DNA of 64,000 nt, taken from the IMG/VR virus record IMGVR_UViG_3300037087_000046, positions 1 through 64,000 of that record; one strand, given 5' to 3'. The position numbers and the translations under genes are program-made. The notes below the pieces were generated by a model. It had not been told where the DNA came from. It saw only the letters and a list, made by a program, of their open reading frames with translations, and did not search any database. Each line of letters begins with the position of its first letter. Within the stretch, counting starts at the first letter, position 1. Source of the stretch: a virus. Below, in pieces: positions 1 to 64,000 of this stretch.

Positions 1-624
1 CACAATCAAATAGATACCTGTTCTCCCGTACTGAATGGTATGTATTTGATTGTGTCCTTGTTGCCAGATGATTTACCTGCTGGACTAACGTGGGATAGAC
101 CCACAGTATTCTATCATAACCAACAGGCTGTTAGTATGAACGTTCTTGGACACATTTACCAGTTTAGTCCCCAAGAGACAATTGTAAATGAAACAGGTGG
201 TACAGACACAAATGGTGATGGAGTGTTTGATACATGGGAAACGGATTGGGACGTTCAAGGTGCAGGTAAGAAGACAGTAAACGCATCGTCTTTATATATG
301 CGCTATGACCTACCAACCCCTAAAGAGTTCTCAGAGGATTTTAATTTTGATGCTTGGGCAAGATATGACGAACGGGGTTTTACACACTTCAGTACAGACC
401 CCAACCGAGTAACCATTGTTAAGAAGACCTTCTCTATTGAGTTCTATGGGGGCAGACCAAATCTTGGGTTGATACAGTGCTTCCAGAAGTACAACAATAC
501 CCAAGTATTATTTTGTGATTGTTTTTCGGATACGGTTTATTCTGGGTTGCTTTCCGTAGACAATGTGTCTACAGACTCCCACACCACTACAGTGAAGTTC
601 ACCATAACCAAGACGGGGGTATAA
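1..624 (+). CDS. Minor tail protein, 5' end outside the window
   Basis: The frame is open from the first base, so the gene starts upstream; the first internal ATG is at base 40. The visible part, about 207 residues, is rich in aromatic and beta-prone residues and includes an acidic NGDG stretch. It is followed directly by three overlapping genes of similar style and then by receptor-binding proteins. Position and composition suggest a virion tail component, but I recognise no specific family. The stop codon is 1 bp before the next ATG. Confidence 0.6.
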   Translation, partial: HNQIDTCSPVLNGMYLIVSLLPDDLPAGLTWDRPTVFYHNQQAVSMNVLGHIYQFSPQETIVNETGGTDTNGDGVFDTWETDWDVQGAGKKTVNASSLYMRYDLPTPKEFSEDFNFDAWARYDERGFTHFSTDPNRVTIVKKTFSIEFYGGRPNLGLIQCFQKYNNTQVLFCDCFSDTVYSGLLSVDNVSTDSHTTTVKFTITKTGV

Positions 625-625
625 A

Positions 626-997
626 ATGTTTAAACTACGAAGTCTGACTCCTACCCCCTTTAGTATATCGTGTCAGTCTCCTTCGTCGGTTAGTGAAGAA
701 GATGGACAAGAAGTAACCCTTCTCATTACTATGGCAGGTATTGCAAACCCGATTGTCAAACTGGGGATGAAGAAACTCCATCTTCAGTTTGACAATTTGA
801 CACTGTTTGAAGTAGACAAGTTCCGTGAAATATTTGCCATAGGGCCGGAGATGGTGGGTGTAATGGAAGACGATATGGCGCACGCCTATGGTAACTGTGC
901 AATTTCTCCAGATGGAATAGCATTATCAAAAGACTTACAGCACATGACGGGTAGTGTTTCATTTACTCTGTTGCTTTATGAGGGAGGATTGCTGTGA
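626..997 (+). CDS. Small putative tail protein
   Basis: A 123-residue protein with alternating hydrophobic residues typical of beta-sandwich virion proteins and no membrane segment. Its stop overlaps the GTG start of the next gene (GTGA), which indicates translational coupling within the tail operon. Function is unknown; structural tail component is inferred from position only. Confidence 0.6.
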   Translation: MFKLRSLTPTPFSISCQSPSSVSEEDGQEVTLLITMAGIANPIVKLGMKKLHLQFDNLTLFEVDKFREIFAIGPEMVGVMEDDMAHAYGNCAISPDGIALSKDLQHMTGSVSFTLLLYEGGLL

Positions 998-1344
998 GCG
1001 TTAGTGCATCGAAACATTTGATAACAACTGCATCTATTGGAGGGATAGGAACATATTCTTCGTTGAATAGTCTGGAAAATGTAGACACTGTTTCTTCTTC
1101 CTATACCTTGGCAGAGAATAAAGTCATTGACACAATGGGGAGTGTTACAGTACGAACGGCTCTTCCATTGCTTAGTGGTGACCAACGCCTCGTTACTATC
1201 GAACTCGATAGTAATGTCATATTTGAAGACCAGTGCTACGCCCAGGTATCATGGGACAATGAATCATTGAATGCCAACGTACAATTTACCAGTGCGGGGC
1301 TTGACGATATAAGTATTGGGGTTGCCCCGGAGGACTACGTATGA
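994..1344 (+). CDS. Small putative tail protein, parent of a duplicated 3' segment
   Basis: A 116-residue protein starting at GTG and overlapping its neighbours on both sides by 4 bp. No family recognised. Its last 42 codons (from about base 1219) recur almost unchanged at 2960-3085, where they are joined to the first 13 codons of the 6152 gene. This gene is therefore one parent of a recombination event in the tail cluster. Confidence 0.6.
   Translation: MSVSASKHLITTASIGGIGTYSSLNSLENVDTVSSSYTLAENKVIDTMGSVTVRTALPLLSGDQRLVTIELDSNVIFEDQCYAQVSWDNESLNANVQFTSAGLDDISIGVAPEDYV
1219..1344 (+). repeat. Direct repeat, copy 1 (3' end of the 994 gene)
   Basis: This 126-bp stretch and 2960-3085 encode nearly the same peptide and share long identical runs, including ATAAGTATTGGGGTTGCCCC. 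Both copies sit just before the start codon of a following gene. Most differences are synonymous, so the repeat has been kept under coding constraint or is recent. Confidence 0.85.
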
Positions 1345-2918
1345 CATTTACCGCAACACCTAACTTCACCTCAATTGGGCAACCAGTCAGCCCTGTCTAT
1401 GGTAAAATTGGAAGCACCTTTTATGTGGCAGGAGGGACAGTAGATCAGGTTCTGGAACCAACCTTGGTAAACCCGCAACTAACCGATATTTATACTTCCA
1501 GTGATGGGTTAACATGGTCAAAGGCTCAAGGTAGTATTTGTTCTGAACTACAATCCTGTGTTCTTGATAATGATTGGTATTCAAAAAGAACTAATATAAC
1601 TTTTGATAATGAATTTTTCAGTGGACTGTTTTGGAGGGGCACCAATAATCAGACTACAGAATTATTGTCTACTACCAATCTAACGTCTGCTACAACCATA
1701 ATGGAACAGTTCCCAGATGCTGTTGATATAACTGAGAGCATTGAAAATAGTGTCCCAACACATGACCCCTGGACATTAAAAAGACCTATCCATATAAACT
1801 TCCTAACATCTGGGAGTAAAAAATATGCTGTAGGATGGTTCCAAACTGGGGTATGGGTGGATGATTTTGTAGGAAACCCCCAAACATACAGTACCTCTGG
1901 AGTAGTAACAACTGCTATGTTAGACCAGTATTACCCCGGATTAAGTGGGGCAGGAGCACTATACGCGGTACATGTTTCTGCACAAGGTCAGGGGGAATAT
2001 ACCCTACATACCGATACAGGAGAATTTAGTTACTCCACAATAAATGATCTGGCTGGGCAAGGGTTTTTTCTTACCGAGAAATACACAACATGGGAGGCAG
2101 GTGGGAAATTACCTCTCCATAATGACTCCTCCCTAAATTATGCTTGTGGAATACAGACAATTATTTACTTTGATGATAATACGGGGCATTTTGCGTGGAT
2201 AGATGACACATCAGGTGCAACCTTAGTTGGTCAAGGGTCTAAGACACCCGCTATGGGGCATGGGTCAAGTGGTTGGCAATTAAGACCTACCTATGCTGGT
2301 AGATATGGAGGCCCACTACCATATACGTTTGAGATATGGAGTAGCACAGATGGGGTAACTTGGGCAGCAGAACATACTTATACCCCTATTGCCAATACCA
2401 GAACGGAATTAAATGTTAATTGGCCTTTTGTAGAGGACAGGTCAACCTACCAAACTTTCTTAGAAGCCACGAATGGTGTACGCCTTCAGAGAATGGTGGT
2501 TAAAGATGGTGAAATCTTTTTTATTAGTAGCAAACCAACTGTCTTAAACTATAGTAGCAATATGGTTGATTATGAAAAATACCCCAGTTGGGGCGCAATA
2601 GAACATTACCCAATAGGGGATGTATGGAAGTACAATATAGCAAGTAAAACTTTTACACAATTAGGGGCTACCCCATCTGCTACATCTGATGCAGCAGTTT
2701 GTTATGACTCTGCTACACAAAAATTTTATTGTGCCTTCGGTCGTACAACGCCAACAGACACAGCAGCAGAATACAGTTCCACCATTTACAGTTCAACCGA
2801 TGGAAATACTTGGTCAGTGGACTCAACCTTCCCAACGGAATATGGCGGTAGAGGCTATATGCCATTTGTGGGAAGTAAAGTAAACCTACTTGGTGGTTAT
2901 AGAGGTGAGGAAACATGA
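1341..2918 (+). CDS. Receptor-binding / tail fibre protein with Asp-box (kelch-like) repeats
   Basis: A 525-residue protein with recurring Asp-box (BNR) type motifs such as SSDGLTW, STDGVTW and STDGNTW, and glycine-pair strands (YVAGG, LLGGY) typical of beta-propellers. Such folds are common in phage adhesins that bind or process surface glycans. The C-terminus (GGYRGEE) matches that of the larger protein at 3558-6155 (GGFRGEE), so the two are paralogues sharing a C-terminal repeat. It is translationally coupled to the gene before it (ATGA). No catalytic sialidase residues can be assigned. Confidence 0.7.
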   Translation: MTFTATPNFTSIGQPVSPVYGKIGSTFYVAGGTVDQVLEPTLVNPQLTDIYTSSDGLTWSKAQGSICSELQSCVLDNDWYSKRTNITFDNEFFSGLFWRGTNNQTTELLSTTNLTSATTIMEQFPDAVDITESIENSVPTHDPWTLKRPIHINFLTSGSKKYAVGWFQTGVWVDDFVGNPQTYSTSGVVTTAMLDQYYPGLSGAGALYAVHVSAQGQGEYTLHTDTGEFSYSTINDLAGQGFFLTEKYTTWEAGGKLPLHNDSSLNYACGIQTIIYFDDNTGHFAWIDDTSGATLVGQGSKTPAMGHGSSGWQLRPTYAGRYGGPLPYTFEIWSSTDGVTWAAEHTYTPIANTRTELNVNWPFVEDRSTYQTFLEATNGVRLQRMVVKDGEIFFISSKPTVLNYSSNMVDYEKYPSWGAIEHYPIGDVWKYNIASKTFTQLGATPSATSDAAVCYDSATQKFYCAFGRTTPTDTAAEYSSTIYSSTDGNTWSVDSTFPTEYGGRGYMPFVGSKVNLLGGYRGEET

Positions 2919-2953
2919 GTATAACCTTTAGCAACATCTTATTCACTTCTGGT
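2915..2953 (+). repeat. 39-bp exact direct repeat, copy 1
   Basis: The 39 bases from this ATG are identical to those from the ATG at 6152-6190, and the sequences diverge immediately afterwards. The sharp boundary marks a recombination breakpoint. Confidence 0.9.
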
Positions 2954-2959
2954 GACACT

Positions 2960-3085
2960 ATTTTCGAGGACACCTGCTACGCGCATGTGTCATGGGACAA
3001 TGAGACGCTGAATGCCAACGTACAATTTACCAGCGCAGGTCTTGACGATATAAGTATTGGGGTTGCCCCGGAGGATTATGTATGA
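2960..3085 (+). repeat. Direct repeat, copy 2
   Basis: Partner of 1219-1344, with the same length and mostly synonymous changes. It ends in the ATGA coupling motif that starts the glycosyltransferase gene. Confidence 0.85.
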
Positions 3086-3561
3086 CAATCCCTAAAATAA
3101 TCCATCAGATATGGGTAGATGGTACGGAACGTCCCCCAATAACTGTTGAGTGGGCTGAAGAGATACAGAAGAGACACCCTGACTATAAGTATATGTTGCA
3201 CACTGTTCAGCCTGTAGAGAATGTCGCCCCAAGAATAGTAGCCAATGTACAAAGGCTAAAAATATTGTATGAGACGGGCGGGATATATTTAGATTGTGAT
3301 ATGAAACCAGTTCACACACTATCCAGTTTATTCTTACCTGCTGATAAAATAAATTGTGATATTTTACATGGTAGACCCCACCATGCCTTTATAGCAGTTG
3401 CCCCGAAAAATGAAACAATAGCAGAAATTCTCTATGAGTTCTGGGATTTAGGAAGCACAGATTATTGGGGGGTTTGGAACAAGTATTCGGACAAATTAAA
3501 CCCAATAAAGATAAGTACAGCGTTTTGCCACTACTTTTTGACCGCGAGAAACTACCGATGA
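3082..3561 (+). CDS. Short GT32-type glycosyltransferase
   Basis: A 159-residue protein beginning IPKIIHQIW, the hallmark start of GT32 capsular-polysaccharide and mannosyl-type glycosyltransferases. It carries a DXD-like metal and nucleotide-sugar motif (DCDMK, about residue 72). Family members are usually clearly longer, so the C-terminal part looks missing. It sits between two adhesin genes, with ATGA overlaps on both sides. It could decorate phage fibres or alter host glycans, or be a non-functional remnant carried by the duplication. Confidence 0.7.
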   Translation: MTIPKIIHQIWVDGTERPPITVEWAEEIQKRHPDYKYMLHTVQPVENVAPRIVANVQRLKILYETGGIYLDCDMKPVHTLSSLFLPADKINCDILHGRPHHAFIAVAPKNETIAEILYEFWDLGSTDYWGVWNKYSDKLNPIKISTAFCHYFLTARNYR

Positions 3562-6155
3562 GTATAACACAGACTATGACTAATTTTGCCCCTGGGCAGG
3601 GCTTATTTGATGTGCTGACAGCATCACTGAATGGGATAGTATACTTGTTTGGTGGACATACTAAAAGGAACATATTAGACCCGGACAACGTATATAATAA
3701 GACAGTATGGTATACAACCGGAGGGTCAAACTGGTCTATTTTATCCGCTGCTACGAATATGCCAGAAGGTGTGGCATGGTCATGTGCAAGTACGAATGAT
3801 ACAGTGTATATTTTAGGTAGAGGTAATCTTACTACAATAACAAGGGACGACCCCTTTCCATCCTACCTCTATAAGACTACCGATCTTATTAGTTGGGAAC
3901 TACTAACCAATAATTTTCCAGATTGTACAGGAGTGGATACAGCAGCTGATGGAACTATTTCATATAGACCAACAGACGTTAAATTATTCTCACTAAATGG
4001 TAAAATCAGGGCATTGGGGTGGTATAGTGGTTATGTAAATAGAACCGTATCAAAATATGTTGGTTTTGGGGGTATACCACGCTGTTTGGTAACAATCTCT
4101 ATTCAAAATGGAAACCCATACTCATACACCGACTCACTATACAGTTATTTAAAATATGGCTTTGAAAATCAAAATTTTCTTACTATATTAAAAAATGAAT
4201 GTATCACTCATACCAACCTTAATTTGCATTATTATATGCAAGGCTTAAGTGCTACACTTAGTAACTGGTTTGAAACAGGTATGACAGCAGGGATAGATTA
4301 TACGGATGAAGAAGTTACAGAGGAACTTATTAAACAGTGGACGTTTGATAGAAAGACTCCATCTGTATTATACCCCTATGTGCCCCCGTCAGGAAGTTAT
4401 GGCGGACAGACCGAACAGCAATGGCAAGAGTCATTCTTAAATAATGCAATCCCATCCTCTGTCCCACCTATTGGTAGTATATCTGTATCTACTACTAACG
4501 GGGAAGACCGCCCTTGTAATCCAATTAGTCTCAAGCAGTATTCAACCCCAGCATGTTTGGGTGGTAGTAATAGTTTACCTTCCCCCGAAATAACAGATAA
4601 AACAACCTTTGTGGCCTCTCTCCGTGATACTGACCCAGTAGGGTTTATTAGAAACTTAACATATTGTGGAGGGCTGTCTGCTTTTTTAGGAAATAGGCAC
4701 CTTGTTGATGCTCTTTTATCCCTGGTAACATACAAACTTCTTCCTGATGGGGATGTGTTCGCTCCTGGATATGAGCCACAGTTAGACTATGGGGTAAACT
4801 TCGGTGATTTTGGGTATGCCCGAACAATTAGATATTGGGACAATGGTGAAATTATAACGGCTAATAGTGGGGTTGGATTCTCCTCCTCCCCGCTGATAAC
4901 GGCTACTGAAAAATCCTCTTGTAGCAGCAGCGAATATGGAAGTAAAATTGGGTATTTTAATTCTGATGTGGGGTTAATTGCAAGTGGCGGAACGTTTGTC
5001 GGGGAAATTGAACAACTTGATTTTTGGACAGAAGTTCAACAAAATGACCCCAGTTTTTACACATATTGTATAGAAGAAGGAAAGACATCAGTAGGTATAG
5101 CTATATCAATAACGGGTGGGACTATATCTGGTGAAACTACTATAGACGCTGGATTCGATGAGGGTGGATATGGTGCCGGGACACTTGAAGTACACACCGG
5201 ACGAACTGGGGCAGATGTAACTCATCCAGTTAATTTATCTGGAGGGACCTTTTCTGGTACTATTATAAATAACTATTTTGGTGTTACTAATAGTGGGACA
5301 CCAGGGCACTGGCACACTGTAGCGACAAATGCTACACTATCCCCCTACTTAGATGGGTCAGAAACAAAATATAATGTATCATTTTCCCAGTATATGCAAG
5401 GGGAGGGTGGGGGGGGAATAGAACCCACTGAACCAATTATAATAGTACCACAAGCAGAAATACCGGGGGGTTACGCATCAAAAATACCCGTGCTGAATAA
5501 CACTGTAACAGGCAGAAGTAGGTATCTTGACCCCACATATAGGGGTATTAAGATGTACGACACCTATTTAGAAGAAAATTCAACCTCTTATGGGGTACCC
5601 TCAGATTTTGTTGATGTTGCTGATGCTGTTACTAATATGTATGTTTCTTATATGGGAGAAAACTACCCCGCTACCCTCCCCGATTTAACCATAACTGATT
5701 CAACAGATGTTACGGGGTATACGTTAAATTATAGTGGCGCACGGGATTCGGGCACATTCCAAAATTTCCCATTTGGGATTCCATTAGAGTACAATGATAA
5801 CATTCTACTTATTGGAAGCCAATCCACCCCAAGCCCCGTCTACACGTTGATTGATTATGTTTACAGCAGTGCGGTGTATAAGATAGATTTAACCAGCCAA
5901 ACAGTTGTTCAAATAGGGACTCTTCCAACGGCAGTCTGTAACCCGGCAGTTGTAAAGTTTGGAGATACCATTTATTGTTGTTTTGGTAAAACAGAATTTG
6001 GGTATAACGATGCCATCTTTCAATCAACAGATGGTGGAGAAACTTGGGCTACTATTGCAGCATTTAGTGGTAAAGGAATGGAATCCCCTTCAGCAGTAGT
6101 TAGAAACACAGACGGCAGGTTATTTATATTTGGTGGGTTCCGAGGTGAAGAATGA
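3558..6155 (+). CDS. Large tail fibre / receptor-binding protein, Asp-box type
   Basis: The start is taken at ATG 3558, which overlaps the glycosyltransferase stop (ATGA), giving 865 residues. Glycine-rich beta segments (YLFGGH near the start, IFGGF at the end) and an Asp-box STDGGETW near the C-terminus suggest a propeller adhesin like the 1341-2918 product. The middle is long, Ser/Thr/Gly rich and unlike the shorter paralogue, consistent with a swapped receptor-specificity region. Confidence 0.7.
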   Translation: MSITQTMTNFAPGQGLFDVLTASLNGIVYLFGGHTKRNILDPDNVYNKTVWYTTGGSNWSILSAATNMPEGVAWSCASTNDTVYILGRGNLTTITRDDPFPSYLYKTTDLISWELLTNNFPDCTGVDTAADGTISYRPTDVKLFSLNGKIRALGWYSGYVNRTVSKYVGFGGIPRCLVTISIQNGNPYSYTDSLYSYLKYGFENQNFLTILKNECITHTNLNLHYYMQGLSATLSNWFETGMTAGIDYTDEEVTEELIKQWTFDRKTPSVLYPYVPPSGSYGGQTEQQWQESFLNNAIPSSVPPIGSISVSTTNGEDRPCNPISLKQYSTPACLGGSNSLPSPEITDKTTFVASLRDTDPVGFIRNLTYCGGLSAFLGNRHLVDALLSLVTYKLLPDGDVFAPGYEPQLDYGVNFGDFGYARTIRYWDNGEIITANSGVGFSSSPLITATEKSSCSSSEYGSKIGYFNSDVGLIASGGTFVGEIEQLDFWTEVQQNDPSFYTYCIEEGKTSVGIAISITGGTISGETTIDAGFDEGGYGAGTLEVHTGRTGADVTHPVNLSGGTFSGTIINNYFGVTNSGTPGHWHTVATNATLSPYLDGSETKYNVSFSQYMQGEGGGGIEPTEPIIIVPQAEIPGGYASKIPVLNNTVTGRSRYLDPTYRGIKMYDTYLEENSTSYGVPSDFVDVADAVTNMYVSYMGENYPATLPDLTITDSTDVTGYTLNYSGARDSGTFQNFPFGIPLEYNDNILLIGSQSTPSPVYTLIDYVYSSAVYKIDLTSQTVVQIGTLPTAVCNPAVVKFGDTIYCCFGKTEFGYNDAIFQSTDGGETWATIAAFSGKGMESPSAVVRNTDGRLFIFGGFRGEE

Positions 6156-6190
6156 GTATAACCTTTAGCAACATCTTATTCACTTCTGGT
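6152..6190 (+). repeat. 39-bp exact direct repeat, copy 2
   Basis: Identical to 2915-2953 and located at the 5' end of the tail-tip gene, the apparent donor. Confidence 0.9.
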
Positions 6191-8290
6191 CAATCTGTAA
6201 TCACTGAAGACCCATTAACCATAACCACTGCTACAACTCCGGTTAGGGATTTATCCAAGGCGTTACCCATGTGTTTTGGTCGCCCTGAAAAAGTACCTGC
6301 TGCATCCTTGTACGCATGGTCATGTACCACTGGGTCAGACCCATTTGAAATAAATACTGTGAAGACATTCAACGTGAAGAGTGATGACTTCTTACCAGTG
6401 AACCAGTTGGTTCGTATTGAGATGACTGGTGGAGATTGGGATGGACATTCCTTCAGTCGTAAGATTCAATACGTAGGGAAATTTACCCTTTCTACCGGTG
6501 ACTTGGATAATCTGGAGTACACCTTTACCCTTGATGGGGGTTATGGAAATAACCCAACTCATAAATTGTTTGGCACGGAAATGGGTTCTATCTCCATGTC
6601 CTGTGCTGAAGGAAATGGAACTACAGCATGGTTGAGCACTACCTCTTTAGCCACCTATAAGACATGGGGAAAAGAAGTAAGCAACAGAATATTTGAATGT
6701 AATTCAGGGACAAACATTTCAGCACGGGTGGAGTATAGTTGTCCTTGTCCTGGGTCTGGTGGTGCATGGGGCTTCAACGGGTATGATAATGCATGTCTAA
6801 ATTCAATCAGTGGTTGCACTGTATCTGAACCTGACAAGAAGGCATTATCTGTTTCTGTTTCTTATGTGGGTGGTAACTATTGGGTTAATCCAGACTATTA
6901 TGTTGCCAATCCAGATAAATGGACTGGTAAAACAAAGCCGTCCGGGATGCCCTCCGATATTGGCTCCTACTCCCAAGATGGATTGACAATGTTCCAACTG
7001 GGGTATGGACATCCTGCTAAACATTCCTTGGTTAGTAATGAAACAGCGCGTATGGCGGAATGCTTTGGTGGCATAGGAAAGGCAAGAAACTACGTTGAGC
7101 CGGGGAGTGGTTCATGGGGATATGTTGAGGCAACATGTAATTCAGACCCAGCATGTGGGTTGAAAAATCTGACATGGCACTATCCTGGGATACCTCTTCC
7201 TTTAACTTGCTCAACAATGGGCTGGGTTGCGCCAAACACATCTATACAGATTCTGGGGATTGAGGGTGCAGGTAATGTACAGGGTATAGAGTACATAGCC
7301 AACATCTTTGACAGTTACCTTGACACTACGGGAAATAATCGACTAATTGTGTATGCAGAGAAAAATGGGGACTTGACAGAAGTGCCTACTTCGTGGTATA
7401 CTACATCAGTAGGTACATTTGTCCTTCCGTATACAGGGACAGTTGCACTCGATACAGACCCTAATCATACACCTTTAACCGCAACCAAAATAATACTCAA
7501 TACACCAATTAGTTACCATTCCAATGATACAGATACATGGGGAAATCAGTTGTATGTAACCCTTACATCCAAGTTTGGTGGAAACACTGATTATCTTGGG
7601 ATGGAAACAGACGACCTGATAGAAGCAATCTCAACTCGTTATTATGAATTAGACATAGCAGGTTCAACAAACCTTGCAACTTCATACCGGGCCAACTATG
7701 CCAAGTTTGGTACTTACTCGTTACGCACTATGCTGAACGAGATTGCATACCAGACGGGCAGCGTTATTTATCCGACTTACCAAAGTGGTTCAAGGGTAAT
7801 GAAGATAAGGTCTGTTTGGCATGAGTCTGAGTCTGAACGTGGGACACGTTTAGAAAGAGACCAAATCACTATCAGTAACATTCTTGTTAAGTCATTTAAG
7901 GAAGGAGTAAAAGATGTCACAGAGTTAGCAAAAAAATTAACTGTATCGTGGCAACCTAACTACTATCCTAAAGACAAACAGGAAGTAACCGTAAAGGTAG
8001 TGGGCAACAGTCATGGTCAGGATGAGACGGCTGATATTTACATGTACAAGAGTTCTGTTCCTGTAAAGGCTGTAGCAGCCTTCTGGTTGCAACGACGCAG
8101 TACAAACTATGTGGAAGTAGAATTTTCAACAACTTATGAGTCCACCGCAATTGAGATATTGGAAATGTACCAGTTGGTGCTTCCCTATTTTTCAAACTGG
8201 GTACTCATTACAGAAAAGAAAATATCCAGCATGGACGGAAAAATTTCATTCAGGGGGTTGATTGTACCGGAGGCTTTCTATATTGAATAA
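6152..8290 (+). CDS. Tail-tip or baseplate protein
   Basis: A 712-residue protein, ATGA-coupled to the fibre gene. The N-terminal part is Cys/Gly rich, with CPCPGSGGAWGF at about residue 198. The C-terminal 250 residues alternate beta strands and helices like tail-hub and tip proteins. Its first 13 codons were copied to 2915. I do not recognise a named family; the tail-tip role is inferred from length, order and the peptidase genes that follow. Confidence 0.6.
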   Translation: MSITFSNILFTSGQSVITEDPLTITTATTPVRDLSKALPMCFGRPEKVPAASLYAWSCTTGSDPFEINTVKTFNVKSDDFLPVNQLVRIEMTGGDWDGHSFSRKIQYVGKFTLSTGDLDNLEYTFTLDGGYGNNPTHKLFGTEMGSISMSCAEGNGTTAWLSTTSLATYKTWGKEVSNRIFECNSGTNISARVEYSCPCPGSGGAWGFNGYDNACLNSISGCTVSEPDKKALSVSVSYVGGNYWVNPDYYVANPDKWTGKTKPSGMPSDIGSYSQDGLTMFQLGYGHPAKHSLVSNETARMAECFGGIGKARNYVEPGSGSWGYVEATCNSDPACGLKNLTWHYPGIPLPLTCSTMGWVAPNTSIQILGIEGAGNVQGIEYIANIFDSYLDTTGNNRLIVYAEKNGDLTEVPTSWYTTSVGTFVLPYTGTVALDTDPNHTPLTATKIILNTPISYHSNDTDTWGNQLYVTLTSKFGGNTDYLGMETDDLIEAISTRYYELDIAGSTNLATSYRANYAKFGTYSLRTMLNEIAYQTGSVIYPTYQSGSRVMKIRSVWHESESERGTRLERDQITISNILVKSFKEGVKDVTELAKKLTVSWQPNYYPKDKQEVTVKVVGNSHGQDETADIYMYKSSVPVKAVAAFWLQRRSTNYVEVEFSTTYESTAIEILEMYQLVLPYFSNWVLITEKKISSMDGKISFRGLIVPEAFYIE

Positions 8291-8573
8291 ACGTCCCCAT
8301 ATAACCCCTGAGATGGCTGCAAGTGCATTGCAAGCCATCATATTTGGTAAGAAAGTATCTGACGAAACTTATCAGGCACGACAGGCTATCTGTCGTGCCT
8401 GTGATAAGAAGAAGACGGATAAGAACAATGTGGACTTCTGTGGGATGTGTGGTTGCTCTGTAGCAGGTACACATTTTAAGTTGTTAAATCTTTGTGCTTA
8501 CGAGGAGACAAATAGACATGGATGTAAACATCCCCAAAGAAAATATGGCAAGGGTTGGCCGCGTTCTGAATGA
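8283..8573 (+). CDS. Small zinc-ribbon-like tail-cluster protein
   Basis: I choose the TTG at 8283 because GGAGG lies 9 bases upstream and the codon overlaps the previous stop. The roughly 96-residue product has a Cys cluster: CRAC, then CGMCGC, then two further cysteines before HPQRKYG. This is a probable structural zinc site. It lies before the peptidoglycan-hydrolase-like genes, and I infer an assembly or tail-tip role with low certainty. Confidence 0.65.
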   Translation: MNKRPHITPEMAASALQAIIFGKKVSDETYQARQAICRACDKKKTDKNNVDFCGMCGCSVAGTHFKLLNLCAYEETNRHGCKHPQRKYGKGWPRSE

Positions 8574-8961
8574 CCCTGAACAAAGGAAGAAGGATTATGC
8601 CTTGGCAATGAAGATTGCTGATGGTGCTTCTGCCTGTGCTATCACTGCTTCAGTAAGACTTATATCCGCTGGTATTTTTCCCGCGGATGAGATTATCCCT
8701 TGGGCAGAGGACTTAGCAACAGAACTGAAGAGGTTGGGTTGGGTGCCCGTCTGGGAAGTATCAGACGTACAAGCAAACGACCTGATAGTCTGTCAAGACT
8801 TGAACGGTAATGGTGCAACTGACCATGTTTGGTTTGCTGTAACAGATGCAGTAGATGGTTACTGCATTTGTCTGGATAACCATAATTATGGTGAGCCGTA
8901 TAAACGGAATCTTGGTGAAGGTGCGCGTACACCGATGGACTACGCATTGAGGCTTGTATGA
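8518..8961 (+). CDS. NlpC/CHAP-like cysteine hydrolase, probable tail lysin
   Basis: The start at 8518 follows GAGGAG. The 147-residue product has the order of a papain-fold amidase: a Cys in SACAITAS that begins a helix, a His in DHVWF, then a polar residue region (DNHN). This resembles NlpC/P60 and CHAP domains used by tails to open peptidoglycan during DNA entry. The match is to layout, not to a full consensus, so the catalytic triad is inferred. It overlaps the next gene by 4 bp. Confidence 0.5.
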   Translation: MDVNIPKENMARVGRVLNDPEQRKKDYALAMKIADGASACAITASVRLISAGIFPADEIIPWAEDLATELKRLGWVPVWEVSDVQANDLIVCQDLNGNGATDHVWFAVTDAVDGYCICLDNHNYGEPYKRNLGEGARTPMDYALRLV

Positions 8962-9677
8962 AACTCGGAGCAATAATTGAAGAGAAAGACCCACGGAACT
9001 TGAAGTTCCATTGGTTCGGTGGTGGACTTCCTGACCCACCGGATGAGATCGACTGGGCAACTGAGATGAAGTCTCGTCTTCAGATGTGGAAGAATGATGA
9101 ATATGGTGACTGTGTGTTTGCTGCCTTCTATAATTACTTGGCAGTTGCTACGGGTTACACCAATGATACCTTCCCCTATGTGAATGAAGATGTGTTGGCC
9201 GATTACACAGCCGTAACAGGGTTTGACCCTAATGACCCAAGTACAGACAATGGTACTAACCCTGAAGCAGCCCTGAAGTATTACATGAAGAACAATCGCA
9301 TTCTTGCTTGGGGTGAAATTAACCATCACAGTTTGAAAGAATGCAAACAGGCTCTCGATATTTTTGGTGGTATTTACACAACCTTCTCGTTGCCAATATC
9401 AGCACAGGGACAAGAGGTGTGGGACGTTACGTATACCAGTGATAGTGGTGCAGGTACATGGGGTGGTCACATGACCATGACCCAGGCAATGGATAAAAAG
9501 GGTAATGGCACCACAGATACTTGGGGCACGACCAAGAAGTTCACCAAGGCGTTCTGGGACAAGTATTGTTCAGGTGCATACTTCTTTGTAACAGAGAAAT
9601 GGGTGGCGGACAATACGGGTAAAACACCGAATGGTTTTGACCTACCCACATTGCTCAAGGACGCTAAACTACTGTGA
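8958..9677 (+). CDS. Papain-like cysteine peptidase
   Basis: A 239-residue protein with GDCVFAAFYNY (catalytic Cys at the start of a helix, about residue 52) and a later GGHMTM (catalytic His), as in papain/C39-type folds, followed by a polar strand. It is coupled to the preceding hydrolase by ATGA. It may process virion proteins or act on cell-wall peptides during infection. Substrate is unknown. Confidence 0.6.
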   Translation: MKLGAIIEEKDPRNLKFHWFGGGLPDPPDEIDWATEMKSRLQMWKNDEYGDCVFAAFYNYLAVATGYTNDTFPYVNEDVLADYTAVTGFDPNDPSTDNGTNPEAALKYYMKNNRILAWGEINHHSLKECKQALDIFGGIYTTFSLPISAQGQEVWDVTYTSDSGAGTWGGHMTMTQAMDKKGNGTTDTWGTTKKFTKAFWDKYCSGAYFFVTEKWVADNTGKTPNGFDLPTLLKDAKLL

Positions 9678-9835
9678 AACACATACTCCTTGTTTCAGAT
9701 GGTAAGTTGTACCAAGTATTTTTCTGGGACAAAGAGGATATAGTAGCGATTGAGTATTTAAATCGGTTTAATGAATGGATACCTATAGAAAGGCATTTAC
9801 ATGCAAATTACAGACGAGATTTGGCTGGCTGGTAA
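9674..9835 (+). CDS. Small hypothetical protein
   Basis: A 53-residue protein beginning with GTG that overlaps the preceding stop (GTGA). Composition is aromatic and charged, with no motif I recognise. It runs 35 bases into the next gene in another frame. Support is the coupling and an otherwise empty gap. Confidence 0.5.
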   Translation: MKHILLVSDGKLYQVFFWDKEDIVAIEYLNRFNEWIPIERHLHANYRRDLAGW

Positions 9836-10340
9836 GGGGCCAAGTCTGGATACTTTCGACTGGTCTAAGGCAGGGAAGTACCGAGTAGGAATCAATGAAG
9901 CAGCATATTTTGTACCGGACTGTTGGGGAGCAATTGCCCTTGATGAACGTGTCTTGGATAAGTATATGGGGAAGTGTGTCCCATCAAGACACCTGACCTA
10001 TGACCATGAACCATTGCCACCCCACATCATTGTGTTTAAGAAGCCCTCAGCGGCACGTTACAACTTCCCGAATGATTACACATGGCAGAAGCATGTTCAG
10101 GTTCAGACCTGCTACAGTACGGCCACAGTAGCCATTGAATTGTTTCATTCCTTTGGGGTAAAGAAAATAAACTTCATTGGCTTTGACTCATGGGATGGTG
10201 TTGGTAACTACTCAGACAAAATAATTGAGTTCAAAGGGCGTGGTAGTAACAGTGATTGTTTCAAGGGGATAAACCAACAGATTGCAAAGGTTCTAAAAGA
10301 AACGGGGGTTGAAGCCACTTGGCATCACCAATTGAAGTAG
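9801..10340 (+). CDS. DUF115/glycosyltransferase-like fold protein
   Basis: A 179-residue protein starting IWLAGKGPSLDTFDW. The GxGPSL nucleotide-binding turn resembles DUF115/motility-accessory-factor and related sialyltransferase-like proteins. Later segments (VGINEAAYF, FIGFDSWDG) fit the same Rossmann-like layout. It opens a run of glycosyltransferase-like genes, so modification of a phage or host surface glycan is a fair inference. Confidence 0.5.
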   Translation: MQITDEIWLAGKGPSLDTFDWSKAGKYRVGINEAAYFVPDCWGAIALDERVLDKYMGKCVPSRHLTYDHEPLPPHIIVFKKPSAARYNFPNDYTWQKHVQVQTCYSTATVAIELFHSFGVKKINFIGFDSWDGVGNYSDKIIEFKGRGSNSDCFKGINQQIAKVLKETGVEATWHHQLK

Positions 10341-10522
10341 CAGACACATATTGTCGTATAGATATGCGGCACTTATGCAAGATACTTGGCATGAAGATGC
10401 CAAATCCACTGGAAGGATTACCCGAAGTTTATGCCGAAGACGACATTAGTGATAACGTGTTGCAACAAACTGGAACTACTCAAGTTGTGTCTACCAACAA
10501 TACTGAAGCAGAACGTTCCTGA
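10319..10522 (+). CDS. Doubtful small ORF between glycosyltransferase genes
   Basis: A 67-codon frame beginning at TTG, overlapping 22 bases of the previous gene and 92 bases of the next. It fills an otherwise uncoded gap of 90 bases. Its central residues look protein-like, but the long overlap makes it uncertain. It may instead be the eroded end of one neighbour. Confidence 0.3.
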   Translation: MASPIEVADTYCRIDMRHLCKILGMKMPNPLEGLPEVYAEDDISDNVLQQTGTTQVVSTNNTEAERS

Positions 10523-11945
10523 TTTAGAGATATTGGTTATCTCTGATACCCCTTATCAGGATGACTTGATTGAATACTGTACAGAGATGGGTGTGAAGTT
10601 CCATTTCACCCAGAATGAAGAACCCCGTACATGGTGTGTAACTGCTAACAAAGGTGTAGAGTTGGCAACAGGTGAGAACATCATTCTTTGTCATGCTGAA
10701 ATCTATCATATCGACAAGGTACTTGTCGATATGATAGCCACCATTAAGCCTAAAACAGTTGTGCATCCTATTGGGTATGACGACCAGAGTGGTAAGTATC
10801 TGAAGGTTGTTCAGTCTGGTAAAGATGGGGACTTAGAGACGTGCACGAGTTTAAACACCCGTGTGTCCTTCATACAAGGTTTCCGTAAAGAAGACTACGT
10901 TGGTTTTGATGAAGACTTTGCAGAAGGGCATGCGTTTGAGGATGTAGATTTTTCTGAACGTATGGAGCATTCTGGGTGTACCTTCGTAGAAGTACCTGCT
11001 AAAGTTGTGCATCTATTCCATAAGCGGGGTGTAACAAAAAACCGTAATGCTAAATGGGAAAAGAACCGTTTGCTTCTTGAAGAGAAACGCAAGGAGCGTC
11101 TTATTAAAAACACAGAAATAATTGATAAGATTGCTGAAGGTTCGGTAGTAGTTAATGTGGATAGTAAAAAGCCAATCCCCAAAAATATTTCACAAGCCAT
11201 GGTAAGGACACCTACGGTGTCCTTAATAATCTTCTGCCACAACAAACTAAGGTATCTTGCGAAATGCTGGCCAACCCTACGGAAACAACTTAAACCTAAC
11301 ATTGAAGTCCTTGTTATTTCCGATACCCCTGAACAGGCTGACTTAAAACAATTCTGTTCCAAGAATAATATCAGGGTACATTTCACAGGTAATACAAAAC
11401 CAAGAACGTGGTGTGTATCGGCTAACACCGGGGTAAATCTTACAACTGGGGATATTATTATCTTCAACCATGCAGAGATATTTCACTTGGGTAATACCAT
11501 TGAACAGATGGTGAAGAACATAGGTGTAAAGACCTTGGTACACCCTGATGGGATGGATGATATTAACGGAGTTTATCTGGGGGCGTTGAATCATGGAAAA
11601 CAGGGGGTCTACTCAAACAGGTATAAGTTGGGTACACAGTATTCATGCTGTCAGGCGTTCCGTCGTGAAGACTATCTTGGCTATGATGAAGAGTTTGCTG
11701 ATGGTCATGCCTGTGAAGATATTGACTTCTACGAAAGAATGGTAGAAGCAGACTTTAAGTTTATTGAGATACCTGCACGAGTGGTTCATCTATACCATAA
11801 ACGGGGGACGTATGGACAAGACCCCGAATTTATAGCAAAGCGTTACAAGCGCAATTGTGAGATACTGGAGAAGAAGCGTAATGATCGTAATATCATTTTA
11901 CACGGTAAACACCCCCTATCAAACGGAGATATTAAACCTTCGTAG
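10431..11945 (+). CDS. Tandem GT2-like glycosyltransferase
   Basis: A 504-residue protein made of two homologous halves of about 240 residues. Each half has the same series of motifs: TxxxxCxNKL near its start, an LVISDTP strand, PRTWCVxANxGV, HAEI(Y/F)H (the place of the usual DXD), and a late (F/C)EDxDFxERM acidic motif typical of GT-A family 2 enzymes. The internal duplication is unusual. It may build a two-step glycan or let one half bind and the other catalyse. Confidence 0.75.
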   Translation: MPKTTLVITCCNKLELLKLCLPTILKQNVPDLEILVISDTPYQDDLIEYCTEMGVKFHFTQNEEPRTWCVTANKGVELATGENIILCHAEIYHIDKVLVDMIATIKPKTVVHPIGYDDQSGKYLKVVQSGKDGDLETCTSLNTRVSFIQGFRKEDYVGFDEDFAEGHAFEDVDFSERMEHSGCTFVEVPAKVVHLFHKRGVTKNRNAKWEKNRLLLEEKRKERLIKNTEIIDKIAEGSVVVNVDSKKPIPKNISQAMVRTPTVSLIIFCHNKLRYLAKCWPTLRKQLKPNIEVLVISDTPEQADLKQFCSKNNIRVHFTGNTKPRTWCVSANTGVNLTTGDIIIFNHAEIFHLGNTIEQMVKNIGVKTLVHPDGMDDINGVYLGALNHGKQGVYSNRYKLGTQYSCCQAFRREDYLGYDEEFADGHACEDIDFYERMVEADFKFIEIPARVVHLYHKRGTYGQDPEFIAKRYKRNCEILEKKRNDRNIILHGKHPLSNGDIKPS

Positions 11946-12435
11946 GTCTCTTTCTAAACTTCACATGATTTCTCACATGAAGCCAGTTGAGAGTAAAGGT
12001 AGTTGGGCTTCTAACTGTTCTCTGAAACCCGGTATTATTCTTGAAGCGTTGGACAATTATCCAGACGATATTCTCTACCTTGATGCAGATGCTGAGGTTC
12101 TGGCTTACCCAAAATACTTTGAAACCATGCCGGGTGATATTGGTATGCACTATAAGGATGGTCGGGAGTTACTGAATGGGACTATGTTCATTAGAAATAA
12201 TCCTGCGTCCCGCAGTCTTATCTCTAAATGGGCAGAAGTACAAGCAGCCAATTCAGACCAGATGGATAACCACATTCTACAGAAAGTCATAAAGGAACAT
12301 GCTAAAGAACTTGGGTGTACTGTAACAGATATTCCCCCACAGTATTGCCAGATATTTGACCTGATGGCTAACTGTGGAGAACCTATCATACGCCATAACC
12401 AAGCAAGTAGGCGGTTCAAGAGGTTGGTGCGATGA
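11881..12435 (+). CDS. GT-A type glycosyltransferase
   Basis: The likely start is ATG 11881, giving 184 residues. LYLDADAEVL (about residue 64) is the metal-binding DXD of nucleotide-sugar transferases, and FIRNNPASRSL followed by a late RHNQASRR fit the acceptor side. It overlaps the end of the tandem GT2 gene and continues the glycan-modification block. Confidence 0.65.
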   Translation: MIVISFYTVNTPYQTEILNLRRSLSKLHMISHMKPVESKGSWASNCSLKPGIILEALDNYPDDILYLDADAEVLAYPKYFETMPGDIGMHYKDGRELLNGTMFIRNNPASRSLISKWAEVQAANSDQMDNHILQKVIKEHAKELGCTVTDIPPQYCQIFDLMANCGEPIIRHNQASRRFKRLVR

Positions 12436-12512
12436 ACAGTGTAATAATCGGCTATATTTTAGCAGGTATTATTTTGTTCTGGATGTTAAAGATGGGTACG
12501 TATAAGGCATGA
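12432..12512 (+). CDS. 26-residue single-span membrane peptide
   Basis: Starts at an ATGA overlap with the previous gene. Residues 4-20 form one hydrophobic helix with a short Lys-containing tail. It is the last gene before the terminator. Function is unknown; tiny membrane peptides of this kind are common in phage operons. Confidence 0.55.
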   Translation: MNSVIIGYILAGIILFWMLKMGTYKA

Positions 12513-12551
12513 AAAAACCCACGAGACACTAAGTGTCTCGTGGGACTTTTT
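12512..12551. terminator. Bidirectional intrinsic terminator between convergent operons
   Basis: A perfect 12-bp stem (12518-12529 with 12533-12544) and a 3-base loop, with T5 on the + side and A6 on the left that serves as a T-run for the - strand. It lies between the + tail operon and the - replication operon. Confidence 0.9.
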
Positions 12552-12552
12552 G

Positions 12553-13182
12553 TTATACCCGGATACTCATTTCTGTAAGGCGTTTGTACAACTTAGCGGT
12601 AGCCAAACAATCCCAAAGGGAGTTGTGGCTATTGGGGGTTTCAATACCTTCCTTGTTACACATGGACTCCAAACCTACTTTAGACCAAGGATATTCTTTT
12701 CCATTCATGACAGAATGGTCATTCATAAAATTAGCAACAGCCATTGTGTCTCGCGGATGATGACTGAAGTAGTGGGAGTACAACTCCCGCCCCATGATTG
12801 ATTCAAGGAAGGGCTTATCAAATGCAATGTAATTGTGCCCCAGTGGAATCATACGTTTGCGAACAACACCATTTTTTTCATAGGGTAGTTTCAGTCCAAT
12901 AACCCATTCCTCAAAATATCGAAGTGCTGCCTCCCTTGTCAATCCGTGCAGCAAGGCTTTCTTGTAACCACTGCCATTCACGCGTAAGGCCGCTGGGTCT
13001 GCATCCTCAGGGTGTTCCGGTTTGATGTAGCAGTCAAACACGGGGTCAATCGGTTCCATATCAGCGTTCAAGGGTACAATAGACCATTGCCATATTTCAT
13101 GCTTCTCCGGGTCTGTACCAGTTGTCTCGGTGTCAACTGCCACCAACTGTTCTCCGAAGAAGTGCTCAAGTGAGTTGGACAT
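12553..13182 (-). CDS. DnaQ-like 3'-5' exonuclease (DEDDh)
   Basis: A 209-residue protein with Exo I DTETTG (residues 17-22), Exo II around GHNYIAFDKPF and Exo III HNSLWD, the DEDDh layout of DnaQ/RNase T exonucleases. It probably works in proofreading, DNA end trimming or RNA turnover for the phage. It is the last gene of the leftward operon and ends at the bidirectional terminator. Confidence 0.85.
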   Translation of the reverse strand: MSNSLEHFFGEQLVAVDTETTGTDPEKHEIWQWSIVPLNADMEPIDPVFDCYIKPEHPEDADPAALRVNGSGYKKALLHGLTREAALRYFEEWVIGLKLPYEKNGVVRKRMIPLGHNYIAFDKPFLESIMGRELYSHYFSHHPRDTMAVANFMNDHSVMNGKEYPWSKVGLESMCNKEGIETPNSHNSLWDCLATAKLYKRLTEMSIRV

Positions 13183-13341
13183 CTATTCCTCCACTTCAAG
13201 AATGAGTTTGTTTTCTTCTAATACTCCAGCCCTAAAATTGTGATAGGCTGTCCCCATTTGTTTTGACCCCTGTAAAAATTTACATTCGTCTGGGTGGTTG
13301 TCCAGCCATTCTTGGAACAACATTGCTATTTTACTTGCCAT
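13183..13341 (-). CDS. Small hypothetical protein
   Basis: A 52-residue charged protein with a helical centre, encoded between the exonuclease and a Cys-containing small gene. No family recognised. Its position in a densely packed operon supports it being real. Confidence 0.55.
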   Translation of the reverse strand: MASKIAMLFQEWLDNHPDECKFLQGSKQMGTAYHNFRAGVLEENKLILEVEE

Positions 13342-13344
13342 TAG

Positions 13345-13527
13345 TTAAATCCCCTTGACCGTTTTATGATAATCTGATAGTATTTCGTGTCCGTCTGCAC
13401 ACCTTAAAAGAGCGGAGGAATTGAGATACCCAATAGCAGACAATCTTTTCCCACAATGGCAAATGCCCCAGGGAAGATTGTCTAAGATGGTTTGTTGGCG
13501 TAGTGTTTCATCCTCAAGAACCCTCAC
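13345..13527 (-). CDS. Small Cys-containing protein
   Basis: A 60-residue protein with CHC and a later C..GH that could form a metal site. Eight bases separate it from the upstream gene. Function is unknown. Confidence 0.5.
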   Translation of the reverse strand: MRVLEDETLRQQTILDNLPWGICHCGKRLSAIGYLNSSALLRCADGHEILSDYHKTVKGI

Positions 13528-13535
13528 GCGGTCTT

Positions 13536-13919
13536 TCAGTTTTCGATCTGTGATAGATATGCCAGTTGGCAGTCATCACTACATTGATGTTGTTCTTGAT
13601 GTTCTTCTAACTCCCCTAATTCGGACTCCAATTCCTCCTTCTCATCAAGTGCCTTGTTGGTAAGTTCTCTTACTCTTTCTGGGGTTAAGCCCTCCGGGTC
13701 TCCTTGGGACGTTACCCACGGGTGAGAATAACTTCTCCACTGCTCAAGTTCTTTCTCAAGTTCCAGAACATGTTGTTCCAATGCTTCTTTCATCTGACAA
13801 TCTTCACAGGGAGCCAAGTAGCCTGTCTTACCACAGTCATCACAGGAGACATATCCCCATCCTACATGATAATGACCATACCCACTGCATGTAGGGCATC
13901 TCTTAACTGGAAGATTCAT
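13536..13919 (-). CDS. Zinc-finger/coiled-coil protein (DnaJ-type CxxC repeats)
   Basis: A 127-residue protein with three CxxC pairs in the first 41 residues (CPTC, CDDC, CEDC) and a glycine pattern like a DnaJ central zinc finger. A long Glu/Leu-rich coiled coil and a second Cys pair follow near the C-terminus. It could be an adaptor or DNA-associated protein. It overlaps the next upstream gene by 4 bp. Confidence 0.65.
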   Translation of the reverse strand: MNLPVKRCPTCSGYGHYHVGWGYVSCDDCGKTGYLAPCEDCQMKEALEQHVLELEKELEQWRSYSHPWVTSQGDPEGLTPERVRELTNKALDEKEELESELGELEEHQEQHQCSDDCQLAYLSQIEN

Positions 13920-14188
13920 AGTCCAAGTGCCTCTCTTATCTGTGATTTGACTGTGGCGGTCGTTCTATTAACAATTTCCTTGTGCATTTTTTCTGACCCA
14001 CACCAATGGGTGGACAAATAATATGCCAATGATTTAGGTACTAATATCTTTGTTTCTTTTGAGGTTGTGCGTAGGTTATCACATATTTTTATATAAGGCT
14101 CATCAGCATCAAAATCAGCACCACATACCCAAAACCCATCTGGGGTTTCTAATATCCCGCCTATTGTTGCATCCTGTCTATCTCTCAT
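13916..14188 (-). CDS. Hypothetical protein
   Basis: The start is set at 14188 because GGAGAT lies just upstream, giving 90 residues. It overlaps the upstream gene by about 10 bases. The centre is beta-rich and the C-terminus helical. No recognised domain. Confidence 0.6.
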   Translation of the reverse strand: MRDRQDATIGGILETPDGFWVCGADFDADEPYIKICDNLRTTSKETKILVPKSLAYYLSTHWCGSEKMHKEIVNRTTATVKSQIREALGL

Positions 14189-14432
14189 TAAAATATCTCC
14201 TTGCTTTTTCCAGATATGAATTAGCCTCACTGAGTTCTTCTACTACGTCATATTCCCCTAGAGCAGTTTCTAACTTACATAGAACGTCATTTAGCATTTG
14301 TGATAAATCCATATAATCCAACTCAAGTTCTTCTACGTCTTCTACTCGGCAATATTGTCCCTTCGGTGTTGGTTCAGATTCCCAAGGAGGGTCTGACATC
14401 CCTTCATTCACTAAATTTATTCTATCAATCAT
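14178..14432 (-). CDS. Hypothetical helical protein
   Basis: The start at 14432 has AGGAGGT upstream; the 84-residue product has a long acidic and helical C-terminal half that may form a coiled coil. It overlaps the dNMP kinase gene by 8 bp. Function is unknown. Confidence 0.6.
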   Translation of the reverse strand: MIDRINLVNEGMSDPPWESEPTPKGQYCRVEDVEELELDYMDLSQMLNDVLCKLETALGEYDVVEELSEANSYLEKARRYFNER

Positions 14433-14949
14433 TTGACACCTCCTTAGCCAGTTCTGCGAATGTTCCTGAATTGTTAATGCCGTTGCTAATGTACTCTGGG
14501 TTGATGCCTTGTTCGCTTGAATGCTCACCAAGTTCCTTGGCGAGTCCTCCTCTACCATAAATCTTAATCACCTTCCCACCAAGACGAATAATCTCTTCCG
14601 CCTCATTGTTGTAGCGTACATCATCCACAATAATCAGGTAGTCTTTTGGGGCATCAAATCCCTTGTAATATCTTACTTCCTGAAGCATAGAATCTGCTTC
14701 AGTCTTCCATTCTCTTACCCAATACTTATCATCATAACGGCGGAATAGTTCCCCAAAATCCTGGAGGAACTTGCGACCCTTCTCATCCTTCTGCCCATCC
14801 CACCCGGCAAGTTTAGCCATTTCTTTGAGACGTTTTGCGAAGGGAATGATTAGTGCCACGGTACTTCTGTGGCACTGTGCCTTAATAAAATCAGCCGCTG
14901 TACTCTTGCCACTTCCTGCTTTTCCGGTAATGCCGACGTAGTTAATCAT
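14425..14949 (-). CDS. Deoxynucleoside monophosphate kinase-like P-loop enzyme
   Basis: The start is taken at 14949, so the protein opens with a strand and GITGKAGSGKST, a Walker A loop at about residues 5-16. It has a late IIVDDVRYNNEAE segment with conserved Asp and Arg, as in phage dNMP kinases of the T4 gp1 type. The length of 174 residues fits. It would convert dNMPs to dNDPs for phage DNA synthesis, alongside ThyX and the other nucleotide enzymes elsewhere in the window. Confidence 0.75.
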   Translation of the reverse strand: MINYVGITGKAGSGKSTAADFIKAQCHRSTVALIIPFAKRLKEMAKLAGWDGQKDEKGRKFLQDFGELFRRYDDKYWVREWKTEADSMLQEVRYYKGFDAPKDYLIIVDDVRYNNEAEEIIRLGGKVIKIYGRGGLAKELGEHSSEQGINPEYISNGINNSGTFAELAKEVSND

Positions 14950-15175
14950 ATAGCGCAAACCACTCCTCGCTAAGAATATCTTCTGCTCTGAAATGAACAA
15001 ACACTGGGGGTATCTCTGCTTCTTTTGCATAGGGATAATAATACATTAGGTGGTATTGTGGGTCTGGGTCATCTTTAGGGTACCCTTCATAAACACAATA
15101 CCCTCCATGCCAGTTAGGGTGGCTTATTTTACATCCTGAGTGCACCGCTGAACTAACTGCATCAATCAGATTCAT
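14942..15175 (-). CDS. DUF2829 / Tad2-like protein, candidate anti-Thoeris sponge
   Basis: A 77-residue protein that fits the DUF2829 pattern: an N-terminal helix (AVSSAVHSGCKI), a W/G turn (HPNWHG), and a C-terminal AEDILSEEWF close to the family's aDlLAeDW signature. Tad2 proteins of this family bind the cyclic ADP-ribose-type messenger made by Thoeris ThsB and block phage defence. The ligand residues cannot be checked here, so the function is by family resemblance. It overlaps both neighbours in an ATGA-linked operon. Confidence 0.6.
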   Translation of the reverse strand: MNLIDAVSSAVHSGCKISHPNWHGGYCVYEGYPKDDPDPQYHLMYYYPYAKEAEIPPVFVHFRAEDILSEEWFALYD

Positions 15176-15351
15176 TTAGGCACCTCCGGCAGTGGCATCC
15201 AATGTGTAACTTGATGAATAATATCATCATTACATACCCACATTGTATATTCTCCCTCATAGCATGTAGCAACACATACTACCCCGTTTGCTGTAACGAG
15301 TAGAGGTATATCATACGGGGGGCTTCCTTGTAGCACGCTAATCCACTTCAT
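15172..15351 (-). CDS. DUF551-type small protein
   Basis: A 59-residue protein with the DUF551 frame: it opens WISV and closes VTHWMPLPEVP. Two further DUF551-type genes occur at 60631-60813 and 60905-61084. These proteins are common in phages and prophages and have no known function. Its stop overlaps the next ATG. Confidence 0.75.
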   Translation of the reverse strand: MKWISVLQGSPPYDIPLLVTANGVVCVATCYEGEYTMWVCNDDIIHQVTHWMPLPEVPK

Positions 15352-15817
15352 GGAAGTATCCTTTCAACCCACATGCCCGAAGAATCTGGGCATTCTCTTT
15401 ACCAAATGCAACAAGCACCGAAGGTGCTCCTGCATTGTTAGGATAAATTGTACCATCACCCTTGCAAAATTGCAAGCGTTTTTCAAGAAAAAGAATACCG
15501 CTCATATTTGGGAACACTATCTCTTGGAACATCTTGGTGTCGGTACGTGCAAAGATAAGGGCTATACCATTACCGTGTGCAGCCAACTTCTTAACCCACT
15601 TAATAGTTTCTTTACCATAAGGGGGATTAAGCCATACACGCCCGTCCCAATCCATAAGAAGACCGTCATCGTCCTTTGTGAAGTGCCGCGTTGCTGTCTT
15701 CCAAGGCCGATTGATTGGACTGCAAGGGTCTAAATCGAAGCATCCCAACGCTTCGATAATATACTTTGGCGTAAGCCACTCTTCACTTCCATGCTGGTTC
15801 TGGTCAAAATTAGACAT
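15338..15817 (-). CDS. dam: Phage DNA N-6-adenine methyltransferase (Dam family)
   Basis: A 159-residue protein with the catalytic NPPY motif in WLNPPYGKETI and the compact layout of the phage Dam family (PF05869). It should transfer methyl from S-adenosylmethionine to adenine, often within GATC. Both 257-bp inverted repeats in this window contain five GATC sites each, which are possible targets. Methylation could also protect against host restriction. Target specificity cannot be read from the sequence. Confidence 0.8.
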   Translation of the reverse strand: MSNFDQNQHGSEEWLTPKYIIEALGCFDLDPCSPINRPWKTATRHFTKDDDGLLMDWDGRVWLNPPYGKETIKWVKKLAAHGNGIALIFARTDTKMFQEIVFPNMSGILFLEKRLQFCKGDGTIYPNNAGAPSVLVAFGKENAQILRACGLKGYFHEVD

Positions 15818-15820
15818 ACT

Positions 15821-17242
15821 TTATCCATTCATCTTAATAGAGTAATTTTTATTTCCATCCGTATAGTACACCTTGCCACTTATGTTTGACAGCGGCATGG
15901 AAGAATCCAGCGGACAATTTGGTATTTCCTTTACCTTGGCGTTATCCATGAATACTTCCATTGTATCTCCATCCATCAACACACACGGACCATTAGGAAC
16001 CTTGGTGAAGTTTACTATCTTGTCATCTGTCTCTACAACGCGGCAGGTATATGTAGTATATTTTTTATCAAACACACAAACGAACCTGTAGTATTTTCCT
16101 GCTTTCTCAGCAATGACTACTAAGATTGTATCCTCACCCTTAACATCAATAACCCTGTGCCCGAATACTTCTGGTATCTCCTTCAACCAGATAGAACCCT
16201 GTTCGTATGGAATCGCAAAATACGGTCTACCTAATAGGTCTTGATAAACTACCCCATCAAAAATCTTTGGGTTAAGCAAAGAGCAGAGTTTTTTACCAGG
16301 TTGTTCAAGAAGGATGTTACTCACAGTGTAATACCTGCCATCTCTAACCATTGTGTTTTTAGGTAGTTTAACCTTCTTCACCATAGGACATTCAACAATA
16401 GTGAAGGCTGAATTAGAGGGAGTAAACAATACTGTCTGGGCTGTAATAGCCCCCATTCCTACAGGCGGTTCTAACCTATCACCATGTCTAAACACTCTTT
16501 TAAACCATTCCAGTTGGTTACTCGGTATGACTGTCAGTGGGCGGCAGGATGGTGGAAGTTTAACCCCCGAGTCAAAAACAGACGCATTATTCTGCATCCG
16601 CTTCAACCATTCTTTTGGTGCATATTTAGGGTGTGCGCCCTTGTAGGGATGTATGCCAATGTAAAGTTGAAAAGCAATAACCGCCAAAGAGAACCAATCA
16701 CTTTTCTCAGTAAACGTGGTCGCGCTAAAGTCTTTAACTGAATCCATCAAAGCAGTTGCCTTAAATGATTTTGTTTGGTAACTATCCACATCAATGAAGT
16801 ATGGGATATTGTTTGAAATAATCAAATTCATTTCATTCAAATCAACAACCAGTACACCTGCTGAATGGATACTTTTAACTGTTTCAATGAGTTCTGTTAC
16901 CATCTTTACAGCGTCTTTATCTGTGAATCCAATAGTGTCTCTATACCCCTTAGTGAAGTATTTACACATGGGCTGGGCATCTTGCACAAACTTAGTAACA
17001 TACCCAATAGGTACACCCTGTTGGTCTTTAACTATTTTGATTGGGGCTATCACATTTTGTTTTTTAATTAGGGAGAGTTCAGTAATCTTTTTGGTAGGTA
17101 GCATCTTTCGTGGATCATGGTAAACTTTTACCGCCATATCGTTGTTTAACTTGTATACAGTCCCCTCCCCGCCCGATGCCACATAGTTAGAGTCAGTTAA
17201 TGAACATTCACCATACCCATCAATTTGAACTTTCATTATCAC
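15821..17242 (-). CDS. Serine/threonine-type protein kinase of a TerY-P-like triad
   Basis: A 473-residue protein. The kinase domain has a glycine loop GGEGTVY (residues 24-30), AVK with the ATP Lys at 39, a catalytic-loop variant VVDLNEMN instead of HRDxxxxN, and DVD in place of DFG. These variants fit the divergent kinases of TerY-P systems. After about residue 260 comes a beta-rich region of unknown role. Its start overlaps the PP2C gene by 23 bp, and PP2C overlaps no more than the end of the vWA gene, so the three are co-expressed. Confidence 0.8.
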   Translation of the reverse strand: MIMKVQIDGYGECSLTDSNYVASGGEGTVYKLNNDMAVKVYHDPRKMLPTKKITELSLIKKQNVIAPIKIVKDQQGVPIGYVTKFVQDAQPMCKYFTKGYRDTIGFTDKDAVKMVTELIETVKSIHSAGVLVVDLNEMNLIISNNIPYFIDVDSYQTKSFKATALMDSVKDFSATTFTEKSDWFSLAVIAFQLYIGIHPYKGAHPKYAPKEWLKRMQNNASVFDSGVKLPPSCRPLTVIPSNQLEWFKRVFRHGDRLEPPVGMGAITAQTVLFTPSNSAFTIVECPMVKKVKLPKNTMVRDGRYYTVSNILLEQPGKKLCSLLNPKIFDGVVYQDLLGRPYFAIPYEQGSIWLKEIPEVFGHRVIDVKGEDTILVVIAEKAGKYYRFVCVFDKKYTTYTCRVVETDDKIVNFTKVPNGPCVLMDGDTMEVFMDNAKVKEIPNCPLDSSMPLSNISGKVYYTDGNKNYSIKMNG

Positions 17243-17963
17243 TCCTAACTATCGCTGCCATTGAAAAATCATCTTTATGGTGTATACCATTTGTGGTCAA
17301 ATATCGCTTCAACAGGTTAAGTTTCTTTTGTAAGAACACCCCCTTAATAGAGGGGAAACTAATAACCTCATCCCCCATGTCTACTACTTCATCACCCTTG
17401 AAAAATTGTTGTATTCCATCCGACATAATAACAATCTTCTGTGGGTACTCAGCATACAGTGCAATCGGGGTTCTTATTTCACCGATGCTCTTTGAAAACC
17501 CTTGGCACAGTTGCTTTTCATAAGCAGCATCTCTATTTGGGTCTAACTTGTAACTCAAATAGTAGGGGGCGTTTGATGAATACTGGATGTCATGGTGTAC
17601 CCCGTCAATAGAGATTACCCCATCTCCCCAAGCATAAACAACACCCATGCTGTCTGTAGCCATAGCCACTATCAAAGTAGCATCAAATACTGTGCTTGGT
17701 AAATTAAGGGGTAGCATACTACTCCTTAATTTACCAAGTAGTAATTCCTCGAAGTCCCAAATATTAAAACAGATTCCATTTTCACTGATTACTTGGATGG
17801 CACATAGGGTAAGGAGTCTTGCACCAATGTCAGTGTTCTTGGATGAACTACAACCATCACTAACAATAGCATAATGTACCCCGTTTATAACCCCGTTAGA
17901 TGAATAATCTTCACATACTTTGTGTGTTGACCCAATTGTGAAAAAGGAATCTGTGTTGTACAT
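17220..17963 (-). CDS. PP2C-family protein phosphatase of the same triad
   Basis: From the ATG at 17963 it is 247 residues; a GTG at 17993 is an alternative start. PP2C motifs are present in order: CEDYS, VSDGCSSSKNTDIGA (metal Asp and Gly), ATLIVA, WGDG, MSDGIQQF and HKDDFSMAAI (late metal Asp pair). It should remove phosphate from Ser/Thr, probably reversing the adjacent kinase. It lies directly between the vWA and kinase genes. Confidence 0.85.
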   Translation of the reverse strand: MYNTDSFFTIGSTHKVCEDYSSNGVINGVHYAIVSDGCSSSKNTDIGARLLTLCAIQVISENGICFNIWDFEELLLGKLRSSMLPLNLPSTVFDATLIVAMATDSMGVVYAWGDGVISIDGVHHDIQYSSNAPYYLSYKLDPNRDAAYEKQLCQGFSKSIGEIRTPIALYAEYPQKIVIMSDGIQQFFKGDEVVDMGDEVISFPSIKGVFLQKKLNLLKRYLTTNGIHHKDDFSMAAIVRSDNESSN

Positions 17964-17964
17964 G

Positions 17965-18696
17965 TTAGAATGTAAGGGGCTGGCTTGCCCCACTCCCCAA
18001 GGATTGACTTACACTGCTGATAGAGCGGCTTACAAAGGAAGCGAGTTTAGCAAGTTTGTTTTTGGATGCCTCACCAATATCAACAAACTGGTCAAGCCCG
18101 GCACTGTTTTTGAAGGCTTCAAGACCACGACTCAATATAGCCTCCCCGCCAGTAACCCCGATCAGTACGACAGTTACTGATTCAACTCCCTCACTCTTTT
18201 TAGCATCGTCAAGAAGGGCTTTGATTTTGTAGGGAGCAAAATTGGATGAGTTATCTTCCCCATCCGTGATAACAAAGATAACCGCGTTGCAATTTATACC
18301 ACTCTTTGGAAATGTGGAACCATACGTCAGTGTAGCATCAATAGAGGTATGTGTAGCATCATACAACGCCGTCATTCCACCAATACCCTTGAACACATCA
18401 TCATAATCATTCTGGTCGATACTGTTCAACATCTTAAACCCGTGGAACTCTGTCAGTTTGTTATTAAACAACACCGTTCGGAGAAGCAGATTTTCAGCAC
18501 GGGGGGATTTTTTACAAGCATCAATAATTTCTTTCAAACACGAAATCATCTCAGTCTTAAAAGAATCTACTGACCCTGATTGGTCTTGAATGATAGAAAC
18601 CAAGGTATACTCACTGGCTTCAAGGTCAGTTGCAGGGGTGGTGTTAAAGTGATACCCGTGGGGGGTATTCATAACTTCATCAGTAATGCGGGGCAT
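17965..18696 (-). CDS. vWA-domain protein (TerY-like) of the triad
   Basis: The start at 18696 has AAGGAG upstream, giving 243 residues. A von Willebrand A domain with an intact metal-ion site: DQSGSV (DxSxS), the Thr in GGMTALYD and the Asp in VITDGEDNS. In the TerY-P triad this protein is the metal-binding partner of a kinase and a PP2C phosphatase, associated with tellurium-resistance and stress or defence islands. Here the order vWA, PP2C, kinase is complete in a phage. Confidence 0.85.
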   Translation of the reverse strand: MPRITDEVMNTPHGYHFNTTPATDLEASEYTLVSIIQDQSGSVDSFKTEMISCLKEIIDACKKSPRAENLLLRTVLFNNKLTEFHGFKMLNSIDQNDYDDVFKGIGGMTALYDATHTSIDATLTYGSTFPKSGINCNAVIFVITDGEDNSSNFAPYKIKALLDDAKKSEGVESVTVVLIGVTGGEAILSRGLEAFKNSAGLDQFVDIGEASKNKLAKLASFVSRSISSVSQSLGSGASQPLTF

Positions 18697-18697
18697 A

Positions 18698-19504
18698 TTA
18701 TTTAACTCCTTTGAAGAAATCAACTGTGGTGCTAATTTGCATTCCACGCGCTGTCATGTCTTTCACAAACTTCTCACCCAATGCTTCAAACCCAGTAACA
18801 TTCGATGTGGCATCTTGCAACAACACAATCTTCTTAATGTTATCTTCCCCGAAGTTATTAGCAAGGTCAGTAACGCTATTACAGACACAGTGGCTCAGAG
18901 CCTCACCAGCCACAAGAACAACGTCGGCCTTTTTCAAGGTATCAATCAGTTCGGTGTTAAGTTGAGTGTTGCAATCTTTTGGGTCAGGTACGTCAGCCAG
19001 AAGAAGTGAGTAGTGTTCCGTGAATGGGTTAGACCCTTTCGTGATGTAATTGACCCACGCAGTCTCTTTTTCTTCCCAACGAAGGAGAGACTCATACAAC
19101 TCTGCATACACCTTGTGCCCGGTGCTACCAATCAAACAATGCGGGGGCCAGATACAAAGAACATAGCGGCTGTTCTGTTCCAACGTTTTAACGTAATCAA
19201 GGAAACGATTGCGGAGTTGGGGAAGGGTAGGATTCCACACGCCGTTCTTCACATCCGTAACGGAAATAACCGTAAACGGGTTAGGGTGTTTACCATTTGC
19301 ATCCACCCACATGTTGGGGTGTGCAATGTGGTTAAACGAGTGGGAATCCAACGACACACGGATGTCATTCAATTTGTCCCCATACTTATCAACCATCTTA
19401 ACAAGCCGACTCATATCTGAGTCAGCACCTTGCACAAACAATGCTCCTGTGGGGTCACAAAAGTCATGCTGTGGGTCTACTACAAACAAGTCAATTTTTT
19501 TCAT
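18698..19504 (-). CDS. Nicotinamidase / isochorismatase-like cysteine hydrolase
   Basis: A 268-residue protein with the family triad: Asp in VVDPQHDF, Lys in NYITKGSNPF and Cys in ALSHCVCNSV. A metal-site-like SLDSHSFNHIAHP as in nicotinamidases is also present. It would hydrolyse nicotinamide to nicotinate, or a related amide. It lies just upstream of the vWA/PP2C/kinase genes, suggesting NAD-linked metabolism or stress control during infection. Confidence 0.8.
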   Translation of the reverse strand: MKKIDLFVVDPQHDFCDPTGALFVQGADSDMSRLVKMVDKYGDKLNDIRVSLDSHSFNHIAHPNMWVDANGKHPNPFTVISVTDVKNGVWNPTLPQLRNRFLDYVKTLEQNSRYVLCIWPPHCLIGSTGHKVYAELYESLLRWEEKETAWVNYITKGSNPFTEHYSLLLADVPDPKDCNTQLNTELIDTLKKADVVLVAGEALSHCVCNSVTDLANNFGEDNIKKIVLLQDATSNVTGFEALGEKFVKDMTARGMQISTTVDFFKGVK

Positions 19505-19552
19505 CTTTCTTTTCTCCTTGGTTTATTTAACTACAAGAAACACTCTACACCT

Positions 19553-22237
19553 CTACTCCTGACGTGTCAACATTTTCCCCTTGAGTATCCAAGGTTGCTC
19601 TCCTTCCGGGTGTGGTGAATCTTTCCAAACTAAGTTTGCCATATAGCGTTGTCCATTATCTTTTGGGTAACGCCCACTAATGATGTTGTATAGTGGGAAC
19701 TCTTTTGACAACCTGTTCTTTGTCCATGTCTCTGCATCTTCTGACAAGTCATTGAACTTTCGGTAGAACTCAGAGAACTTAATAACACCACCATCTACAA
19801 AATCGCAGAAGTCCTCAAGGAATCTTGACAGCGATGTTTCATTGGTATTCTGCAAATTACTCTTCTCCATTGATTCAATCACAGGCACCTTCAGGCGGTC
19901 ATTAGATTCAGGGATTTCCAGATTCAATACTGCTGCCAGAAAGTCAGGTGCTTCTTTTTCAAGCAAGTTACTGAATATGTGTTCTGGTACTCTGTTCTCC
20001 TCTGGAATGTCTGGAACATGAAATACGGTTATGCGAGTATCACCGGGGAACGTGGGGCAGTAAGATGCAAAGTTTGCACATTGAATCCAGTGCGTTGTAT
20101 TGTCTGAGTGGTAAGGTGTATCTCCTTTCCGGTGAATCAACAGATCAGGGCTTGTTACCCAATCCTTGATACGGTGCAACGCTTCAGGTTCTTTAGACAA
20201 ATCAATCTCTTCCACAACACAAAGAACCTTACCTTCAATTTCATAGTTGAAGGCATCCTTACTCTTCAGGGCTTGTTTGGCAAACATGTATCCTTCAGTG
20301 AAAAGTTTTTTAAGTGCCACATGAAACGAAGATTTACCTGTGTTCTCATTCCCATAAAAGAACAGGTAGGGAAGATGCTCATAAGGATTTTGGAACAGAG
20401 ACGCAATCCAAATTTTAAGATAATCCGCCCCGGTACAAACACCGTTCTCTCTTGCCCAATCATTATCAGAAAGACAACTATCTAAACTACTGCCACAATG
20501 GTTTAACATTTGTGTCCATGTGGGGTAAGACAGATTATCCTTATCTTCGCTTGGGGTATATTTGAACTTAGCCCCAAACCTATTCCATACACGGTCGCCT
20601 GGATATTCCACATCGAACGGACGATTGATAATCTTCCAGGGGTTTAGGATACATCCTCCAGTGTACTGAGTTGCTTCTTTGCTGGTATATCCAAGAGACT
20701 GAAGGGCTGCCCGAACATTTGCAACAGGCTCCTCACCCCAAGCACCACCACGAAGAAGAACCCAATCTGCATCATTTCCTTTAGAGTCAACCAAGTGACG
20801 AACCTTCTCATCATCTGTGCTTACCTCTGACTCACGAACGGTCTCGGTAGTGGTATTAAACATCTTGACCCATTTCCCCTTCTTACCTAACCATCCGGGC
20901 ATGGAGTCACCTTCTTCTTGTTTGATGGAAACAATAAGACGACCATCCTTGTGTTCTTTCAAGGTTGTCCCACGGTACTCCATCTCTTTAGGAACGTCGA
21001 TAGCCGCACCGAGGATAGATGCCGCTGTAACCGCTGCTGAAGACGTTTTAAAGACAATCTCCCCCGTTGTGTCCTCTAAGCCACCTTCGGCTCTGGAAGC
21101 CGTCAGAAGGTCTGGAACAGCGTTATAGAAGCACTTTGTCCAGCCACTGTTATCCTGTGTCCAAGTAGTATCTTCTTGACACCCATTTCCGAACCTACGA
21201 ACCACCCATGCCCCCTTTGGAAGCGGGAAGCAGAAACAATTCTGGGAGGTTAAGTCTGAACCAGTTGAGTTGGTTTTAAAGACACCTTTAAAGCCCAAGT
21301 CCTTGTGTGCCTTTTGAAGCATATAAGTGTGGGCGACAAGAGCATAATGGTCTTGGTCCCACCACCATGCACTATTACTGTCCTCAAGATAAGTTAGTAA
21401 CTGACGATGTTCATCCGTTAAGGAAACACGAGGGTACTGTCCACTGAGTTGTTCTAAAAAGTCGGCATCTTTTGCTTCTTGCCTACGATTAGAAACACGA
21501 ATAACCTTTACGTGGTCTCTCCAGTTAGGAGGGGGTTCATCAAGAGGGATACCTTGCTTGATAAGGCTTAGCCCATCCGTACCCTCCATCTTACGCCCCC
21601 ACACCCACATGTTACCACCACAGGTATCTACCTTGGACTCAAGGACAATACCGGACAAGGCAGAAATCTGACCAAGGATGCTGCGTGCGAGTGCGGCATG
21701 TTCTGTGTGGTTAGCGGTAGGTACATTTAGAAACACATAAATGTGAAACCCTGACCCAGAGGTAGACTTACGGAGAGTTACCCAAGGTATATCGGTTACT
21801 GCATGAATGATTCCGTCCAACTCATCTTGAGTCAGACCGACAGCATGATTCATAACTGAGTCAAAATCGAACGCAACCCAACGGGACACAAGGTTCTTCC
21901 AATCCCATCCGGTCATACCAATTGCATCAACGTGCTTAGCCAAATTCCATGTGAGTGGTTTATCTTCGTACTCTGGCTTTGTGTCTGCATGATAGGGAAT
22001 ACGGAATACCTTCCAAGTCTCATCACCATCTGTATAAGCCTTGTAGTTGTTTCCCTTATACTCCCCAATAACAAGTTCTCCATCGTCCTGCGCTACATTT
22101 ACTTGGCATTCCATATCAGCACTGTAAAGTTCAGATAAGTCTTGGTGTGTAGCATTAGTTAAAAAATTCTTGATAGCCTCAGTTTTTAGCAAATCGTATA
22201 CTTCCTTCCTTAGCGGTCCCCCACATGCCCGAACCAT
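19553..22237 (-). CDS. Replicative primase-helicase (AEP primase plus SF3 helicase)
   Basis: An 894-residue protein. The N-terminal third has archaeo-eukaryotic primase/prim-pol motifs: AFDFDSV (catalytic Asp pair) and SGSGFHIYVFL (sxH). The C-terminal part has the superfamily 3 helicase Walker A GNENTGKSS at about residue 620 and a Walker B-like VVEEIDL, the D5/phage-plasmid primase layout. It makes primers and unwinds DNA for the family A polymerase encoded at 31.5-33.9 kb. A partial paralogue of the helicase part is at 50005-50526. Confidence 0.85.
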   Translation of the reverse strand: MVRACGGPLRKEVYDLLKTEAIKNFLTNATHQDLSELYSADMECQVNVAQDDGELVIGEYKGNNYKAYTDGDETWKVFRIPYHADTKPEYEDKPLTWNLAKHVDAIGMTGWDWKNLVSRWVAFDFDSVMNHAVGLTQDELDGIIHAVTDIPWVTLRKSTSGSGFHIYVFLNVPTANHTEHAALARSILGQISALSGIVLESKVDTCGGNMWVWGRKMEGTDGLSLIKQGIPLDEPPPNWRDHVKVIRVSNRRQEAKDADFLEQLSGQYPRVSLTDEHRQLLTYLEDSNSAWWWDQDHYALVAHTYMLQKAHKDLGFKGVFKTNSTGSDLTSQNCFCFPLPKGAWVVRRFGNGCQEDTTWTQDNSGWTKCFYNAVPDLLTASRAEGGLEDTTGEIVFKTSSAAVTAASILGAAIDVPKEMEYRGTTLKEHKDGRLIVSIKQEEGDSMPGWLGKKGKWVKMFNTTTETVRESEVSTDDEKVRHLVDSKGNDADWVLLRGGAWGEEPVANVRAALQSLGYTSKEATQYTGGCILNPWKIINRPFDVEYPGDRVWNRFGAKFKYTPSEDKDNLSYPTWTQMLNHCGSSLDSCLSDNDWARENGVCTGADYLKIWIASLFQNPYEHLPYLFFYGNENTGKSSFHVALKKLFTEGYMFAKQALKSKDAFNYEIEGKVLCVVEEIDLSKEPEALHRIKDWVTSPDLLIHRKGDTPYHSDNTTHWIQCANFASYCPTFPGDTRITVFHVPDIPEENRVPEHIFSNLLEKEAPDFLAAVLNLEIPESNDRLKVPVIESMEKSNLQNTNETSLSRFLEDFCDFVDGGVIKFSEFYRKFNDLSEDAETWTKNRLSKEFPLYNIISGRYPKDNGQRYMANLVWKDSPHPEGEQPWILKGKMLTRQE

Positions 22238-22586
22238 CCTTAGTCTTAATCCAAATCGAATAATGGGTTATGAAGAAGTTATCCACAATATCACCTACTA
22301 CCAAATCGTTGTGTCTTACTTGTGCCCATCCTGAAATCTTTACATCGGGGTAATTCACAAGTGAAAGGGACAGAACACCGCCAGAATATGTAATACCACA
22401 AATTTCTTGGTGGATTATGTTAGGTGACTCTGGGTCTATAAGGAATTTTCTGATAGGGACACCATAATGCTTCCCGATTTTCTTTGTACCGACTATTTTA
22501 TAGTTATAGCCAGTAACAGGGCAGAATCCCTTATAGCAATTACCATTGTGTGGTTTATTAAGCCAATAATTATCAGTCTCTATCAT
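22179..22586 (-). CDS. Hypothetical beta-rich protein
   Basis: A 135-residue product from the ATG at 22586, which overlaps the previous stop (ATGA). Its 3' end overlaps the primase gene by 59 bases. Aromatic and glycine-rich; no domain recognised. Confidence 0.55.
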   Translation of the reverse strand: MIETDNYWLNKPHNGNCYKGFCPVTGYNYKIVGTKKIGKHYGVPIRKFLIDPESPNIIHQEICGITYSGGVLSLSLVNYPDVKISGWAQVRHNDLVVGDIVDNFFITHYSIWIKTKDGSGMWGTAKEGSIRFAKN

Positions 22587-23029
22587 TTGGGTGGAAGATA
22601 CTCCCAGCATACACCATCTTTAGGGTATGAGCAGGTGGCATATCTTCTGCAACTAACCGGACAGACATTGGAATATTTATCAATGTTTGTAAGTCTCACA
22701 AACTGATTAAAAGTCAAATCATAATGGGTCTTATGATACTCATACCGAGAGGCTTCACACTGTTCCCATTTAGCAAAGGGGTATCCAAGTATTTTATCCT
22801 TTTCACACGAATGCTTTACTTCCACACCGAATTTCTTTTCCAATATGTGTCCGGTGGATAATTTCCACCTACCAGCCCTTTCATACTGGGTTTCTTCACG
22901 CTTGGTAAGAACATCCCCATTCCTAAACCCTGTTACTTCATACTCTAACCCATTTACAACACATGGGTTACAACTACACTCATTTGACGGGTAAACTTTA
23001 TTACCCTTCTCATCCACTAAGTAGACCAT
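22583..23029 (-). CDS. Cysteine-rich hypothetical protein
   Basis: A 148-residue protein with at least ten cysteines, including CSCNPC near the N-terminus and CPVSCRRYATC near the C-terminus. It may bind zinc or form disulphides. Its start touches the end of the neighbouring gene in a coupled array. Confidence 0.6.
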   Translation of the reverse strand: MVYLVDEKGNKVYPSNECSCNPCVVNGLEYEVTGFRNGDVLTKREETQYERAGRWKLSTGHILEKKFGVEVKHSCEKDKILGYPFAKWEQCEASRYEYHKTHYDLTFNQFVRLTNIDKYSNVCPVSCRRYATCSYPKDGVCWEYLPPK

Positions 23030-23247
23030 TATTCCATCTCCTTCAGAGTATTAAGCAAGTGTGACATACACTCATCAAAGGTATCAAATTCATGTACATT
23101 TATAACTCTATGACCATCGGGGAACCTATATTCCCATGTATAGGGGTCACAGTGACATGCCCAATAGGCGACGATACTACCATCTTCCCGTGTTGAATAG
23201 AATGTACATATATCGCCTTCTACATCATGTTTATGGTTGGTTATCAT
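23029..23247 (-). CDS. Small hypothetical protein
   Basis: The start is set at 23247, where GAGGAGG lies upstream. The 72-residue product ends in a helix (FDECMSHLLNTL) that resembles the C-terminus of the adjacent 23231-23398 product, so the two may be diverged duplicates. Confidence 0.6.
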   Translation of the reverse strand: MITNHKHDVEGDICTFYSTREDGSIVAYWACHCDPYTWEYRFPDGHRVINVHEFDTFDECMSHLLNTLKEME

Positions 23248-23398
23248 TAGTAACCTCCTCAATAGCCTTCATGCAATCTTCAAGCGTGGTATAGTCTTGG
23301 CAATTCCTGATAATCTGCCCAGTTTCAAGGGTTATCTTAAACCCAAACATCATGTCTACTGTGCCGATAGGTTTACCTTCTTTGTCAATTAGTTGCAT
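23231..23398 (-). CDS. Small hypothetical protein, possible paralogue of its neighbour
   Basis: A 55-residue protein with a C-terminal YTTLEDCMKAIEEV helix similar to that of the 23029-23247 product. It overlaps both neighbours by about 10-17 bases. Function is unknown. Confidence 0.55.
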   Translation of the reverse strand: MQLIDKEGKPIGTVDMMFGFKITLETGQIIRNCQDYTTLEDCMKAIEEVTNDNQP

Positions 23399-23763
23399 AG
23401 GTTCTCCCAAATAGTACGACGCAGTTTATCAATAAGATAGTCTGGGTTAGTGGTATATTGTATAAAGTCTCCCATACGCAATGAGTTACCAGCATAGGTT
23501 CCTTTTATATCAACCCGCAATAGACCGTCCTTTATTGACACTGGTTTGATGGTTATAGTCCATGTTGCATCAGTAATGCAGTCTTCTTTTAAGTCATGCA
23601 CCGTGGTATGGTTTTTAAACCATCTCCATTTATCATAATCACTGCCTGTAATCCTTGCTCGTATGTACTTCTCAACTACCTCATTCTTGAATGCTATTAA
23701 ACAGTTCCATAGAATGTTGTCATCACCAACTGTGTCAAACACCTTTTCATAATGCGTTTTCAT
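23389..23763 (-). CDS. First gene of the leftward operon, hypothetical
   Basis: The start at 23763 is preceded by GGAGGT, and 27 bases further upstream lies a clear - strand promoter. The 124-residue product has a Lys/Trp-rich middle and a beta-rich C-terminal half. No family recognised. Confidence 0.65.
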   Translation of the reverse strand: MKTHYEKVFDTVGDDNILWNCLIAFKNEVVEKYIRARITGSDYDKWRWFKNHTTVHDLKEDCITDATWTITIKPVSIKDGLLRVDIKGTYAGNSLRMGDFIQYTTNPDYLIDKLRRTIWENLCN

Positions 23764-23789
23764 GGTTGACCTCCTTTCAAACCAGAAAT

Positions 23790-23819
23790 AGTCTACCACG
23801 TCGGAACGCCATAAGTCAA
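23790..23819 (-). promoter_or_regulatory. Leftward promoter of the replication operon
   Basis: On the - strand TTGACT (23819-23814), an 18-bp spacer and TAGACT (23795-23790). The same 18-bp spacing and -10 recur at many + strand sites. It lies 15 bp from the end of the 257-bp inverted repeat and just upstream of the first gene's ribosome site. Confidence 0.75.
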
Positions 23820-23834
23820 GAAAAATCGTAAACT

Positions 23835-24091
23835 GACGCAATTCACTGATTTTGCCCAAAAATCCCTACTCTACATTTTCATATATATAACACATATTTT
23901 TCTAGTGGAGTAGAATAGGTAAAAATGATCTTAAATCAGTAATTTGATCAGGAATGGACTTTTTCTTAGCAAATTTACTGATCGTTTTACTGATCTTTTT
24001 GCTTTTTGGACTGACTCTCCCAAAAAACGATCAGGAATTGGGTTACTTTTCAGGTAAAATCCTGTTACCCAAAATCAGTGAGAAATTAGGG
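23835..24091. repeat. 257-bp inverted repeat, copy A
   Basis: This AT-rich segment is nearly identical, in reverse complement, to 62217-62473; both are 257 bp, with roughly ten substitutions and small compensating indels. It contains five GATC sites (23927, 23946, 23980, 23992, 24029) and internal inverted and direct repeats. It sits between divergent promoters, with TTGACA two bases beyond its right end. Origin or shared control element is inferred. Confidence 0.9.
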
Positions 24092-24092
24092 G

Positions 24093-24122
24093 TTGACAGC
24101 AAACAGTCTAACGTGTTAGACT
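24093..24122 (+). promoter_or_regulatory. Rightward promoter with operator palindrome
   Basis: TTGACA at 24093-24098, an 18-bp spacer and TAGACT at 24117-24122. The palindrome AGTCTAACGTGTTAGACT (24105-24122) covers the spacer and the whole -10, so a bound protein would block initiation. Confidence 0.8.
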
Positions 24123-24213
24123 ATTTCTGCCTAATGCTTCTTATGATGGGAGCAATAAAGGTTCTTGACCACATCAATGGTGAAGATTCTGGTGGAATGA
24201 TGTAAAATAATCC

Positions 24214-24243
24214 TTGACAACAGGGAAGATTTTGTGGTAGACT
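24214..24243 (+). promoter_or_regulatory. Second rightward promoter, without palindrome
   Basis: TTGACA at 24214-24219, 18 bp, TAGACT at 24238-24243. It shares spacing and -10 with the operator-bearing promoters but has no palindrome, so it may be constitutive. Confidence 0.7.
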
Positions 24244-24254
24244 TTATATCTAAT

Positions 24255-24297
24255 GCCGGGACAGTGTCGCCTGGTGACCCCTGTGGGTCGCTCCCGC
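24255..24297 (+). promoter_or_regulatory. Structured 5' leader hairpin
   Basis: An outer stem CGGGA/TCCCG encloses an inner 7-bp stem GTGACCC/GGGTCGC with a CTGT loop. It starts about 11 bases after the second rightward promoter and precedes the first coding frame. It may stabilise the mRNA or regulate translation; no known riboswitch is recognised. Confidence 0.45.
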
Positions 24298-24323
24298 AGT
24301 AGTTTCTTTTAAAGGATACTAAC

Positions 24324-24463
24324 ATGGAAATCGAATACTTTTACCAACCTACACCCATTACGACACTGAAGGCATAAAGAATTATGCCCGTGAAATTTTT
24401 GGTAAGATTTTGGTTATTGATGGTAAAACAAACATCGATGTACCAACCCTGAAAGGATACTAA
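24324..24463 (+). pseudogene. Probably frameshifted small ORF
   Basis: ATG 24324 follows AAAGGATACTAAC but hits a stop after 17 codons. A second frame then continues as a plausible protein to a stop at 24463. The same AAAGGATACTAACATG sequence begins the next gene at 24465. One base change would join the frames into about 46 codons, so this is either a decayed gene or a short leader peptide. Confidence 0.45.
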
Positions 24464-24464
24464 C

Positions 24465-24806
24465 ATGATTGAAGCAGAATGGGTAACAACAGCAGGGTTA
24501 CATGCCGCAGTATTGTTTGTCCATGACTCACACCGTTGTGGGTATGTGGAAGTGCCCCCCACAAGCCAATGGTATGGAGTAAATTATAATTGCGTGGATG
24601 TGGAAGTGCATGGTGGGTTGACTTATTCTGAGATGAGTGAGGGGACATACCCTACCAACAACCCCTGGAAATGGTGGTGGTTTGGATTTGACTGTGCCCA
24701 TTTGGGGGATGCAACTAAATACAATAATGAACCCTGGGACATTATGCGTTCTTTGGAATATGTAAAACAAGAATGTGAATACTTGGCGAGGCAACTAATT
24801 GCTTAA
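24465..24806 (+). CDS. Conserved phage hypothetical protein
   Basis: A 113-residue protein with RCGYVEVP, VHGGLTYS and WWFGFDCAHLGD, a pattern I know from many phage genomes but without assigned function. The conserved Cys, His and Asp in FDCAHLGD could bind metal. It overlaps the ParB-like gene by 8 bp. Confidence 0.7.
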   Translation: MIEAEWVTTAGLHAAVLFVHDSHRCGYVEVPPTSQWYGVNYNCVDVEVHGGLTYSEMSEGTYPTNNPWKWWWFGFDCAHLGDATKYNNEPWDIMRSLEYVKQECEYLARQLIA

Positions 24807-25650
24807 AGAAATCCCCATCCAAGATATTGTCCCCACGAAGCATCTTCTACGCCCCGTCAATAAAAAAAGCAAAGACTACATAGGAATTTTAGAGGCCATC
24901 CGAACCTCTGGATTTATGGGGGCAATTGATGTACGCCCAAATAAAACTAAATTCGAGGTGGTGGATGGTATGCACCGTTTTGAAGCAGCCAAGCAACTAC
25001 GGTTATCCTCTATACCCTGTAACATTTCTGAGCGTAGTGATGAAGATGTTATGCGATTGCAGATTGTCAAGAATCTGCATAAAGTAGAAACAACCCCCAT
25101 GCAGTATGCTAAACGGCTGTTGCAAATAAGTGAAAATAAACACTTGACAAACGCGCAACTTGGTGATATGATATGTAAGGACAAATCGTGGGTATCATAT
25201 ACCCTTCAACTTGCCCGTAACATCACTGACCCAGCACTGATTAAAATGATTGATTCCGGGCAGATTGAAGTTAATACGGCATGGATACTGGCACGAATTA
25301 ACCCGGTTACGCAAGAGTGGATTGACTATGCGCTTACGTTACCCAGGCATGAGTTCCTTGTGCGGTATAAGTCTTATCTTCGTAATGAAAGGGGGAAATT
25401 TGGCGCAAAAGAAAAAAAGGTATTTGAACCTGTAGCAACAATGCGTTGGATGAAGGACATCCTTAAAGAGATTAAGGAGCCGGATGAGATACTATCGTAC
25501 AGTATGTACGATAGTATGACACCGTTAGACGCAGCAGTAATGGCTCTAAAGTGGGTAGTCCACTTAGACCCTAAAAACCTAATAGAGCAAGAAAACAAAT
25601 TCCTTGCAAGAAAGACAGCAAATGACAAACGAAGTAGTCAATTACAATGA
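24799..25650 (+). CDS. ParB-like nuclease/binding-domain protein
   Basis: A 283-residue protein starting at TTG. The N-terminal ParB/Srx fold shows FEVVDGMHRFEAAKQL (about residues 50-66), followed by a helical section with a helix-turn-helix (LGDMICKDKSWVSYTLQLA) like ParB DNA-binding domains. No ParA is visible. In phages such proteins act as DNA-binding regulators or nucleases. A second ParB-like protein is encoded at 30769-31512. Confidence 0.75.
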   Translation: MLKEIPIQDIVPTKHLLRPVNKKSKDYIGILEAIRTSGFMGAIDVRPNKTKFEVVDGMHRFEAAKQLRLSSIPCNISERSDEDVMRLQIVKNLHKVETTPMQYAKRLLQISENKHLTNAQLGDMICKDKSWVSYTLQLARNITDPALIKMIDSGQIEVNTAWILARINPVTQEWIDYALTLPRHEFLVRYKSYLRNERGKFGAKEKKVFEPVATMRWMKDILKEIKEPDEILSYSMYDSMTPLDAAVMALKWVVHLDPKNLIEQENKFLARKTANDKRSSQLQ

Positions 25651-26317
25651 TTTGGGAGTAACAAGCAGTTTCAGTGCAAACGATTTTTCAGCAGTTCCCA
25701 CCAACAGTTTCACCCCCCGTATTCAACTCAAAACAGCGGCATCCAATGAAGTGAAAAAGAAGGAGTTTCCGGCTGACAACTATGCGCTGATTTATTCCAA
25801 TCAGCCGCTTATTGACCTTGGGGAACGAGTTGATGTGCTGGTTCTTGCAAAGCGTCCAGTGGCTATGGATATGACAGACAAGACCCACCCCATCTTTGTT
25901 CATTACCCCAGGTGTGATGCAGAGGGGCAACCTACTGGTGAGTTTAAACGAATCATGGACAAGTCTGTTATGGAGATGACCATGAAGGCTGCAAACAAAA
26001 CCTGTTCGTTTGGCAATGAGTTCCTTCTTTACATCCCTGTGAAGAAAGTGTTTGCTACACTTGCTTGTACAAGTGTTTCCGCAAAGTGGGTTGCACCGTT
26101 TATTGAATCAAACATCCACAAGCCTGTTACGTTGTCCAGCGTGTTCCATGACAAGGGTGCAAATCCCTTCCAGAAGATGCACGTTACGGAATGCTCCACC
26201 CCGTTTGATGCACCGGATATGGGTTCTGCAAAGATTGAATTGCAAAAGTTCCTTAACCCGGTTGATGGCGTTGCTGAAGAAAAAGTTGAGGACGACGGTA
26301 ATACACGCGAGCGTTAA
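25622..26317 (+). CDS. Early protein, possibly a single-stranded DNA-binding factor
   Basis: The start is ATG 25622, giving 231 residues. The N-terminal half is beta-rich, the middle has aromatic and basic residues, and the C-terminus is acidic (VEDDGNTRER ending), a layout shared with some phage SSBs. It lies between a ParB-like gene and a helicase operon. The SSB idea is inference from layout only. Confidence 0.5.
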   Translation: MTNEVVNYNDLGVTSSFSANDFSAVPTNSFTPRIQLKTAASNEVKKKEFPADNYALIYSNQPLIDLGERVDVLVLAKRPVAMDMTDKTHPIFVHYPRCDAEGQPTGEFKRIMDKSVMEMTMKAANKTCSFGNEFLLYIPVKKVFATLACTSVSAKWVAPFIESNIHKPVTLSSVFHDKGANPFQKMHVTECSTPFDAPDMGSAKIELQKFLNPVDGVAEEKVEDDGNTRER

Positions 26318-26575
26318 TCTTGCATAGGTTGGCCCCTATGTATCAAGGCGGGTTTGACTATAGAGTGGATACCACTCGCTCCGGCTTATGTGCAACAAGG
26401 AATCAGAGAGCCTACTGCTTAGCCACCAGAGGGCGTTTTTCCGGGCATGTAGCATACTTGGAAAGCAACCCGAACACCACTGTAAAAGTGGTCTTGTAGT
26501 GCCCTGTAGTCGGGGTAACGGAGGCGGACTACTGCCGCCAGCAAAGCCACCCACCGGAATATCCGGTGGGTGGTA
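26318..26575 (+). ncRNA. Highly structured non-coding region, possible ncRNA or leader
   Basis: No convincing gene fits here. Multiple hairpins can be drawn: CATAGG/CCTATG at the start, GAGTGG/CCACTC at about 26361, CCACT/AGTGG at about 26480, GGCGG/CCGCC near 26525, and a long final stem ACCCACCGG/CCGGTGGGT at about 26548-26572, possibly a terminator without a good T-run. The GC content exceeds the surroundings. It matches no riboswitch, tmRNA or RNase P that I recognise. Confidence 0.45.
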
Positions 26576-26595
26576 TATTTTAAGGCGAAAACATA

Positions 26596-26742
26596 ATGGG
26601 TGAAGAAATGATTACTATTAACAAAGAGACTTATGACCAGTTAGTAGAGGACTCTAACATACTTAAGTGTTTGAGGGCATGTGGAGTAGATGATTGGGAT
26701 GGATGGGATGACGCAATCGATATGTCAGGGGTGAATGACTAA
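26596..26742 (+). CDS. Small hypothetical protein, member of an adjacent pair
   Basis: A 48-residue acidic protein with the pattern ITINKETYDQLVED followed by a C-terminal GVDDWDGW. The next gene encodes a similar protein, so they are tandem paralogues. Its last base overlaps the next ATG. Confidence 0.6.
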   Translation: MGEEMITINKETYDQLVEDSNILKCLRACGVDDWDGWDDAIDMSGVND

Positions 26743-26891
26743 TGCAAGATAAAGTAACCACCGATGTTGTAGCAATTAGTAAAGAAGAATATGAAGCACT
26801 GAAGGAACGCAGTAAATTCCTCACGACTCTTGAAAAGTTGGGTGTTGATAGTTGGGTAGGATATTCTGTGGCGTGTGAGGTAAAAAAGTAA
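26742..26891 (+). CDS. Small hypothetical protein, paralogue of the preceding gene
   Basis: A 49-residue protein with AISKEEYEALKERSKFL and a C-terminal GVDSWVGY, parallel to the previous product. It is coupled at both ends by TAATG overlaps. Function is unknown. Confidence 0.6.
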   Translation: MQDKVTTDVVAISKEEYEALKERSKFLTTLEKLGVDSWVGYSVACEVKK

Positions 26892-27079
26892 TGCGTCTCA
26901 TCAAGATTAAGAATACCCATAAGAAGACAGTGTTGATTGTTGATGCTGATTCTATTATGGCAGTGGAAGAACGTGATGGGTTTGAAGACAGCCCTCCTGG
27001 TGTGGATATTATGATGCGGGATGGGACATTGTTTCCCCTGGAATATGTTACCTTTAAGAGTGTAGCACGATGCTTGTAA
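26891..27079 (+). CDS. Small hypothetical protein
   Basis: A 62-residue, mostly beta protein. Its ATG overlaps the previous TAA. No motif recognised. Confidence 0.6.
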   Translation: MRLIKIKNTHKKTVLIVDADSIMAVEERDGFEDSPPGVDIMMRDGTLFPLEYVTFKSVARCL

Positions 27080-27528
27080 ACATTCTTACTGGCCCCGTGG
27101 TGAATTGGACAATGTTTGTTACGGAGTGCCAACGGGTATTGGGGCACAGTCCAACGCGTATCTTGGATTGCCTTGGTATCAAAACTGAAAGCCCGTTGGC
27201 ACTGTTACTTACCATCCCGGTAAGTAACAAAGAACAGAAGGCTTCCCTTAGTATCCTAAAAGAATCTAAACTTGACCACTACTACCTAACTATGTTGATG
27301 ACTTGTGAGAAGCATGAGTATCCTGCAAACTTAGCCGAGGTGACTCAGCTAAGAGTACACCATGTTGAAGGTGATGATGAATGTGTGGCATTCATTACAG
27401 GGTCGATGAAGGATTGGATAGAGACTATTATCATCATGGAACGTGATGATAAACAGGTAAAGAATTTTAAAACTCTGGCTCTACAACAACTAAAGATGCT
27501 TGATTACTACGAGGTTCTCAATGGCTGA
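27070..27528 (+). CDS. Hypothetical protein upstream of the helicase
   Basis: A 152-residue protein, helical at both ends, with no recognised domain. It overlaps the previous gene by 10 bases and the helicase start by 8 bases. Confidence 0.6.
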   Translation: MLVNILTGPVVNWTMFVTECQRVLGHSPTRILDCLGIKTESPLALLLTIPVSNKEQKASLSILKESKLDHYYLTMLMTCEKHEYPANLAEVTQLRVHHVEGDDECVAFITGSMKDWIETIIIMERDDKQVKNFKTLALQQLKMLDYYEVLNG

Positions 27529-29368
27529 AATAAAAGTTCGAGTAGGTAATAGCCGTATTCCAATTCAAGTAGAAGAACGTGGCTCTCGCCTATTCCTTCA
27601 TTTTGGGTACAACCCACAACTTATTAAGGAAGTAAAAGGACTTGCTGGGGCAAAATGGCACCCGGAAGAAAAAGAGTGGTCAATCACTAAAAACCAGCGG
27701 AATGATTTTCAACTACGATGGATGCAGTGGGCAGCATTGGATGCTTCCAATAGGGAACCTATTGGAAATCCCTTCCATCGTTATGACGAGGATGTTACTG
27801 GGTCATGGGAAACAACCCGGTCTTTGTATCAGCATCAAAAGGATGCTGCCCTACACGTAGCACAGCGTAAGTATGGTATTCTGGCATCTGAGATGGGTTG
27901 TGGGAAGTCCTTGGTAGCGATTGACGTTGCGGAGAAGGTTAAACCAGCCAACGCGTGGTACGTAGGCCCACGGGCAGGCGTAAAGGCTTTCTCAAGAGAG
28001 TTGGTGAAGTGGGGCTGCACCGTACAGTTCAAGATGATGACTTACGAGGGTCTAATCAAGGTTCTTAAAGATTGGGATGGTACCAATGTTCCTCAGTATG
28101 TTGTGTTTGATGAGAGCAGCCGAATTAAAATTGCCTCAGCACAGCGTAGTCAAGCAGCAAAGTATTTGGCAGATGCAGTCCGTGAGGCATGGGGTGATGA
28201 AGGTTATATTGTCCTTATGTCCGGTACACCTGCACCTAAATCACCTGACGATTGGTGGCACCAATGTGAGGTTGCTTGTCCTGGGTTTATTAAGGAAAAG
28301 AACTCCAATGACCTTAGGGCACGCCTTAGTCTGACGGAAGAACGAACAAGTATTTCTGGACAAACCTACAGGCACCTGATTACATGGCTGGATGATGAGA
28401 CTAAGTGCGCCCTATGTGGGGCACACAAGGATGTACATCCAGACGACCACCCGTTCAAACCATCCGTTAATGAGGTTAGTAAGTTGTATCGACGGTTGAA
28501 TGGATTGGTGCTGGTACAGTTCAAGAGAGATTGTCTTGACCTTCCTGAGAAGACTTACGAGATTGTCCGTCTAACCCCTACACCAGAAATACTTCGTGCT
28601 GCAAAATTGGTTGAAGCAAAAGCCACAAGAGCAATAGAGGCACTTACATGCCTTCGTGAATTGTCAGACGGATTTCAATATGCGTTTGAAGAAGTAGGAA
28701 ACGAGCCGTGCCCAAGTTGTAAGGGAGAGGGTTCAAAACTATCTGAGTGTCCAGGGGAAGGAGTTATTACTTGTGATTATTGTTCAGGGGAAGGCACCGT
28801 GCCAAGATACACCCGCATCGTTGAAGAATTGGAGACTCCGAAAGATCAAATCTTCCTTGACGAGTTGGACGCGCACCTTGATGGTGGCCGTCTGGTTGTA
28901 TGGGGAGGATTTACTGGGACGCTTGACCGATTGGTTAAGATGGCTCACCAAAACGGATGGGCGACCCTCCGGGTGGATGGTAGAGGTTACGCGGGTGAAT
29001 CTGAAAAAGGTGAAGTAATTGACTCAGATGTGTTGCTTGATGCAATGGATTTAAGCAACCCTAAGTATCAAGAACTTCTTGACATTTATCCCAGAGTATG
29101 TTTTATTGGTAATCCTCAAGCGGGTGGTATGGCTCTCACGCTAACCGCATCTCCTACCGCGTTGTTCTACTCAAACTCTTTCTCAGGAGAAGCACGTATC
29201 CAGGCTGAAGATCGTATCCACCGTGTTGGGATGGATAAGAACCGAGGTTGTATTATCAAAGACATTGTTATGCTTCCAACTGACCAATTAGTGTTGGATA
29301 ACCTGCTTAAAAAGAAGCGACTTCAGTCGCTTACACTGGGGAAGATTTTTAATGGAAACAGAGAATAA
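27521..29368 (+). CDS. SNF2-type DNA helicase with inserted zinc fingers
   Basis: The start is ATG 27521, giving 615 residues. A short N-terminal HARP-like module (WHPEEKEW) precedes the helicase core: Walker A ASEMGCGKS, Walker B variant VFDESS, motif III MSGTPAP and motif VI QAEDRIHRVG. Two Cys clusters interrupt the core: CALCG followed by HPDDHPF, and a DnaJ-like CPSCKGEGSK...CDYCSGEG. SMARCAL1/HARP-like proteins remodel forks, and phage versions probably help replication or recombination. Confidence 0.85.
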   Translation: MAEIKVRVGNSRIPIQVEERGSRLFLHFGYNPQLIKEVKGLAGAKWHPEEKEWSITKNQRNDFQLRWMQWAALDASNREPIGNPFHRYDEDVTGSWETTRSLYQHQKDAALHVAQRKYGILASEMGCGKSLVAIDVAEKVKPANAWYVGPRAGVKAFSRELVKWGCTVQFKMMTYEGLIKVLKDWDGTNVPQYVVFDESSRIKIASAQRSQAAKYLADAVREAWGDEGYIVLMSGTPAPKSPDDWWHQCEVACPGFIKEKNSNDLRARLSLTEERTSISGQTYRHLITWLDDETKCALCGAHKDVHPDDHPFKPSVNEVSKLYRRLNGLVLVQFKRDCLDLPEKTYEIVRLTPTPEILRAAKLVEAKATRAIEALTCLRELSDGFQYAFEEVGNEPCPSCKGEGSKLSECPGEGVITCDYCSGEGTVPRYTRIVEELETPKDQIFLDELDAHLDGGRLVVWGGFTGTLDRLVKMAHQNGWATLRVDGRGYAGESEKGEVIDSDVLLDAMDLSNPKYQELLDIYPRVCFIGNPQAGGMALTLTASPTALFYSNSFSGEARIQAEDRIHRVGMDKNRGCIIKDIVMLPTDQLVLDNLLKKKRLQSLTLGKIFNGNRE

Positions 29369-29495
29369 ATGCGGAGCATTTATGTGTCCCGTAGTGCAGA
29401 CTGAAATAGCGCGTTCAGTTGGTAAGATTATTGACGAAGAGATTATTAAGAAACTCATTGAACTACTGGGGAATGCAAATGCCAACAGAGAGTGA
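29352..29495 (+). CDS. Small hypothetical protein
   Basis: A 47-residue protein with two N-terminal cysteines and a helical C-terminus. It overlaps the helicase end by 17 bases and the next gene by 17. Function is unknown. Confidence 0.5.
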   Translation: METENKCGAFMCPVVQTEIARSVGKIIDEEIIKKLIELLGNANANRE

Positions 29496-29616
29496 AATAA
29501 TAGAATATGCCACTATCCACAATCAAGTTGAATTGGCTGAAGAAGTGTTTTCTCTAAAAGCAGAAAACAAGGAACTCCGTGAAGAACTTGAGAAGTATGA
29601 GGGGGACAACAAATGA
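29479..29616 (+). CDS. Small coiled-coil protein
   Basis: A 45-residue protein; residues 15-42 form an amphipathic, Glu/Leu-rich coiled coil. It ends in an ATGA overlap with the next gene. It may be an oligomerisation or adaptor peptide. Confidence 0.55.
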   Translation: MPTESEIIEYATIHNQVELAEEVFSLKAENKELREELEKYEGDNK

Positions 29617-29741
29617 TTTATCTGATTATGGCATTTGTTATTTGTTATGAGTGGTGGGTAATTTTGAAATACCAGACGGAAGCAACCCACTACAAAACAC
29701 TGTATAACCAAGCAAGATTGGCACGGTACAAGAATGAATGA
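29613..29741 (+). CDS. Small membrane-anchored protein
   Basis: A 42-residue protein with one N-terminal hydrophobic segment (residues 2-18), then a basic/aromatic tail. Starts at an ATGA overlap. Function is unknown. Confidence 0.55.
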   Translation: MIYLIMAFVICYEWWVILKYQTEATHYKTLYNQARLARYKNE

Positions 29742-29838
29742 ACCAATTTATCACAATGCAGATGGGGATGTAATATCTGAACAGGATGACGAAGATATTG
29801 CTACCCAAAGGGAACTTCTGGGGGTGAAAGATGTTTGA
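29734..29838 (+). CDS. Small acidic protein
   Basis: A 34-residue protein rich in Asp and Glu in its middle. It overlaps its neighbours at both ends by 8 bases. No function assigned. Confidence 0.5.
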   Translation: MNEPIYHNADGDVISEQDDEDIATQRELLGVKDV

Positions 29839-30016
29839 CCACTTAGTTAGACAGCCTGAAGTTGGGGGGTATTCGAGTGCTGATGGGAATGTATACAAGA
29901 CCAATATATTTGACTACCCCAGAACAAGTGATGAAGCAAACCAAGTATCCCTACAGAATATCATTGACCGATTGGAACGGTTGGAACGAACATTGTTTGG
30001 GAGACAACATGACTGA
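29831..30016 (+). CDS. Small hypothetical protein
   Basis: A 61-residue protein with a C-terminal amphipathic helix (IIDRLERLERTLFG) suited to coiled-coil pairing. It overlaps the following gene by 8 bases. Confidence 0.55.
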   Translation: MFDHLVRQPEVGGYSSADGNVYKTNIFDYPRTSDEANQVSLQNIIDRLERLERTLFGRQHD

Positions 30017-30104
30017 CGAAAAAGTAGAAATATTAGCCAAAATGGTGGTGTTATGTTGTCTGTTTATATGTTTTACATATTGCGCCACACACGGAGGTCA
30101 TTAG
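30009..30104 (+). CDS. Small membrane protein
   Basis: A 31-residue protein with a single Cys-rich hydrophobic helix (residues 12-24). It lies directly before a lipoprotein gene. Function is unknown. Confidence 0.55.
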   Translation: MTDEKVEILAKMVVLCCLFICFTYCATHGGH

Positions 30105-30401
30105 ATGAAGTTTTTCATTGGAGTATGTATCCTATTCGCGTTGCTCATAGGATGCACAGCCACACGGCAGATGACACTTTCCACACCTGATGGTGTCTCT
30201 GCAACTATGGTAGAAACAGCATCACTACCAATTATTTACCCAGATGCTACCTTGTCCTGCACAGACGTTAAGTATGCAGACGGCACAACAAGTAGAACCA
30301 TCACAGTTAAAACAAGCACTGAGTCCACTACGGCGCGTTGGTCTGCTACAACTGCAATCGCTATTGGGTTGGCTACAGTTCTTGTGGGTACAGGTCTATG
30401 A
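30105..30401 (+). CDS. Small lipoprotein with a C-terminal hydrophobic segment
   Basis: A 98-residue protein with an N-terminal signal and lipobox ALLIGC (Cys at residue 17), and a second hydrophobic stretch at the C-terminus (AIAIGLATVLVG). The middle is Thr/Ser rich. It could be an outer-membrane lysis (spanin-like) or superinfection-exclusion protein, but the lysozyme is about 10 kb away. Confidence 0.6.
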   Translation: MKFFIGVCILFALLIGCTATRQMTLSTPDGVSATMVETASLPIIYPDATLSCTDVKYADGTTSRTITVKTSTESTTARWSATTAIAIGLATVLVGTGL

Positions 30402-30829
30402 AATTTTGCAAGGCGGGCGTATTATTTTACCCGGACTTGAAGGAAATTAGTCCGGGATGGTGGGAGTTACAGAAGGATTATACATTAGTGGTTGGTAAGG
30501 ACCAAATAGATGTTCCAAAGGGATTCCAGTGTGATTTAGCAAGCGTACCAAGCGGCCTTCAGTTCTGGTATGGAACACCAGGGTCTACACAGAATGCAGC
30601 AGCAGGTCTTTGCCATGATAAGTTGTATACTAACCACATGTGTGTGGATATACCCATCACCCGAAAAGAAGCAGATGATATTTTGTACAACATCCTCGTC
30701 ATGTTTGGGCATAGCCGATACACTGCCCTTAAAATGTGGTTGGGTGTACGAATGTTTGGAGGAAGCCATTGGAAATCCCTATCTGCGAAATATACCGCCC
30801 GGATGAAATCAATGGGAGAGACCCAATAA
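30398..30829 (+). CDS. DUF1353 family protein
   Basis: The start is set at 30398 (ATGA overlap), 143 residues. The pattern VPKGFQCDLASVP, then GLCHDKLY and RKEADDILYNIL, fits DUF1353, a family seen in many phages. Conserved His and Asp suggest a metal or hydrolase site, but the role is unknown. The ParB-like gene starts within its 3' end. Confidence 0.75.
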   Translation: MKFCKAGVLFYPDLKEISPGWWELQKDYTLVVGKDQIDVPKGFQCDLASVPSGLQFWYGTPGSTQNAAAGLCHDKLYTNHMCVDIPITRKEADDILYNILVMFGHSRYTALKMWLGVRMFGGSHWKSLSAKYTARMKSMGETQ

Positions 30830-31512
30830 CTCGTTTTGATGTTCAAGACATCATGGAGTCGATTGAACAGAATGGTGTTATTGAACCTGTAGTAGTCATG
30901 CCTATAACACCCGAATTTCGGGCGTTAAACGACATAGCCGCCACCTACAAGTGGCGGCTTGTCTGTGGCTTCCGTAGAACCTTTGCATGTAACTTGTTTC
31001 ACACAACTGTCAACGCGGTAATAAGCGAAACAGTTACAGATGAGACAGCGCGCGTTTTCAATGTAGTTGAAAATATTGAACGTAAGAATCTGAACATCCG
31101 GGAAGAATCAAAAGCAGTACAAACGCTCTTAGACAATGGCTTCACCAAGGAAGAAATTGCTAAGAAGTTGACCCGCCATACATCATGGGTGGAATCCCGA
31201 AGTAGATTCACTGAGTTACCTGAAGAAGTCCAGGACGATATACTCATTGGGATTATACCTCTTAATAGGATAGTTTCCCTTGCCAACACATATCAGAACA
31301 AGGGTGAAAAAGAACTACTGGCTAAGATTGAAAAGGTGATTGAAGCCCAGAACGCAAGGGAACAATGCACTCGCACTAAAAAAGAGATGTCGGACATGAT
31401 GCTCAAGTTGCATTGTAAGTTTGGCCCGTCTATAACGGATAAGGTTCTCAGTTGGGCGATGGGTGATTTGGGCACCGAGGCATTCAATATGTGGCTCAAG
31501 GAGCAGCAGTGA
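30769..31512 (+). CDS. Second ParB-like protein
   Basis: I choose TTG 30769 because GGAGGA precedes it by 5 bases, giving 247 residues. ParB core: an N-terminal EIPICEIYRPD strand, then RLVCGFRRTFAC (the GxRRxxA motif), and VENIERKNLNIREESKAVQ typical of the ParB linker before a helix-turn-helix (FTKEEIAKKLTRHTSWV). It overlaps the DUF1353 gene by 61 bases. The role is likely DNA binding or regulation. Confidence 0.75.
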   Translation: MEIPICEIYRPDEINGRDPITRFDVQDIMESIEQNGVIEPVVVMPITPEFRALNDIAATYKWRLVCGFRRTFACNLFHTTVNAVISETVTDETARVFNVVENIERKNLNIREESKAVQTLLDNGFTKEEIAKKLTRHTSWVESRSRFTELPEEVQDDILIGIIPLNRIVSLANTYQNKGEKELLAKIEKVIEAQNAREQCTRTKKEMSDMMLKLHCKFGPSITDKVLSWAMGDLGTEAFNMWLKEQQ

Positions 31513-33866
31513 AAACTTATTTTCTCGACACAGAAACAGTTGGTCTAACAGGCCCGGCAATCCTCATTCAGTATGCCATTGATGATGGCCCGATTACCCT
31601 TCACGAAGTCTGGAAAGAACCAATCGGTAAGACTCTTGACCTGATTGAAGATGTGGCTAATAATGCCATTATTGGGTTTAATCTTTCATTTGACTGGTTT
31701 CAACTATATAAGTTGTATACCATGTTTTCGGATGAACCAAGAGATAATCCTCCTACGGAGGATTATTCCTATTGGGCAAAAAAAGAGATGGCTGGTAGAG
31801 ACCATCCTAATTGCCTGAAACCTGCACATGTACTTGACCTTCTTCTACATGCCCGTAAAGGCCCGTATCAGTCCACAATGGATAGGTCTGACATCCGTAT
31901 CAAGAAAGTACCGAAGGCTCTTGCTCAGTCCCTCTGTGATGAACTGTCAGAACGTATCCCCTTGAAGGATGTGTACTTTGCCCGTCGTAAAGACAAAACT
32001 GTTCGTTGGCAAGTATTTGAAACAAAAGAGATTGACCCGGTTTCTGGTAAAGAAAAAGTTTGTGAAGATTTCCGGGACATCGTTCTGAAGTTCTCTCCTT
32101 CCAGCGCATTGAAGGCTCTTGCCGTAGATGCTCTTGGTCTGGACGTTACCAAGTTTGATGATATTAGCATCGGGCATCCTCTTGAACGCGGCTATGCCCC
32201 TTATGCGTTAGCGCCGTTTATTGCCAGTAAGAAAGAAGGTACTGTTGCGCCAATTGAGGAAGATTTAGATTGTATAGTATCGTCCGTGGACGATACTATC
32301 TCTTTGGATGACAATGACCCTAACGAGTCATTGATTCCCGGTACAACCTATTACCCCTCACCAACTAACTGGTACGGCAAATGGCCCGAAGTAATCTCTA
32401 AGCACATTGAACATTGGGGCACACACAAGGAGGCAAGAGAGTATGCGGAGAATGACGTTGTATACACTCGTGGACTGTACCATTTTTTTAACAATCCTGT
32501 TCTTGATGACATTGATAGTGTTCTTGCTTGTATGGTGGCAACCGTCCGCTGGCGTGGTTTTAAAGTAAATATTGAAGCACTGAAGAAACTGAAAGAGTCC
32601 GCACAAGAACGTATCAGTGGGAAGTCTTTTAACTTTCAAGCAGCGGCTGAGGTTCGCAAGTATCTGCATGAAGTAATGTCCCCTATGGAACAAAAAATTA
32701 TTGGGGGCAGCACTAAGTCAGAGGTACTTGAATCCATTGTGAAGTGGGGTGATACTGAAGCCTCTAAACGTGCTGCTGAAGTATTGGATGCCCGACATGC
32801 CAAAAAGGAAATTGAGATTTATGACAAACTTCTTCTTAGTGATAGGTTTCACGCTTCTCTCAATGTTATTGGGACACTTAGTGGGCGTATGTCTGGATCA
32901 GATGGACTCAACCCCCAAGGAATAAATCATGGTAAACACGTCAGAAGTTGTTTCCCATTAGCATGGGATGGTTTCCAATTGATTGGAGGGGACTTTGCAT
33001 CCTTCGAGGTCTGTATCGCGGATGCTGTTTATAATGACCCTGTTTTGCATGATGAGTTGCTTGCTGGTGGTAGCGTACATGCCCACTTTGGAACGTACAT
33101 GTTTGATAAGTCCTATGAGGAGGTCTGTGCTACCAAATCGCTTCCGGGGGAACAGAATCTTTACTCCCGTGCTAAACAAGGAATCTTTGCCCTTCTGTAT
33201 GGAGGAGAAGCCTTCACTATTTCCAAGAGATTAGGCGTTTCAGAGGCTAAAGCGGAAGACGGCTTCCAACAGTTCATTAAGAAGTACAAAGTCCTTGGAA
33301 ACGCCCGTAAGGGCTATGCTGACCTGTTCTGTTCCATGAAGCAAACCGGGGAGATTGGTTCCCCCATCACTTGGGCTGAACCCGCTGATTATGTTGAGAG
33401 TAAGTTGGGACACAAACGATACTTCACACTGGAAAACAGCATCTGTAAGGTACTCTACAAACTGGCAGAGAAACCTCCTGCCGAATGGCTCAAGATGAAG
33501 ATGAAGGTTACACGCCGCGATAGAGTACAAACAACCAGTGGTGCAGCGCGTAGTGCTTTATTCGCTGCCGCGTTTGCTGTTCAAGCTTCTAACATGCGTG
33601 CTGGGGGCAACCACGTTATTCAGTCTACTGGTGCAGGGCTTACCAAACTCCTTCAGGGTAAAATCTGGGAGTTGCAACCAAGTGGTGCAGCACCCTGGGT
33701 CGTACAACCTCTTCAGATTCACGACGAAATCCTTTGCCCCACTTTACCTGAACGAGTTGAAGAAGCCAACAAAATCGTAGCAGACTTTATCCAAGAGTAC
33801 CGGGCTATTGTGCCGCTTCTTGAAATCGAATGGAAGGACGACCTAAAGACATGGGCAGACAAATAG
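31509..33866 (+). CDS. Family A DNA polymerase with 3'-5' exonuclease
   Basis: The start is GTG 31509 with AAGGAG upstream, giving 785 residues. The exonuclease domain has DTETVG, GFNLSFDW and YAENDVVYT. The polymerase domain has TLSGRMSGSDG, motif A GGDFASFEVC, motif B RAKQGIFALLYGG, and motif C QIHDEI. It replicates phage DNA with the primase-helicase of the leftward operon. The middle also holds an acidic segment (about residues 250-280) that may be a linker. Confidence 0.9.
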   Translation: MKTYFLDTETVGLTGPAILIQYAIDDGPITLHEVWKEPIGKTLDLIEDVANNAIIGFNLSFDWFQLYKLYTMFSDEPRDNPPTEDYSYWAKKEMAGRDHPNCLKPAHVLDLLLHARKGPYQSTMDRSDIRIKKVPKALAQSLCDELSERIPLKDVYFARRKDKTVRWQVFETKEIDPVSGKEKVCEDFRDIVLKFSPSSALKALAVDALGLDVTKFDDISIGHPLERGYAPYALAPFIASKKEGTVAPIEEDLDCIVSSVDDTISLDDNDPNESLIPGTTYYPSPTNWYGKWPEVISKHIEHWGTHKEAREYAENDVVYTRGLYHFFNNPVLDDIDSVLACMVATVRWRGFKVNIEALKKLKESAQERISGKSFNFQAAAEVRKYLHEVMSPMEQKIIGGSTKSEVLESIVKWGDTEASKRAAEVLDARHAKKEIEIYDKLLLSDRFHASLNVIGTLSGRMSGSDGLNPQGINHGKHVRSCFPLAWDGFQLIGGDFASFEVCIADAVYNDPVLHDELLAGGSVHAHFGTYMFDKSYEEVCATKSLPGEQNLYSRAKQGIFALLYGGEAFTISKRLGVSEAKAEDGFQQFIKKYKVLGNARKGYADLFCSMKQTGEIGSPITWAEPADYVESKLGHKRYFTLENSICKVLYKLAEKPPAEWLKMKMKVTRRDRVQTTSGAARSALFAAAFAVQASNMRAGGNHVIQSTGAGLTKLLQGKIWELQPSGAAPWVVQPLQIHDEILCPTLPERVEEANKIVADFIQEYRAIVPLLEIEWKDDLKTWADK

Positions 33867-34201
33867 GTAAAGTGTGTTTAGGGTACACATACTACGTGGT
33901 TAAGGTGGAATCTACGGGGCAGGGTGGGGAATCCTACATGGGTGTAAATCCAACCATTTTAGTCAGATTAGAGGATGACTGGAATGGGGTAGTTTCTACC
34001 TGTTGGCATGAGATGATTGAACAACTATTTGTACAGTATCATGTGCGATACCAAAAAATAGATGAGACCATTTCGTCCCCTTGTCAAGTTATGTTCCAAT
34101 TTGACCATAACGTATTCACATCAATAGTGGATGAGGCGGCACGCGCCTTCAATGATATTGAGACACCACTTAGGAAGGCTTGGCAGAATGCTAAAAAATA
34201 G
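33851..34201 (+). CDS. Hypothetical protein
   Basis: The ATG at 33851 lies inside the polymerase end; 116 residues. Contains CWHEMIEQLFVQ, a single HE pair that faintly recalls a metallopeptidase helix but lacks the full HExxH. Function is unknown. Confidence 0.55.
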   Translation: MGRQIGKVCLGYTYYVVKVESTGQGGESYMGVNPTILVRLEDDWNGVVSTCWHEMIEQLFVQYHVRYQKIDETISSPCQVMFQFDHNVFTSIVDEAARAFNDIETPLRKAWQNAKK

Positions 34202-34213
34202 AGAGGCGAATCA

Positions 34214-34480
34214 ATGGACTTAGTGAAAACTCTAAACGCGCAGATTAAAGAGTATCGGCGCATTCTTTATCGTATTGAACATGGTAAACCTTTAAGTGAA
34301 GAACAGCAAAACCAACTATATGGTTATCTACACCGACACGCTTACCGTTGGGTTGACCAACTGCTTGATGAAGTGAATAAAGTACAGCCTGACGAGATGT
34401 CGCTCAGCGCATTACGCTTAGCAAACAAACATCGCCCAGGCTACTCTACCATGACGCGGAAGGAATTACTGAATGCTTAA
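34214..34480 (+). CDS. Helical hypothetical protein
   Basis: An 88-residue, mostly helical basic protein. GAGGCGAA upstream serves as ribosome site. No family recognised. Confidence 0.6.
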   Translation: MDLVKTLNAQIKEYRRILYRIEHGKPLSEEQQNQLYGYLHRHAYRWVDQLLDEVNKVQPDEMSLSALRLANKHRPGYSTMTRKELLNA

Positions 34481-34691
34481 GGTGATGTACACTTATTTTT
34501 TGAGGGCAGGAATCAATATTAAGATTCCCAAATCATTGACAAATGAGGAACAACAATGGGTAATGGGTATTTATAATGGTGCATATAAACAATACCACTT
34601 CATGTGGAACATGTTACCAGATAAACGTAAACGAGCCAGCGCGTTGTTCCGTGAAGTTGTTCTCAAGACGCTGCCGGAGTGTTTCAAGTGA
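34473..34691 (+). CDS. Small hypothetical protein
   Basis: A 72-residue basic helical protein overlapping the previous gene by 8 bases and the nuclease start by 4. Function is unknown. Confidence 0.55.
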   Translation: MLKVMYTYFLRAGINIKIPKSLTNEEQQWVMGIYNGAYKQYHFMWNMLPDKRKRASALFREVVLKTLPECFK

Positions 34692-35044
34692 AGCCTTTCA
34701 AACCAAGAACGAACCCGGAGGCTAAAATCCTTCAAGAAATAACAAAACGGTTAGTGCTTGAGGGATGGCTCGTGATGAGGACTAATGGGAACCAGTTCCA
34801 GCGGGGGTTTCCTGATCTATACGCCAGTCATAAACGATATGGTCCGCGCTGGATCGAGGTTAAATTGCCAGGGATGATCGGGTCGAAGTTCACGCCAGCA
34901 CAATTAGAATTTTTTCCAAAGATGCTGGAGAACGGAACGGATGTATGGATACTCACATCACCCGACGATTATAAATTATTGTTTCAGCCCCAAAACATGT
35001 CGTTTTATCTTGACAAGAAGCATTCTAACGTGTTAGACTATTAG
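34688..35044 (+). CDS. VRR-NUC domain nuclease
   Basis: The start is GTG 34688, giving 118 residues. The VRR-NUC PD-(D/E)XK layout is visible: Glu in NPEAKILQ, GFPDLYASH and WIEVKLPG, followed by a glutamine-containing helix. Such phage nucleases act on branched or replicating DNA, like Holliday junction resolvases. A promoter overlaps its 3' end. Confidence 0.8.
   Translation: MKPFKPRTNPEAKILQEITKRLVLEGWLVMRTNGNQFQRGFPDLYASHKRYGPRWIEVKLPGMIGSKFTPAQLEFFPKMLENGTDVWILTSPDDYKLLFQPQNMSFYLDKKHSNVLDY
35010..35039 (+). promoter_or_regulatory. Promoter with operator palindrome
   Basis: TTGACA at 35010-35015, 18 bp and TAGACT at 35034-35039. The palindrome core TCTAACGTGTTAGA (35024-35037) overlaps the -10. 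It lies inside the last codons of the VRR-NUC gene and would serve the HNH and downstream genes. Confidence 0.75.
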
Positions 35045-35102
35045 CAGCAGTTTAATATGAACGGGGAACAATCAGAACTTATTTGTTTAGAGGGGGTTGT
35101 GC

Positions 35103-35680
35103 GTGAGTATTTCCAGCAGGTGTAAGCGGGGTAATATTTCGGAGAGGGACAAATGGGGAAGATGCCAGTGTGAAGAGTGTAAGGAAGTTAGGGCTACCAA
35201 AAGTTTAAATTGGTACTATAAGAATAGAGAGAAATATAGAGAGAAATCTATAGAGAGGGTACGGAAGTGGCAAAAGGAACATCCCGATAAAGTGATAGAA
35301 TACAGTAGAAAACGGTATATTGAAAATCATGAGGTAATTAACGAATATACAAAAAATGGAACAAGGAACATCCTGATAGAGTAAAAGAAATTAGGATGAA
35401 ACATAGAAAGAATAACCCCGGAGCCTCCAATGCAATTACTGCTAAAAGACGGGCTACCCAATTACAACAAACACCCAAGTGGGCCGACTTGAGAAAAATA
35501 GAACAGTTTTATATTGAAGCAGCAAGATTAACAAAAGAAACAGGAATTCAACATCATGTAGACCACATAATGCCCCTACGCGGTAAATTTGTAAGCGGTT
35601 TACACGTTCACCAAAATCTACAAATTCTAACAGCATCCGAAAATTGTTCAAAATCTAACCGAGTGGAGGGTTTAGGATGA
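35103..35680 (+). pseudogene. HNH endonuclease split by a frameshift at an A6 run
   Basis: The first half starts at GTG 35103 and ends at 35384. It has a CxxC pair (CQCEECK) and the repeated KWQKEHPDKV unit of phage HNH enzymes. In the next frame the same repeat continues (KEHPDRV) and runs to the catalytic HNH region QHHVDHIMPL and LQILTASENC ending at 35680. One missing base in AAAAAA near 35353 explains the break. It may be a decayed homing endonuclease, a sequencing error or slippage. Confidence 0.7.
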
Positions 35681-36009
35681 TACGCTTAATCTTGTTTGAT
35701 GTGGACTGGTTATATCACAGTAGTGGGAAGTTTGACTACACTAAGGTTGACTACAAAGATAGCGTCCCTATTGCCATCCTAACGCATCGTAACCCGGATT
35801 TTGAACGGTATTTAAGCAAACTGGGTATTGCGGTGTCCGTGTGCGAGAGGAATGAAATACCCTTCCACCTCCCCGCCACATTGTTTTATTATCTTGGCGT
35901 TGATTCCACCATAGACAGTGTTACCGTTTATTCTGGTGCAGAGTATGTCAAGCCACTTCTAACCGAGGTGAGAAAGTTCGTAGGAGTTGCCGATGCCAGA
36001 AAAAAATAG
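35677..36009 (+). CDS. Short HAD-like or unknown protein
   Basis: A 110-residue protein starting with a strand and FDVDWL, reminiscent of the HAD nucleophile motif DxD, but too short for a full enzyme and lacking the other HAD motifs. It overlaps its upstream neighbour by 4 bases and the sigma-like gene by 17. Confidence 0.5.
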   Translation: MIRLILFDVDWLYHSSGKFDYTKVDYKDSVPIAILTHRNPDFERYLSKLGIAVSVCERNEIPFHLPATLFYYLGVDSTIDSVTVYSGAEYVKPLLTEVRKFVGVADARKK

Positions 36010-36442
36010 TACAGCAGAATCAGTATTTGCAAAATACGAAGGACTGGTGTATGCGCAGAAATTGGCTCGGCGGAGCGAAGACCTCCGAAGTGAAGCAACT
36101 CTTGCCCTTTGGTTAGCAGCGTTAAATATTGCCAAGGGCAATATTTCCAAAGAGCACGAACTGCCATACATATTGTCGTGTGTCAACAAGGGGATGTTGA
36201 AATACGCTATAGCGAACTCCTCCCTACGGCTTGAGAGGGAAGGCAGGGATGAACGAACATCATTGTCCGTGTATACGGACAATCAGTTTGTTAATGAAAC
36301 CTTTGACAATTATCGCCATAGGGAAGTGGCACACTTGCTTCTGGATGGGTATTCAACAACCCAAATAAGTAAAATATTGCATATCTCACCACAAGCAACT
36401 CGCTTGCGTATCCGTGGAATAAAGGAGGTGCTCCGTGGATGA
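35993..36442 (+). CDS. Sigma-factor-like transcription regulator
   Basis: The start is ATG 35993, giving 149 residues. An N-terminal helical part (RRSEDLRSEATLALWLAA) resembles sigma region 2. The C-terminal part has a region 4-type helix-turn-helix, HREVAHLLLDGYSTTQISKI then SPQATRLRIRGIKEVL. The size fits a minimal ECF-like sigma. It could direct late transcription, or act as an anti-host or auxiliary regulator. Confidence is higher for the C-terminal HTH than for the full sigma call. Confidence 0.6.
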   Translation: MPEKNSTAESVFAKYEGLVYAQKLARRSEDLRSEATLALWLAALNIAKGNISKEHELPYILSCVNKGMLKYAIANSSLRLEREGRDERTSLSVYTDNQFVNETFDNYRHREVAHLLLDGYSTTQISKILHISPQATRLRIRGIKEVLRG

Positions 36443-36671
36443 CTTCTTTACCCCGGAACTTGTTAATTATTTACTCTCTATCAAGGCGTTAAATAGCATA
36501 CTTCTCAGTGACGACATCTGCTTCTGTAATGACAAACAGTGCCCAAAGCATGAGACATGCCGTAGGTGGATTGGTAACTACAAGGGAACTAATCAGTATC
36601 TGTCTATGACTGAGACTCTAAGAGAGGGAACCACATGCGATGCTTGGTTGGCTGTGAATTTTCAGGAGTAG
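36435..36671 (+). CDS. Small Cys-rich protein
   Basis: A 78-residue protein starting at GTG in the GGAGGTG region. The middle carries CFCNDKQCPKHETCRRW, a probable zinc-binding cluster. Overlaps the next frame by 37 bases. Function is unknown. Confidence 0.55.
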   Translation: MDDFFTPELVNYLLSIKALNSILLSDDICFCNDKQCPKHETCRRWIGNYKGTNQYLSMTETLREGTTCDAWLAVNFQE

Positions 36672-36935
36672 TGCGAGATGCGTTTGCAGCAAAAGGATGG
36701 GATGCCTGGTCTTGTGATTTACTTCCTTCTGATAGACCGGGTAATCATTTTGAAAAGATTGCCTTAGAGAACCCCGTAGGTATCCTAAGCAGTATCATTC
36801 GCAAGCCTGACCAGGTTATCCAGCCGTGGTAGAGAAGAGCGTATACATAAACTACCACCCAGTGCAGACAGATGGAAACTACGTAGCATAACTTACCACG
36901 GAATCGCAGAAGGGATGGCTGAACAATGGACATAA
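36635..36935 (+). pseudogene. Remnant of a phage DNA (cytosine) methyltransferase-like gene
   Basis: The first part, MRCLVGCEFSGVVRDAF followed by DAWSCDLLPSDRPGNH, is the N-terminal signature of a phage gene family usually annotated as DNA cytosine methyltransferase. It then jumps directly to the C-terminal ENPVGILSSIIRKPDQVIQP and stops. A different frame continues with GREERIHKLPPSADRW to a stop at 36935. The catalytic middle and a second stretch are missing, so the gene has two internal deletions and a frame change. Confidence 0.75.
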
Positions 36936-37237
36936 AAGACTGGCTACAGAGTGATGATGTAGAATATAAGGGCATGAGAAAACTTAAGTCAAAGCATATT
37001 ATTTTATTTCCGTATTTAGGTGGATTGGACTTGCTGCGTGAGTTGAAACGGCATGTATATCCTGATTGGAGTATAATCCGCTGTTATGACACAACCCCAA
37101 ATCACACCAAGAACCTAATTGAATACAGAGATCGTATTTTCTCCTTGAACGCTCGAAAAGATTTGGTAAAGTTGCTTGGGGTGTGCCGCGAGATGGTATC
37201 TTACAGTAAGGTTTTCGCCTTGGGGTGGGATAGATAA
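36926..37237 (+). CDS. Hypothetical protein
   Basis: A 103-residue protein with no recognised motif; it starts inside the end of the methyltransferase remnant. Its C-terminus overlaps a long alternative frame that continues as the next gene. Confidence 0.5.
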   Translation: MDIKDWLQSDDVEYKGMRKLKSKHIILFPYLGGLDLLRELKRHVYPDWSIIRCYDTTPNHTKNLIEYRDRIFSLNARKDLVKLLGVCREMVSYSKVFALGWDR

Positions 37238-37238
37238 A

Positions 37239-37511
37239 TTGCGATATGAAGCCAACAAAATATATGATAGTATGGGGAATGTGTTTGACTCAAATATGTA
37301 TCAACAGGCACGGGAGTATTTTAATAGCGTGCTATTAAAAGAGCACTGTGAGGAACTTGGTGTAGACCCTGAAGAACTTTTGTTGGAATACCGAGAAGCC
37401 GTAGCGGCACGTAAGGAACCAGGAGCCAAACGTAGAGCATTAGCGTCGGCATTGCTATTGAAGATTGCTCGCAAACGAGAGCACCTCGTGCGTTACGAAA
37501 GGGCTGACTAA
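37239..37511 (+). CDS. Helical hypothetical protein
   Basis: The start is uncertain: TTG 37239 directly after the previous stop, or ATG 37272. The product is about 90 residues, helical and basic at the C-terminus, with ELGVDPEELL and KRRALASALLL. It may bind nucleic acid, but no domain is identified. Confidence 0.5.
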   Translation: MRYEANKIYDSMGNVFDSNMYQQAREYFNSVLLKEHCEELGVDPEELLLEYREAVAARKEPGAKRRALASALLLKIARKREHLVRYERAD

Positions 37512-37552
37512 TGCTGACTATTAAAATCAGGACTGACTCAGATGGTAAATGA

Positions 37553-38473
37553 ATGCCGGGGACACTTGTTGTTATTATAGAGAAAGAGGAAATAGTGCGC
37601 ATACCCAAACAGTTGAGTCCAACCAGTATTAGCCTTTTCTACGAAGATAGGCGTAGGTTCTATTTAAAATACTTGGCCGATTCGCGTTGCCCGCGCGACC
37701 CGCAGACCCCGCCGATGGCCTTGGGCAGCAGCTTCGATGCCCATGTCAAAAGTTTTTTGGCTGGATATGACCTAGAAACCATTTTCAAACAGCAAGTTGA
37801 CGAACCTATGCGCGAGTGGGCGTGGACGAACGGTGCCCGTGCGTTCAGGCTATACCAAGATTCAGGTGCCCTTGAAGCATTGGAGAAGGAAATGGATCAA
37901 TTTTCAATTGCTCCAAGGTTTGAATTTGATGTGGTAGGGCATGTTAATGGTGTTCCTCTTGGCGGCAAGCCCGATTTATGGTATGGCCACCGGGGTGGAG
38001 CACATGTGCTACTTGATTGGAAATGTAACGGTTATTGCTCCTCTCGCCCCATGTCCCCCAAGAAGGGTTATATCCATCGGTTCGACACTAAAATGGCACA
38101 TAAAAATTGTATACCTGTTGAATACAAAGGGTACTTAATAAATTCCGCCGCACCTATGAACACCGTTGACACGTCGTGGGCGAACCAGTTGTCGATTTAT
38201 GCCTGGCTACTGGGGGAATCTATCGGGTCAAACTTTGTCGTAGGAATAGAGCAACTCTGTGGGCCAGACTGTCTGTGTGTTAGCCATCGTAGTCTGATTG
38301 AACCTGAATATCAGGAGGCGTTGGTACGTAAGATGACTTATATGTGGCACCTGATACAACAAGGGCCACGGCACATCTTTGATACCGTGTCAGAAGAGGA
38401 ATCAGAGGAAGAGTGTGCAGTGCTGGATAAATATTATTTGTCCTTTCAAGGTGAGTATGCTTTTTTGTCTTGA
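37553..38473 (+). CDS. PD-(D/E)XK nuclease (Cas4/RecB-like)
   Basis: A 306-residue protein. It opens with LSPTSISLFYEDRRRFYLKY, typical of RecB-type nucleases. A His in GSSFDAHV and the catalytic GGKPDLW and VLLDWKCNG (D and DxK) follow. A late CGPDCLC may bind metal but does not show the full four-Cys cluster of Cas4. It probably degrades or processes DNA ends during replication and recombination. Confidence 0.8.
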   Translation: MPGTLVVIIEKEEIVRIPKQLSPTSISLFYEDRRRFYLKYLADSRCPRDPQTPPMALGSSFDAHVKSFLAGYDLETIFKQQVDEPMREWAWTNGARAFRLYQDSGALEALEKEMDQFSIAPRFEFDVVGHVNGVPLGGKPDLWYGHRGGAHVLLDWKCNGYCSSRPMSPKKGYIHRFDTKMAHKNCIPVEYKGYLINSAAPMNTVDTSWANQLSIYAWLLGESIGSNFVVGIEQLCGPDCLCVSHRSLIEPEYQEALVRKMTYMWHLIQQGPRHIFDTVSEEESEEECAVLDKYYLSFQGEYAFLS

Positions 38474-38499
38474 CAGTTAAGAGCCTAACGTGTTAGACT
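38470..38499 (+). promoter_or_regulatory. Promoter with operator palindrome
   Basis: TTGACA at 38470-38475, 18 bp and TAGACT at 38494-38499, with CTAACGTGTTAG palindrome over the spacer and -10. It starts in the last codon of the nuclease gene. Confidence 0.75.
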
Positions 38500-38506
38500 C
38501 TTTCTC

Positions 38507-38625
38507 GTAGTCAGTAAGTGCAAGGCAAACGCGGGGTCGGGTTGAGGATTAACTTCAGACGTTTTTAAACGGATTGGCGATGCCACTATAACAAATAGCC
38601 GCCGACGAACCCCTACTGACTACTA
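38507..38625 (+). promoter_or_regulatory. Structured 5' leader closed by a perfect 10-bp stem
   Basis: GTAGTCAGTA just after the promoter pairs perfectly with TACTGACTAC about 100 bases later, immediately before the ribosome site AAAGGAG of the zinc-ribbon gene. Inner hairpins include CGTTT/AAACG and GGC/GCC. The closed, multi-stem shape suggests a regulatory leader or stable RNA, but it matches no riboswitch that I recognise. Confidence 0.5.
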
Positions 38626-38644
38626 TTTAAAGGAGAAATAGAAC

Positions 38645-39184
38645 ATGACTTGTGACATCTGTGGGAAACAAAAAGAAGTATACAAAGTGGCAGGAGTGAT
38701 TATTCCAGGAGTTAGGTATGTCTGCATGGAATGTGCTGTTAAACAGGGGTGGACTAATAGAGAGATGTGGGGGCGTAAACTTACCTGTACCCACTGTGGG
38801 GTGGAAGAAATTATTATCACAACTCTTCTACAAACATCATTTGAATGTGATAAATGTAAAGATGTTGAGGTGGTATGTCCTCATTGCCAAAAACATCTAA
38901 AGACAGTGAAAAAAGTAAATTACAAATCCATGTATGACTATATCTGTGATGAGTGCCAAGCAGGATTTGACAAACGTGAGTCCGAAGAGGAAGCATATAA
39001 GAAGGAACGCGAAGAAGAATATGGTGGTCTTATTGGAACTTACATGGTAACTATTTGTGAAAGGTGTGGTAAAGAAACAGATTGCCTTTTTGAAGCAGAC
39101 CCCTTTAATGAAGATGTGAACGAAGATGATACCCCTGTTTGGGAATGTGACGATTGCAGGGAAGCCAGCGCGTTGGAGATATAA
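38645..39184 (+). CDS. Multi-zinc-ribbon protein
   Basis: A 179-residue protein with at least eight CxxC pairs: CDIC, CMEC, CTHC, CDKC, CPHC, CDEC, CERC and CDDC, spread in repeated units and ending in an acidic tail. It is likely to bind several zinc ions and nucleic acid or protein partners. Strong ribosome site AAAGGAG upstream. First gene behind a regulated promoter with a structured leader. Confidence 0.75.
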   Translation: MTCDICGKQKEVYKVAGVIIPGVRYVCMECAVKQGWTNREMWGRKLTCTHCGVEEIIITTLLQTSFECDKCKDVEVVCPHCQKHLKTVKKVNYKSMYDYICDECQAGFDKRESEEEAYKKEREEEYGGLIGTYMVTICERCGKETDCLFEADPFNEDVNEDDTPVWECDDCREASALEI

Positions 39185-39185
39185 A

Positions 39186-39356
39186 ATGATTAACCTAACC
39201 ACAGTAGAAGAAATTACATTCTGGATTAACCCCAAGCATATTGTTGCCTTCGAGAGACAGGATGACTGGACAGTAATTTCCATGACAAACGGGCAGTCGT
39301 TCCGGGTTAAAGAAACACCAATGGATATAATTTGTAAACTGGGGGAGGACAACTAA
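39186..39356 (+). CDS. Small hypothetical protein
   Basis: The start is ATG 39186, giving 56 residues with a beta-rich middle. Its last base is the first base of the next ATG. No function assigned. Confidence 0.55.
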   Translation: MINLTTVEEITFWINPKHIVAFERQDDWTVISMTNGQSFRVKETPMDIICKLGEDN

Positions 39357-39616
39357 TGAAACTCATTGCATTTGTTAATGGTATGCAACTTAACGGGGAG
39401 TTTGACTCCTTCAAAGAAATATCTGATAAGTTGCTGGATGATTTTAGGGGTACTCTCGTAGTACGACCTGCTGAAACCCCTTCCACAAAATACCACGCCA
39501 TCCTTCCAGGAGGAATCACAACTCCACACTTCTCCAGCCAGACTGGAGCAATCAACTGTGCTCTTGCCGAGATTAACGCCTACCCCGCAAAGTATATCGA
39601 GGTAAAAGCATGCTGA
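39356..39616 (+). CDS. Small hypothetical protein
   Basis: An 86-residue mixed alpha/beta protein, coupled to both neighbours. No recognised family. Confidence 0.6.
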   Translation: MKLIAFVNGMQLNGEFDSFKEISDKLLDDFRGTLVVRPAETPSTKYHAILPGGITTPHFSSQTGAINCALAEINAYPAKYIEVKAC

Positions 39617-39873
39617 TTTCAATTTGGGAAGGGGACGAACTCACCATCATGGAACATGAAAGTCTCACCAACGACGAAATTATCTTCCTTGAGACTGTGG
39701 ATGAGGTAGGTGTTCCCCTACCAAAAGCCCATGTATATGATGACCTATTTGAAGCAGCCAACTTCCTATATTATGAAAAAATCCCACATGTAACAGACAA
39801 ACGCGGACTTGCTGAAGGGCTGATGGATTTGTTTGGTAAAACCAAATACAAGGTGGTGTTGTTTTATGATTAA
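39610..39873 (+). CDS. Small acidic hypothetical protein
   Basis: An 87-residue acidic protein overlapping its neighbours by 7-8 bases. It has a helical C-terminal half; no domain recognised. Confidence 0.6.
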   Translation: MLISIWEGDELTIMEHESLTNDEIIFLETVDEVGVPLPKAHVYDDLFEAANFLYYEKIPHVTDKRGLAEGLMDLFGKTKYKVVLFYD

Positions 39874-40102
39874 GGGGTGGTTTGCTAAGGATCAAAATGG
39901 TAGGATACAGATATTTGGTCATGAACCTTATCTTGAAGCAGGGACGTGGATAAAGAAAGAGGGTGGAACACCCGAAATCAATACTTTTATTTCTATTGCA
40001 GAAGATGATAGTTTGGGCATACTGGAAAAACGTGAAGTCACCCTTAAGAAGTCTGAATTGCGTAGAATATGCCAAATTACCTATAACGAGGAGTTACTAT
40101 GA
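39866..40102 (+). CDS. Small hypothetical protein
   Basis: The start is ATG 39866 by overlap with the previous gene; 78 residues, beta-rich. Ends in ATGA overlap with the next gene. Function is unknown. Confidence 0.6.
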   Translation: MIKGWFAKDQNGRIQIFGHEPYLEAGTWIKKEGGTPEINTFISIAEDDSLGILEKREVTLKKSELRRICQITYNEELL

Positions 40103-40296
40103 GTAAAATTAAACTGAAGACAGACCCCGGTTTCAAGTGTGCTTGTTCCTGTGATTTACATGACGGGCTTTATTGTAAAGTGGGTTGGGCTAAAAAGTAC
40201 AGCCGTGATGTACCGTGGCTGCTACACCCAACAAAAAAATGCCCCTTGCACAAGACGGTAGGTACATTTGTCATTGATATTGAGAAACTGAAATAG
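40099..40296 (+). CDS. Small Cys-rich protein, member of a four-gene family
   Basis: A 65-residue protein with CACSC, YCKVGW and KKCPLH. Three other nearby products (40733, 42333 and 42520) share the same arrangement: Gly/Lys-Cys-x3-Cys, a Tyr/Cys pair and a late Cys-Pro. They may bind zinc; function is unknown. Confidence 0.6.
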   Translation: MSKIKLKTDPGFKCACSCDLHDGLYCKVGWAKKYSRDVPWLLHPTKKCPLHKTVGTFVIDIEKLK

Positions 40297-40322
40297 TCGT
40301 CCTGCTTGCAATACTCCTACTG

Positions 40323-40829
40323 ATGCACCATGAGGATAATTTTGCTACCGCAAAATTATGTAGTGCCGGGGTATTGACGATTGGGTATGGGCACACAACT
40401 ACTTTCGGATTCCCGAAAGTAGTTCCTGGCATGAAAATTTCCCAGCCAGAAGCCATTATTCTTCTTTACAAGGATACCAAGAAGGTGTATGATGGTATAT
40501 ATCCAACGGTGAAACAGTTGGATATACTTCAACAAGCAGCATTAGTATCCTTTGCATACAACATTGGGATTGAGGCATTCGACAAGTCCGCTGTAGCAAT
40601 TAGGCTACGCGATTGGAAAGACCCACCTGATAACCTGTGGCAATATGAGTGTTTGGAAATGCACCTGTTGAGGTGGGATAAAATCGGCAAGACGGTTGCA
40701 CCTGGGTTGGCCCACCGGAGAGAGAGCGAAGCGTGGATATTACTGTGGCAACAACATCTGATGGAAAGTGTAGTATACAGTGTTCCTTATATTGCAAAAC
40801 TGGGTATTATAAAGATTATTGCCAATTAA
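40323..40829 (+). CDS. Endolysin, T4-type lysozyme (GH24)
   Basis: A 168-residue protein from ATG 40323, with the GH24 signature LTIGYGHT and catalytic spacing Glu-x8-Cys-x5-Thr, the Cys variant of the E-D-T triad. It cleaves the glycan strands of peptidoglycan at lysis. Only three residues precede the catalytic Glu, shorter than usual. The open frame extends upstream to 40284 through a strongly hydrophobic stretch (VVLLAILLL), but no ATG/GTG/TTG is available there. A non-AUG start with a signal-arrest-type anchor is possible. Confidence 0.85.
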   Translation: MHHEDNFATAKLCSAGVLTIGYGHTTTFGFPKVVPGMKISQPEAIILLYKDTKKVYDGIYPTVKQLDILQQAALVSFAYNIGIEAFDKSAVAIRLRDWKDPPDNLWQYECLEMHLLRWDKIGKTVAPGLAHRRESEAWILLWQQHLMESVVYSVPYIAKLGIIKIIAN

Positions 40830-40939
40830 ATAAACACTACTATGGTGGCCAGTGGGTAATGAAACCTAAACCAACATGCCCGGCTATTACGGAGCCTGAG
40901 ACAATCCGATTTGTTGCACGAATGGACTTGCCATGCTGA
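40733..40939 (+). CDS. Small Cys-rich protein, family member
   Basis: A 68-residue product from GTG 40733 inside the lysozyme 3' end. It has GKCSIQCSLYCKTGYY and PTCP, the same pattern as the 40099 product. The overlap of 97 bases with the lysozyme is long, but the family resemblance supports it. Confidence 0.6.
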   Translation: MDITVATTSDGKCSIQCSLYCKTGYYKDYCQLNKHYYGGQWVMKPKPTCPAITEPETIRFVARMDLPC

Positions 40940-41130
40940 ACTCCGAACGGTGGATGAAGATTGCACAGAATGCTGAGATACAGTGGGGTAATCGAGAAGA
41001 AGAGTTGGATGAAGAGGGTATCTTTAATTACTGGGAAGATGATTTGTATAGAGCATATCAAAAAGAAGCAGATGCTGCGAACTCATTAGCCATACAATGG
41101 AAAGGAATTGAAAATGCTAATCAAGGCTAA
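40933..41130 (+). CDS. Small acidic hypothetical protein
   Basis: A 65-residue protein, acidic in the middle and aromatic. Overlaps the next gene by 17 bases. No function assigned. Confidence 0.55.
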   Translation: MLNSERWMKIAQNAEIQWGNREEELDEEGIFNYWEDDLYRAYQKEADAANSLAIQWKGIENANQG

Positions 41131-41380
41131 AGACTTACAAGTTGGAGATGTTATTGCTGGGCACGAGGTTTATAGTGTACAGTCGGCAATACTTTTTACC
41201 CTTGTCTGCATGGAAAAAGAAGGTAAACATTATGCACCGGAGTTTCTCAACGAAATGGAAATCAACGTTGAACGACCTGAGTATGTTAAGGTGAATAAAG
41301 AGTTGGTAAGACGTGCCATTGATTGTCTTGGTGGGTCAAGGTGTTCTAGTGACGCAGAGGAACTGGAGAAACTCCTTTGA
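41114..41380 (+). CDS. Small protein with a KAKDLQVGD N-terminal module
   Basis: From ATG 41114 it is 88 residues. The N-terminus MLIKAKDLQVGDVI matches that of the ATP-cone protein at 41963 (MIVKAKDLKVGDRI), so the two share a duplicated module; the C-terminal halves differ. Overlaps thyX by 4 bases. Confidence 0.6.
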   Translation: MLIKAKDLQVGDVIAGHEVYSVQSAILFTLVCMEKEGKHYAPEFLNEMEINVERPEYVKVNKELVRRAIDCLGGSRCSSDAEELEKLL

Positions 41381-41979
41381 AAATAGTCCCACAAAGTATT
41401 GAGTTAATTGACATCACACCAAATGCAGTACAGAAGATTGCCAAGATTGCAAGAGTGTGTTATCAAAGTATGGGCAATGAGGAAGAGAATATTAACTTAC
41501 TCCGTAAGTTAATTGCTCGTGGTCATCTATCCCTCTTGGAACACGCCTCAGCAACATTCCGTATTATCACTGACCGGGCAATCGCAAATGAATTAACCCG
41601 CCATCGTCATGCCTCGTTTGCCCAGGAGAGCACACGGTTCTGTTCGTATGATGAATTGACAGTTATTCGGACACCAGAAGAATTACGTATTGTAGATGGT
41701 AGATATCCTGCTCCTGAATGGGTAGTTTCTATGCAGTCATGTATGAAAAGTTATAGAGACCTTCTTGCTAAGAAGGTCTCACCCCAGATAGCCCGTAGTG
41801 TACTTCCTTTGTGTCTTAAAACAGAATTGGTTATGACTGCCAACTTCCGGGAATGGAAGTATATTTTAGACTTACGCAGTAAGTCTAATTGCCATCCTCA
41901 GATGGTTGAACTTATGAAGATGATAGGTGAGGCACTCACCTATCAAGTACCGGAGGTATTCAATGATAGTCAAGGCTAA
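41377..41979 (+). CDS. thyX: Flavin-dependent thymidylate synthase ThyX
   Basis: A 200-residue protein starting at TTG. The ThyX motif RHRHASFAQESTRF (RHRxxSxxxxSxR) is intact, about residues 74-87, and the C-terminal half has the conserved basic helix (ANFREWKYILDLR). It makes dTMP from dUMP using FAD, NADPH and methylene-tetrahydrofolate. It fits with the dNMP kinase and NrdD/NrdG in supplying dNTPs. Confidence 0.92.
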   Translation: MKIVPQSIELIDITPNAVQKIAKIARVCYQSMGNEEENINLLRKLIARGHLSLLEHASATFRIITDRAIANELTRHRHASFAQESTRFCSYDELTVIRTPEELRIVDGRYPAPEWVVSMQSCMKSYRDLLAKKVSPQIARSVLPLCLKTELVMTANFREWKYILDLRSKSNCHPQMVELMKMIGEALTYQVPEVFNDSQG

Positions 41980-42352
41980 AGACTTAAAGGTAGGAGATAG
42001 GATTGGATCACAAACTATTTTCCGTACTGACAGATTTTCTAATGATGGGTGCGTGTATGTCATATTTGAGGGTCATCAAAGAGCCACACACCATAAAGAC
42101 ACAGAGATAGCAATCCACCGTGAACCAATGATTAAGAAACGTGATGGGCCGTTTGAACCCTTCTCAAAAGAGAAGTTGAAACGTTCCATCTACAAGGCTG
42201 TTCTTGACCTACCGGAAGAAGAGTGGGATTTCAGTGGTGTGCAGAGTATTGTAGATGATGTCTGTGAATTATGCCCGAAAACAACCACGAGTCTTCGGCT
42301 ACATGTAAATGACAGGCTGCTGAGGGAGCACTATGAGAGTTATAACAAATAA
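41963..42352 (+). CDS. Free-standing ATP-cone protein
   Basis: From ATG 41963, 129 residues. The N-terminal module (KAKDLKVGD) resembles the 41114 product. It is followed by an ATP-cone: KKRDGPFEPFSKEKLKRSIY, which closely parallels the N-terminal cone of NrdD in this window (KKRDGSVVPFKQEKITLAIF). ATP-cones bind ATP/dATP and control ribonucleotide reductase. A separate cone may sense dATP in trans or regulate transcription like NrdR, but it lacks an NrdR zinc ribbon. Confidence 0.75.
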   Translation: MIVKAKDLKVGDRIGSQTIFRTDRFSNDGCVYVIFEGHQRATHHKDTEIAIHREPMIKKRDGPFEPFSKEKLKRSIYKAVLDLPEEEWDFSGVQSIVDDVCELCPKTTTSLRLHVNDRLLREHYESYNK

Positions 42353-42551
42353 AGACGGGACGTGCAGCCCCCAGTGTGTTAAGAACTGCCCAAACACAGT
42401 TAAGGGAAAGCCAAATAAAAAATGTTTGGCGTATGGCACACATGGTGCCAACCTGCTGATTGTGAAAAATTTGAAAGACTTCAAGGACATGACTCTTGAA
42501 GAGAAAATGGAGAGAAACGGTGCAACTAAAAACAAAAAACGGGAAATGTGA
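42333..42551 (+). CDS. Small Cys-rich protein, family member
   Basis: A 72-residue protein with GTCSPQCVKNCP and KKCLAYG, part of the local Cys-rich family. Overlaps the ATP-cone end by 20 bases. Function is unknown. Confidence 0.6.
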   Translation: MRVITNKDGTCSPQCVKNCPNTVKGKPNKKCLAYGTHGANLLIVKNLKDFKDMTLEEKMERNGATKNKKREM

Positions 42552-42873
42552 TGTAAATTGTGGTTACTTAAGTGCCCAAACTGGTTGTTATGCTGGATGG
42601 GAAGTAGGGAAAGACTGCCCTGGTGATATGACGGTTAATGACCCAACTGAACAAGTACCTGTTATTCTGACAGATGATGGGCCGATTATTTTTGAGGATA
42701 AAAACTCCGACTCAAATGAGATGAACCACCAAGAAATACCTAAAGATATAGAATCTTCTAATCCCGAACCATTTAGGTTGGTTACCCCCTATTCTGTCGG
42801 GCAATATACCGCTTTTGTCGGGCAATATACCGAGCCACCTAAAAAACGTGGTCGTAAACCAAATAAGAATTGA
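42520..42873 (+). CDS. Cys-rich protein with low-complexity C-terminus
   Basis: The start is GTG 42520, preceded by GGAGAG. The N-terminus has GKCDVNCGYLSAQTGCYAGW and DCPGD, matching the family pattern. The C-terminus repeats VGQYTAFVGQYT and ends in a basic KKRGRKPNK tail that may bind DNA. Confidence 0.6.
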   Translation: MQLKTKNGKCDVNCGYLSAQTGCYAGWEVGKDCPGDMTVNDPTEQVPVILTDDGPIIFEDKNSDSNEMNHQEIPKDIESSNPEPFRLVTPYSVGQYTAFVGQYTEPPKKRGRKPNKN

Positions 42874-42901
42874 CAAACCAACTTATAGTTTGGTCGACGT
42901 T
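42866..42901 (+). promoter_or_regulatory. Possible degenerate promoter/operator
   Basis: TTGACA at about 42868 is followed by an imperfect palindrome ACCAACTTATAGTTTGGT. The -10 expected 18 bp downstream is poor (TCGACG). It lies in the 77-base gap before the RNA ligase gene and may be a weak or diverged member of the promoter family. Confidence 0.35.
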
Positions 42902-42950
42902 AGTAGGTATCAAGCCCTGCCCGACCAACAATTTTGAAAGGACACACTAA

Positions 42951-43787
42951 ATGGGTTATATGCACATCAACAATTTGTACAAGGACCAAACAATCCTCCT
43001 GTTCCGTGAGTGCTACGCAATGGAGAAGGTTCATGGTACGTCGGCACATATTTACTACCATGATCGTAAAGTAACCTTCTTCTCCGGGGGTGCACCCCAC
43101 CCGGAATTTATGGCACTGTTCAACATCAATCAGTTAGAACAAGATATGTTTCTACGCTTCGGGGATATGACAGTTACCATCTATGGAGAAGCCTATGGTG
43201 GTAAGATGCAAAGTATGAAAGAGACATACGGAGACAAACTCAAGTTTGTTGCCTTTGAGGTGGAAATCAATGATAAGTTTGTTCATGTTCCTGTAGCAGA
43301 ACAAATCTGTATCGGACTTGGCTTGGACTTTGTTGACTACGCCAGAGTAGGAACAACCCTGGATGAACTGGATGCAGAACGCGATAAGCCCTCCACCATT
43401 GCCCTGAGGTTGGGACTGGGTGAGAAGCAACGTGAAGGTGTTGTTCTTCGCCCACTGGAAGAAATGACGCTGAACAATGGTGCGCGAGTTATCTGTAAAC
43501 ACAAGCGACCTGACTTCTGTGAAACAAGAACTCAACGAGAAGTGCGCGTTGAGGACATGGAAGTCCTTCGTGAAGCAACCGCTATCGCTGAGGAATGGGT
43601 AACAGCGAATCGTCTTGACCATGTTCTTGATAAACTGGGAGTATGCACTATTGAGCAAACTGGTACAGTTATCAAGGCAATGCTGGAAGATGTCATTCGT
43701 GAAGGCGCGGGTGAAATAGTTATGAGTAAGGAAGCATCAACGGCAATCAGTCATAAGACAAAACAACTTTTTCATGGGAGATTGTAA
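42951..43787 (+). CDS. T4 Rnl2-like RNA ligase
   Basis: A 278-residue protein with nucleotidyltransferase motifs in order: motif I EKVHGT (Lys that becomes adenylylated, about residue 25), III YGEAYGG, IIIa FVAFEV, IV REGVVLRP and V ICKHKRPDF. This matches Rnl2-type ligases that seal nicks in double-stranded RNA or repair cleaved tRNA. A tRNA-like segment follows within 400 bases, and repair of anticodon-nuclease damage is a reasonable inference. Confidence 0.85.
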   Translation: MGYMHINNLYKDQTILLFRECYAMEKVHGTSAHIYYHDRKVTFFSGGAPHPEFMALFNINQLEQDMFLRFGDMTVTIYGEAYGGKMQSMKETYGDKLKFVAFEVEINDKFVHVPVAEQICIGLGLDFVDYARVGTTLDELDAERDKPSTIALRLGLGEKQREGVVLRPLEEMTLNNGARVICKHKRPDFCETRTQREVRVEDMEVLREATAIAEEWVTANRLDHVLDKLGVCTIEQTGTVIKAMLEDVIREGAGEIVMSKEASTAISHKTKQLFHGRL

Positions 43788-43972
43788 TGGAACAAACGTC
43801 TGGGGGTATTGGGTTGTTGGGTATGGTGTTTATCGTGTTTTTGGTACTGAAACTTTGCAACGTCATTACATGGTCATGGTGGTGGGTATGTTTGCCACTG
43901 TATGGCCCCTTGGCAATTACAATACCTATTCTGTTATTGATTGCTTTAGTGATGGTTTTTGCAAAAAAGTAG
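43787..43972 (+). CDS. Small two-span membrane protein
   Basis: A 61-residue protein with two hydrophobic segments (residues 8-24 and 36-58) separated by WSWWWV. Similar phage proteins are common. It directly precedes a promoter. A holin role cannot be claimed. Confidence 0.6.
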   Translation: MEQTSGGIGLLGMVFIVFLVLKLCNVITWSWWWVCLPLYGPLAITIPILLLIALVMVFAKK

Positions 43973-44002
43973 TTGACAAATTAGACTATAGTATGCTATT
44001 AG
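43973..44002 (+). promoter_or_regulatory. Promoter upstream of a tRNA-like region
   Basis: TTGACA at 43973-43978, an 18-bp spacer, -10 TATTAG at 43997-44002, with an imperfect ATAGTATGCTAT palindrome across the spacer. The spacer starts AATTAGA, as in the - strand promoter at 62176-62205. Confidence 0.6.
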
Positions 44003-44124
44003 CCAACCAGAAGGGCTGCGAATATACTCTAACTGGTTTTAACCAACGGACAGTTAGGCACCCCCTTAATGAGGTCAGCCGATAAGTAATGGATAGAATA
44101 GACTTGGGTACGGAACCTATCCAT

Positions 44125-44212
44125 ACGGGAGATGCCCCTACCAGCGGACTGTAAATCCGCCGACGAAAAACTGGAAGGAAGTTGTCAGGTGGTGCGTTAC
44201 CACTGTTCAATT
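44125..44212 (+). tRNA. tRNA-Tyr-like (GTA anticodon) element, probably degenerate
   Basis: A perfect anticodon arm, GCGGA-CTGTAAA-TCCGC (44144-44160), carries GTA for tyrosine, and a long variable-arm-like hairpin and a GTTCAATTC T-loop motif follow. The upstream GGGAGATGCCCC looks like a tRNA-Tyr 5' end with most of the D loop deleted, and no matching 3' acceptor strand or good T stem is present. It may be a tRNA remnant or a tRNA mimic. Confidence 0.35.
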
Positions 44213-44243
44213 CACATAAGGGTTACTACGAAAGTGAGAAAGT

Positions 44244-44585
44244 ATGTCAACATTTATGGTTTATATCTGGACACGTTTGGACTACCTACAGTGGGCATCC
44301 ATTACGGTGGCTACTTTATGGGGTATTGCTGCCTTATTCATCATAATGAATTGGGGATTGGGTGATATTGATGAGGACGTTATAAAAACTTTCTATCGTA
44401 AGAACAAAAAGAAAGTTATAGGGACGTTAGTTGTACCCCTCTTTATCATATTTCTTGTCCCTGATAAAACAGATTTTGCAACCATTTATGTTGTCCCTAA
44501 AATTACCAGCCAAGAGTTTGTAACTAAAACCCTTCCTGAAATGTATGAGGTAATCAAAAAAGAAATTAAAGAGTTACAAAAATAG
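44244..44585 (+). CDS. Two-span membrane protein
   Basis: A 113-residue protein with hydrophobic segments at about residues 15-35 and 60-73, joined by a basic loop (FYRKNKKKV), and a C-terminal charged helix. Could be holin-like, but evidence is only topology. Confidence 0.6.
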   Translation: MSTFMVYIWTRLDYLQWASITVATLWGIAALFIIMNWGLGDIDEDVIKTFYRKNKKKVIGTLVVPLFIIFLVPDKTDFATIYVVPKITSQEFVTKTLPEMYEVIKKEIKELQK

Positions 44586-44615
44586 GGGACGGGCAACATC
44601 GGTGGGCATTTTTAA

Positions 44616-44650
44616 TAATCCGGTCAGCGTTATGCTGACCGGATATTTGT
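44616..44650 (+). terminator. Hairpin terminator
   Basis: A 10-bp perfect stem TCCGGTCAGC/GCTGACCGGA with a GTTAT loop at 44618-44642, followed by a weak TATTTGTG tail. It lies between the membrane protein gene and the next gene, which has its own ribosome site. Confidence 0.55.
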
Positions 44651-44666
44651 GTCTTAGGAGGTTGGC

Positions 44667-44984
44667 ATGTTTCTAAAAGTATGGTGGACTTTGTTTAAAC
44701 TTGAGTATTGCAACAATGTAGATTTTGAACTTGATGGAGTCGTTTATAAGGGTAATGAAATTTCTTATAAAGACTTCACGGTTAGACATATCTGGAATGA
44801 CACTATTCTGACCTACAAGGGGGTACAAATCAGAAGCCCCTACAAGATTACTGGCTGGGTGCCTTTGGCAGAACACATGCTTAAAACAATTAAGAAGAAT
44901 GGGCGGCTGCGTAAAGCAGCGTTGATTGATAAACTGAAACAAGATGAGAAATTCTTGAAGGAGACACAATGGATAGACCAATAG
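44667..44984 (+). CDS. Hypothetical protein
   Basis: A 105-residue basic protein with an aromatic beta-rich N-terminal half and a helical C-terminus. AGGAGG upstream. Overlaps the DUF4406 gene by 16 bases. Confidence 0.6.
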   Translation: MFLKVWWTLFKLEYCNNVDFELDGVVYKGNEISYKDFTVRHIWNDTILTYKGVQIRSPYKITGWVPLAEHMLKTIKKNGRLRKAALIDKLKQDEKFLKETQWIDQ

Positions 44985-45307
44985 TTTATATTGCAGGGCC
45001 TTATAGAGGTGATATAGCAGGTAACATTGCACGGGCACGTAATGCTGCCTTTATTTTGGCGGGGCATAACATCTGGTTTCATTGCCCCCATTCCCATACG
45101 GCCTTGATGGACGGCGCAGCACCCGATGAATTCTTTTTGGAACTGGATAAGCACTACTTAAAAATATGTTCCTGCATCTACCTGCTTGAGGGGTGGGGGA
45201 AATCTACTGGCACATTATCTGAGATTGCTTTAGCAAAACAAATGGGTCTACCAATATTTGAATCTATTGAGGAGGTTATAAAGTATGGAACAAGGGACAA
45301 AGTTTGA
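44969..45307 (+). CDS. DUF4406 (nucleoside 2-deoxyribosyltransferase-like) protein
   Basis: A 112-residue protein with IVYIAGPYRG at the start and FHCPHSHTALMDG and EGWGKSTGTLSEIALAK later, the core of DUF4406 and nucleoside 2-deoxyribosyltransferase-like folds. It probably acts on nucleotide or nucleoside N-glycosidic bonds. It is part of a nucleotide-metabolism block with the DUF5664 and NrdD genes. Confidence 0.8.
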   Translation: MDRPIVYIAGPYRGDIAGNIARARNAAFILAGHNIWFHCPHSHTALMDGAAPDEFFLELDKHYLKICSCIYLLEGWGKSTGTLSEIALAKQMGLPIFESIEEVIKYGTRDKV

Positions 45308-45575
45308 TGTTGGAAAGCCACAGTGGAATCTTCTACCGTGGAATGCAGTAAAAGAAGTTGTTGAGGTACTTACGCTGGGGGCGACTAAATATGCTCCCAA
45401 TAATTGGCAACATGTCAGACCCATTTCCCGATATAAGGATGCTGCGTTCAGACATTTTACCTCCTATTGTATGGGAGAGAAACTTGATAACGAAACAGGT
45501 AAATCCCACGTAGCCCACGCTATTGCATGTCTACTGTTTTTACTGTGGTTTGAATTGGGGGAAATAAATGATTAA
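45285..45575 (+). CDS. dATP/dGTP diphosphohydrolase-like (DUF5664) protein
   Basis: A 96-residue protein with KFDVGKPQWNLLPW, GATKYAPNNW and RHFTSYCMGEKLDNETG then HVAHAIACLLFLLW, the DUF5664 pattern linked to dATP/dGTP diphosphohydrolases. Conserved His and acidic residues would bind metal. It may adjust dNTP pools, and in some phages it is tied to modified-base synthesis. Confidence 0.75.
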   Translation: MEQGTKFDVGKPQWNLLPWNAVKEVVEVLTLGATKYAPNNWQHVRPISRYKDAAFRHFTSYCMGEKLDNETGKSHVAHAIACLLFLLWFELGEIND

Positions 45576-46116
45576 GATTGGGTTTGTAGGCGGACCAAGT
45601 GCTGGGAAGACGTCCTTGAGTAGGTTATTGTCTACACAATTCATTGGGAAATATAAAACCGAACTGGTGTCGGAGTATGCGCGTGAATGGATAAACCTAC
45701 ACGGACAAACAACCAAAATGGAACACCAGTTACATTTTTTCAACCAGCAATGTCTGCGGGAGAAGTCCCTAATTACTGATAAAGTACAATACCTTATCAC
45801 CGACTCCCCCGTTCATTTGGGAATTGTATATGCCATGTTGTATAATGACAACCCCACTTTGTTAGATGGGCTACTGCAACAGGGATTTGATTATACCTAT
45901 GATTATATCTTTCATTTGCCACCAAATAAGACACCAGAGAATGATGGTACACGCCAAAATTTACAACTCACCAAAACATGGCAGGAAGAGTTTGATACCT
46001 TGGTTAGCACAGTTTTCAGTTATTTGTATAAACCAACGAAGTATGTTAAAATTACCGCTGTTGACAAAACTACACAATTGACAGAGGTTCTAAGGGAGAT
46101 CGGTTTTGGAAATTAA
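45568..46116 (+). CDS. P-loop AAA-type ATPase / kinase (NadR-like fold)
   Basis: A 182-residue protein with Walker A GGPSAGKTSL at residues 8-17, EYAREW and TDSPVHLG segments and a late lid region, as in AAA_28/NadR-type nucleoside kinases. It may phosphorylate nucleosides or nicotinamide riboside. It precedes nrdD and overlaps it by 11 bases. Confidence 0.65.
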   Translation: MIKIGFVGGPSAGKTSLSRLLSTQFIGKYKTELVSEYAREWINLHGQTTKMEHQLHFFNQQCLREKSLITDKVQYLITDSPVHLGIVYAMLYNDNPTLLDGLLQQGFDYTYDYIFHLPPNKTPENDGTRQNLQLTKTWQEEFDTLVSTVFSYLYKPTKYVKITAVDKTTQLTEVLREIGFGN

Positions 46117-49100
46117 GAAACGAGATGGGTCAGTAGTTCCGTTTAAGCAAGAGAAAATTACGTTGGCTATTTTTAAGGCAGCACAAGCATGTGGGGGGAA
46201 TGACTTCAAACGCGCAGAGGAACTCTGTGCGGAGGTTGTTAAGAGAATCAACAACTACGTTGTTGAGGACGTTCAGAACCTAATTGAGAAAGTCCTGATG
46301 GAGCGGGGGCACACTCAGACCGCACGCGCCTTTATTTTGTATCGTGAGAAACATAAACAAGCCCGTGAGAAGAATGCCCTGATTGGGGCTACCATCGGGA
46401 TGTTTAATGACTATTTGGATGACCAGGATTGGCGCATTCAGGAGAATGCTAATAGCCAAAAAAGTGTGAATGGGTTAAACAACTACGTAAGGGAAGCGTT
46501 TACTAAGAATTACTGGCTTCACGAAATCTACCCAAATGAAATTCGACAAGCGCATGAGCAAGGGGACTTCCATATCCATGACTTGGGGTTACTGGCTGGG
46601 TATTGTAGTGGGTGGGACCTACAACAATTACTTCGGGATGGATTTGGAGTAGAGGGTAAAGAACGAAGCAACCCGGCAAAGCACCTACGGTCATTCCTTG
46701 GGCAGATTCTTAACTCAACCCTAATTACTCAGGGAGAATGTTCAGGGGCACAGGCATGGACATCCTTTGATACCTTCTGCGCCCCGTTCATTCGCTATGA
46801 TAACCTAACTTACAAGCAAGTAAAGCAGTCATTGCAGGAGTTTGTTTTCAGCCTCAACCTACCCTCACGAGTTGGTTTTCAGGCAGCCTTTAGTAATGTA
46901 ACGGTTGATATTACTTGCCCAAAAAGTTTGTGTAATACAGCAGTTATCATAGGTGGGGAAATGCAGCAAGAAACTTATGGAATGTTCCAAGAAGAAATGG
47001 ATATATTCAATAAGGCTTTCTGTGAGGTTATGCTGGAGGGAGATGCAAAGGGGGCTGCCCATTCCTATCCAATCCCTACATTGAACATTACTAAGACGTT
47101 CCCGTGGGAGTCAGAGGCAGTTGAAGCCTACATGAAACTTGCGTGTAAGTATGGATCGCCATACCTATCCAATTATATAAACTCTGATAATGACCCTGAC
47201 GACGCTGTGAGTATGTGTCCGCTTGCACCTAATACTAAGGTGTTAATAAAAAATTCAAAAGATAAAATTACATCTATTGAGATAGAAAGGGCCTATAACA
47301 GAATAGGTAAGTTATATAAAACATTCCATAAGGGGGGTTGGTATGATACCTCCTTTGTAAGAGTCCCAATATCTGAGTATGTAAGAATAACCCTGATAAA
47401 TGGGCAAATAATTGAAATGGATGTGAACCATTTACAACCATCATGGAATGGGAACCCAGACTTTATTACAAATACCGTTAAAGCAGAGGAATTAAAAGAG
47501 GGGATGTGGTTACCGTTTAATGTCGATAAAATGGGAGACGAGAAAGATTCCGATTATTTGGCGGGATACGCGGTTGGGTGTTACATGGGAGATGGGTTTA
47601 TTACAAATGGGGGTGTTGTATATTGTTTATCATACACTGACAAAAAAATAAAAGCACACGATTTGTTAAAAAAGTTTTGGGAGCAATTAGGATGTACATG
47701 TTATTATCATAAAAATGGGGATAATGCTAGAAACTTGTGCATTGAAATCTGTAACCAAGCCCCAAAACAATTTATAGAGAATTTTGTTGGTGGTAGCACT
47801 TCATTAACAAAGTATCTAAAAAATACTGTTTGGAGTAAATCAAATACTTTCCATAGTGGCATTTTAGACGGGTGGTTTGCTACCGATGGTGGCTCAAAAA
47901 ATAGGTTGGAAACCTCTTCTAAATTAGCAACTGAGAGTTTTAGCACACTTTGCACTCTACTGGGGAGTACCCATAGTATTAGTGAGGGGGCTATTCCTAA
48001 GAATTATGGTTCTGTCAATAAATGTTATACATGCCGTAAAACAGACAAAGAAAAATATCCGGGGTTATACCACAAGTGGGGGGACTATAAATGGATACCA
48101 ATCAAATCAATTGACTTAAAAAGGGGGAATAGAAACTTCTACTGTGCCGTGGTTGATAGTCCCGACCATTTATTCACACTATCCAGTGGACTTATCACAC
48201 ATAACTGTAGGTTGAGACTTTCAACCAAGGAACTAAAAAAGCGTGGCGGTGGGCTGTTTGGTAGTAACCCCTTGACTGGAAGTATTGGGGTAGTAACCTT
48301 GAATCTACCACGGGCAGCAAAGGGAAGAACTCCAGATGAGTTCCTTGAACAACTAAAGAAACTAAGTAATCTTGCAAAGGACTCTTTGGAAATTAAGCGT
48401 AAGATTATTGAAGAACAATCACGTAACGGGCTGTACCCCTACTCTGCAAAATATCTGAAGGGTGTATTTGATCGCACAGGGGAGTATTGGTCTAACCACT
48501 TCAATACCATTGGGTTAGTAGGGATGAATGAAGCGTGCATTCATTTGTTTGGGGATGGTATTGCGCACCACAAGGAGTTTGCAGAGCAAACCCTTGAATA
48601 TCTACGAGACTTGCTCCTTCAGTACCAAGAGGAAACCGGGCACCAATACAACCTGGAAGCAACACCCGCTGAAGGAACTTGCTACTCACTGGCAAAGAAA
48701 GATGGTGGACAATTTGTTTACTACACAAATTCCACCAACCTGCCTGTGGATTATACAGATAACATCTTCACTGCCCTTGACCACCAAGATAAGTTGCAAT
48801 CCCTTTATACTGGAGGAACTGTACAGCACCTCTATCTTGGGGAACGTATAGAAGACCCAAAGGCTTGCGCTGAATTGATTAAGGTGATTTTTACTAAATA
48901 CAAATTACCCTACATCTCCATCACGCCAACCTTTAGCGTTTGTGAGGAGCATGGCTACTTAGTAGGTAACGTGGAACAATGCCCTAAGTGTGGTGCTGAA
49001 ACAGAAGTCTGGTCAAGAGTTACAGGCTATCTACGGCCAGTGAAAAACTATAACACCGGAAAGAAACAAGAGTTTAAAGAAAGGTTGACTTATAATGTGA

Positions 49101-49123
49101 AAGGAGGTGATACCAATGGCTAA
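46106..49123 (+). CDS. nrdD: Anaerobic ribonucleoside-triphosphate reductase with intein
   Basis: A 1005-residue reading frame starting at TTG with GGGAGA upstream. Residues 1-90 form an ATP-cone (KKRDGSVVPFKQEKI). A conserved Cys is in LAGYCSGWDL. After splicing, the active-site segment reads AVSM-CRLRLS. The C-terminal zinc site (CEEHG, CPKCG) precedes the glycyl-radical region RVTGYLRP. It reduces NTPs to dNTPs without oxygen after activation by NrdG (53116-53637). Codons 371-700 are an intein; the mature protein is about 675 residues. Confidence 0.92.
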   Translation: MEIKKRDGSVVPFKQEKITLAIFKAAQACGGNDFKRAEELCAEVVKRINNYVVEDVQNLIEKVLMERGHTQTARAFILYREKHKQAREKNALIGATIGMFNDYLDDQDWRIQENANSQKSVNGLNNYVREAFTKNYWLHEIYPNEIRQAHEQGDFHIHDLGLLAGYCSGWDLQQLLRDGFGVEGKERSNPAKHLRSFLGQILNSTLITQGECSGAQAWTSFDTFCAPFIRYDNLTYKQVKQSLQEFVFSLNLPSRVGFQAAFSNVTVDITCPKSLCNTAVIIGGEMQQETYGMFQEEMDIFNKAFCEVMLEGDAKGAAHSYPIPTLNITKTFPWESEAVEAYMKLACKYGSPYLSNYINSDNDPDDAVSMCPLAPNTKVLIKNSKDKITSIEIERAYNRIGKLYKTFHKGGWYDTSFVRVPISEYVRITLINGQIIEMDVNHLQPSWNGNPDFITNTVKAEELKEGMWLPFNVDKMGDEKDSDYLAGYAVGCYMGDGFITNGGVVYCLSYTDKKIKAHDLLKKFWEQLGCTCYYHKNGDNARNLCIEICNQAPKQFIENFVGGSTSLTKYLKNTVWSKSNTFHSGILDGWFATDGGSKNRLETSSKLATESFSTLCTLLGSTHSISEGAIPKNYGSVNKCYTCRKTDKEKYPGLYHKWGDYKWIPIKSIDLKRGNRNFYCAVVDSPDHLFTLSSGLITHNCRLRLSTKELKKRGGGLFGSNPLTGSIGVVTLNLPRAAKGRTPDEFLEQLKKLSNLAKDSLEIKRKIIEEQSRNGLYPYSAKYLKGVFDRTGEYWSNHFNTIGLVGMNEACIHLFGDGIAHHKEFAEQTLEYLRDLLLQYQEETGHQYNLEATPAEGTCYSLAKKDGGQFVYYTNSTNLPVDYTDNIFTALDHQDKLQSLYTGGTVQHLYLGERIEDPKACAELIKVIFTKYKLPYISITPTFSVCEEHGYLVGNVEQCPKCGAETEVWSRVTGYLRPVKNYNTGKKQEFKERLTYNVKGGDTNG
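47216..48205 (+). mobile_element. Intein with LAGLIDADG homing endonuclease in nrdD
   Basis: A 330-residue insertion. It begins with CPLAPNTKV (Cys1), ends VDSPDHLFTLSSGLITHN, and is followed by Cys+1, the standard intein junction. The centre has two DOD motifs, LAGYAVGCYMGDG and GILDGWFATDGG, so an active homing endonuclease is likely. The insertion lies directly before the Cys that aligns with the thiyl-radical Cys of class III reductases. Confidence 0.9.
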
Positions 49124-49160
49124 GAAGAAGACTAAGGGCACTGGCGGAGGTTGTAAGTAA
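49116..49160 (+). CDS. 14-residue peptide overlapping the end of nrdD
   Basis: MAKKKTKGTGGGCK in another frame than nrdD. AAAGGAGGTGA, a full-strength ribosome site, lies 5 bases upstream of its ATG. The ATG overlaps the nrdD stop (ATGGCTAA). It ends immediately before the terminator. It may be a translated micropeptide with a Gly-Gly-Gly-Cys tail, or may just terminate ribosomes before the hairpin. Confidence 0.5.
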   Translation: MAKKKTKGTGGGCK

Positions 49161-49162
49161 AG

Positions 49163-49198
49163 AAAAGCGCATAGGACACATGTCCTATGCGCTTTTTT
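49163..49198 (+). terminator. Intrinsic terminator after nrdD
   Basis: A perfect inverted repeat GCGCATAGGACA/TGTCCTATGCGC (49167-49192) followed by T6. It separates nrdD from the next promoter two bases downstream. Confidence 0.85.
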
Positions 49199-49199
49199 A

Positions 49200-49229
49200 T
49201 TGACAGTAAAGAGTCTAACGTGTTAGACT
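49200..49229 (+). promoter_or_regulatory. Promoter with the longest operator palindrome
   Basis: TTGACA at 49200-49205, 18 bp, TAGACT at 49224-49229. AGTCTAACGTGTTAGACT (49212-49229) is perfect and extends to 12-bp arms (AAAGAGTCTAAC on the left). It drives the DUF7666-like gene. Confidence 0.8.
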
Positions 49230-49255
49230 CTTTATGTCTGAAAGGAGACACACAT

Positions 49256-50008
49256 ATGATTGGTTATAAGGCATTCAACAAAGATTTGACTTGTAGAGGC
49301 TTTCAGTTTTATATTGATGGGCGTTGGCATAAATTGGAAAATGACAACCCACTTGTATTGTGTGAGAATGGGTTCCACTTTTGCGAACAGCCCTCTGGAG
49401 TTTGGGCGTATTACAGTGAATCTGACACTCGTGTTTTTAAGGTGGATACAGACATTGTGTTGGAAATGCCAAGTGAAGCGGGGGCAGATTTTAAACGTGT
49501 GTGTCGTAAAATAAAATTGCTTGAGGAACTAACTCCAGGTGGCAACTGTAACACGGGCGACCGAAACACGGGCGACCAAAACACGGGCGACCAAAACACG
49601 GGCGACCAAAACACGGGCGACCAAAACACTGGCGACCGAAACACGGGAAACTCTAACACGGGAAACTATAACACGGGAAACTATAACACGGGCCACGGAA
49701 ACACTGGCGACCAAAACACTGGCCACCGAAACACTGGCGACCAAAACACGGGACACGGAAACACTGGATACGGAAATGCAACTGACAAACACACTGGTAA
49801 TTTCTGTGTAAAGCCCCCCAAGCCCATTTGGTTTGATAGGGTATTCTTTGGGGAGGAACCCCCAGCATACAAATACACTGAATTACTTAGTCTTCTGGGT
49901 CAAAATACCCCGTTTGATTATGCCGAATGGGCTTGGCTACCTAATGCCACAACAAAAAAAGTAAAGGCACTGCATGAAGCACATATCGCACGGAGGGGTG
50001 CTAAATGA
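49256..50008 (+). CDS. DUF7666-like protein with NTGxx pentapeptide repeats
   Basis: The start is ATG 49256 after AAAGGAG, giving 250 residues. The N-terminal part (GYKAFNKDLTCRGFQF, CENGFHFCEQP) fits a phage domain I recall as DUF7666. Residues about 97-185 are some 18 tandem five-residue NTGxx repeats, expected to form a right-handed beta-helix. The C-terminal part has PFDYAEWAWLPN. Repeat DNA is an exact or near-exact 15-base unit. Confidence 0.65.
   Translation: MIGYKAFNKDLTCRGFQFYIDGRWHKLENDNPLVLCENGFHFCEQPSGVWAYYSESDTRVFKVDTDIVLEMPSEAGADFKRVCRKIKLLEELTPGGNCNTGDRNTGDQNTGDQNTGDQNTGDQNTGDRNTGNSNTGNYNTGNYNTGHGNTGDQNTGHRNTGDQNTGHGNTGYGNATDKHTGNFCVKPPKPIWFDRVFFGEEPPAYKYTELLSLLGQNTPFDYAEWAWLPNATTKKVKALHEAHIARRGAK
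49546..49795 (+). repeat. 15-bp tandem repeat coding for NTGxx
   Basis: Units like AACACGGGCGACCAA repeat about 17 times, the first ones nearly identical. They form the pentapeptide repeat of the surrounding gene. Nearly identical early units suggest recent expansion. Confidence 0.85.
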
Positions 50009-50526
50009 ACACTTGGCTAAAAGTAATTAGACACTGTTGTGGAGATGAAACAGAATTTATGGTGGACTGGATTAGGGGGCTAATCCTTAACCCGGAAGAA
50101 AATCGTCCCTACCTGTATTTCTGGGGGCCTGAAGAATGTGGTAAGTCTACTATCCACTATGCAATTGGATTATTGCTGGGTATAGGACAGTATAGGAGTG
50201 TAAGTAGTATGCTAAAGAGTCCTCACCAGATAAACACATTTAGGTATTTGTTCAATACAACACTGTGTGTCGTGGAAGAGGGACATGGTGATATTGCACA
50301 ACTTACTCATTATGTCCAAGACAGCCACATCAGGCTGCACTTGGCGGGTTCAAAACCAATCAACGTGCTAAACCGCACAAACTGGATTGAGTGTAGTGAG
50401 ATTCATAACCCCCCACCGTTTGCAAAAGTGTTTACGGTAGAACCACTGGTTGAAATTATCCCACATAAAGAAATGATGCAGATGTTGGAAGAAGAGAAAG
50501 ATGCTTTTCTGGAATTTATTATTTGA
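50005..50526 (+). CDS. Stand-alone SF3-helicase-like P-loop protein
   Basis: A 173-residue protein with Walker A GPEECGKST (about residues 44-52) and a Walker B-like LCVVEEGHGD. This matches the helicase end of the primase-helicase at 19553-22237 but lacks the primase part. It may be a helicase remnant, a regulator of the full helicase, or a loader. It overlaps the previous gene by 4 bp. Confidence 0.65.
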   Translation: MNTWLKVIRHCCGDETEFMVDWIRGLILNPEENRPYLYFWGPEECGKSTIHYAIGLLLGIGQYRSVSSMLKSPHQINTFRYLFNTTLCVVEEGHGDIAQLTHYVQDSHIRLHLAGSKPINVLNRTNWIECSEIHNPPPFAKVFTVEPLVEIIPHKEMMQMLEEEKDAFLEFII

Positions 50527-50552
50527 CAGTAGTCAGTGTAGCATGCTACACT
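50523..50552 (+). promoter_or_regulatory. Promoter with a variant palindrome
   Basis: TTGACA at 50523-50528, 18 bp, TACACT at 50547-50552. The palindrome AGTGTAGCATGCTACACT is perfect, with the same size and position as elsewhere but different arm sequence. It may bind a related or altered regulator. Confidence 0.75.
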
Positions 50553-50586
50553 GTTTCTCGTAGGTCAACTCAAAGGAGACAAAACA

Positions 50587-50880
50587 ATGTACACAGTATA
50601 CGTAAACGGAGTTGAAGTTGGCAAAGTAGAAAATATCAATATCGAAGGGGACATTGTTATTGCGGGTAATTACATGCAGTATCATTTCGCAGGAGACCCT
50701 AAATGGTATGGCAGCCTTGAAGAAGCCTGCCAACACCCTGTAGTTGGCTCAGTATTGGAATCCCGCGATATGTCAGACTATTGTGAATGCTGCCATGAGG
50801 TTACTGATTGGGTATGGTGTAAAGGTCCAAAAGGAATGCAGCGCATGTGTGACTCTTGTAGGTCTGATTGGGATGATTAG
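50587..50880 (+). CDS. Small zinc-binding-type protein
   Basis: A 97-residue protein. The N-terminal half is beta-rich. The C-terminal half has CECCHEVTDWVWC and CDSC, a likely zinc site. Overlaps the next ATG. AAAGGAG upstream. Confidence 0.6.
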   Translation: MYTVYVNGVEVGKVENINIEGDIVIAGNYMQYHFAGDPKWYGSLEEACQHPVVGSVLESRDMSDYCECCHEVTDWVWCKGPKGMQRMCDSCRSDWDD

Positions 50881-50977
50881 ACCAACCAACATGCGCTACT
50901 CAGTGTTAGCCATGTTGGCTCTGCCACCAATACTCATAGATTCCTACGTCATGGTGGTAGCCTTCATGCAGAAATGA
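50873..50977 (+). CDS. Small membrane protein
   Basis: A 34-residue protein (an internal ATG at 50891 gives 28) with one hydrophobic span. It overlaps both neighbours. Function is unknown. Confidence 0.5.
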   Translation: MIRPTNMRYSVLAMLALPPILIDSYVMVVAFMQK

Positions 50978-51060
50978 ACCTACTTCGTAAGTATAAGTGC
51001 ATTCGTCGTGTGGAGGTGTACAGGGTTAAGAAGGATGGTACTTTGGTTCCCATGCTGTAG
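50974..51060 (+). CDS. 28-residue basic peptide
   Basis: Starts at an ATGA overlap. Rich in Arg/Lys (LLRKYKCIRRVEVYRVKK), so it may bind nucleic acid. Support is only coupling and composition. Confidence 0.45.
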   Translation: MNLLRKYKCIRRVEVYRVKKDGTLVPML

Positions 51061-51091
51061 GAAAGTGTTTGACAAGAAAGGAATACGAGCC

Positions 51092-51475
51092 GTGCTAACA
51101 ATCTATTTTTGTGGACAAAATGTAAAGGTTCCACGCGAGTTTGATTATCCTATCCCATGTGCCCACCCGAAAGACCAAGTGGCTTTTGCCCGTTCTATTG
51201 CTAAACGGGTTAATGCAGGTGAAGACATCCACCTTGCTACCAATAGCGACCATATGGTAAAGGAGTTCAATATCCTTATTGGTCTATGGGGAAAACCAGA
51301 ATTAGCAGATGAATGGGGTTATAGCCCTGATGAAGTATTACACCACTCTGATGTAATATGCTATGATGGGGAACCCTGTGATATTAACCAGCCGGAAGGT
51401 ATTGAACTTAAAAGCGTTGATGAGGTTATTGATAGACAAAACAATATCTGTGATGCAATTTTCTGGAGAGACTAA
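51092..51475 (+). CDS. Protein like the C-terminal part of a phage AAA ATPase
   Basis: The start is GTG 51092 after AAAGGA, giving 127 residues. IHLATNSDHMVKEFNILI resembles the (A)THSDyxxREL(N)NLI segment seen in phage AAA15/OLD-type proteins, but no Walker A is present. It may be a truncated or split ATPase. Function is uncertain. Confidence 0.5.
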   Translation: MLTIYFCGQNVKVPREFDYPIPCAHPKDQVAFARSIAKRVNAGEDIHLATNSDHMVKEFNILIGLWGKPELADEWGYSPDEVLHHSDVICYDGEPCDINQPEGIELKSVDEVIDRQNNICDAIFWRD

Positions 51476-51533
51476 AGAAGCATTGCAGTATTATTTGCAA
51501 GCCAAAACTAACATACGGATGGGAACTGAATGA
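51453..51533 (+). CDS. 26-residue ORF
   Basis: Starts in the previous gene and fills the gap before the 51538 gene. Helical (ETKEALQYYLQAKTN). Weak support. Confidence 0.35.
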   Translation: MQFSGETKEALQYYLQAKTNIRMGTE

Positions 51534-51537
51534 AACT

Positions 51538-52320
51538 ATGAAATTTAATTACTTAAAACTTGATGGGAAGATTTATTTTAAGCCAGAGGGGCAGTATTCT
51601 GAAGTACCCTCATTCCTGTTGTTTGATGGGGTAGTACCGGGAAACACATACTTGTCTTATTGGAAAGTGGTGAATGCTATCCCCCAGCGCGTATGTAAGA
51701 AACCCTACACCAAAAGCAAATATATGCTTAAAGAAGGTATGCCCGAAGGTATGGATAAGGAATTGCGTGGTCTGCCAGATGATTCCCTACAACCTTGTTA
51801 TGATAAGGTGTCATGGGAAGTACCTGAAGAAGATATTGAGGTTGAATGGGTTTGCCTGGGTGAATACAATCTCACGCCCTGTCAGCCCTTAAAGAACTTG
51901 CAAACGCCCACCCCCGTTAAACTTACCGTTCCAGAAATTGCCCACCAAGCATTCCCCTGTAGTCTGGACAGTCAGGATAGTTTCAACGTCATCCGTGAAT
52001 ATGTCAAACAGAACATTGACCTTAAATGGGCTTCAATCACCTCAGACTATGATTTCTGCCTGACAGTGAAAAAAGTTATACCCTATTATGAGCCTACCAA
52101 GAAACTGGTTAATAACCGTGCCACTACCATTTTTGAGTGTGCTCCCAAAACACATAAGGGGGTACATGAGGGTTATACCCAGTGCCCATCATTTAGTGGA
52201 AATACCCACCAAGAGTTGCTGGATAACATTGATAACTACCTACAAGGGTTAATCAAAATAATTAACGAGCCACTGGTTGATTGCCCACACTGCAAAGGAA
52301 CTGGCGTATGCAACGTATAA
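51538..52320 (+). CDS. Hypothetical protein upstream of the radical SAM gene
   Basis: A 260-residue protein. The middle has a proline-rich stretch, then VPEIAHQAFPCSLD. It ends in a zinc-type CPHCKGTGVC. The last 13 bases overlap the radical SAM gene. No family assigned. Confidence 0.55.
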   Translation: MKFNYLKLDGKIYFKPEGQYSEVPSFLLFDGVVPGNTYLSYWKVVNAIPQRVCKKPYTKSKYMLKEGMPEGMDKELRGLPDDSLQPCYDKVSWEVPEEDIEVEWVCLGEYNLTPCQPLKNLQTPTPVKLTVPEIAHQAFPCSLDSQDSFNVIREYVKQNIDLKWASITSDYDFCLTVKKVIPYYEPTKKLVNNRATTIFECAPKTHKGVHEGYTQCPSFSGNTHQELLDNIDNYLQGLIKIINEPLVDCPHCKGTGVCNV

Positions 52321-53102
52321 CTGTCCCTACGGGGGACATTTTAATCAAAGATGGTATGGAATTTTTATCGTTGGGTGACTATGGGGCAGTTCTGCATGGG
52401 GACTTACTCCCACTTGAAACTAAGTGGGTTATTACAATATCAACACAATATGGCTGCTCCATGATGTGTAAATTTTGTGATGTCCCCAAGGTAGGTCCAG
52501 GAAAAAATATACCCATTCAACACCTTATGGAACAGGTTATTATTGCAAGGAGCCTCCACCCTGAAGTAACATCCTGTGACAGATTAAATGTCCATTTTGC
52601 CCGTATGGGTGAACCCAGTTGGAACCCAGATGTAATTAAATGTGCCAAGACATTGAAGTTTTTATACCCCGGTTTTATCGTACACCCTGTGGTAAGCACC
52701 ATGCTCCCTAAAGACAATAAGAACCTTCATGGGTTCTTATCTGATTGGATACACATTAAAAACGATGTCTATGATGGTAATGCCGGACTCCAATTCTCTA
52801 TCAATTCCACAGATGAAGTAGAGCGTGCAGAAATGTTTAGTGGGAACTGTATGTCATTGGAACAAATTAGTTGTATGATGGATACCCTCCCCCACCCAAA
52901 GGGTAGGAAAATTACACTGAACTTTGCCTTGGCAAACTATACAATTGACCCCATAACTCTGCTTAATTTCTTTGACCCGGATGACTATATAATTAAGTTG
53001 ACACCCATGCATGGGTTGGAAACACCACAGGGGTATGAGAAAATTGCAGATGATTGTAGGAATGCCGGGTATGATGTCGAGGACTTAGGTAGGATTACTT
53101 GA
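52308..53102 (+). CDS. RlmN/Cfr-like radical SAM protein
   Basis: From ATG 52308, 264 residues. ISTQYGCSMMCKFCDVP has the CxxxCxxC cluster in RlmN context, and HFARMGEPSWNPDVIK parallels the GMGEP motif. STMLPKDNKN and LQFSINSTDE match later RlmN strands. The N-terminal accessory domain is missing. The region that should hold the methyl-carrying Cys (ACGQL in RlmN) reads EDLGRIT. It is therefore a shortened relative, perhaps with another RNA or protein target. Confidence 0.75.
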   Translation: MQRITVPTGDILIKDGMEFLSLGDYGAVLHGDLLPLETKWVITISTQYGCSMMCKFCDVPKVGPGKNIPIQHLMEQVIIARSLHPEVTSCDRLNVHFARMGEPSWNPDVIKCAKTLKFLYPGFIVHPVVSTMLPKDNKNLHGFLSDWIHIKNDVYDGNAGLQFSINSTDEVERAEMFSGNCMSLEQISCMMDTLPHPKGRKITLNFALANYTIDPITLLNFFDPDDYIIKLTPMHGLETPQGYEKIADDCRNAGYDVEDLGRIT

Positions 53103-53115
53103 CGGAGTATACTGT

Positions 53116-53637
53116 ATGCAATTCATAGGAATACAACCATGCTCCCTTGTTGATTGGCCTGGGCACCCTTGTGTAACCGTTTTTACACAAGGGTGTAACA
53201 TGCGCTGCTACTATTGTCATAACAATTTTGGCAACAGTGGTACACTGTTGGACTACATGCAAGATATTATTTCTTCTCCATTGCACTATGTAATTATTTC
53301 TGGTGGAGAACCTACCATACATAATGACTTGCCCGAATTGGTACATGATTTACGGTACTACCGTAAGAAGGTAGGTGTACACACCAATGGAACAAATTTA
53401 CAGTCCTTAAAGGACTGTCAGTTTGACTATATCGCTATGGATATTAAGGCACCGTTGGACAAGTACGAACTGGTTACCAGTTCGTTATTTGCCCCCTCGT
53501 CAAAGGTAATCAAATATGTTCGGGAGCATCCCGAACATACCTTCCGCTGCACCCTAAATAAACACTTGACAAAGGACGATGAACAACGTATCATTGATCT
53601 TGTTGGTGAGGATGTTAAATTCCAAAAGGAGAATTGA
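53116..53637 (+). CDS. nrdG: Anaerobic ribonucleotide reductase-activating protein
   Basis: A 173-residue radical SAM protein. QGCNMRCYYCHN carries the 4Fe-4S CxxxCxxC, followed by ISGGEPTIH and VHTNGTN. It abstracts hydrogen to create the glycyl radical on NrdD. It lies about 4 kb from nrdD, separated by a regulated cassette. Only 13 bases separate it from the RlmN-like gene. Confidence 0.85.
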   Translation: MQFIGIQPCSLVDWPGHPCVTVFTQGCNMRCYYCHNNFGNSGTLLDYMQDIISSPLHYVIISGGEPTIHNDLPELVHDLRYYRKKVGVHTNGTNLQSLKDCQFDYIAMDIKAPLDKYELVTSSLFAPSSKVIKYVREHPEHTFRCTLNKHLTKDDEQRIIDLVGEDVKFQKEN

Positions 53638-53638
53638 G

Positions 53639-53881
53639 ATGGGGGCAATTAAATTTGGCTGCGTGTCCAGTGAGACACATTTAGGTGGTAGTTGGTGTTC
53701 CGATAAATGTGATTTATATAATGATATTTGGGGTGTGTGTACTGAAGATTGGGACTTACAACGTGGATATAATTGCCCTATTTTTGGGTACCCAGCAGGG
53801 GTGTATACGTTTGATTTAGCCATTAAACGATGTTGCGTGTGTGGATTTATCGAATGCAGCGCCGAGGAAGCCCTGAAATGA
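53639..53881 (+). CDS. Cys-rich hypothetical protein
   Basis: From ATG 53639 after AAAAGGAG, 80 residues. Eight or more cysteines (WCSDKCDLY, RCCVCGFIEC) suggest a zinc or iron-sulphur site. Overlaps the Lar-like gene by 4 bp. Confidence 0.6.
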   Translation: MGAIKFGCVSSETHLGGSWCSDKCDLYNDIWGVCTEDWDLQRGYNCPIFGYPAGVYTFDLAIKRCCVCGFIECSAEEALK

Positions 53882-54177
53882 AACCTTGCCCATTTTGTAG
53901 TGGAGAAGGACATATTTGGCGGGACGCTTTTATTGTCTGTTATGATTGTGGTGCTCTCACTAAGAGGGGGCATTCCTCCCTAAAATCCGCCGTTAATGGT
54001 TGGGATAGTGGTAGGGTGATGCACATCCAGGATGCCCTACTGCCCAAGTATACCAAATGGGGTGAAGAAAAGCGTCCCAGGGGCTGGGAGATGATTGAAA
54101 ATCTCAAGAAAAGAATTGTTGGTGGGGCTAATTTGTCCCCTTATGAGTCACTTGTTAAGTGGTTAGTTTATGTATGA
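53878..54177 (+). CDS. Lar-like restriction-alleviation-type protein
   Basis: From ATG 53878, 99 residues. KPCPFCSGEGHIW, then VCYDCGA and SAVNGWDS fit the Lar restriction-alleviation family zinc motif. Lar proteins can protect incoming DNA from host type I restriction by stimulating modification; many family members have unproven roles. Last gene of the rightward early block. Confidence 0.6.
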   Translation: MKPCPFCSGEGHIWRDAFIVCYDCGALTKRGHSSLKSAVNGWDSGRVMHIQDALLPKYTKWGEEKRPRGWEMIENLKKRIVGGANLSPYESLVKWLVYV

Positions 54178-54829
54178 GCAATCTGGAATGAATTTTTGGG
54201 TAGCAACAAAGTTAGTTAGGGTGGGATAGTGAACCTTTATGACTTTCTCAAAAAACGGCGTCAGGATTTTGATCAGTTTTAGTAGGTGAGTCAGTGATTC
54301 CACCAAAAGTAAAAAAGAATTTAACCAAATAAGTGGGCTTGTTAGTATTACTTACCCAAATGGTTTTGTCTTGTTACCGGAAAACTAACAACCTACCCGT
54401 TAAAATAACTTGCATTTTGGTCCCCAGAACGTATCCTTATATATGGGCACAAAAATACCCTAATTTTGGTCAAAATGAGGGTATGCCAAAATAAAGCCTC
54501 TCAGGAGGCTTTTTATGTCTTGTCCGCCCAACCGGAGGGATGCCCCTCCTAAAGTGCCACCACGGGGCTGGAATAGGGCTTCCTGCCCTATTAGAATTGT
54601 TTAGTCTGTCTGTAGAATGACACTTGCCCAAAATAGGGCAAAAATGCCCTTCCTGACTCGTTTCTGATTTTTTCACTGAATTACCCCGAAAATCCATTCA
54701 TACAAACACGTTTACCAACATTAAATTTATCCATTGCGAATTTTCAAAAAAACGTTCTTAAAGTCCTTTTCACACATTTTTCACTCTTTAATGTTTTATT
54801 TTATCAGTAACCTTTAGGTAAGATTTAAC
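54178..54829. other. AT-rich non-coding convergent region
   Basis: Between the rightward and leftward gene blocks. Besides the terminator at 54493-54514, it holds a stretch at about 54242-54312 sharing short pieces with the 257-bp inverted repeats (GAGTCAGTG, AAAAGTAAAA, TTTTGATCAG). I find no convincing gene. Confidence 0.6.
54493..54514. terminator. Bidirectional intrinsic terminator
   Basis: An 8-bp stem AAAGCCTC/GAGGCTTT with a TCAG loop, T-run on the right and A-rich sequence on the left, so it can end transcription from both convergent operons. Confidence 0.8.
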
Positions 54830-54877
54830 TTAACTGGTTACCCACTTCTTGTACATACGGTGTGCCTCCTCTTTCAT
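54830..54877 (-). CDS. 15-residue ORF at the end of the leftward array
   Basis: ATG one base after the previous stop; short, basic product. It is included for its coupling and position but has little other support. Confidence 0.3.
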   Translation of the reverse strand: MKEEAHRMYKKWVTS

Positions 54878-54878
54878 G

Positions 54879-55139
54879 TTACTCTCCCCAAATGCGTTGG
54901 CATAGGTATCTGGCACGTTGTACAGCAATGTGCTGGTTGTAAGCATCTCCCAGTTCGACACAGGTAGAAATTAGCCAACCTGCATAATATTCCCTGGTTA
55001 CAGCCATAGATACTGTAGGAGGATAAAAACAAAACCCTAATCTATTAAGGGTATGAATACAATCTTCAATTTCTGAGTAACGCACCTCTCTCATTGGGAG
55101 TTTATCCGGGCGTGATACCTTTTGGCTGTATAGATTCAT
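54879..55139 (-). CDS. Hypothetical protein
   Basis: An 86-residue protein, helical C-terminal half, ATGA-coupled to its upstream neighbour. No recognised family. Confidence 0.6.
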   Translation of the reverse strand: MNLYSQKVSRPDKLPMREVRYSEIEDCIHTLNRLGFCFYPPTVSMAVTREYYAGWLISTCVELGDAYNQHIAVQRARYLCQRIWGE

Positions 55140-55390
55140 CTCACCACCTCTTTCTGATATTGTTTGACAAGTTCCTCAAGCATCTTGATTGCAATGACTA
55201 ACTCATCTGGGCAGGTTTCCACTTGCGCCATATCCCATTTACCATTACGGCGATTGTATTGCACATCATCCTGGCTCAGGTAGATGCACCAGTCAGGTGT
55301 TTCAAGGATAAAGATGTTTCCGCCTTTGGTTAGGGATAAACCTTCCCAGTGGCCTTGCTCAAGCAGTTCAGCGATTCGGCGTAGTATCAT
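55136..55390 (-). CDS. Hypothetical protein
   Basis: An 84-residue protein with a beta-rich middle (IFILETPDWCIYL) and a helical tail. Overlaps both neighbours by 4 bases. Function is unknown. Confidence 0.6.
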   Translation of the reverse strand: MILRRIAELLEQGHWEGLSLTKGGNIFILETPDWCIYLSQDDVQYNRRNGKWDMAQVETCPDELVIAIKMLEELVKQYQKEVVR

Positions 55391-55590
55391 TTGATTGTAT
55401 TCCCCCAGTCATCTTCTGTCCGATTTCCATTATATGCTTCTACCCGTATCTCTCTGATGGGGATTACTCTAACGCATTTGCCACAACAAGGTACAGTTGT
55501 TAGCTTCCTATTACCGTAGGCTTCCACGTTATACACTACGTTGTCAGGTAGTTCAACTTCTTTCCCACAATGGGGGCATGTGATAATCAT
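55387..55590 (-). CDS. Zinc-ribbon protein
   Basis: The start at 55590 is supported by the coupling to the small membrane gene. It has 67 residues with ITCPHCGKEVELP and VPCCGKC, a typical two-pair zinc ribbon. It may bind nucleic acid or a protein. Confidence 0.65.
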   Translation of the reverse strand: MIITCPHCGKEVELPDNVVYNVEAYGNRKLTTVPCCGKCVRVIPIREIRVEAYNGNRTEDDWGNTIK

Positions 55591-55685
55591 CGTCTCTTGT
55601 CTCCGATACAAAGGGCTGGGATTATGAGGCAAAGGGCAAAAACAGTTTGCCAGATAAAACACGATACATTAGTGGTTGCTAACAT
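55587..55685 (-). CDS. 32-residue membrane peptide
   Basis: One hydrophobic span (VFALCLIIPALCIG). GGGAGATAATC precedes its ATG, a sequence repeated before other ATGs in this block. It overlaps both neighbours. Confidence 0.55.
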   Translation of the reverse strand: MLATTNVSCFIWQTVFALCLIIPALCIGDKRR

Positions 55686-56016
55686 GATTATCTCCCTGGC
55701 GTTTGTGACGTTTTATACATGCTTCTACATGTATCCGTAGGTTTTCTGGGTCGGTGGCGTATGCTTTAGCCGCCTTGCTGCGAAGGCTTCCCCAGATAAC
55801 TCTTGCCCTAATCATAGGGTGATATATGTGATTGAACGCAGAATTTCTTACATTAACATTGGGTGTTAGCATGATTATCTCCCTGGGTGATTCAATACCT
55901 TGAAAATGCCCTTCGGAGTCAATCTTCCCCTCAGACTGGAATTTTCTGAATAGCCTTGCCATTGCAGCGGCATTATCTAACCGCTTGCTCAGGTCTACTT
56001 CTTCGGGTGTTAGCAT
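55669..56016 (-). CDS. Hypothetical protein, possible in-frame fusion of two small genes
   Basis: A 115-residue frame from ATG 56016. An internal ATG at 55872 repeats the ribosome site and first codons (GGGAGATAATCATGCTAACA) found at other starts, so a second product of 67 residues may be made. Both halves begin MLTP. C-terminal half is basic. Confidence 0.6.
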   Translation of the reverse strand: MLTPEEVDLSKRLDNAAAMARLFRKFQSEGKIDSEGHFQGIESPREIIMLTPNVNVRNSAFNHIYHPMIRARVIWGSLRSKAAKAYATDPENLRIHVEACIKRHKRQGDNHVSNH

Positions 56017-56019
56017 GAT

Positions 56020-56226
56020 TTAGTTCTCCTTTAGGATTGCCCCCAGATAGTGCATTATAGACCACTGGCGGACGTTGTTAGTTGTATAGATTGCTGATAA
56101 TTCAAACAAAAGGTTCCCAGCGTCTTCTTTTAGGGCAAATTCAAGCATTGATTGAACAATAGCGTCTTGCCGGAACGCTTCTGGGAATCTATCATAAAAG
56201 CCTTTCCAAAGCAAGGAAAAAAACAT
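56020..56226 (-). CDS. Hypothetical helical protein
   Basis: A 68-residue helical protein; the gene ends 3 bases before the next ATG. No family recognised. Confidence 0.6.
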   Translation of the reverse strand: MFFSLLWKGFYDRFPEAFRQDAIVQSMLEFALKEDAGNLLFELSAIYTTNNVRQWSIMHYLGAILKEN

Positions 56227-56327
56227 TAGTCAAAATCCCCCATTTCTCTGCACAGTGATTCAAACTCCTGTTGCTCGGCCTCATATTCCTGGTCTTCTGT
56301 TTCCATTGTGTCAAAGTCTTTGTCCAT
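56226..56327 (-). CDS. 33-residue acidic peptide
   Basis: Very Glu/Asp rich (DTMETEDQEYEAEQQEFES), helical. Its stop overlaps the next ATG. GGAAATAAAAA precedes the start. Could be an inhibitor peptide that mimics nucleic acid charge, but this is speculation. Confidence 0.5.
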   Translation of the reverse strand: MDKDFDTMETEDQEYEAEQQEFESLCREMGDFD

Positions 56328-56356
56328 TTTTTATTTCCTTTCGATTTTATTTGTCA

Positions 56357-56385
56357 GGGGGAGACAAACATTGACTCCCCCTGTT
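56357..56385 (-). terminator. Strong hairpin between leftward genes
   Basis: CAGGGGGAG/CTCCCCCTG, a 9-bp GC-rich stem with an 11-base loop, located after the alanine-repeat gene in the - direction. The downstream tail is A/T mixed rather than T-rich, so it may also be an mRNA processing or stability structure. Confidence 0.5.
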
Positions 56386-56436
56386 GCCCCACGCCTGAGA
56401 ACGTGGCGGCAAACTAAAACTTTTGTAACTGTCTGG

Positions 56437-57150
<714 letters not shown>

Positions 57151-57351
57151 TTCCTACCTCTCTCCCGCTTGTGCGGCCTCCGATGTGGTTCCTCTTGTGG
57201 TGTAGGTGTACGTTTTGGTACACTCTATAAAGTGTGTCATAATGATACACTTTTAATGACGACTTGCTGTGTCGTTATTCCTAAGTCCAGCAAATTCAAT
57301 TTTTTTAAAGATTCTGTGCATGATCATTCAAAGATTGCATTTTGCAAGGTC

Positions 57352-57388
57352 GTCAAATATTTGACACATGATTAGTCAAAATATTGAC
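57352..57388. promoter_or_regulatory. Pair of operator-like palindromes
   Basis: GTCAAATATTTGAC (57352-57365, perfect) and GTCAAAATATTGAC (57375-57388, one position off) with centres 23 bp apart. They lie in the 300-base gap upstream of the alanine-repeat gene. Two helical turns of spacing suggests cooperative binding by a dimeric regulator. The rest of the gap (57151-57451) holds a weaker ACACT/AGTGT inverted repeat but no gene. Confidence 0.55.
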
Positions 57389-57451
57389 ACAGATGTTCCA
57401 AAACGAACACCGAAAGAACCATAAGACAAGAATCGTGCCAAGATTATACGG

Positions 57452-57589
57452 TTAAAACCATCCTTCCCAGAAGAAGATGCACACCCCGGCGATAAAGAAA
57501 AGGAGACCATAGAACAGATAATCAAATCGTTTAACGCCATTGATAAGAAAAAGGATAATCGCGATGATAAAAAACGGTGTAGAAATCAT
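57452..57589 (-). CDS. Small two-span membrane protein
   Basis: A 45-residue protein with two hydrophobic spans separated by NGVKRFD. GGGAGGTGG precedes the ATG. Function is unknown. Confidence 0.6.
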   Translation of the reverse strand: MISTPFFIIAIILFLINGVKRFDYLFYGLLFFIAGVCIFFWEGWF

Positions 57590-57590
57590 T

Positions 57591-57683
57591 TTACCACCTC
57601 CCAAGGGCAATCATAAATGCCACAAAAACATCAGGATGAAAAGCAAATTCGGGTCGTTCGAGAAGCAATTGTTCGGGTTTCAT
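57591..57683 (-). CDS. 30-residue peptide
   Basis: Short protein ending in a hydrophobic helix (VFVAFMIALGRW). The ATG overlaps the stop of the upstream gene. Function is unknown. Confidence 0.45.
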   Translation of the reverse strand: MKPEQLLLERPEFAFHPDVFVAFMIALGRW

Positions 57684-58159
57684 AGTAATTCGCTCGCATA
57701 TCCGTTGAAGTATTCCCCACGAATCACAGAACGCAGTTCTGAGAAAGAACCAAAATTAAATTCTGACTGGTGTTCCCGGATATACTCAATGCGTTCGGGT
57801 GGAGTAAAGCAATCCCTCCAAACATCGTTGGCCGCTTCACATTCCATCTCGCTGAATTTGTCTGCATCCAGAATTGGATAATCGGAAAGGGACTTTTCGA
57901 TTTTGCACGCGATAATAAACTCTTCTGTGTCCAGGCGCACATATATTTCTTCAATCCATCCGCACGCCCAATGATCGTACCGTTCTACCCGGACGTTTTC
58001 GGATTCTCCTCCAAGCATTTCGAGTGCAACCTGGAAGTTGCATTCTTCCCAAATTTCAGAGTCACGGGAGCGTCCGGCAACCCCATACCAGTCTTGGTAT
58101 TCGCTATCGTCTCCGGCAAAATTTGTGCAACCTGCCATTTGTTCTTTTCGTGTTTTCAT
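57680..58159 (-). CDS. Conserved phage hypothetical protein
   Basis: From ATG 58159, 159 residues. Acidic C-terminal half with DYPILDADKFSEMECEAAN, a segment I know from many phage hypothetical proteins. Overlaps its neighbours by 4 bases. Function is unknown. Confidence 0.65.
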   Translation of the reverse strand: MKTRKEQMAGCTNFAGDDSEYQDWYGVAGRSRDSEIWEECNFQVALEMLGGESENVRVERYDHWACGWIEEIYVRLDTEEFIIACKIEKSLSDYPILDADKFSEMECEAANDVWRDCFTPPERIEYIREHQSEFNFGSFSELRSVIRGEYFNGYASELL

Positions 58160-58533
58160 GGTATCAGTCCTTTTTTCATCCAGAAAGTTTTTCCACAACT
58201 TGCACAACAAACTACATCGGAGTCAAGATGTAATTCTGCCCCACACTCGCCTCTTGCTTCCGCCTCCTTGCGGATTTCATCGAGTATGATTCTACAAAGT
58301 GAATCTCTTTTTTTATCATTCAAACCGGACAATTTATGTCCTTTGCTCTTGATAAGTTTGTCACGCTCTTCGGTTGAGTAAGAGGGAACAAATTCCGGCT
58401 TTTCATTTCCCATATAGCGATAATGACCAAGTCCACCAAGGGCGTGATATTTTTCGTTCCATAGAAAACAGAGAACTCTGTTAGTTGTATCACCTGAATC
58501 TTCGCGCTTCCGCCTCTTCAATGGGATAATCAT
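58156..58533 (-). CDS. Hypothetical protein with C-terminal zinc-type motif
   Basis: A 125-residue frame; the true start may be 58410, which would avoid a 44-base overlap. C-terminal VVCCASCGKTFWMKKG is a zinc-ribbon half. Function is unknown. Confidence 0.55.
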   Translation of the reverse strand: MIIPLKRRKREDSGDTTNRVLCFLWNEKYHALGGLGHYRYMGNEKPEFVPSYSTEERDKLIKSKGHKLSGLNDKKRDSLCRIILDEIRKEAEARGECGAELHLDSDVVCCASCGKTFWMKKGLIP

Positions 58534-58645
58534 AATCCGGCTTGCGGATAGGCGGTTTTCGGTAGGGTTTAGAAAGTTTCTTTAGCAGTGCTTCAGAAGG
58601 CACGCCAAAGACTTTATAAACCCCGTTAGGGGTTGTGATATTCAT
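58490..58645 (-). CDS. Small basic protein
   Basis: A 51-residue basic protein (KLSKPYRKPPIRKPDYD). Ends inside the next gene; ATG overlaps the upstream gene's stop. Function is unknown. Confidence 0.5.
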   Translation of the reverse strand: MNITTPNGVYKVFGVPSEALLKKLSKPYRKPPIRKPDYDYPIEEAEARRFR

Positions 58646-58902
58646 TTCACAACCTCCAAGTCAGTATAGCCAATTTTTACAAGTTCATCCAGCAGGTCCT
58701 GATACTCCGGGGGTGTAGCGCGTCTAAGCCGAAGATTTTTTGAGCATGCGCCATGCTGAACGTCGCCCTCTGGAAATTTGCGGAATTTAACACGCTGCAA
58801 TCGTTTCCAGTTATCCATCCAATTAGGTGGATTGATATGTTTTTCGATTCGTCGATACATGCGGAGTGCCTCTTTAAGCGGAGATTGCCCATTGAATATC
58901 AA
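58642..58902 (-). CDS. Hypothetical basic protein
   Basis: An 86-residue protein beginning at TTG, Arg/Lys rich in the middle and acidic at the C-terminus. Function is unknown. Confidence 0.5.
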   Translation of the reverse strand: MIFNGQSPLKEALRMYRRIEKHINPPNWMDNWKRLQRVKFRKFPEGDVQHGACSKNLRLRRATPPEYQDLLDELVKIGYTDLEVVK

Positions 58903-58934
58903 GAGGGCTGATTGTGGTTTTCCAAGTTCCGTAT

Positions 58935-58988
58935 TTAAAACTCCTGTATGATGATTCCGCGTTCGTCGGTTGTGAATGTTACTTTCAT
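58935..58988 (-). CDS. 17-residue peptide
   Basis: ATG overlaps the previous stop. Short beta-type peptide with weak support beyond coupling. Confidence 0.35.
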   Translation of the reverse strand: MKVTFTTDERGIIIQEF

Positions 58989-59518
58989 ACCATCTTCCCC
59001 TCTAGGGTAAATTCATACCCATTCGCTTCGATTGTTTCAATGATACATTCCCGGCTTGTCAGATATTCATATTCCCGGCGCAAGATTGAAAGATACTGTT
59101 TCCCAAGATCATGGATAAGCCCATAGTTAAGGTCTTCGATTTTCTCTTCGATTTCCTCTTGACAAACTCTTAAACATTTCCGATAACCGCGATGATAATC
59201 AATATTTTCAACCCGCGCCAGTTTATCAAGATGGGGTTGTATTTTGTCAAGAAATACTTTGGCCAGTTTGTAGGTATCACACTCCATTCCATGTTCTTCA
59301 AGTATTTTTTTAGCCGTTCCGTAGGGATAATCACAATTCAGACTAATGGTTCCACGAAATGTGTTAAACTCCGTGATTTTAACGCCGACACGTTCCGCGT
59401 CCTCGTAAACGTATTGCCACCAGTCATAATCGGCGTTATCCCATTTTTCAATGATTTTATCCTGAACTTTTTCCGATAATTCGTTGAACTGGTAAACCCT
59501 CGTTGTTATTTCTCTCAT
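58985..59518 (-). CDS. Conserved phage protein with an N-terminal FNELSEKVQDKII motif
   Basis: From ATG 59518, 177 residues. YQFNELSEKVQDKIIEKW is the start of a helical protein found in many phages and sometimes annotated near toxin-antitoxin genes. The rest is long amphipathic helices. Function is unknown. Confidence 0.65.
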   Translation of the reverse strand: MREITTRVYQFNELSEKVQDKIIEKWDNADYDWWQYVYEDAERVGVKITEFNTFRGTISLNCDYPYGTAKKILEEHGMECDTYKLAKVFLDKIQPHLDKLARVENIDYHRGYRKCLRVCQEEIEEKIEDLNYGLIHDLGKQYLSILRREYEYLTSRECIIETIEANGYEFTLEGKMV

Positions 59519-59519
59519 G

Positions 59520-59741
59520 TTAGAGTACCTCATCAAAAAACGATTGTGGTTTTGTGCCGCATTCCCGCCCATCAAGCCACTTGTTAATATGGCGGGTGGT
59601 TGTTACGCTCCATTTGTGTTCCGTGCGGTAGCAAGTGTCATCATTCATACAGATTGCAACAGGTGTTTGATAAGATACGAACACGGTCCCAAGTTTTGTA
59701 ACAACTTCTGTTTGATTTGCTGCAAGTAGTTTAATTTTCAT
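59520..59741 (-). CDS. DUF8033-like small protein
   Basis: A 73-residue protein with GTVFVSYQTPVAI and KWSVTTTRHINKWL, similar to a phage domain I recall as DUF8033. Function is unknown. Confidence 0.55.
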   Translation of the reverse strand: MKIKLLAANQTEVVTKLGTVFVSYQTPVAICMNDDTCYRTEHKWSVTTTRHINKWLDGRECGTKPQSFFDEVL

Positions 59742-59744
59742 GGT

Positions 59745-59813
59745 TTAAAACCCTTTCATAAGTTTTTGTGCATCCAAGATGTTTTGCCTCATACCATAAA
59801 ACCTTTGTTTCAT
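59745..59813 (-). CDS. 22-residue peptide with strong ribosome site
   Basis: AAAGGAG lies 6 bases before the ATG. Basic and helical. It fits between coupled genes. Confidence 0.45.
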   Translation of the reverse strand: MKQRFYGMRQNILDAQKLMKGF

Positions 59814-59824
59814 AATGTTCTCCT

Positions 59825-59926
59825 TTATACTATTCGGTATTGTCCAGCATCATTCATTTCTGCGATGCCATAATGCACCATGCGCAATACATTGTCAAGC
59901 ATTATTTTATCAAATGTTATCCACAT
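59825..59926 (-). CDS. 33-residue peptide
   Basis: ATG one base after the previous stop, with GGGAG upstream. Contains MVHYGIAEMNDAGQY, a hydrophobic-polar pattern. A TTGACA/ATTATG pair inside it (59869-59898, - strand) is also 18 bp apart and might be a promoter. Confidence 0.5.
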   Translation of the reverse strand: MWITFDKIMLDNVLRMVHYGIAEMNDAGQYRIV

Positions 59927-59927
59927 A

Positions 59928-60104
59928 TTAGTTACTCCCTAAGAGTTTTACCGCTATCCTCATGGCGCGGTTTTCATACGCCTTAATATCCGCTATACGC
60001 CGTATTGCTAATGGCATCTCTGCCATTGCTTCAGGCATGCCTTGGAGCATGCGCAACACCATACATCTGTTCTTAATATCATGCGCAATTTTGAGTCTGG
60101 ACAT
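59928..60104 (-). CDS. Small helical protein
   Basis: The start at 60104 is preceded by AAAGGAA. 58 residues, helical, basic. First gene of a leftward sub-operon after a large non-coding gap. Confidence 0.55.
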   Translation of the reverse strand: MSRLKIAHDIKNRCMVLRMLQGMPEAMAEMPLAIRRIADIKAYENRAMRIAVKLLGSN

Positions 60105-60214
60105 TTTGTGGGTTCCTTTCGTGTCCTTCCCCCGCACCCCGCACCCACTACTAAGCAAGTGGCGTGCCAAGTTCTAAACAAAGTTAAGTGCAACAAAATC
60201 AATGCTTTACGTAA

Positions 60215-60258
60215 AATAGAAAAACCGCATTGTGTCCAAAGAAAAAGACACTGTGCGG
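60215..60258 (-). terminator. Leftward intrinsic terminator
   Basis: Arms CCGCACAGTGTC/GACACAATGCGG (60225-60236 with 60247-60258) pair over 10 of 12 positions around a 10-base loop. On the - strand a TTTTTCTATTTT tail follows. It would stop transcripts coming from the 60.6-62.1 kb genes. Confidence 0.65.
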
Positions 60259-60317
60259 CAAGGAAAACGTAGAACGTTGAAGTTGTTGTACTTAGGTGTG
60301 TCTAAAAATAAAGACAC
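60232..60317. promoter_or_regulatory. Two spaced GTGTC-N10-GACAC inverted repeats
   Basis: GTGTC...GACAC at 60232-60251 and again at 60298-60317, each with an A-rich 10-base spacer. Another GGACAC follows at about 60341. The first also forms part of the terminator stem. Repetition suggests a protein-binding site. Confidence 0.5.
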
Positions 60318-60368
60318 AAAATGCGTTATTCCAAAAGTTTGGACACATTACAGGGCTTGCGCTACAAT

Positions 60369-60448
60369 GGCACGCTGGCACGCTGGCACGCTGGCACGCT
60401 GGCACGCTGGCACGCTGGCACGCTGGCACGCTGGCACGCTGGCACGCT
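60369..60448. repeat. Ten exact tandem copies of GGCACGCT
   Basis: An 80-bp perfect array of the 8-bp unit GGCACGCT, in a gap of about 500 bases between leftward genes. The unit is not a multiple of three and no ribosome site leads into it, so it is unlikely to be coding. Iterons or a protein-binding array are possible. Confidence 0.95.
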
Positions 60449-60630
60449 GGCGCAATAAAACATTCATTGTTAGCATACTAATACGTCTTTTGTCATTATA
60501 CTTACTGTTTTTGTTTTCACAAGGGGGTGGGAGGGTTATTTTTGCTTACCAATTGGGTTTTGGCACGGGAAATGCTCCTACACCCTATTTGCGGATAGCC
60601 GGAATTTTTTAAATGGCAATAACTAAATGG

Positions 60631-60813
60631 TTAGCGTGGAATCTCCATCCAGTGTGTTACACCTTTAATCACTAAGGACTCTTCAAAGTCGGGGTGGATT
60701 AAATAAAAATAGTCCTCTTCTGAATATGCCCCAACATAATACCATGCCCCACACTTCAGTAGGACATCATCCCCTATGAAGGGTAAAACATCATTTACGC
60801 TAATCCAGTTCAT
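60631..60813 (-). CDS. DUF551 protein
   Basis: A 60-residue protein: opening NWISVNDVLP, then GDDVLLKCGAWYYVGAY, closing VTHWMEIPR, a clear DUF551 layout. The ATG overlaps the upstream gene. Function is unknown. Confidence 0.75.
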   Translation of the reverse strand: MNWISVNDVLPFIGDDVLLKCGAWYYVGAYSEEDYFYLIHPDFEESLVIKGVTHWMEIPR

Positions 60814-60908
60814 AGTTTTTCTTTCAGTGTCTTGTTAATGGCACAGAGTGTATTATTTATTAGCCAAAGGGAAACAACAATACAGCATAGTTGGAACTCA
60901 ATCATCAT
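60810..60908 (-). CDS. 32-residue membrane peptide
   Basis: Starts ATGATG overlapping the DUF551-like stop. One Cys-rich hydrophobic span (CCIVVSLWLINN). Coupled at both ends. Confidence 0.55.
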   Translation of the reverse strand: MMIEFQLCCIVVSLWLINNTLCAINKTLKEKL

Positions 60909-61084
60909 TTAGGCTCCTTCGGCATGGGAAACCAGTATTCTACTTCAACGTCTGAACCATATTCAGTTTCTTCCCAGTATTCACCATTCCATTTACCATA
61001 ACACGCTTCCCCTGATTCAGTACTGATGATAACCTGTTTACCAATAGCGGGTTGTTTTTCTTGTGCATCAATCCAAGTGTTCAT
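60905..61084 (-). CDS. DUF551-like protein
   Basis: A 59-residue protein: NTWIDAQEKQPAIGKQVIIS, ACYGKWNGEYWEE, and closing VEYWFPMPKEP, the DUF551 pattern. Third member in the window. Function is unknown. Confidence 0.7.
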   Translation of the reverse strand: MNTWIDAQEKQPAIGKQVIISTESGEACYGKWNGEYWEETEYGSDVEVEYWFPMPKEPK

Positions 61085-61386
61085 CTCGAATAACTAACCC
61101 AACAAACACACAGGTTTTCAGTTTTATACCAAGGCAGGTCAACGTTATTATTTTTGCACCATTCTCTCATCCCCCCGTTCTGCCAATCCAGTTCTTCATC
61201 AAACCAAGAGCACTCAAGAAACCACGGGCGACGAACCCTGAGCCATTCTTTCACATCCCGTATTGTACCCTTAAAAGATTCCCCGATGTATGATTTTTGA
61301 AGCACGGGGTAGTCAACGTCACTTATTTGTACACAAACCACGGTACATTCACCATTACTATTGCCCCAAAACAGCATTCTGTTCAT
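61081..61386 (-). CDS. Hypothetical protein
   Basis: From ATG 61386, 101 residues, Trp/Cys rich (RRPWFLECSWFDEELDW). Overlaps both neighbours. Function is unknown. Confidence 0.6.
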   Translation of the reverse strand: MNRMLFWGNSNGECTVVCVQISDVDYPVLQKSYIGESFKGTIRDVKEWLRVRRPWFLECSWFDEELDWQNGGMREWCKNNNVDLPWYKTENLCVCWVSYSR

Positions 61387-61591
61387 CTCGAAGCCTTTCA
61401 TATTCCTGTCCAAGTGGGGTCAGAACTTTACGTGGTGTAGCCTTACCATAATCATAAATCAGAACGTGGTCATCACAATCATGTACGGCCTTGTAATATG
61501 TTACGTTATGCTTATAAGGTGTACAACCAAAATAGAATAGAAAAAGTATGCATGTAAAATAACTAATAACAACAAAAACCTTAAATATCAA
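61358..61591 (-). CDS. Small membrane or lipoprotein-like protein
   Basis: A 77-residue protein beginning TTG. An N-terminal hydrophobic span with a lipobox-like LFYFGC (Cys at about 23), then a polar part ending in a charged helix. May be an exported lipoprotein. Function is unknown. Confidence 0.5.
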   Translation of the reverse strand: MIFKVFVVISYFTCILFLFYFGCTPYKHNVTYYKAVHDCDDHVLIYDYGKATPRKVLTPLGQEYERLRDEQNAVLGQ

Positions 61592-61641
61592 GCGGTGTAA
61601 TCTCCATCCAGTTGTTTTAGTACCGATTCATGTTTCTATGA

Positions 61642-61752
61642 CTAAATGTCCAAGTTGTTCCCTCTGTAACAACAATCTGTCGGATTGCCCCACATATACC
61701 CGGCTTTTTCATAATACACTGTCGGGAACGCGTCTCGGTGTTTACAGGTCAT
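61642..61752 (-). CDS. 36-residue Cys-containing peptide
   Basis: Starts inside the end of the upstream gene (11-base overlap). Includes MTCKHRD and DCCYRGNN. Possibly metal-binding. Function is unknown. Confidence 0.5.
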   Translation of the reverse strand: MTCKHRDAFPTVYYEKAGYMWGNPTDCCYRGNNLDI

Positions 61753-62146
61753 TTAAAGCTTCTTTCTTATTAGTCCCCTGCACAGTGCCAAGAACCAACT
61801 CAATAGCAATTTTCTCTGCTACAATGGTGATGCACCGTTCAATTATATCAGACATAATTTTACCTGACATGTGCAGACCCACCAAATCATGGTCAGTGAT
61901 TTCAACCACATGGTCTTTCCCATTGAAAGTAAACTTATACACCAAAGACATGTAAAAATCTTTATGGTATTCATAAAGATTACCCAAAATCAGGTCTGGA
62001 GTATAAGCAGTCAACACAAGATTCCGCATTATTTTGTCTTTTAGGGAATCTAACTCATTCAAACTGGACGAAGTGTTAGGGGTATGGATGTCTACCTTTT
62101 GTGGATAATTTGGTGCAGTGTGTACGTTATAGAAGTTATTAAACAT
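61742..62146 (-). CDS. First gene of the leftward array, hypothetical
   Basis: A 134-residue protein. Polar N-terminus, then a beta-rich core (YMSLVYKFTFNGKDHVVEI) and a helix (IIERCITIVAEKIAIEL). Directly behind a good - strand promoter, so probably the most strongly expressed of the block. No family recognised. Confidence 0.65.
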   Translation of the reverse strand: MFNNFYNVHTAPNYPQKVDIHTPNTSSSLNELDSLKDKIMRNLVLTAYTPDLILGNLYEYHKDFYMSLVYKFTFNGKDHVVEITDHDLVGLHMSGKIMSDIIERCITIVAEKIAIELVLGTVQGTNKKEALNDL

Positions 62147-62175
62147 GTCTTGTCCTTTCGCAAACTACGAGATAG

Positions 62176-62205
62176 ACTATAGCACGCTACAATCTAATTT
62201 GTCAA
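62176..62205 (-). promoter_or_regulatory. Leftward promoter next to inverted repeat B
   Basis: On the - strand TTGACA (62205-62200), 18 bp, TATAGT (62181-62176), with a TAGCGTGCTA palindrome in the spacer. It starts 11 bp from the end of the 257-bp repeat, matching the arrangement at copy A. Confidence 0.8.
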
Positions 62206-62216
62206 GTCCAATTTTG

Positions 62217-62473
62217 CCCTAATTTCTCACTGATTTTGGGTAACAGGATTTTACCTGAAAAGTAACCCAAATCCTGATCGTTTTTTGGATGAGTCAGTGC
62301 CAAAAAGTAAAACGATCAGTAAAACGATCAGTGATTTTGCTAAGAAAAAGTCCATTCCTGATCAAATTACTGATTTAAGATCATTTTTAGCATTCTAGCC
62401 CACTAGAAAAATATGTGTTATATATATGAAAATGTAGAGTAGGGATTTTTGGGCAAAATCAGTGAATTGCGTC
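62217..62473. repeat. 257-bp inverted repeat, copy B
   Basis: Reverse-complement partner of 23835-24091, about 38 kb away. Same length, same flanking arrangement, five GATC sites (62276, 62314, 62326, 62360, 62379). Differences are clustered near the middle and right third. Confidence 0.9.
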
Positions 62474-62489
62474 TTAAATTTTATAGTCT

Positions 62490-62521
62490 ATCCAACGAGT
62501 TGGATAGACTATATCCTTATG
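62490..62521. promoter_or_regulatory. 15-bp-arm perfect palindrome
   Basis: TATAGTCTATCCAAC and its exact complement around a GA centre. It contains the TAGACT -10 sequence but has no good -35, so activator-dependent late promoter or operator is possible. Confidence 0.65.
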
Positions 62522-62595
62522 CCATCAGCAATGCCCTTTCCAGACGTTTGTAGCCACTTTAAGTCAATATGCGTGTGTATGGGCGTACAGAGCCA

Positions 62596-62619
62596 ATAAG
62601 ACCCTGAAAAGGGTCTTAT
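62596..62619 (+). terminator. Hairpin in the late leader region
   Basis: ATAAGACCC/GGGTCTTAT with a TGAAAA loop. No T-run follows directly. It may pause or attenuate the rightward transcript. Confidence 0.45.
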
Positions 62620-62754
62620 CACAACCTTTTACTTTTTCGTCGAAAAATATAAATTCATGCCTACTTTCGTTTTAGCGTGTTTTTTGTATTACTATATATG
62701 AAACTCTTCAACCAGAAGAGTTGCCCCAGAGGGGGACTACGCCGGATGGCATAT

Positions 62755-62792
62755 GGCACACCCGCCTATTAATAGGCGGGTGTGCCTTTTTA
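62755..62792 (+). terminator. Strong terminator just before the small-terminase-like gene
   Basis: GGCACACCCGCCTATT and its exact complement, then TTTTT. It ends only 13 bases before the ATG of the next gene. A hairpin CCCC-AGA-GGGG at 62723-62733 lies upstream. An attenuator for the structural operon is likely. Confidence 0.85.
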
Positions 62793-62804
62793 TGAAAGAC
62801 ACCC

Positions 62805-63368
62805 ATGAAACGGATTTTCAACCCCAAGACAAACCAATATGAGTGGGTTCAGGACACTGAACTAAGGCGGGTAACAGACCCTGAAGACCCTCGGCGCTGT
62901 CAAGGCTCTTTCAAGAATGGGCAGTGCCCTCATGTGGCAGTAGAGGGTAGCAAGTATTGTCGGATGCACGGCGGGTGGCGAGCAGCGGTTGCCAAGGAGA
63001 AGTCGGATATGGCGGAATACCTGAAGGGCAGATGGGCGGAAGAAATAAAAACGCTATCAGAGAATGATGGTGTATACAGTTTAAAGCAGAACATTGGGGT
63101 ATTGACCCTATTGATTGAGAAGATTATGGGGGATTGCAATAGCAATGCGGACTTGATTGCTCGCAATGCCTCTATCAGCGATTTGGTTGTGAAGTGTGAC
63201 AAATTGGTAACGAGTTGTAGTAAATTGCAGAAGGACTTGGGAGAGCATCTTGACCGTGGCACAGTTATGAGAATGGCTGATGCTTGTATTGCGGTTATTG
63301 GGAAGTACATTACAGACCCTGAAGAAATTGAATCTGCATCCAATGAGATTTTGGAGTCAATAAAATAA
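62805..63368 (+). CDS. Terminase small subunit-like protein with an N-terminal zinc motif
   Basis: A 187-residue protein. The N-terminal domain has RRCQGSFKNGQCPHVAVEGS followed by YCRMHGG, a Cys/His zinc motif seen in phage small terminases and related packaging proteins. The rest is long helices and ends acidic. First gene of a rightward structural operon. Without the large terminase in view the call is tentative. Confidence 0.55.
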   Translation: MKRIFNPKTNQYEWVQDTELRRVTDPEDPRRCQGSFKNGQCPHVAVEGSKYCRMHGGWRAAVAKEKSDMAEYLKGRWAEEIKTLSENDGVYSLKQNIGVLTLLIEKIMGDCNSNADLIARNASISDLVVKCDKLVTSCSKLQKDLGEHLDRGTVMRMADACIAVIGKYITDPEEIESASNEILESIK

Positions 63369-63730
63369 TGACAGCAGCCGCATGGGAATTGGTTATAGAG
63401 CAGGGGGTAACTTTTACAGACACCCTTACATTTTGGCAGGACGAAGCCCATACAGTCCCATTTGACATATCAGACTATGATTTTACTGGTTCGGCTCGTT
63501 CTGCCGCAACTGCTTATGAGAAATGGGTAGACTTTGACTATACAAAGACAAATTCAAACACACTTGTAATGTCAGTCATTATCCCGTTTGATGCAGAATA
63601 TGTAACTGGTAAACGGTTTGACACCTATACGGTAGGTGTTTGGGACACTATTATGTCCAAATCCGGTGAAATAGTACGAGTTTTTAATGGGACATTGAAG
63701 ATTAGTCCGGGAGTAACCCGCAGTGTTTAA
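63368..63730 (+). CDS. BppU-like baseplate / tail protein
   Basis: A 120-residue protein starting at the last base of the previous stop. N-terminal ELVIEQGVTFTDTLTFW followed by DFTGSARSAA resembles the N-terminal domain of phage upper-baseplate and fibre-anchoring proteins. Directly followed by a fibre-like gene. Confidence 0.6.
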   Translation: MTAAAWELVIEQGVTFTDTLTFWQDEAHTVPFDISDYDFTGSARSAATAYEKWVDFDYTKTNSNTLVMSVIIPFDAEYVTGKRFDTYTVGVWDTIMSKSGEIVRVFNGTLKISPGVTRSV

Positions 63731-64000
63731 TATTACTGAAACTCCTGGTACAACCATTTATGTAAACAGTGACTCCGCTGGAGACCTTAAACTTGTTCAG
63801 GTAGCCTTGGGAAGTTCTGGTACGGATTTGCCCTCTCAATCTGGTAACAGTGGTAAGGTGCTTGGGACGGATGGTGCAGACCTTTCTTGGGTAGACCCAA
63901 GTGGACTACCGGAACAATCTGGTAATGCTGGTAAGGTACTTGGAACGGATGGGTCAGATTTATCATGGGTAGCCCAAACGGGGGGTGGTAGCAGTTTACC
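63723..64000 (+). CDS. Tail fibre protein, 3' end outside the window
   Basis: The frame starts at GTG 63723 and overlaps the previous stop. It holds two tandem units of QSGN(S/A)GKVLGTDGxDLSWV, a repeat common in phage tail fibres. It runs off the right edge of the window. Confidence 0.75.
   Translation, partial: MFNITETPGTTIYVNSDSAGDLKLVQVALGSSGTDLPSQSGNSGKVLGTDGADLSWVDPSGLPEQSGNAGKVLGTDGSDLSWVAQTGGGSSL

Follow-up and report, generated by a model that had tools for sequence, protein, structure and literature searches.

Does a set of vWA, PP2C and protein kinase genes inside a phage genome represent a TerY-P module, or does it serve a different purpose? This question was raised by a stretch of 64,000 nucleotides (positions 1 to 64,000 of the IMG/VR virus record IMGVR_UViG_3300037087_000046; hereafter the window), in which the original prediction had recognized a complete triad of TerY-P type, a module linked to tellurite resistance and defence. 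The TerY-P triad reportedly goes back to a description by Anantharaman et al. in 2012.

Bases 12-110 of the 82,834-base (82.8 kb) record are an exact copy of its last 99 bases, and the genome is probably complete because both record ends share this repeat. The repeat is preceded by an 11-base inverted stub at the record start, explaining why IMG/VR lists the record as linear although the genome probably closes. Genes for terminase, portal, major head and tape-measure proteins were found in the record outside the window, and those for DNA polymerase, helicase and primase inside it, bearing out the proposed phage origin of the locus. By its profile match, a gene elsewhere in the window encodes Gad1, a recognized counter-defence protein (Table 1). 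The window also contains a strong terminator-like hairpin, bidirectional and placed where convergent gene blocks meet, and three near-identical promoter-like sites flanking a divergent boundary near 24 kb, which may be phage-specific promoters.

The triad has a fourth member

The vWA, PP2C and kinase genes were all confirmed on the minus strand, with each product scoring above its curated Pfam cut-off. They had been described as overlapping, which is true for the PP2C and kinase genes (by 17 bp, the only overlapping pair among the three) but not for the vWA and PP2C genes, which are separated by 1 bp. While the triad is intact as proposed, it is not the whole unit because a fourth gene, encoding a nicotinamidase, lies immediately upstream of the vWA gene with a gap of 1 bp. 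A gene for a Dam-type adenine methyltransferase, codirectional with the cassette, is located 3 bp downstream of the kinase gene. The PP2C coding sequence also contains the top-listed inverted repeat in the window, a hairpin (RNA fold z-score −5.7) with a possible role as regulatory RNA element or origin-like structure.

Table 1. Location of the cassette genes and of other features in the window
Feature	Position	Strand	Evidence or description
Nicotinamidase, PncA-like cysteine hydrolase, 268 aa	18698..19504	-	NCBIfam and PDB profile matches, conserved residues
TerY-like vWA protein, 243 aa	17965..18696	-	Pfam VWA, 5e-6
PP2C-type Ser/Thr phosphatase, 247 aa	17220..17963	-	Pfam PP2C_2, 2.8e-11
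Ser/Thr protein kinase with predicted C-terminal beta-propeller-like domain, 471 aa	15821..17236	-	Pfam Pkinase, 1.8e-9
Dam-type adenine methyltransferase	15338-15817	-	
Hairpin within PP2C coding sequence	17695-17738		20 bp, 4-nt loop, one mismatch
Terminator-like hairpin	12512-12550		
Promoter-like sites, extended −10	24093-24122, 24214-24243	+	TTGAC[AT] ... TAGACT, TG before
Promoter-like site, extended −10	23819-23790	-	TTGAC[AT] ... TAGACT, TG before
Small P-loop kinase	45568-46116	+	Thymidylate kinases (9.6e-14); kinase half of NadR-type phage proteins (1.7e-11)
Gad1 (Gabija anti-defence protein)	51538-52320	+	PF25705, E = 2.4e-44

Single-protein viral scans returned almost no relatives, and profiles built from four or five phage sequences were used instead. 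Among annotated phages, relatives of at least three members are limited to four records, namely the huge phages LR745208, LR756511 and LR756500 and one gut fragment; all four contain the four genes in identical order, with the kinase gene of the gut fragment being cut by the fragment end. In IMG/VR, scanning with the kinase gave 74 loci, and the nicotinamidase was present on 73 of these contigs (71 within the flank and two elsewhere on the contig), the remaining locus beginning at a contig end. Reciprocally, the nicotinamidase scan gave 130 relatives, and the 80 that were kept have vWA, PP2C and kinase genes within the flank in 77, 73 and 72 cases, respectively, with several exceptions located at contig ends. 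Removal of near-duplicates left 99 complete cassettes, located on phage or MAG contigs, for comparison. In 99/99 sets the four genes are codirectional, and the order nicotinamidase-vWA-PP2C-kinase is kept in 93. Given that six sets deviate (one of them an ORF-start artefact), a strict operon order is not obligatory. Correlations between the distances of the four families (Spearman 0.40-0.59 vs a permutation maximum of 0.19) fit co-inherited genes, although shared phage ancestry alone could also produce them. Thus, the triad does exist in other phages, and the nicotinamidase belongs to the conserved unit.

Key catalytic residues of the cassette proteins are conserved at 97-100% among the 99 homologues. 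The vWA metal site (MIDAS D38, S42, T109 and D145) and the PP2C motifs (G37 and the metal residues D19, D36, D182, D231 and D232), both predicted to be intact, are kept in 99/99. The kinase keeps K37 (97/99), D132 (99/99), N137 (97/99) and D149 (99/99) and has divergent loops, as had been described, with the HRD His/Arg missing from the catalytic loop and DFG replaced by DVD. The conserved residues suggest that the kinase is catalytically intact, while the divergent loops count somewhat against its activity.

The best curated model for the 268-residue protein is the NCBIfam nicotinamidase/pyrazinamidase (E 1.9e-9), with its score of 37.6 bits staying below the equivalog cut-off of 174 bits. 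The family profile matches yeast nicotinamidase (PDB 2h0r, 8e-17) and M. tuberculosis PncA (3pl1), and its aspartate, WPPHC and GxAxxHC motifs align with those of the PDB nicotinamidases. Residues D10, F15, D53, H55, W119, H122, K156, A202 and C206 are found in 99/99 homologues and H62 in 95/99. From knowledge of PncA, we take D10, K156 and C206 to be the catalytic triad, D53, H55 and H122 to be metal ligands, and F15 and W119 to be the substrate clamp. The protein thus resembles PncA and Pnc1 in its D-K-C triad, Asp/His metal residues, F/W stacking pair and GxA...HC loop, but differs from them in its length, its low equivalog score and a long insert between the metal motif and WPPHC. Together, these features argue for a divergent nicotinamidase subfamily, whose substrate could differ given the insert and the score well below the cut-off.

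Comparison with TerY-P and other known systems

According to PMC11090510, TerY-P combines a TerY-like vWA protein and a PP2C with a kinase that ends in a zinc ribbon or, in antiphage versions, in an OB-fold. The cassette contains the same three components in the same order, and its profiles match those of a Rhizobium triad (kinase 7e-21, PP2C 1e-10 and vWA 6.7e-8). The vWA protein also possesses a C-terminal Ser-rich tail (SRSISSVSQS...LTF, with S223, S225, S227 and S230 kept in 95-98 of the 99 homologues), a candidate phospho-site that is shared with canonical TerY-like proteins. By contrast, the C-terminus of the kinase is different. Structure prediction, proposed earlier as a check and run for the kinase, gave an AlphaFold2 model of the window protein with a pLDDT of 92.5 and the LRRK2 kinase-WD40 structure as the top Foldseek match. 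The C-terminal domain of the window kinase is about 90 aa shorter than that of its relatives. The full-length relative L048 was predicted (pLDDT 94) to consist of a kinase domain followed by an all-beta domain that spans about 280 residues and is far too large for an OB-fold, and its structure matches include WD-repeat structures. The models indicate a beta-propeller-like domain at the C-terminus of the cassette kinases. A zinc-ribbon C4 pattern, kept wide enough to catch the Sphingomonas TerY-P kinase L212 as a positive control, was found in this control but in 0/99 cassette kinases. Furthermore, a long branch with 99% support separates the cassette kinases, together with a Variovorax one, from the TerY-P and YegI kinases in the kinase-domain tree. 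Despite the same parts, the cassette is therefore not to be filed as TerY-P because it lacks two defining features. The classification as TerY-P type held for the homology of the components and their intact catalytic residues but not for the kinase architecture and branch, and TerY-P-like is the description that the sequences favour.

An antiphage activity has been reported for TerY-P-like modules with OB-fold kinases (PMC11090510), and this, with the homology to canonical triads, would agree with the cassette being a TerY-P module for defence or superinfection exclusion in which the nicotinamidase is an effector or a passenger. We consider this unlikely, however, because of the missing zinc ribbon and the separate kinase branch, and because no annotated nicotinamidase adjoins the canonical triads examined. 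The neighbourhood also speaks against the suggested link to tellurite resistance or defence, with PncB, NadE, NadD, Nudix and NADAR as the recurrent cassette neighbours and no linkage to Ter, restriction or DNA-processing genes being found. With PADLOC and NCBIfam, neither the kinase nor PP2C matched a specific model, and the weak matches to PD-T4-6, MkoA and lanthionine-synthetase kinases were rejected as generic kinase similarity.

Two further systems were compared. E. coli YegL-PphC-YegI is likewise a vWA, PP2C and kinase set on one strand, and the cassette kinase profile matches YegI with 66 bits, but YegI groups with the TerY-P kinases, has another C-terminus, and has no nicotinamidase nearby. 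NARP1 and NadV/NadM share with the cassette phage-encoded rebuilding of NAD+ from nicotinamide by modules common to bacteria and phages (PMC12774641, PMC9503650). NARP1 uses other chemistry, with the ADP-ribose pyrophosphate-forming enzyme Adps (PMC12774641), whereas the cassette would deamidate nicotinamide to nicotinic acid (PncA-PncB-NadD-NadE), and the kinase/phosphatase/vWA module is absent from the descriptions of both systems (PMC12774641, PMC9503650). Surveys of jumbo phages and of viral NAD+ genes report Ter genes, NadV, NadM and NadR, and no isochorismatase/nicotinamidase or PP2C was found in their texts (PMC7824862, PMC9503650). No work joining phage, nicotinamidase and triad was found, and the four-gene cassette is undescribed relative to the literature searched, which covered few preprints and subscription papers.

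NAD+ genes around phage and cellular cassettes

Nicotinamidase converts nicotinamide, the leftover of NAD+ cleavage, to nicotinic acid, which enters the Preiss-Handler route via PncB, NadD and NadE. Clustering of the genes flanking the cassettes placed nicotinate phosphoribosyltransferase first and NAD synthetase next, with NadD, Nudix and NADAR genes also being frequent, and flank representatives of PncB, NadD and NadE exceeded their NCBIfam cut-offs. A search of 50 cassette-bearing records, the window's phage included, found PncB-type matches in 31 (29 over cut-off), NAD synthase (NadE) in 35 and CTP_transf_like, a broad family that is NadD-type, in 35. For comparison, one phage PncB query matched 13 of 50,697 phage records, a background rate that is not matched for genome size, and two of the 13 are among the three huge cassette phages. 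Random placement would put PncB within 15 kb of the cassette in 4.0 of its 31 records and NadE in 4.5 of its 35, but the observed counts were 18 and 24, respectively; neither observed count was reached in 20,000 simulations. A Nampt/NadV-type transferase (NF006629) exceeded the cut-off in 0/50 records, which fits the deamidating route, and PF04095 matches were rejected as NadV because their best NCBIfam models are PncB types. Judged by these matches, most large cassette relatives carry PncB-NadD-NadE. The record of the window's phage, by contrast, contains no PncB, NadD or NadE, and PF04095 is also absent, so its salvage would need host enzymes. The window does encode a small P-loop kinase adjoining the NrdD gene, a possible second NAD-related gene of this phage. 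NAD synthetase and a macro-domain-like gene lie near the cassette in the huge phages LR756500 (L006, 13855-14715) and LR745208 (L004, 1814-2365). The 735 kb phage LR756501/LR756503 has PncB at 430260-431429 and no cassette member by tblastn.

The cassette is also present in cellular genomes. A genome scan revealed 37 loci, many of them on short MAG contigs that may be of phage origin, and four (L177, L180, L190 and L193) sit among cellular genes with all four cassette genes present. The idea that all MAG loci are mis-binned phage was rejected for these four, L190 being on a 1.36-Mb contig, because of their cellular gene surroundings. NrtR is an ADP-ribose-responsive repressor of NAD genes, and an NrtR-type repressor adjoins the cassette in two Acidobacteria contigs and one Chromatiales contig, as identified by family search in the latter and in one of the Acidobacteria, and by similar sequence in the other. 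A PncB-like gene lies upstream of the cassette in the Chromatiales contig, while in a 1.36-Mb Armatimonadetes (Armatimonadota) contig the cassette is followed directly by NAD synthetase and has PRPP synthetase on its upstream side. On plasmid 2 of Variovorax sp. SRS16 (L163, 8061-18762), a PP2C gene and a cassette-type kinase gene are followed by pncB, AlkB, NADAR and NAD synthase genes, with no vWA or nicotinamidase in this stretch; the 801-kb element may be of phage ancestry. A link to NAD synthesis thus recurs around this kinase branch, in cells as well as in phages. The window kinase falls within a clade of 17 phage kinases, and the interleaving of phage and MAG sequences in the tree suggests repeated transfer.

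Some phages use kinases for host takeover, and the kinase, intact by sequence, might phosphorylate host proteins under regulation by PP2C and vWA while the nicotinamidase is co-transcribed for unrelated reasons. This is improbable to much the same degree as TerY-P defence because the nicotinamidase is the best-conserved member of the cassette, with the window copy being 60% identical to its nearest relatives as opposed to 50%, 43% and 38% for vWA, kinase and PP2C, respectively, and because the occurrence of the unit beside NrtR in bacterial chromosomes argues for a cellular NAD role common to the phage copies. Slightly less credible still is a hydrolase for another amide or ester, with the triad in general phage stress or assembly signalling and only an indirect NAD link: the long insert and low equivalog scores would allow it, but the catalytic, metal and substrate-stacking positions of nicotinamidases are invariant and proximity to PncB/NadE and NrtR is strong.

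Proposed function

Given that the first gene of the cassette encodes a nicotinamide-recycling enzyme, control of the cell's NAD supply, rather than of tellurite resistance, is the most likely task of the phage kinase and phosphatase, and we regard the cassette as probably a phage four-gene unit for phosphorylation-controlled NAD+ salvage. In the proposed pathway, nicotinamide released by NAD+-cleaving enzymes would be converted to nicotinic acid by the nicotinamidase, and nicotinic acid would then enter PncB-NadD-NadE. Most large relatives encode these enzymes themselves, while the window's phage would rely on those of its host. Between them, the propeller kinase and PP2C would add and remove phosphate on a component of this pathway, with the nicotinamidase or a vWA-held protein as the most likely target. 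The vWA protein may serve as a scaffold with its Ser-rich tail as a candidate phosphorylation site, and the propeller as a possible sensor or docking platform. Regulation of the nicotinamidase by the triad is what we infer from this arrangement. A drop in NAD+, such as replication or the onset of NAD+-depleting immunity might bring about, would turn salvage on.

Depleting NAD+ is one of the chief means by which bacterial immunity acts against phages. The cassette might counter such immunity, and this counter-defence role is attractive, with the window's phage also carrying Gad1, but NAD+ supply for replication would fit equally. More tentatively, and with a little less than even confidence, we propose that the propeller kinase, PP2C and vWA form a switch that senses NAD+ status and adjusts nicotinamidase activity through reversible phosphorylation, in bacterial NrtR-type loci as well as in many huge phages, where it would help to outlast NAD+-depleting immunity.

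For the described phage routes of NAD+ rebuilding, NARP1 and NadV/NadM, no kinase/phosphatase control has been reported (PMC12774641, PMC9503650). If the proposed function is true, the huge-phage cassette would join deamidating salvage to a kinase/phosphatase switch, and a TerY-P-like triad would gain a function together with a directly testable substrate in a system of four small genes. Finally, the phage module is linked to bacterial NrtR loci, suggesting post-translational control of NAD synthesis in bacteria.
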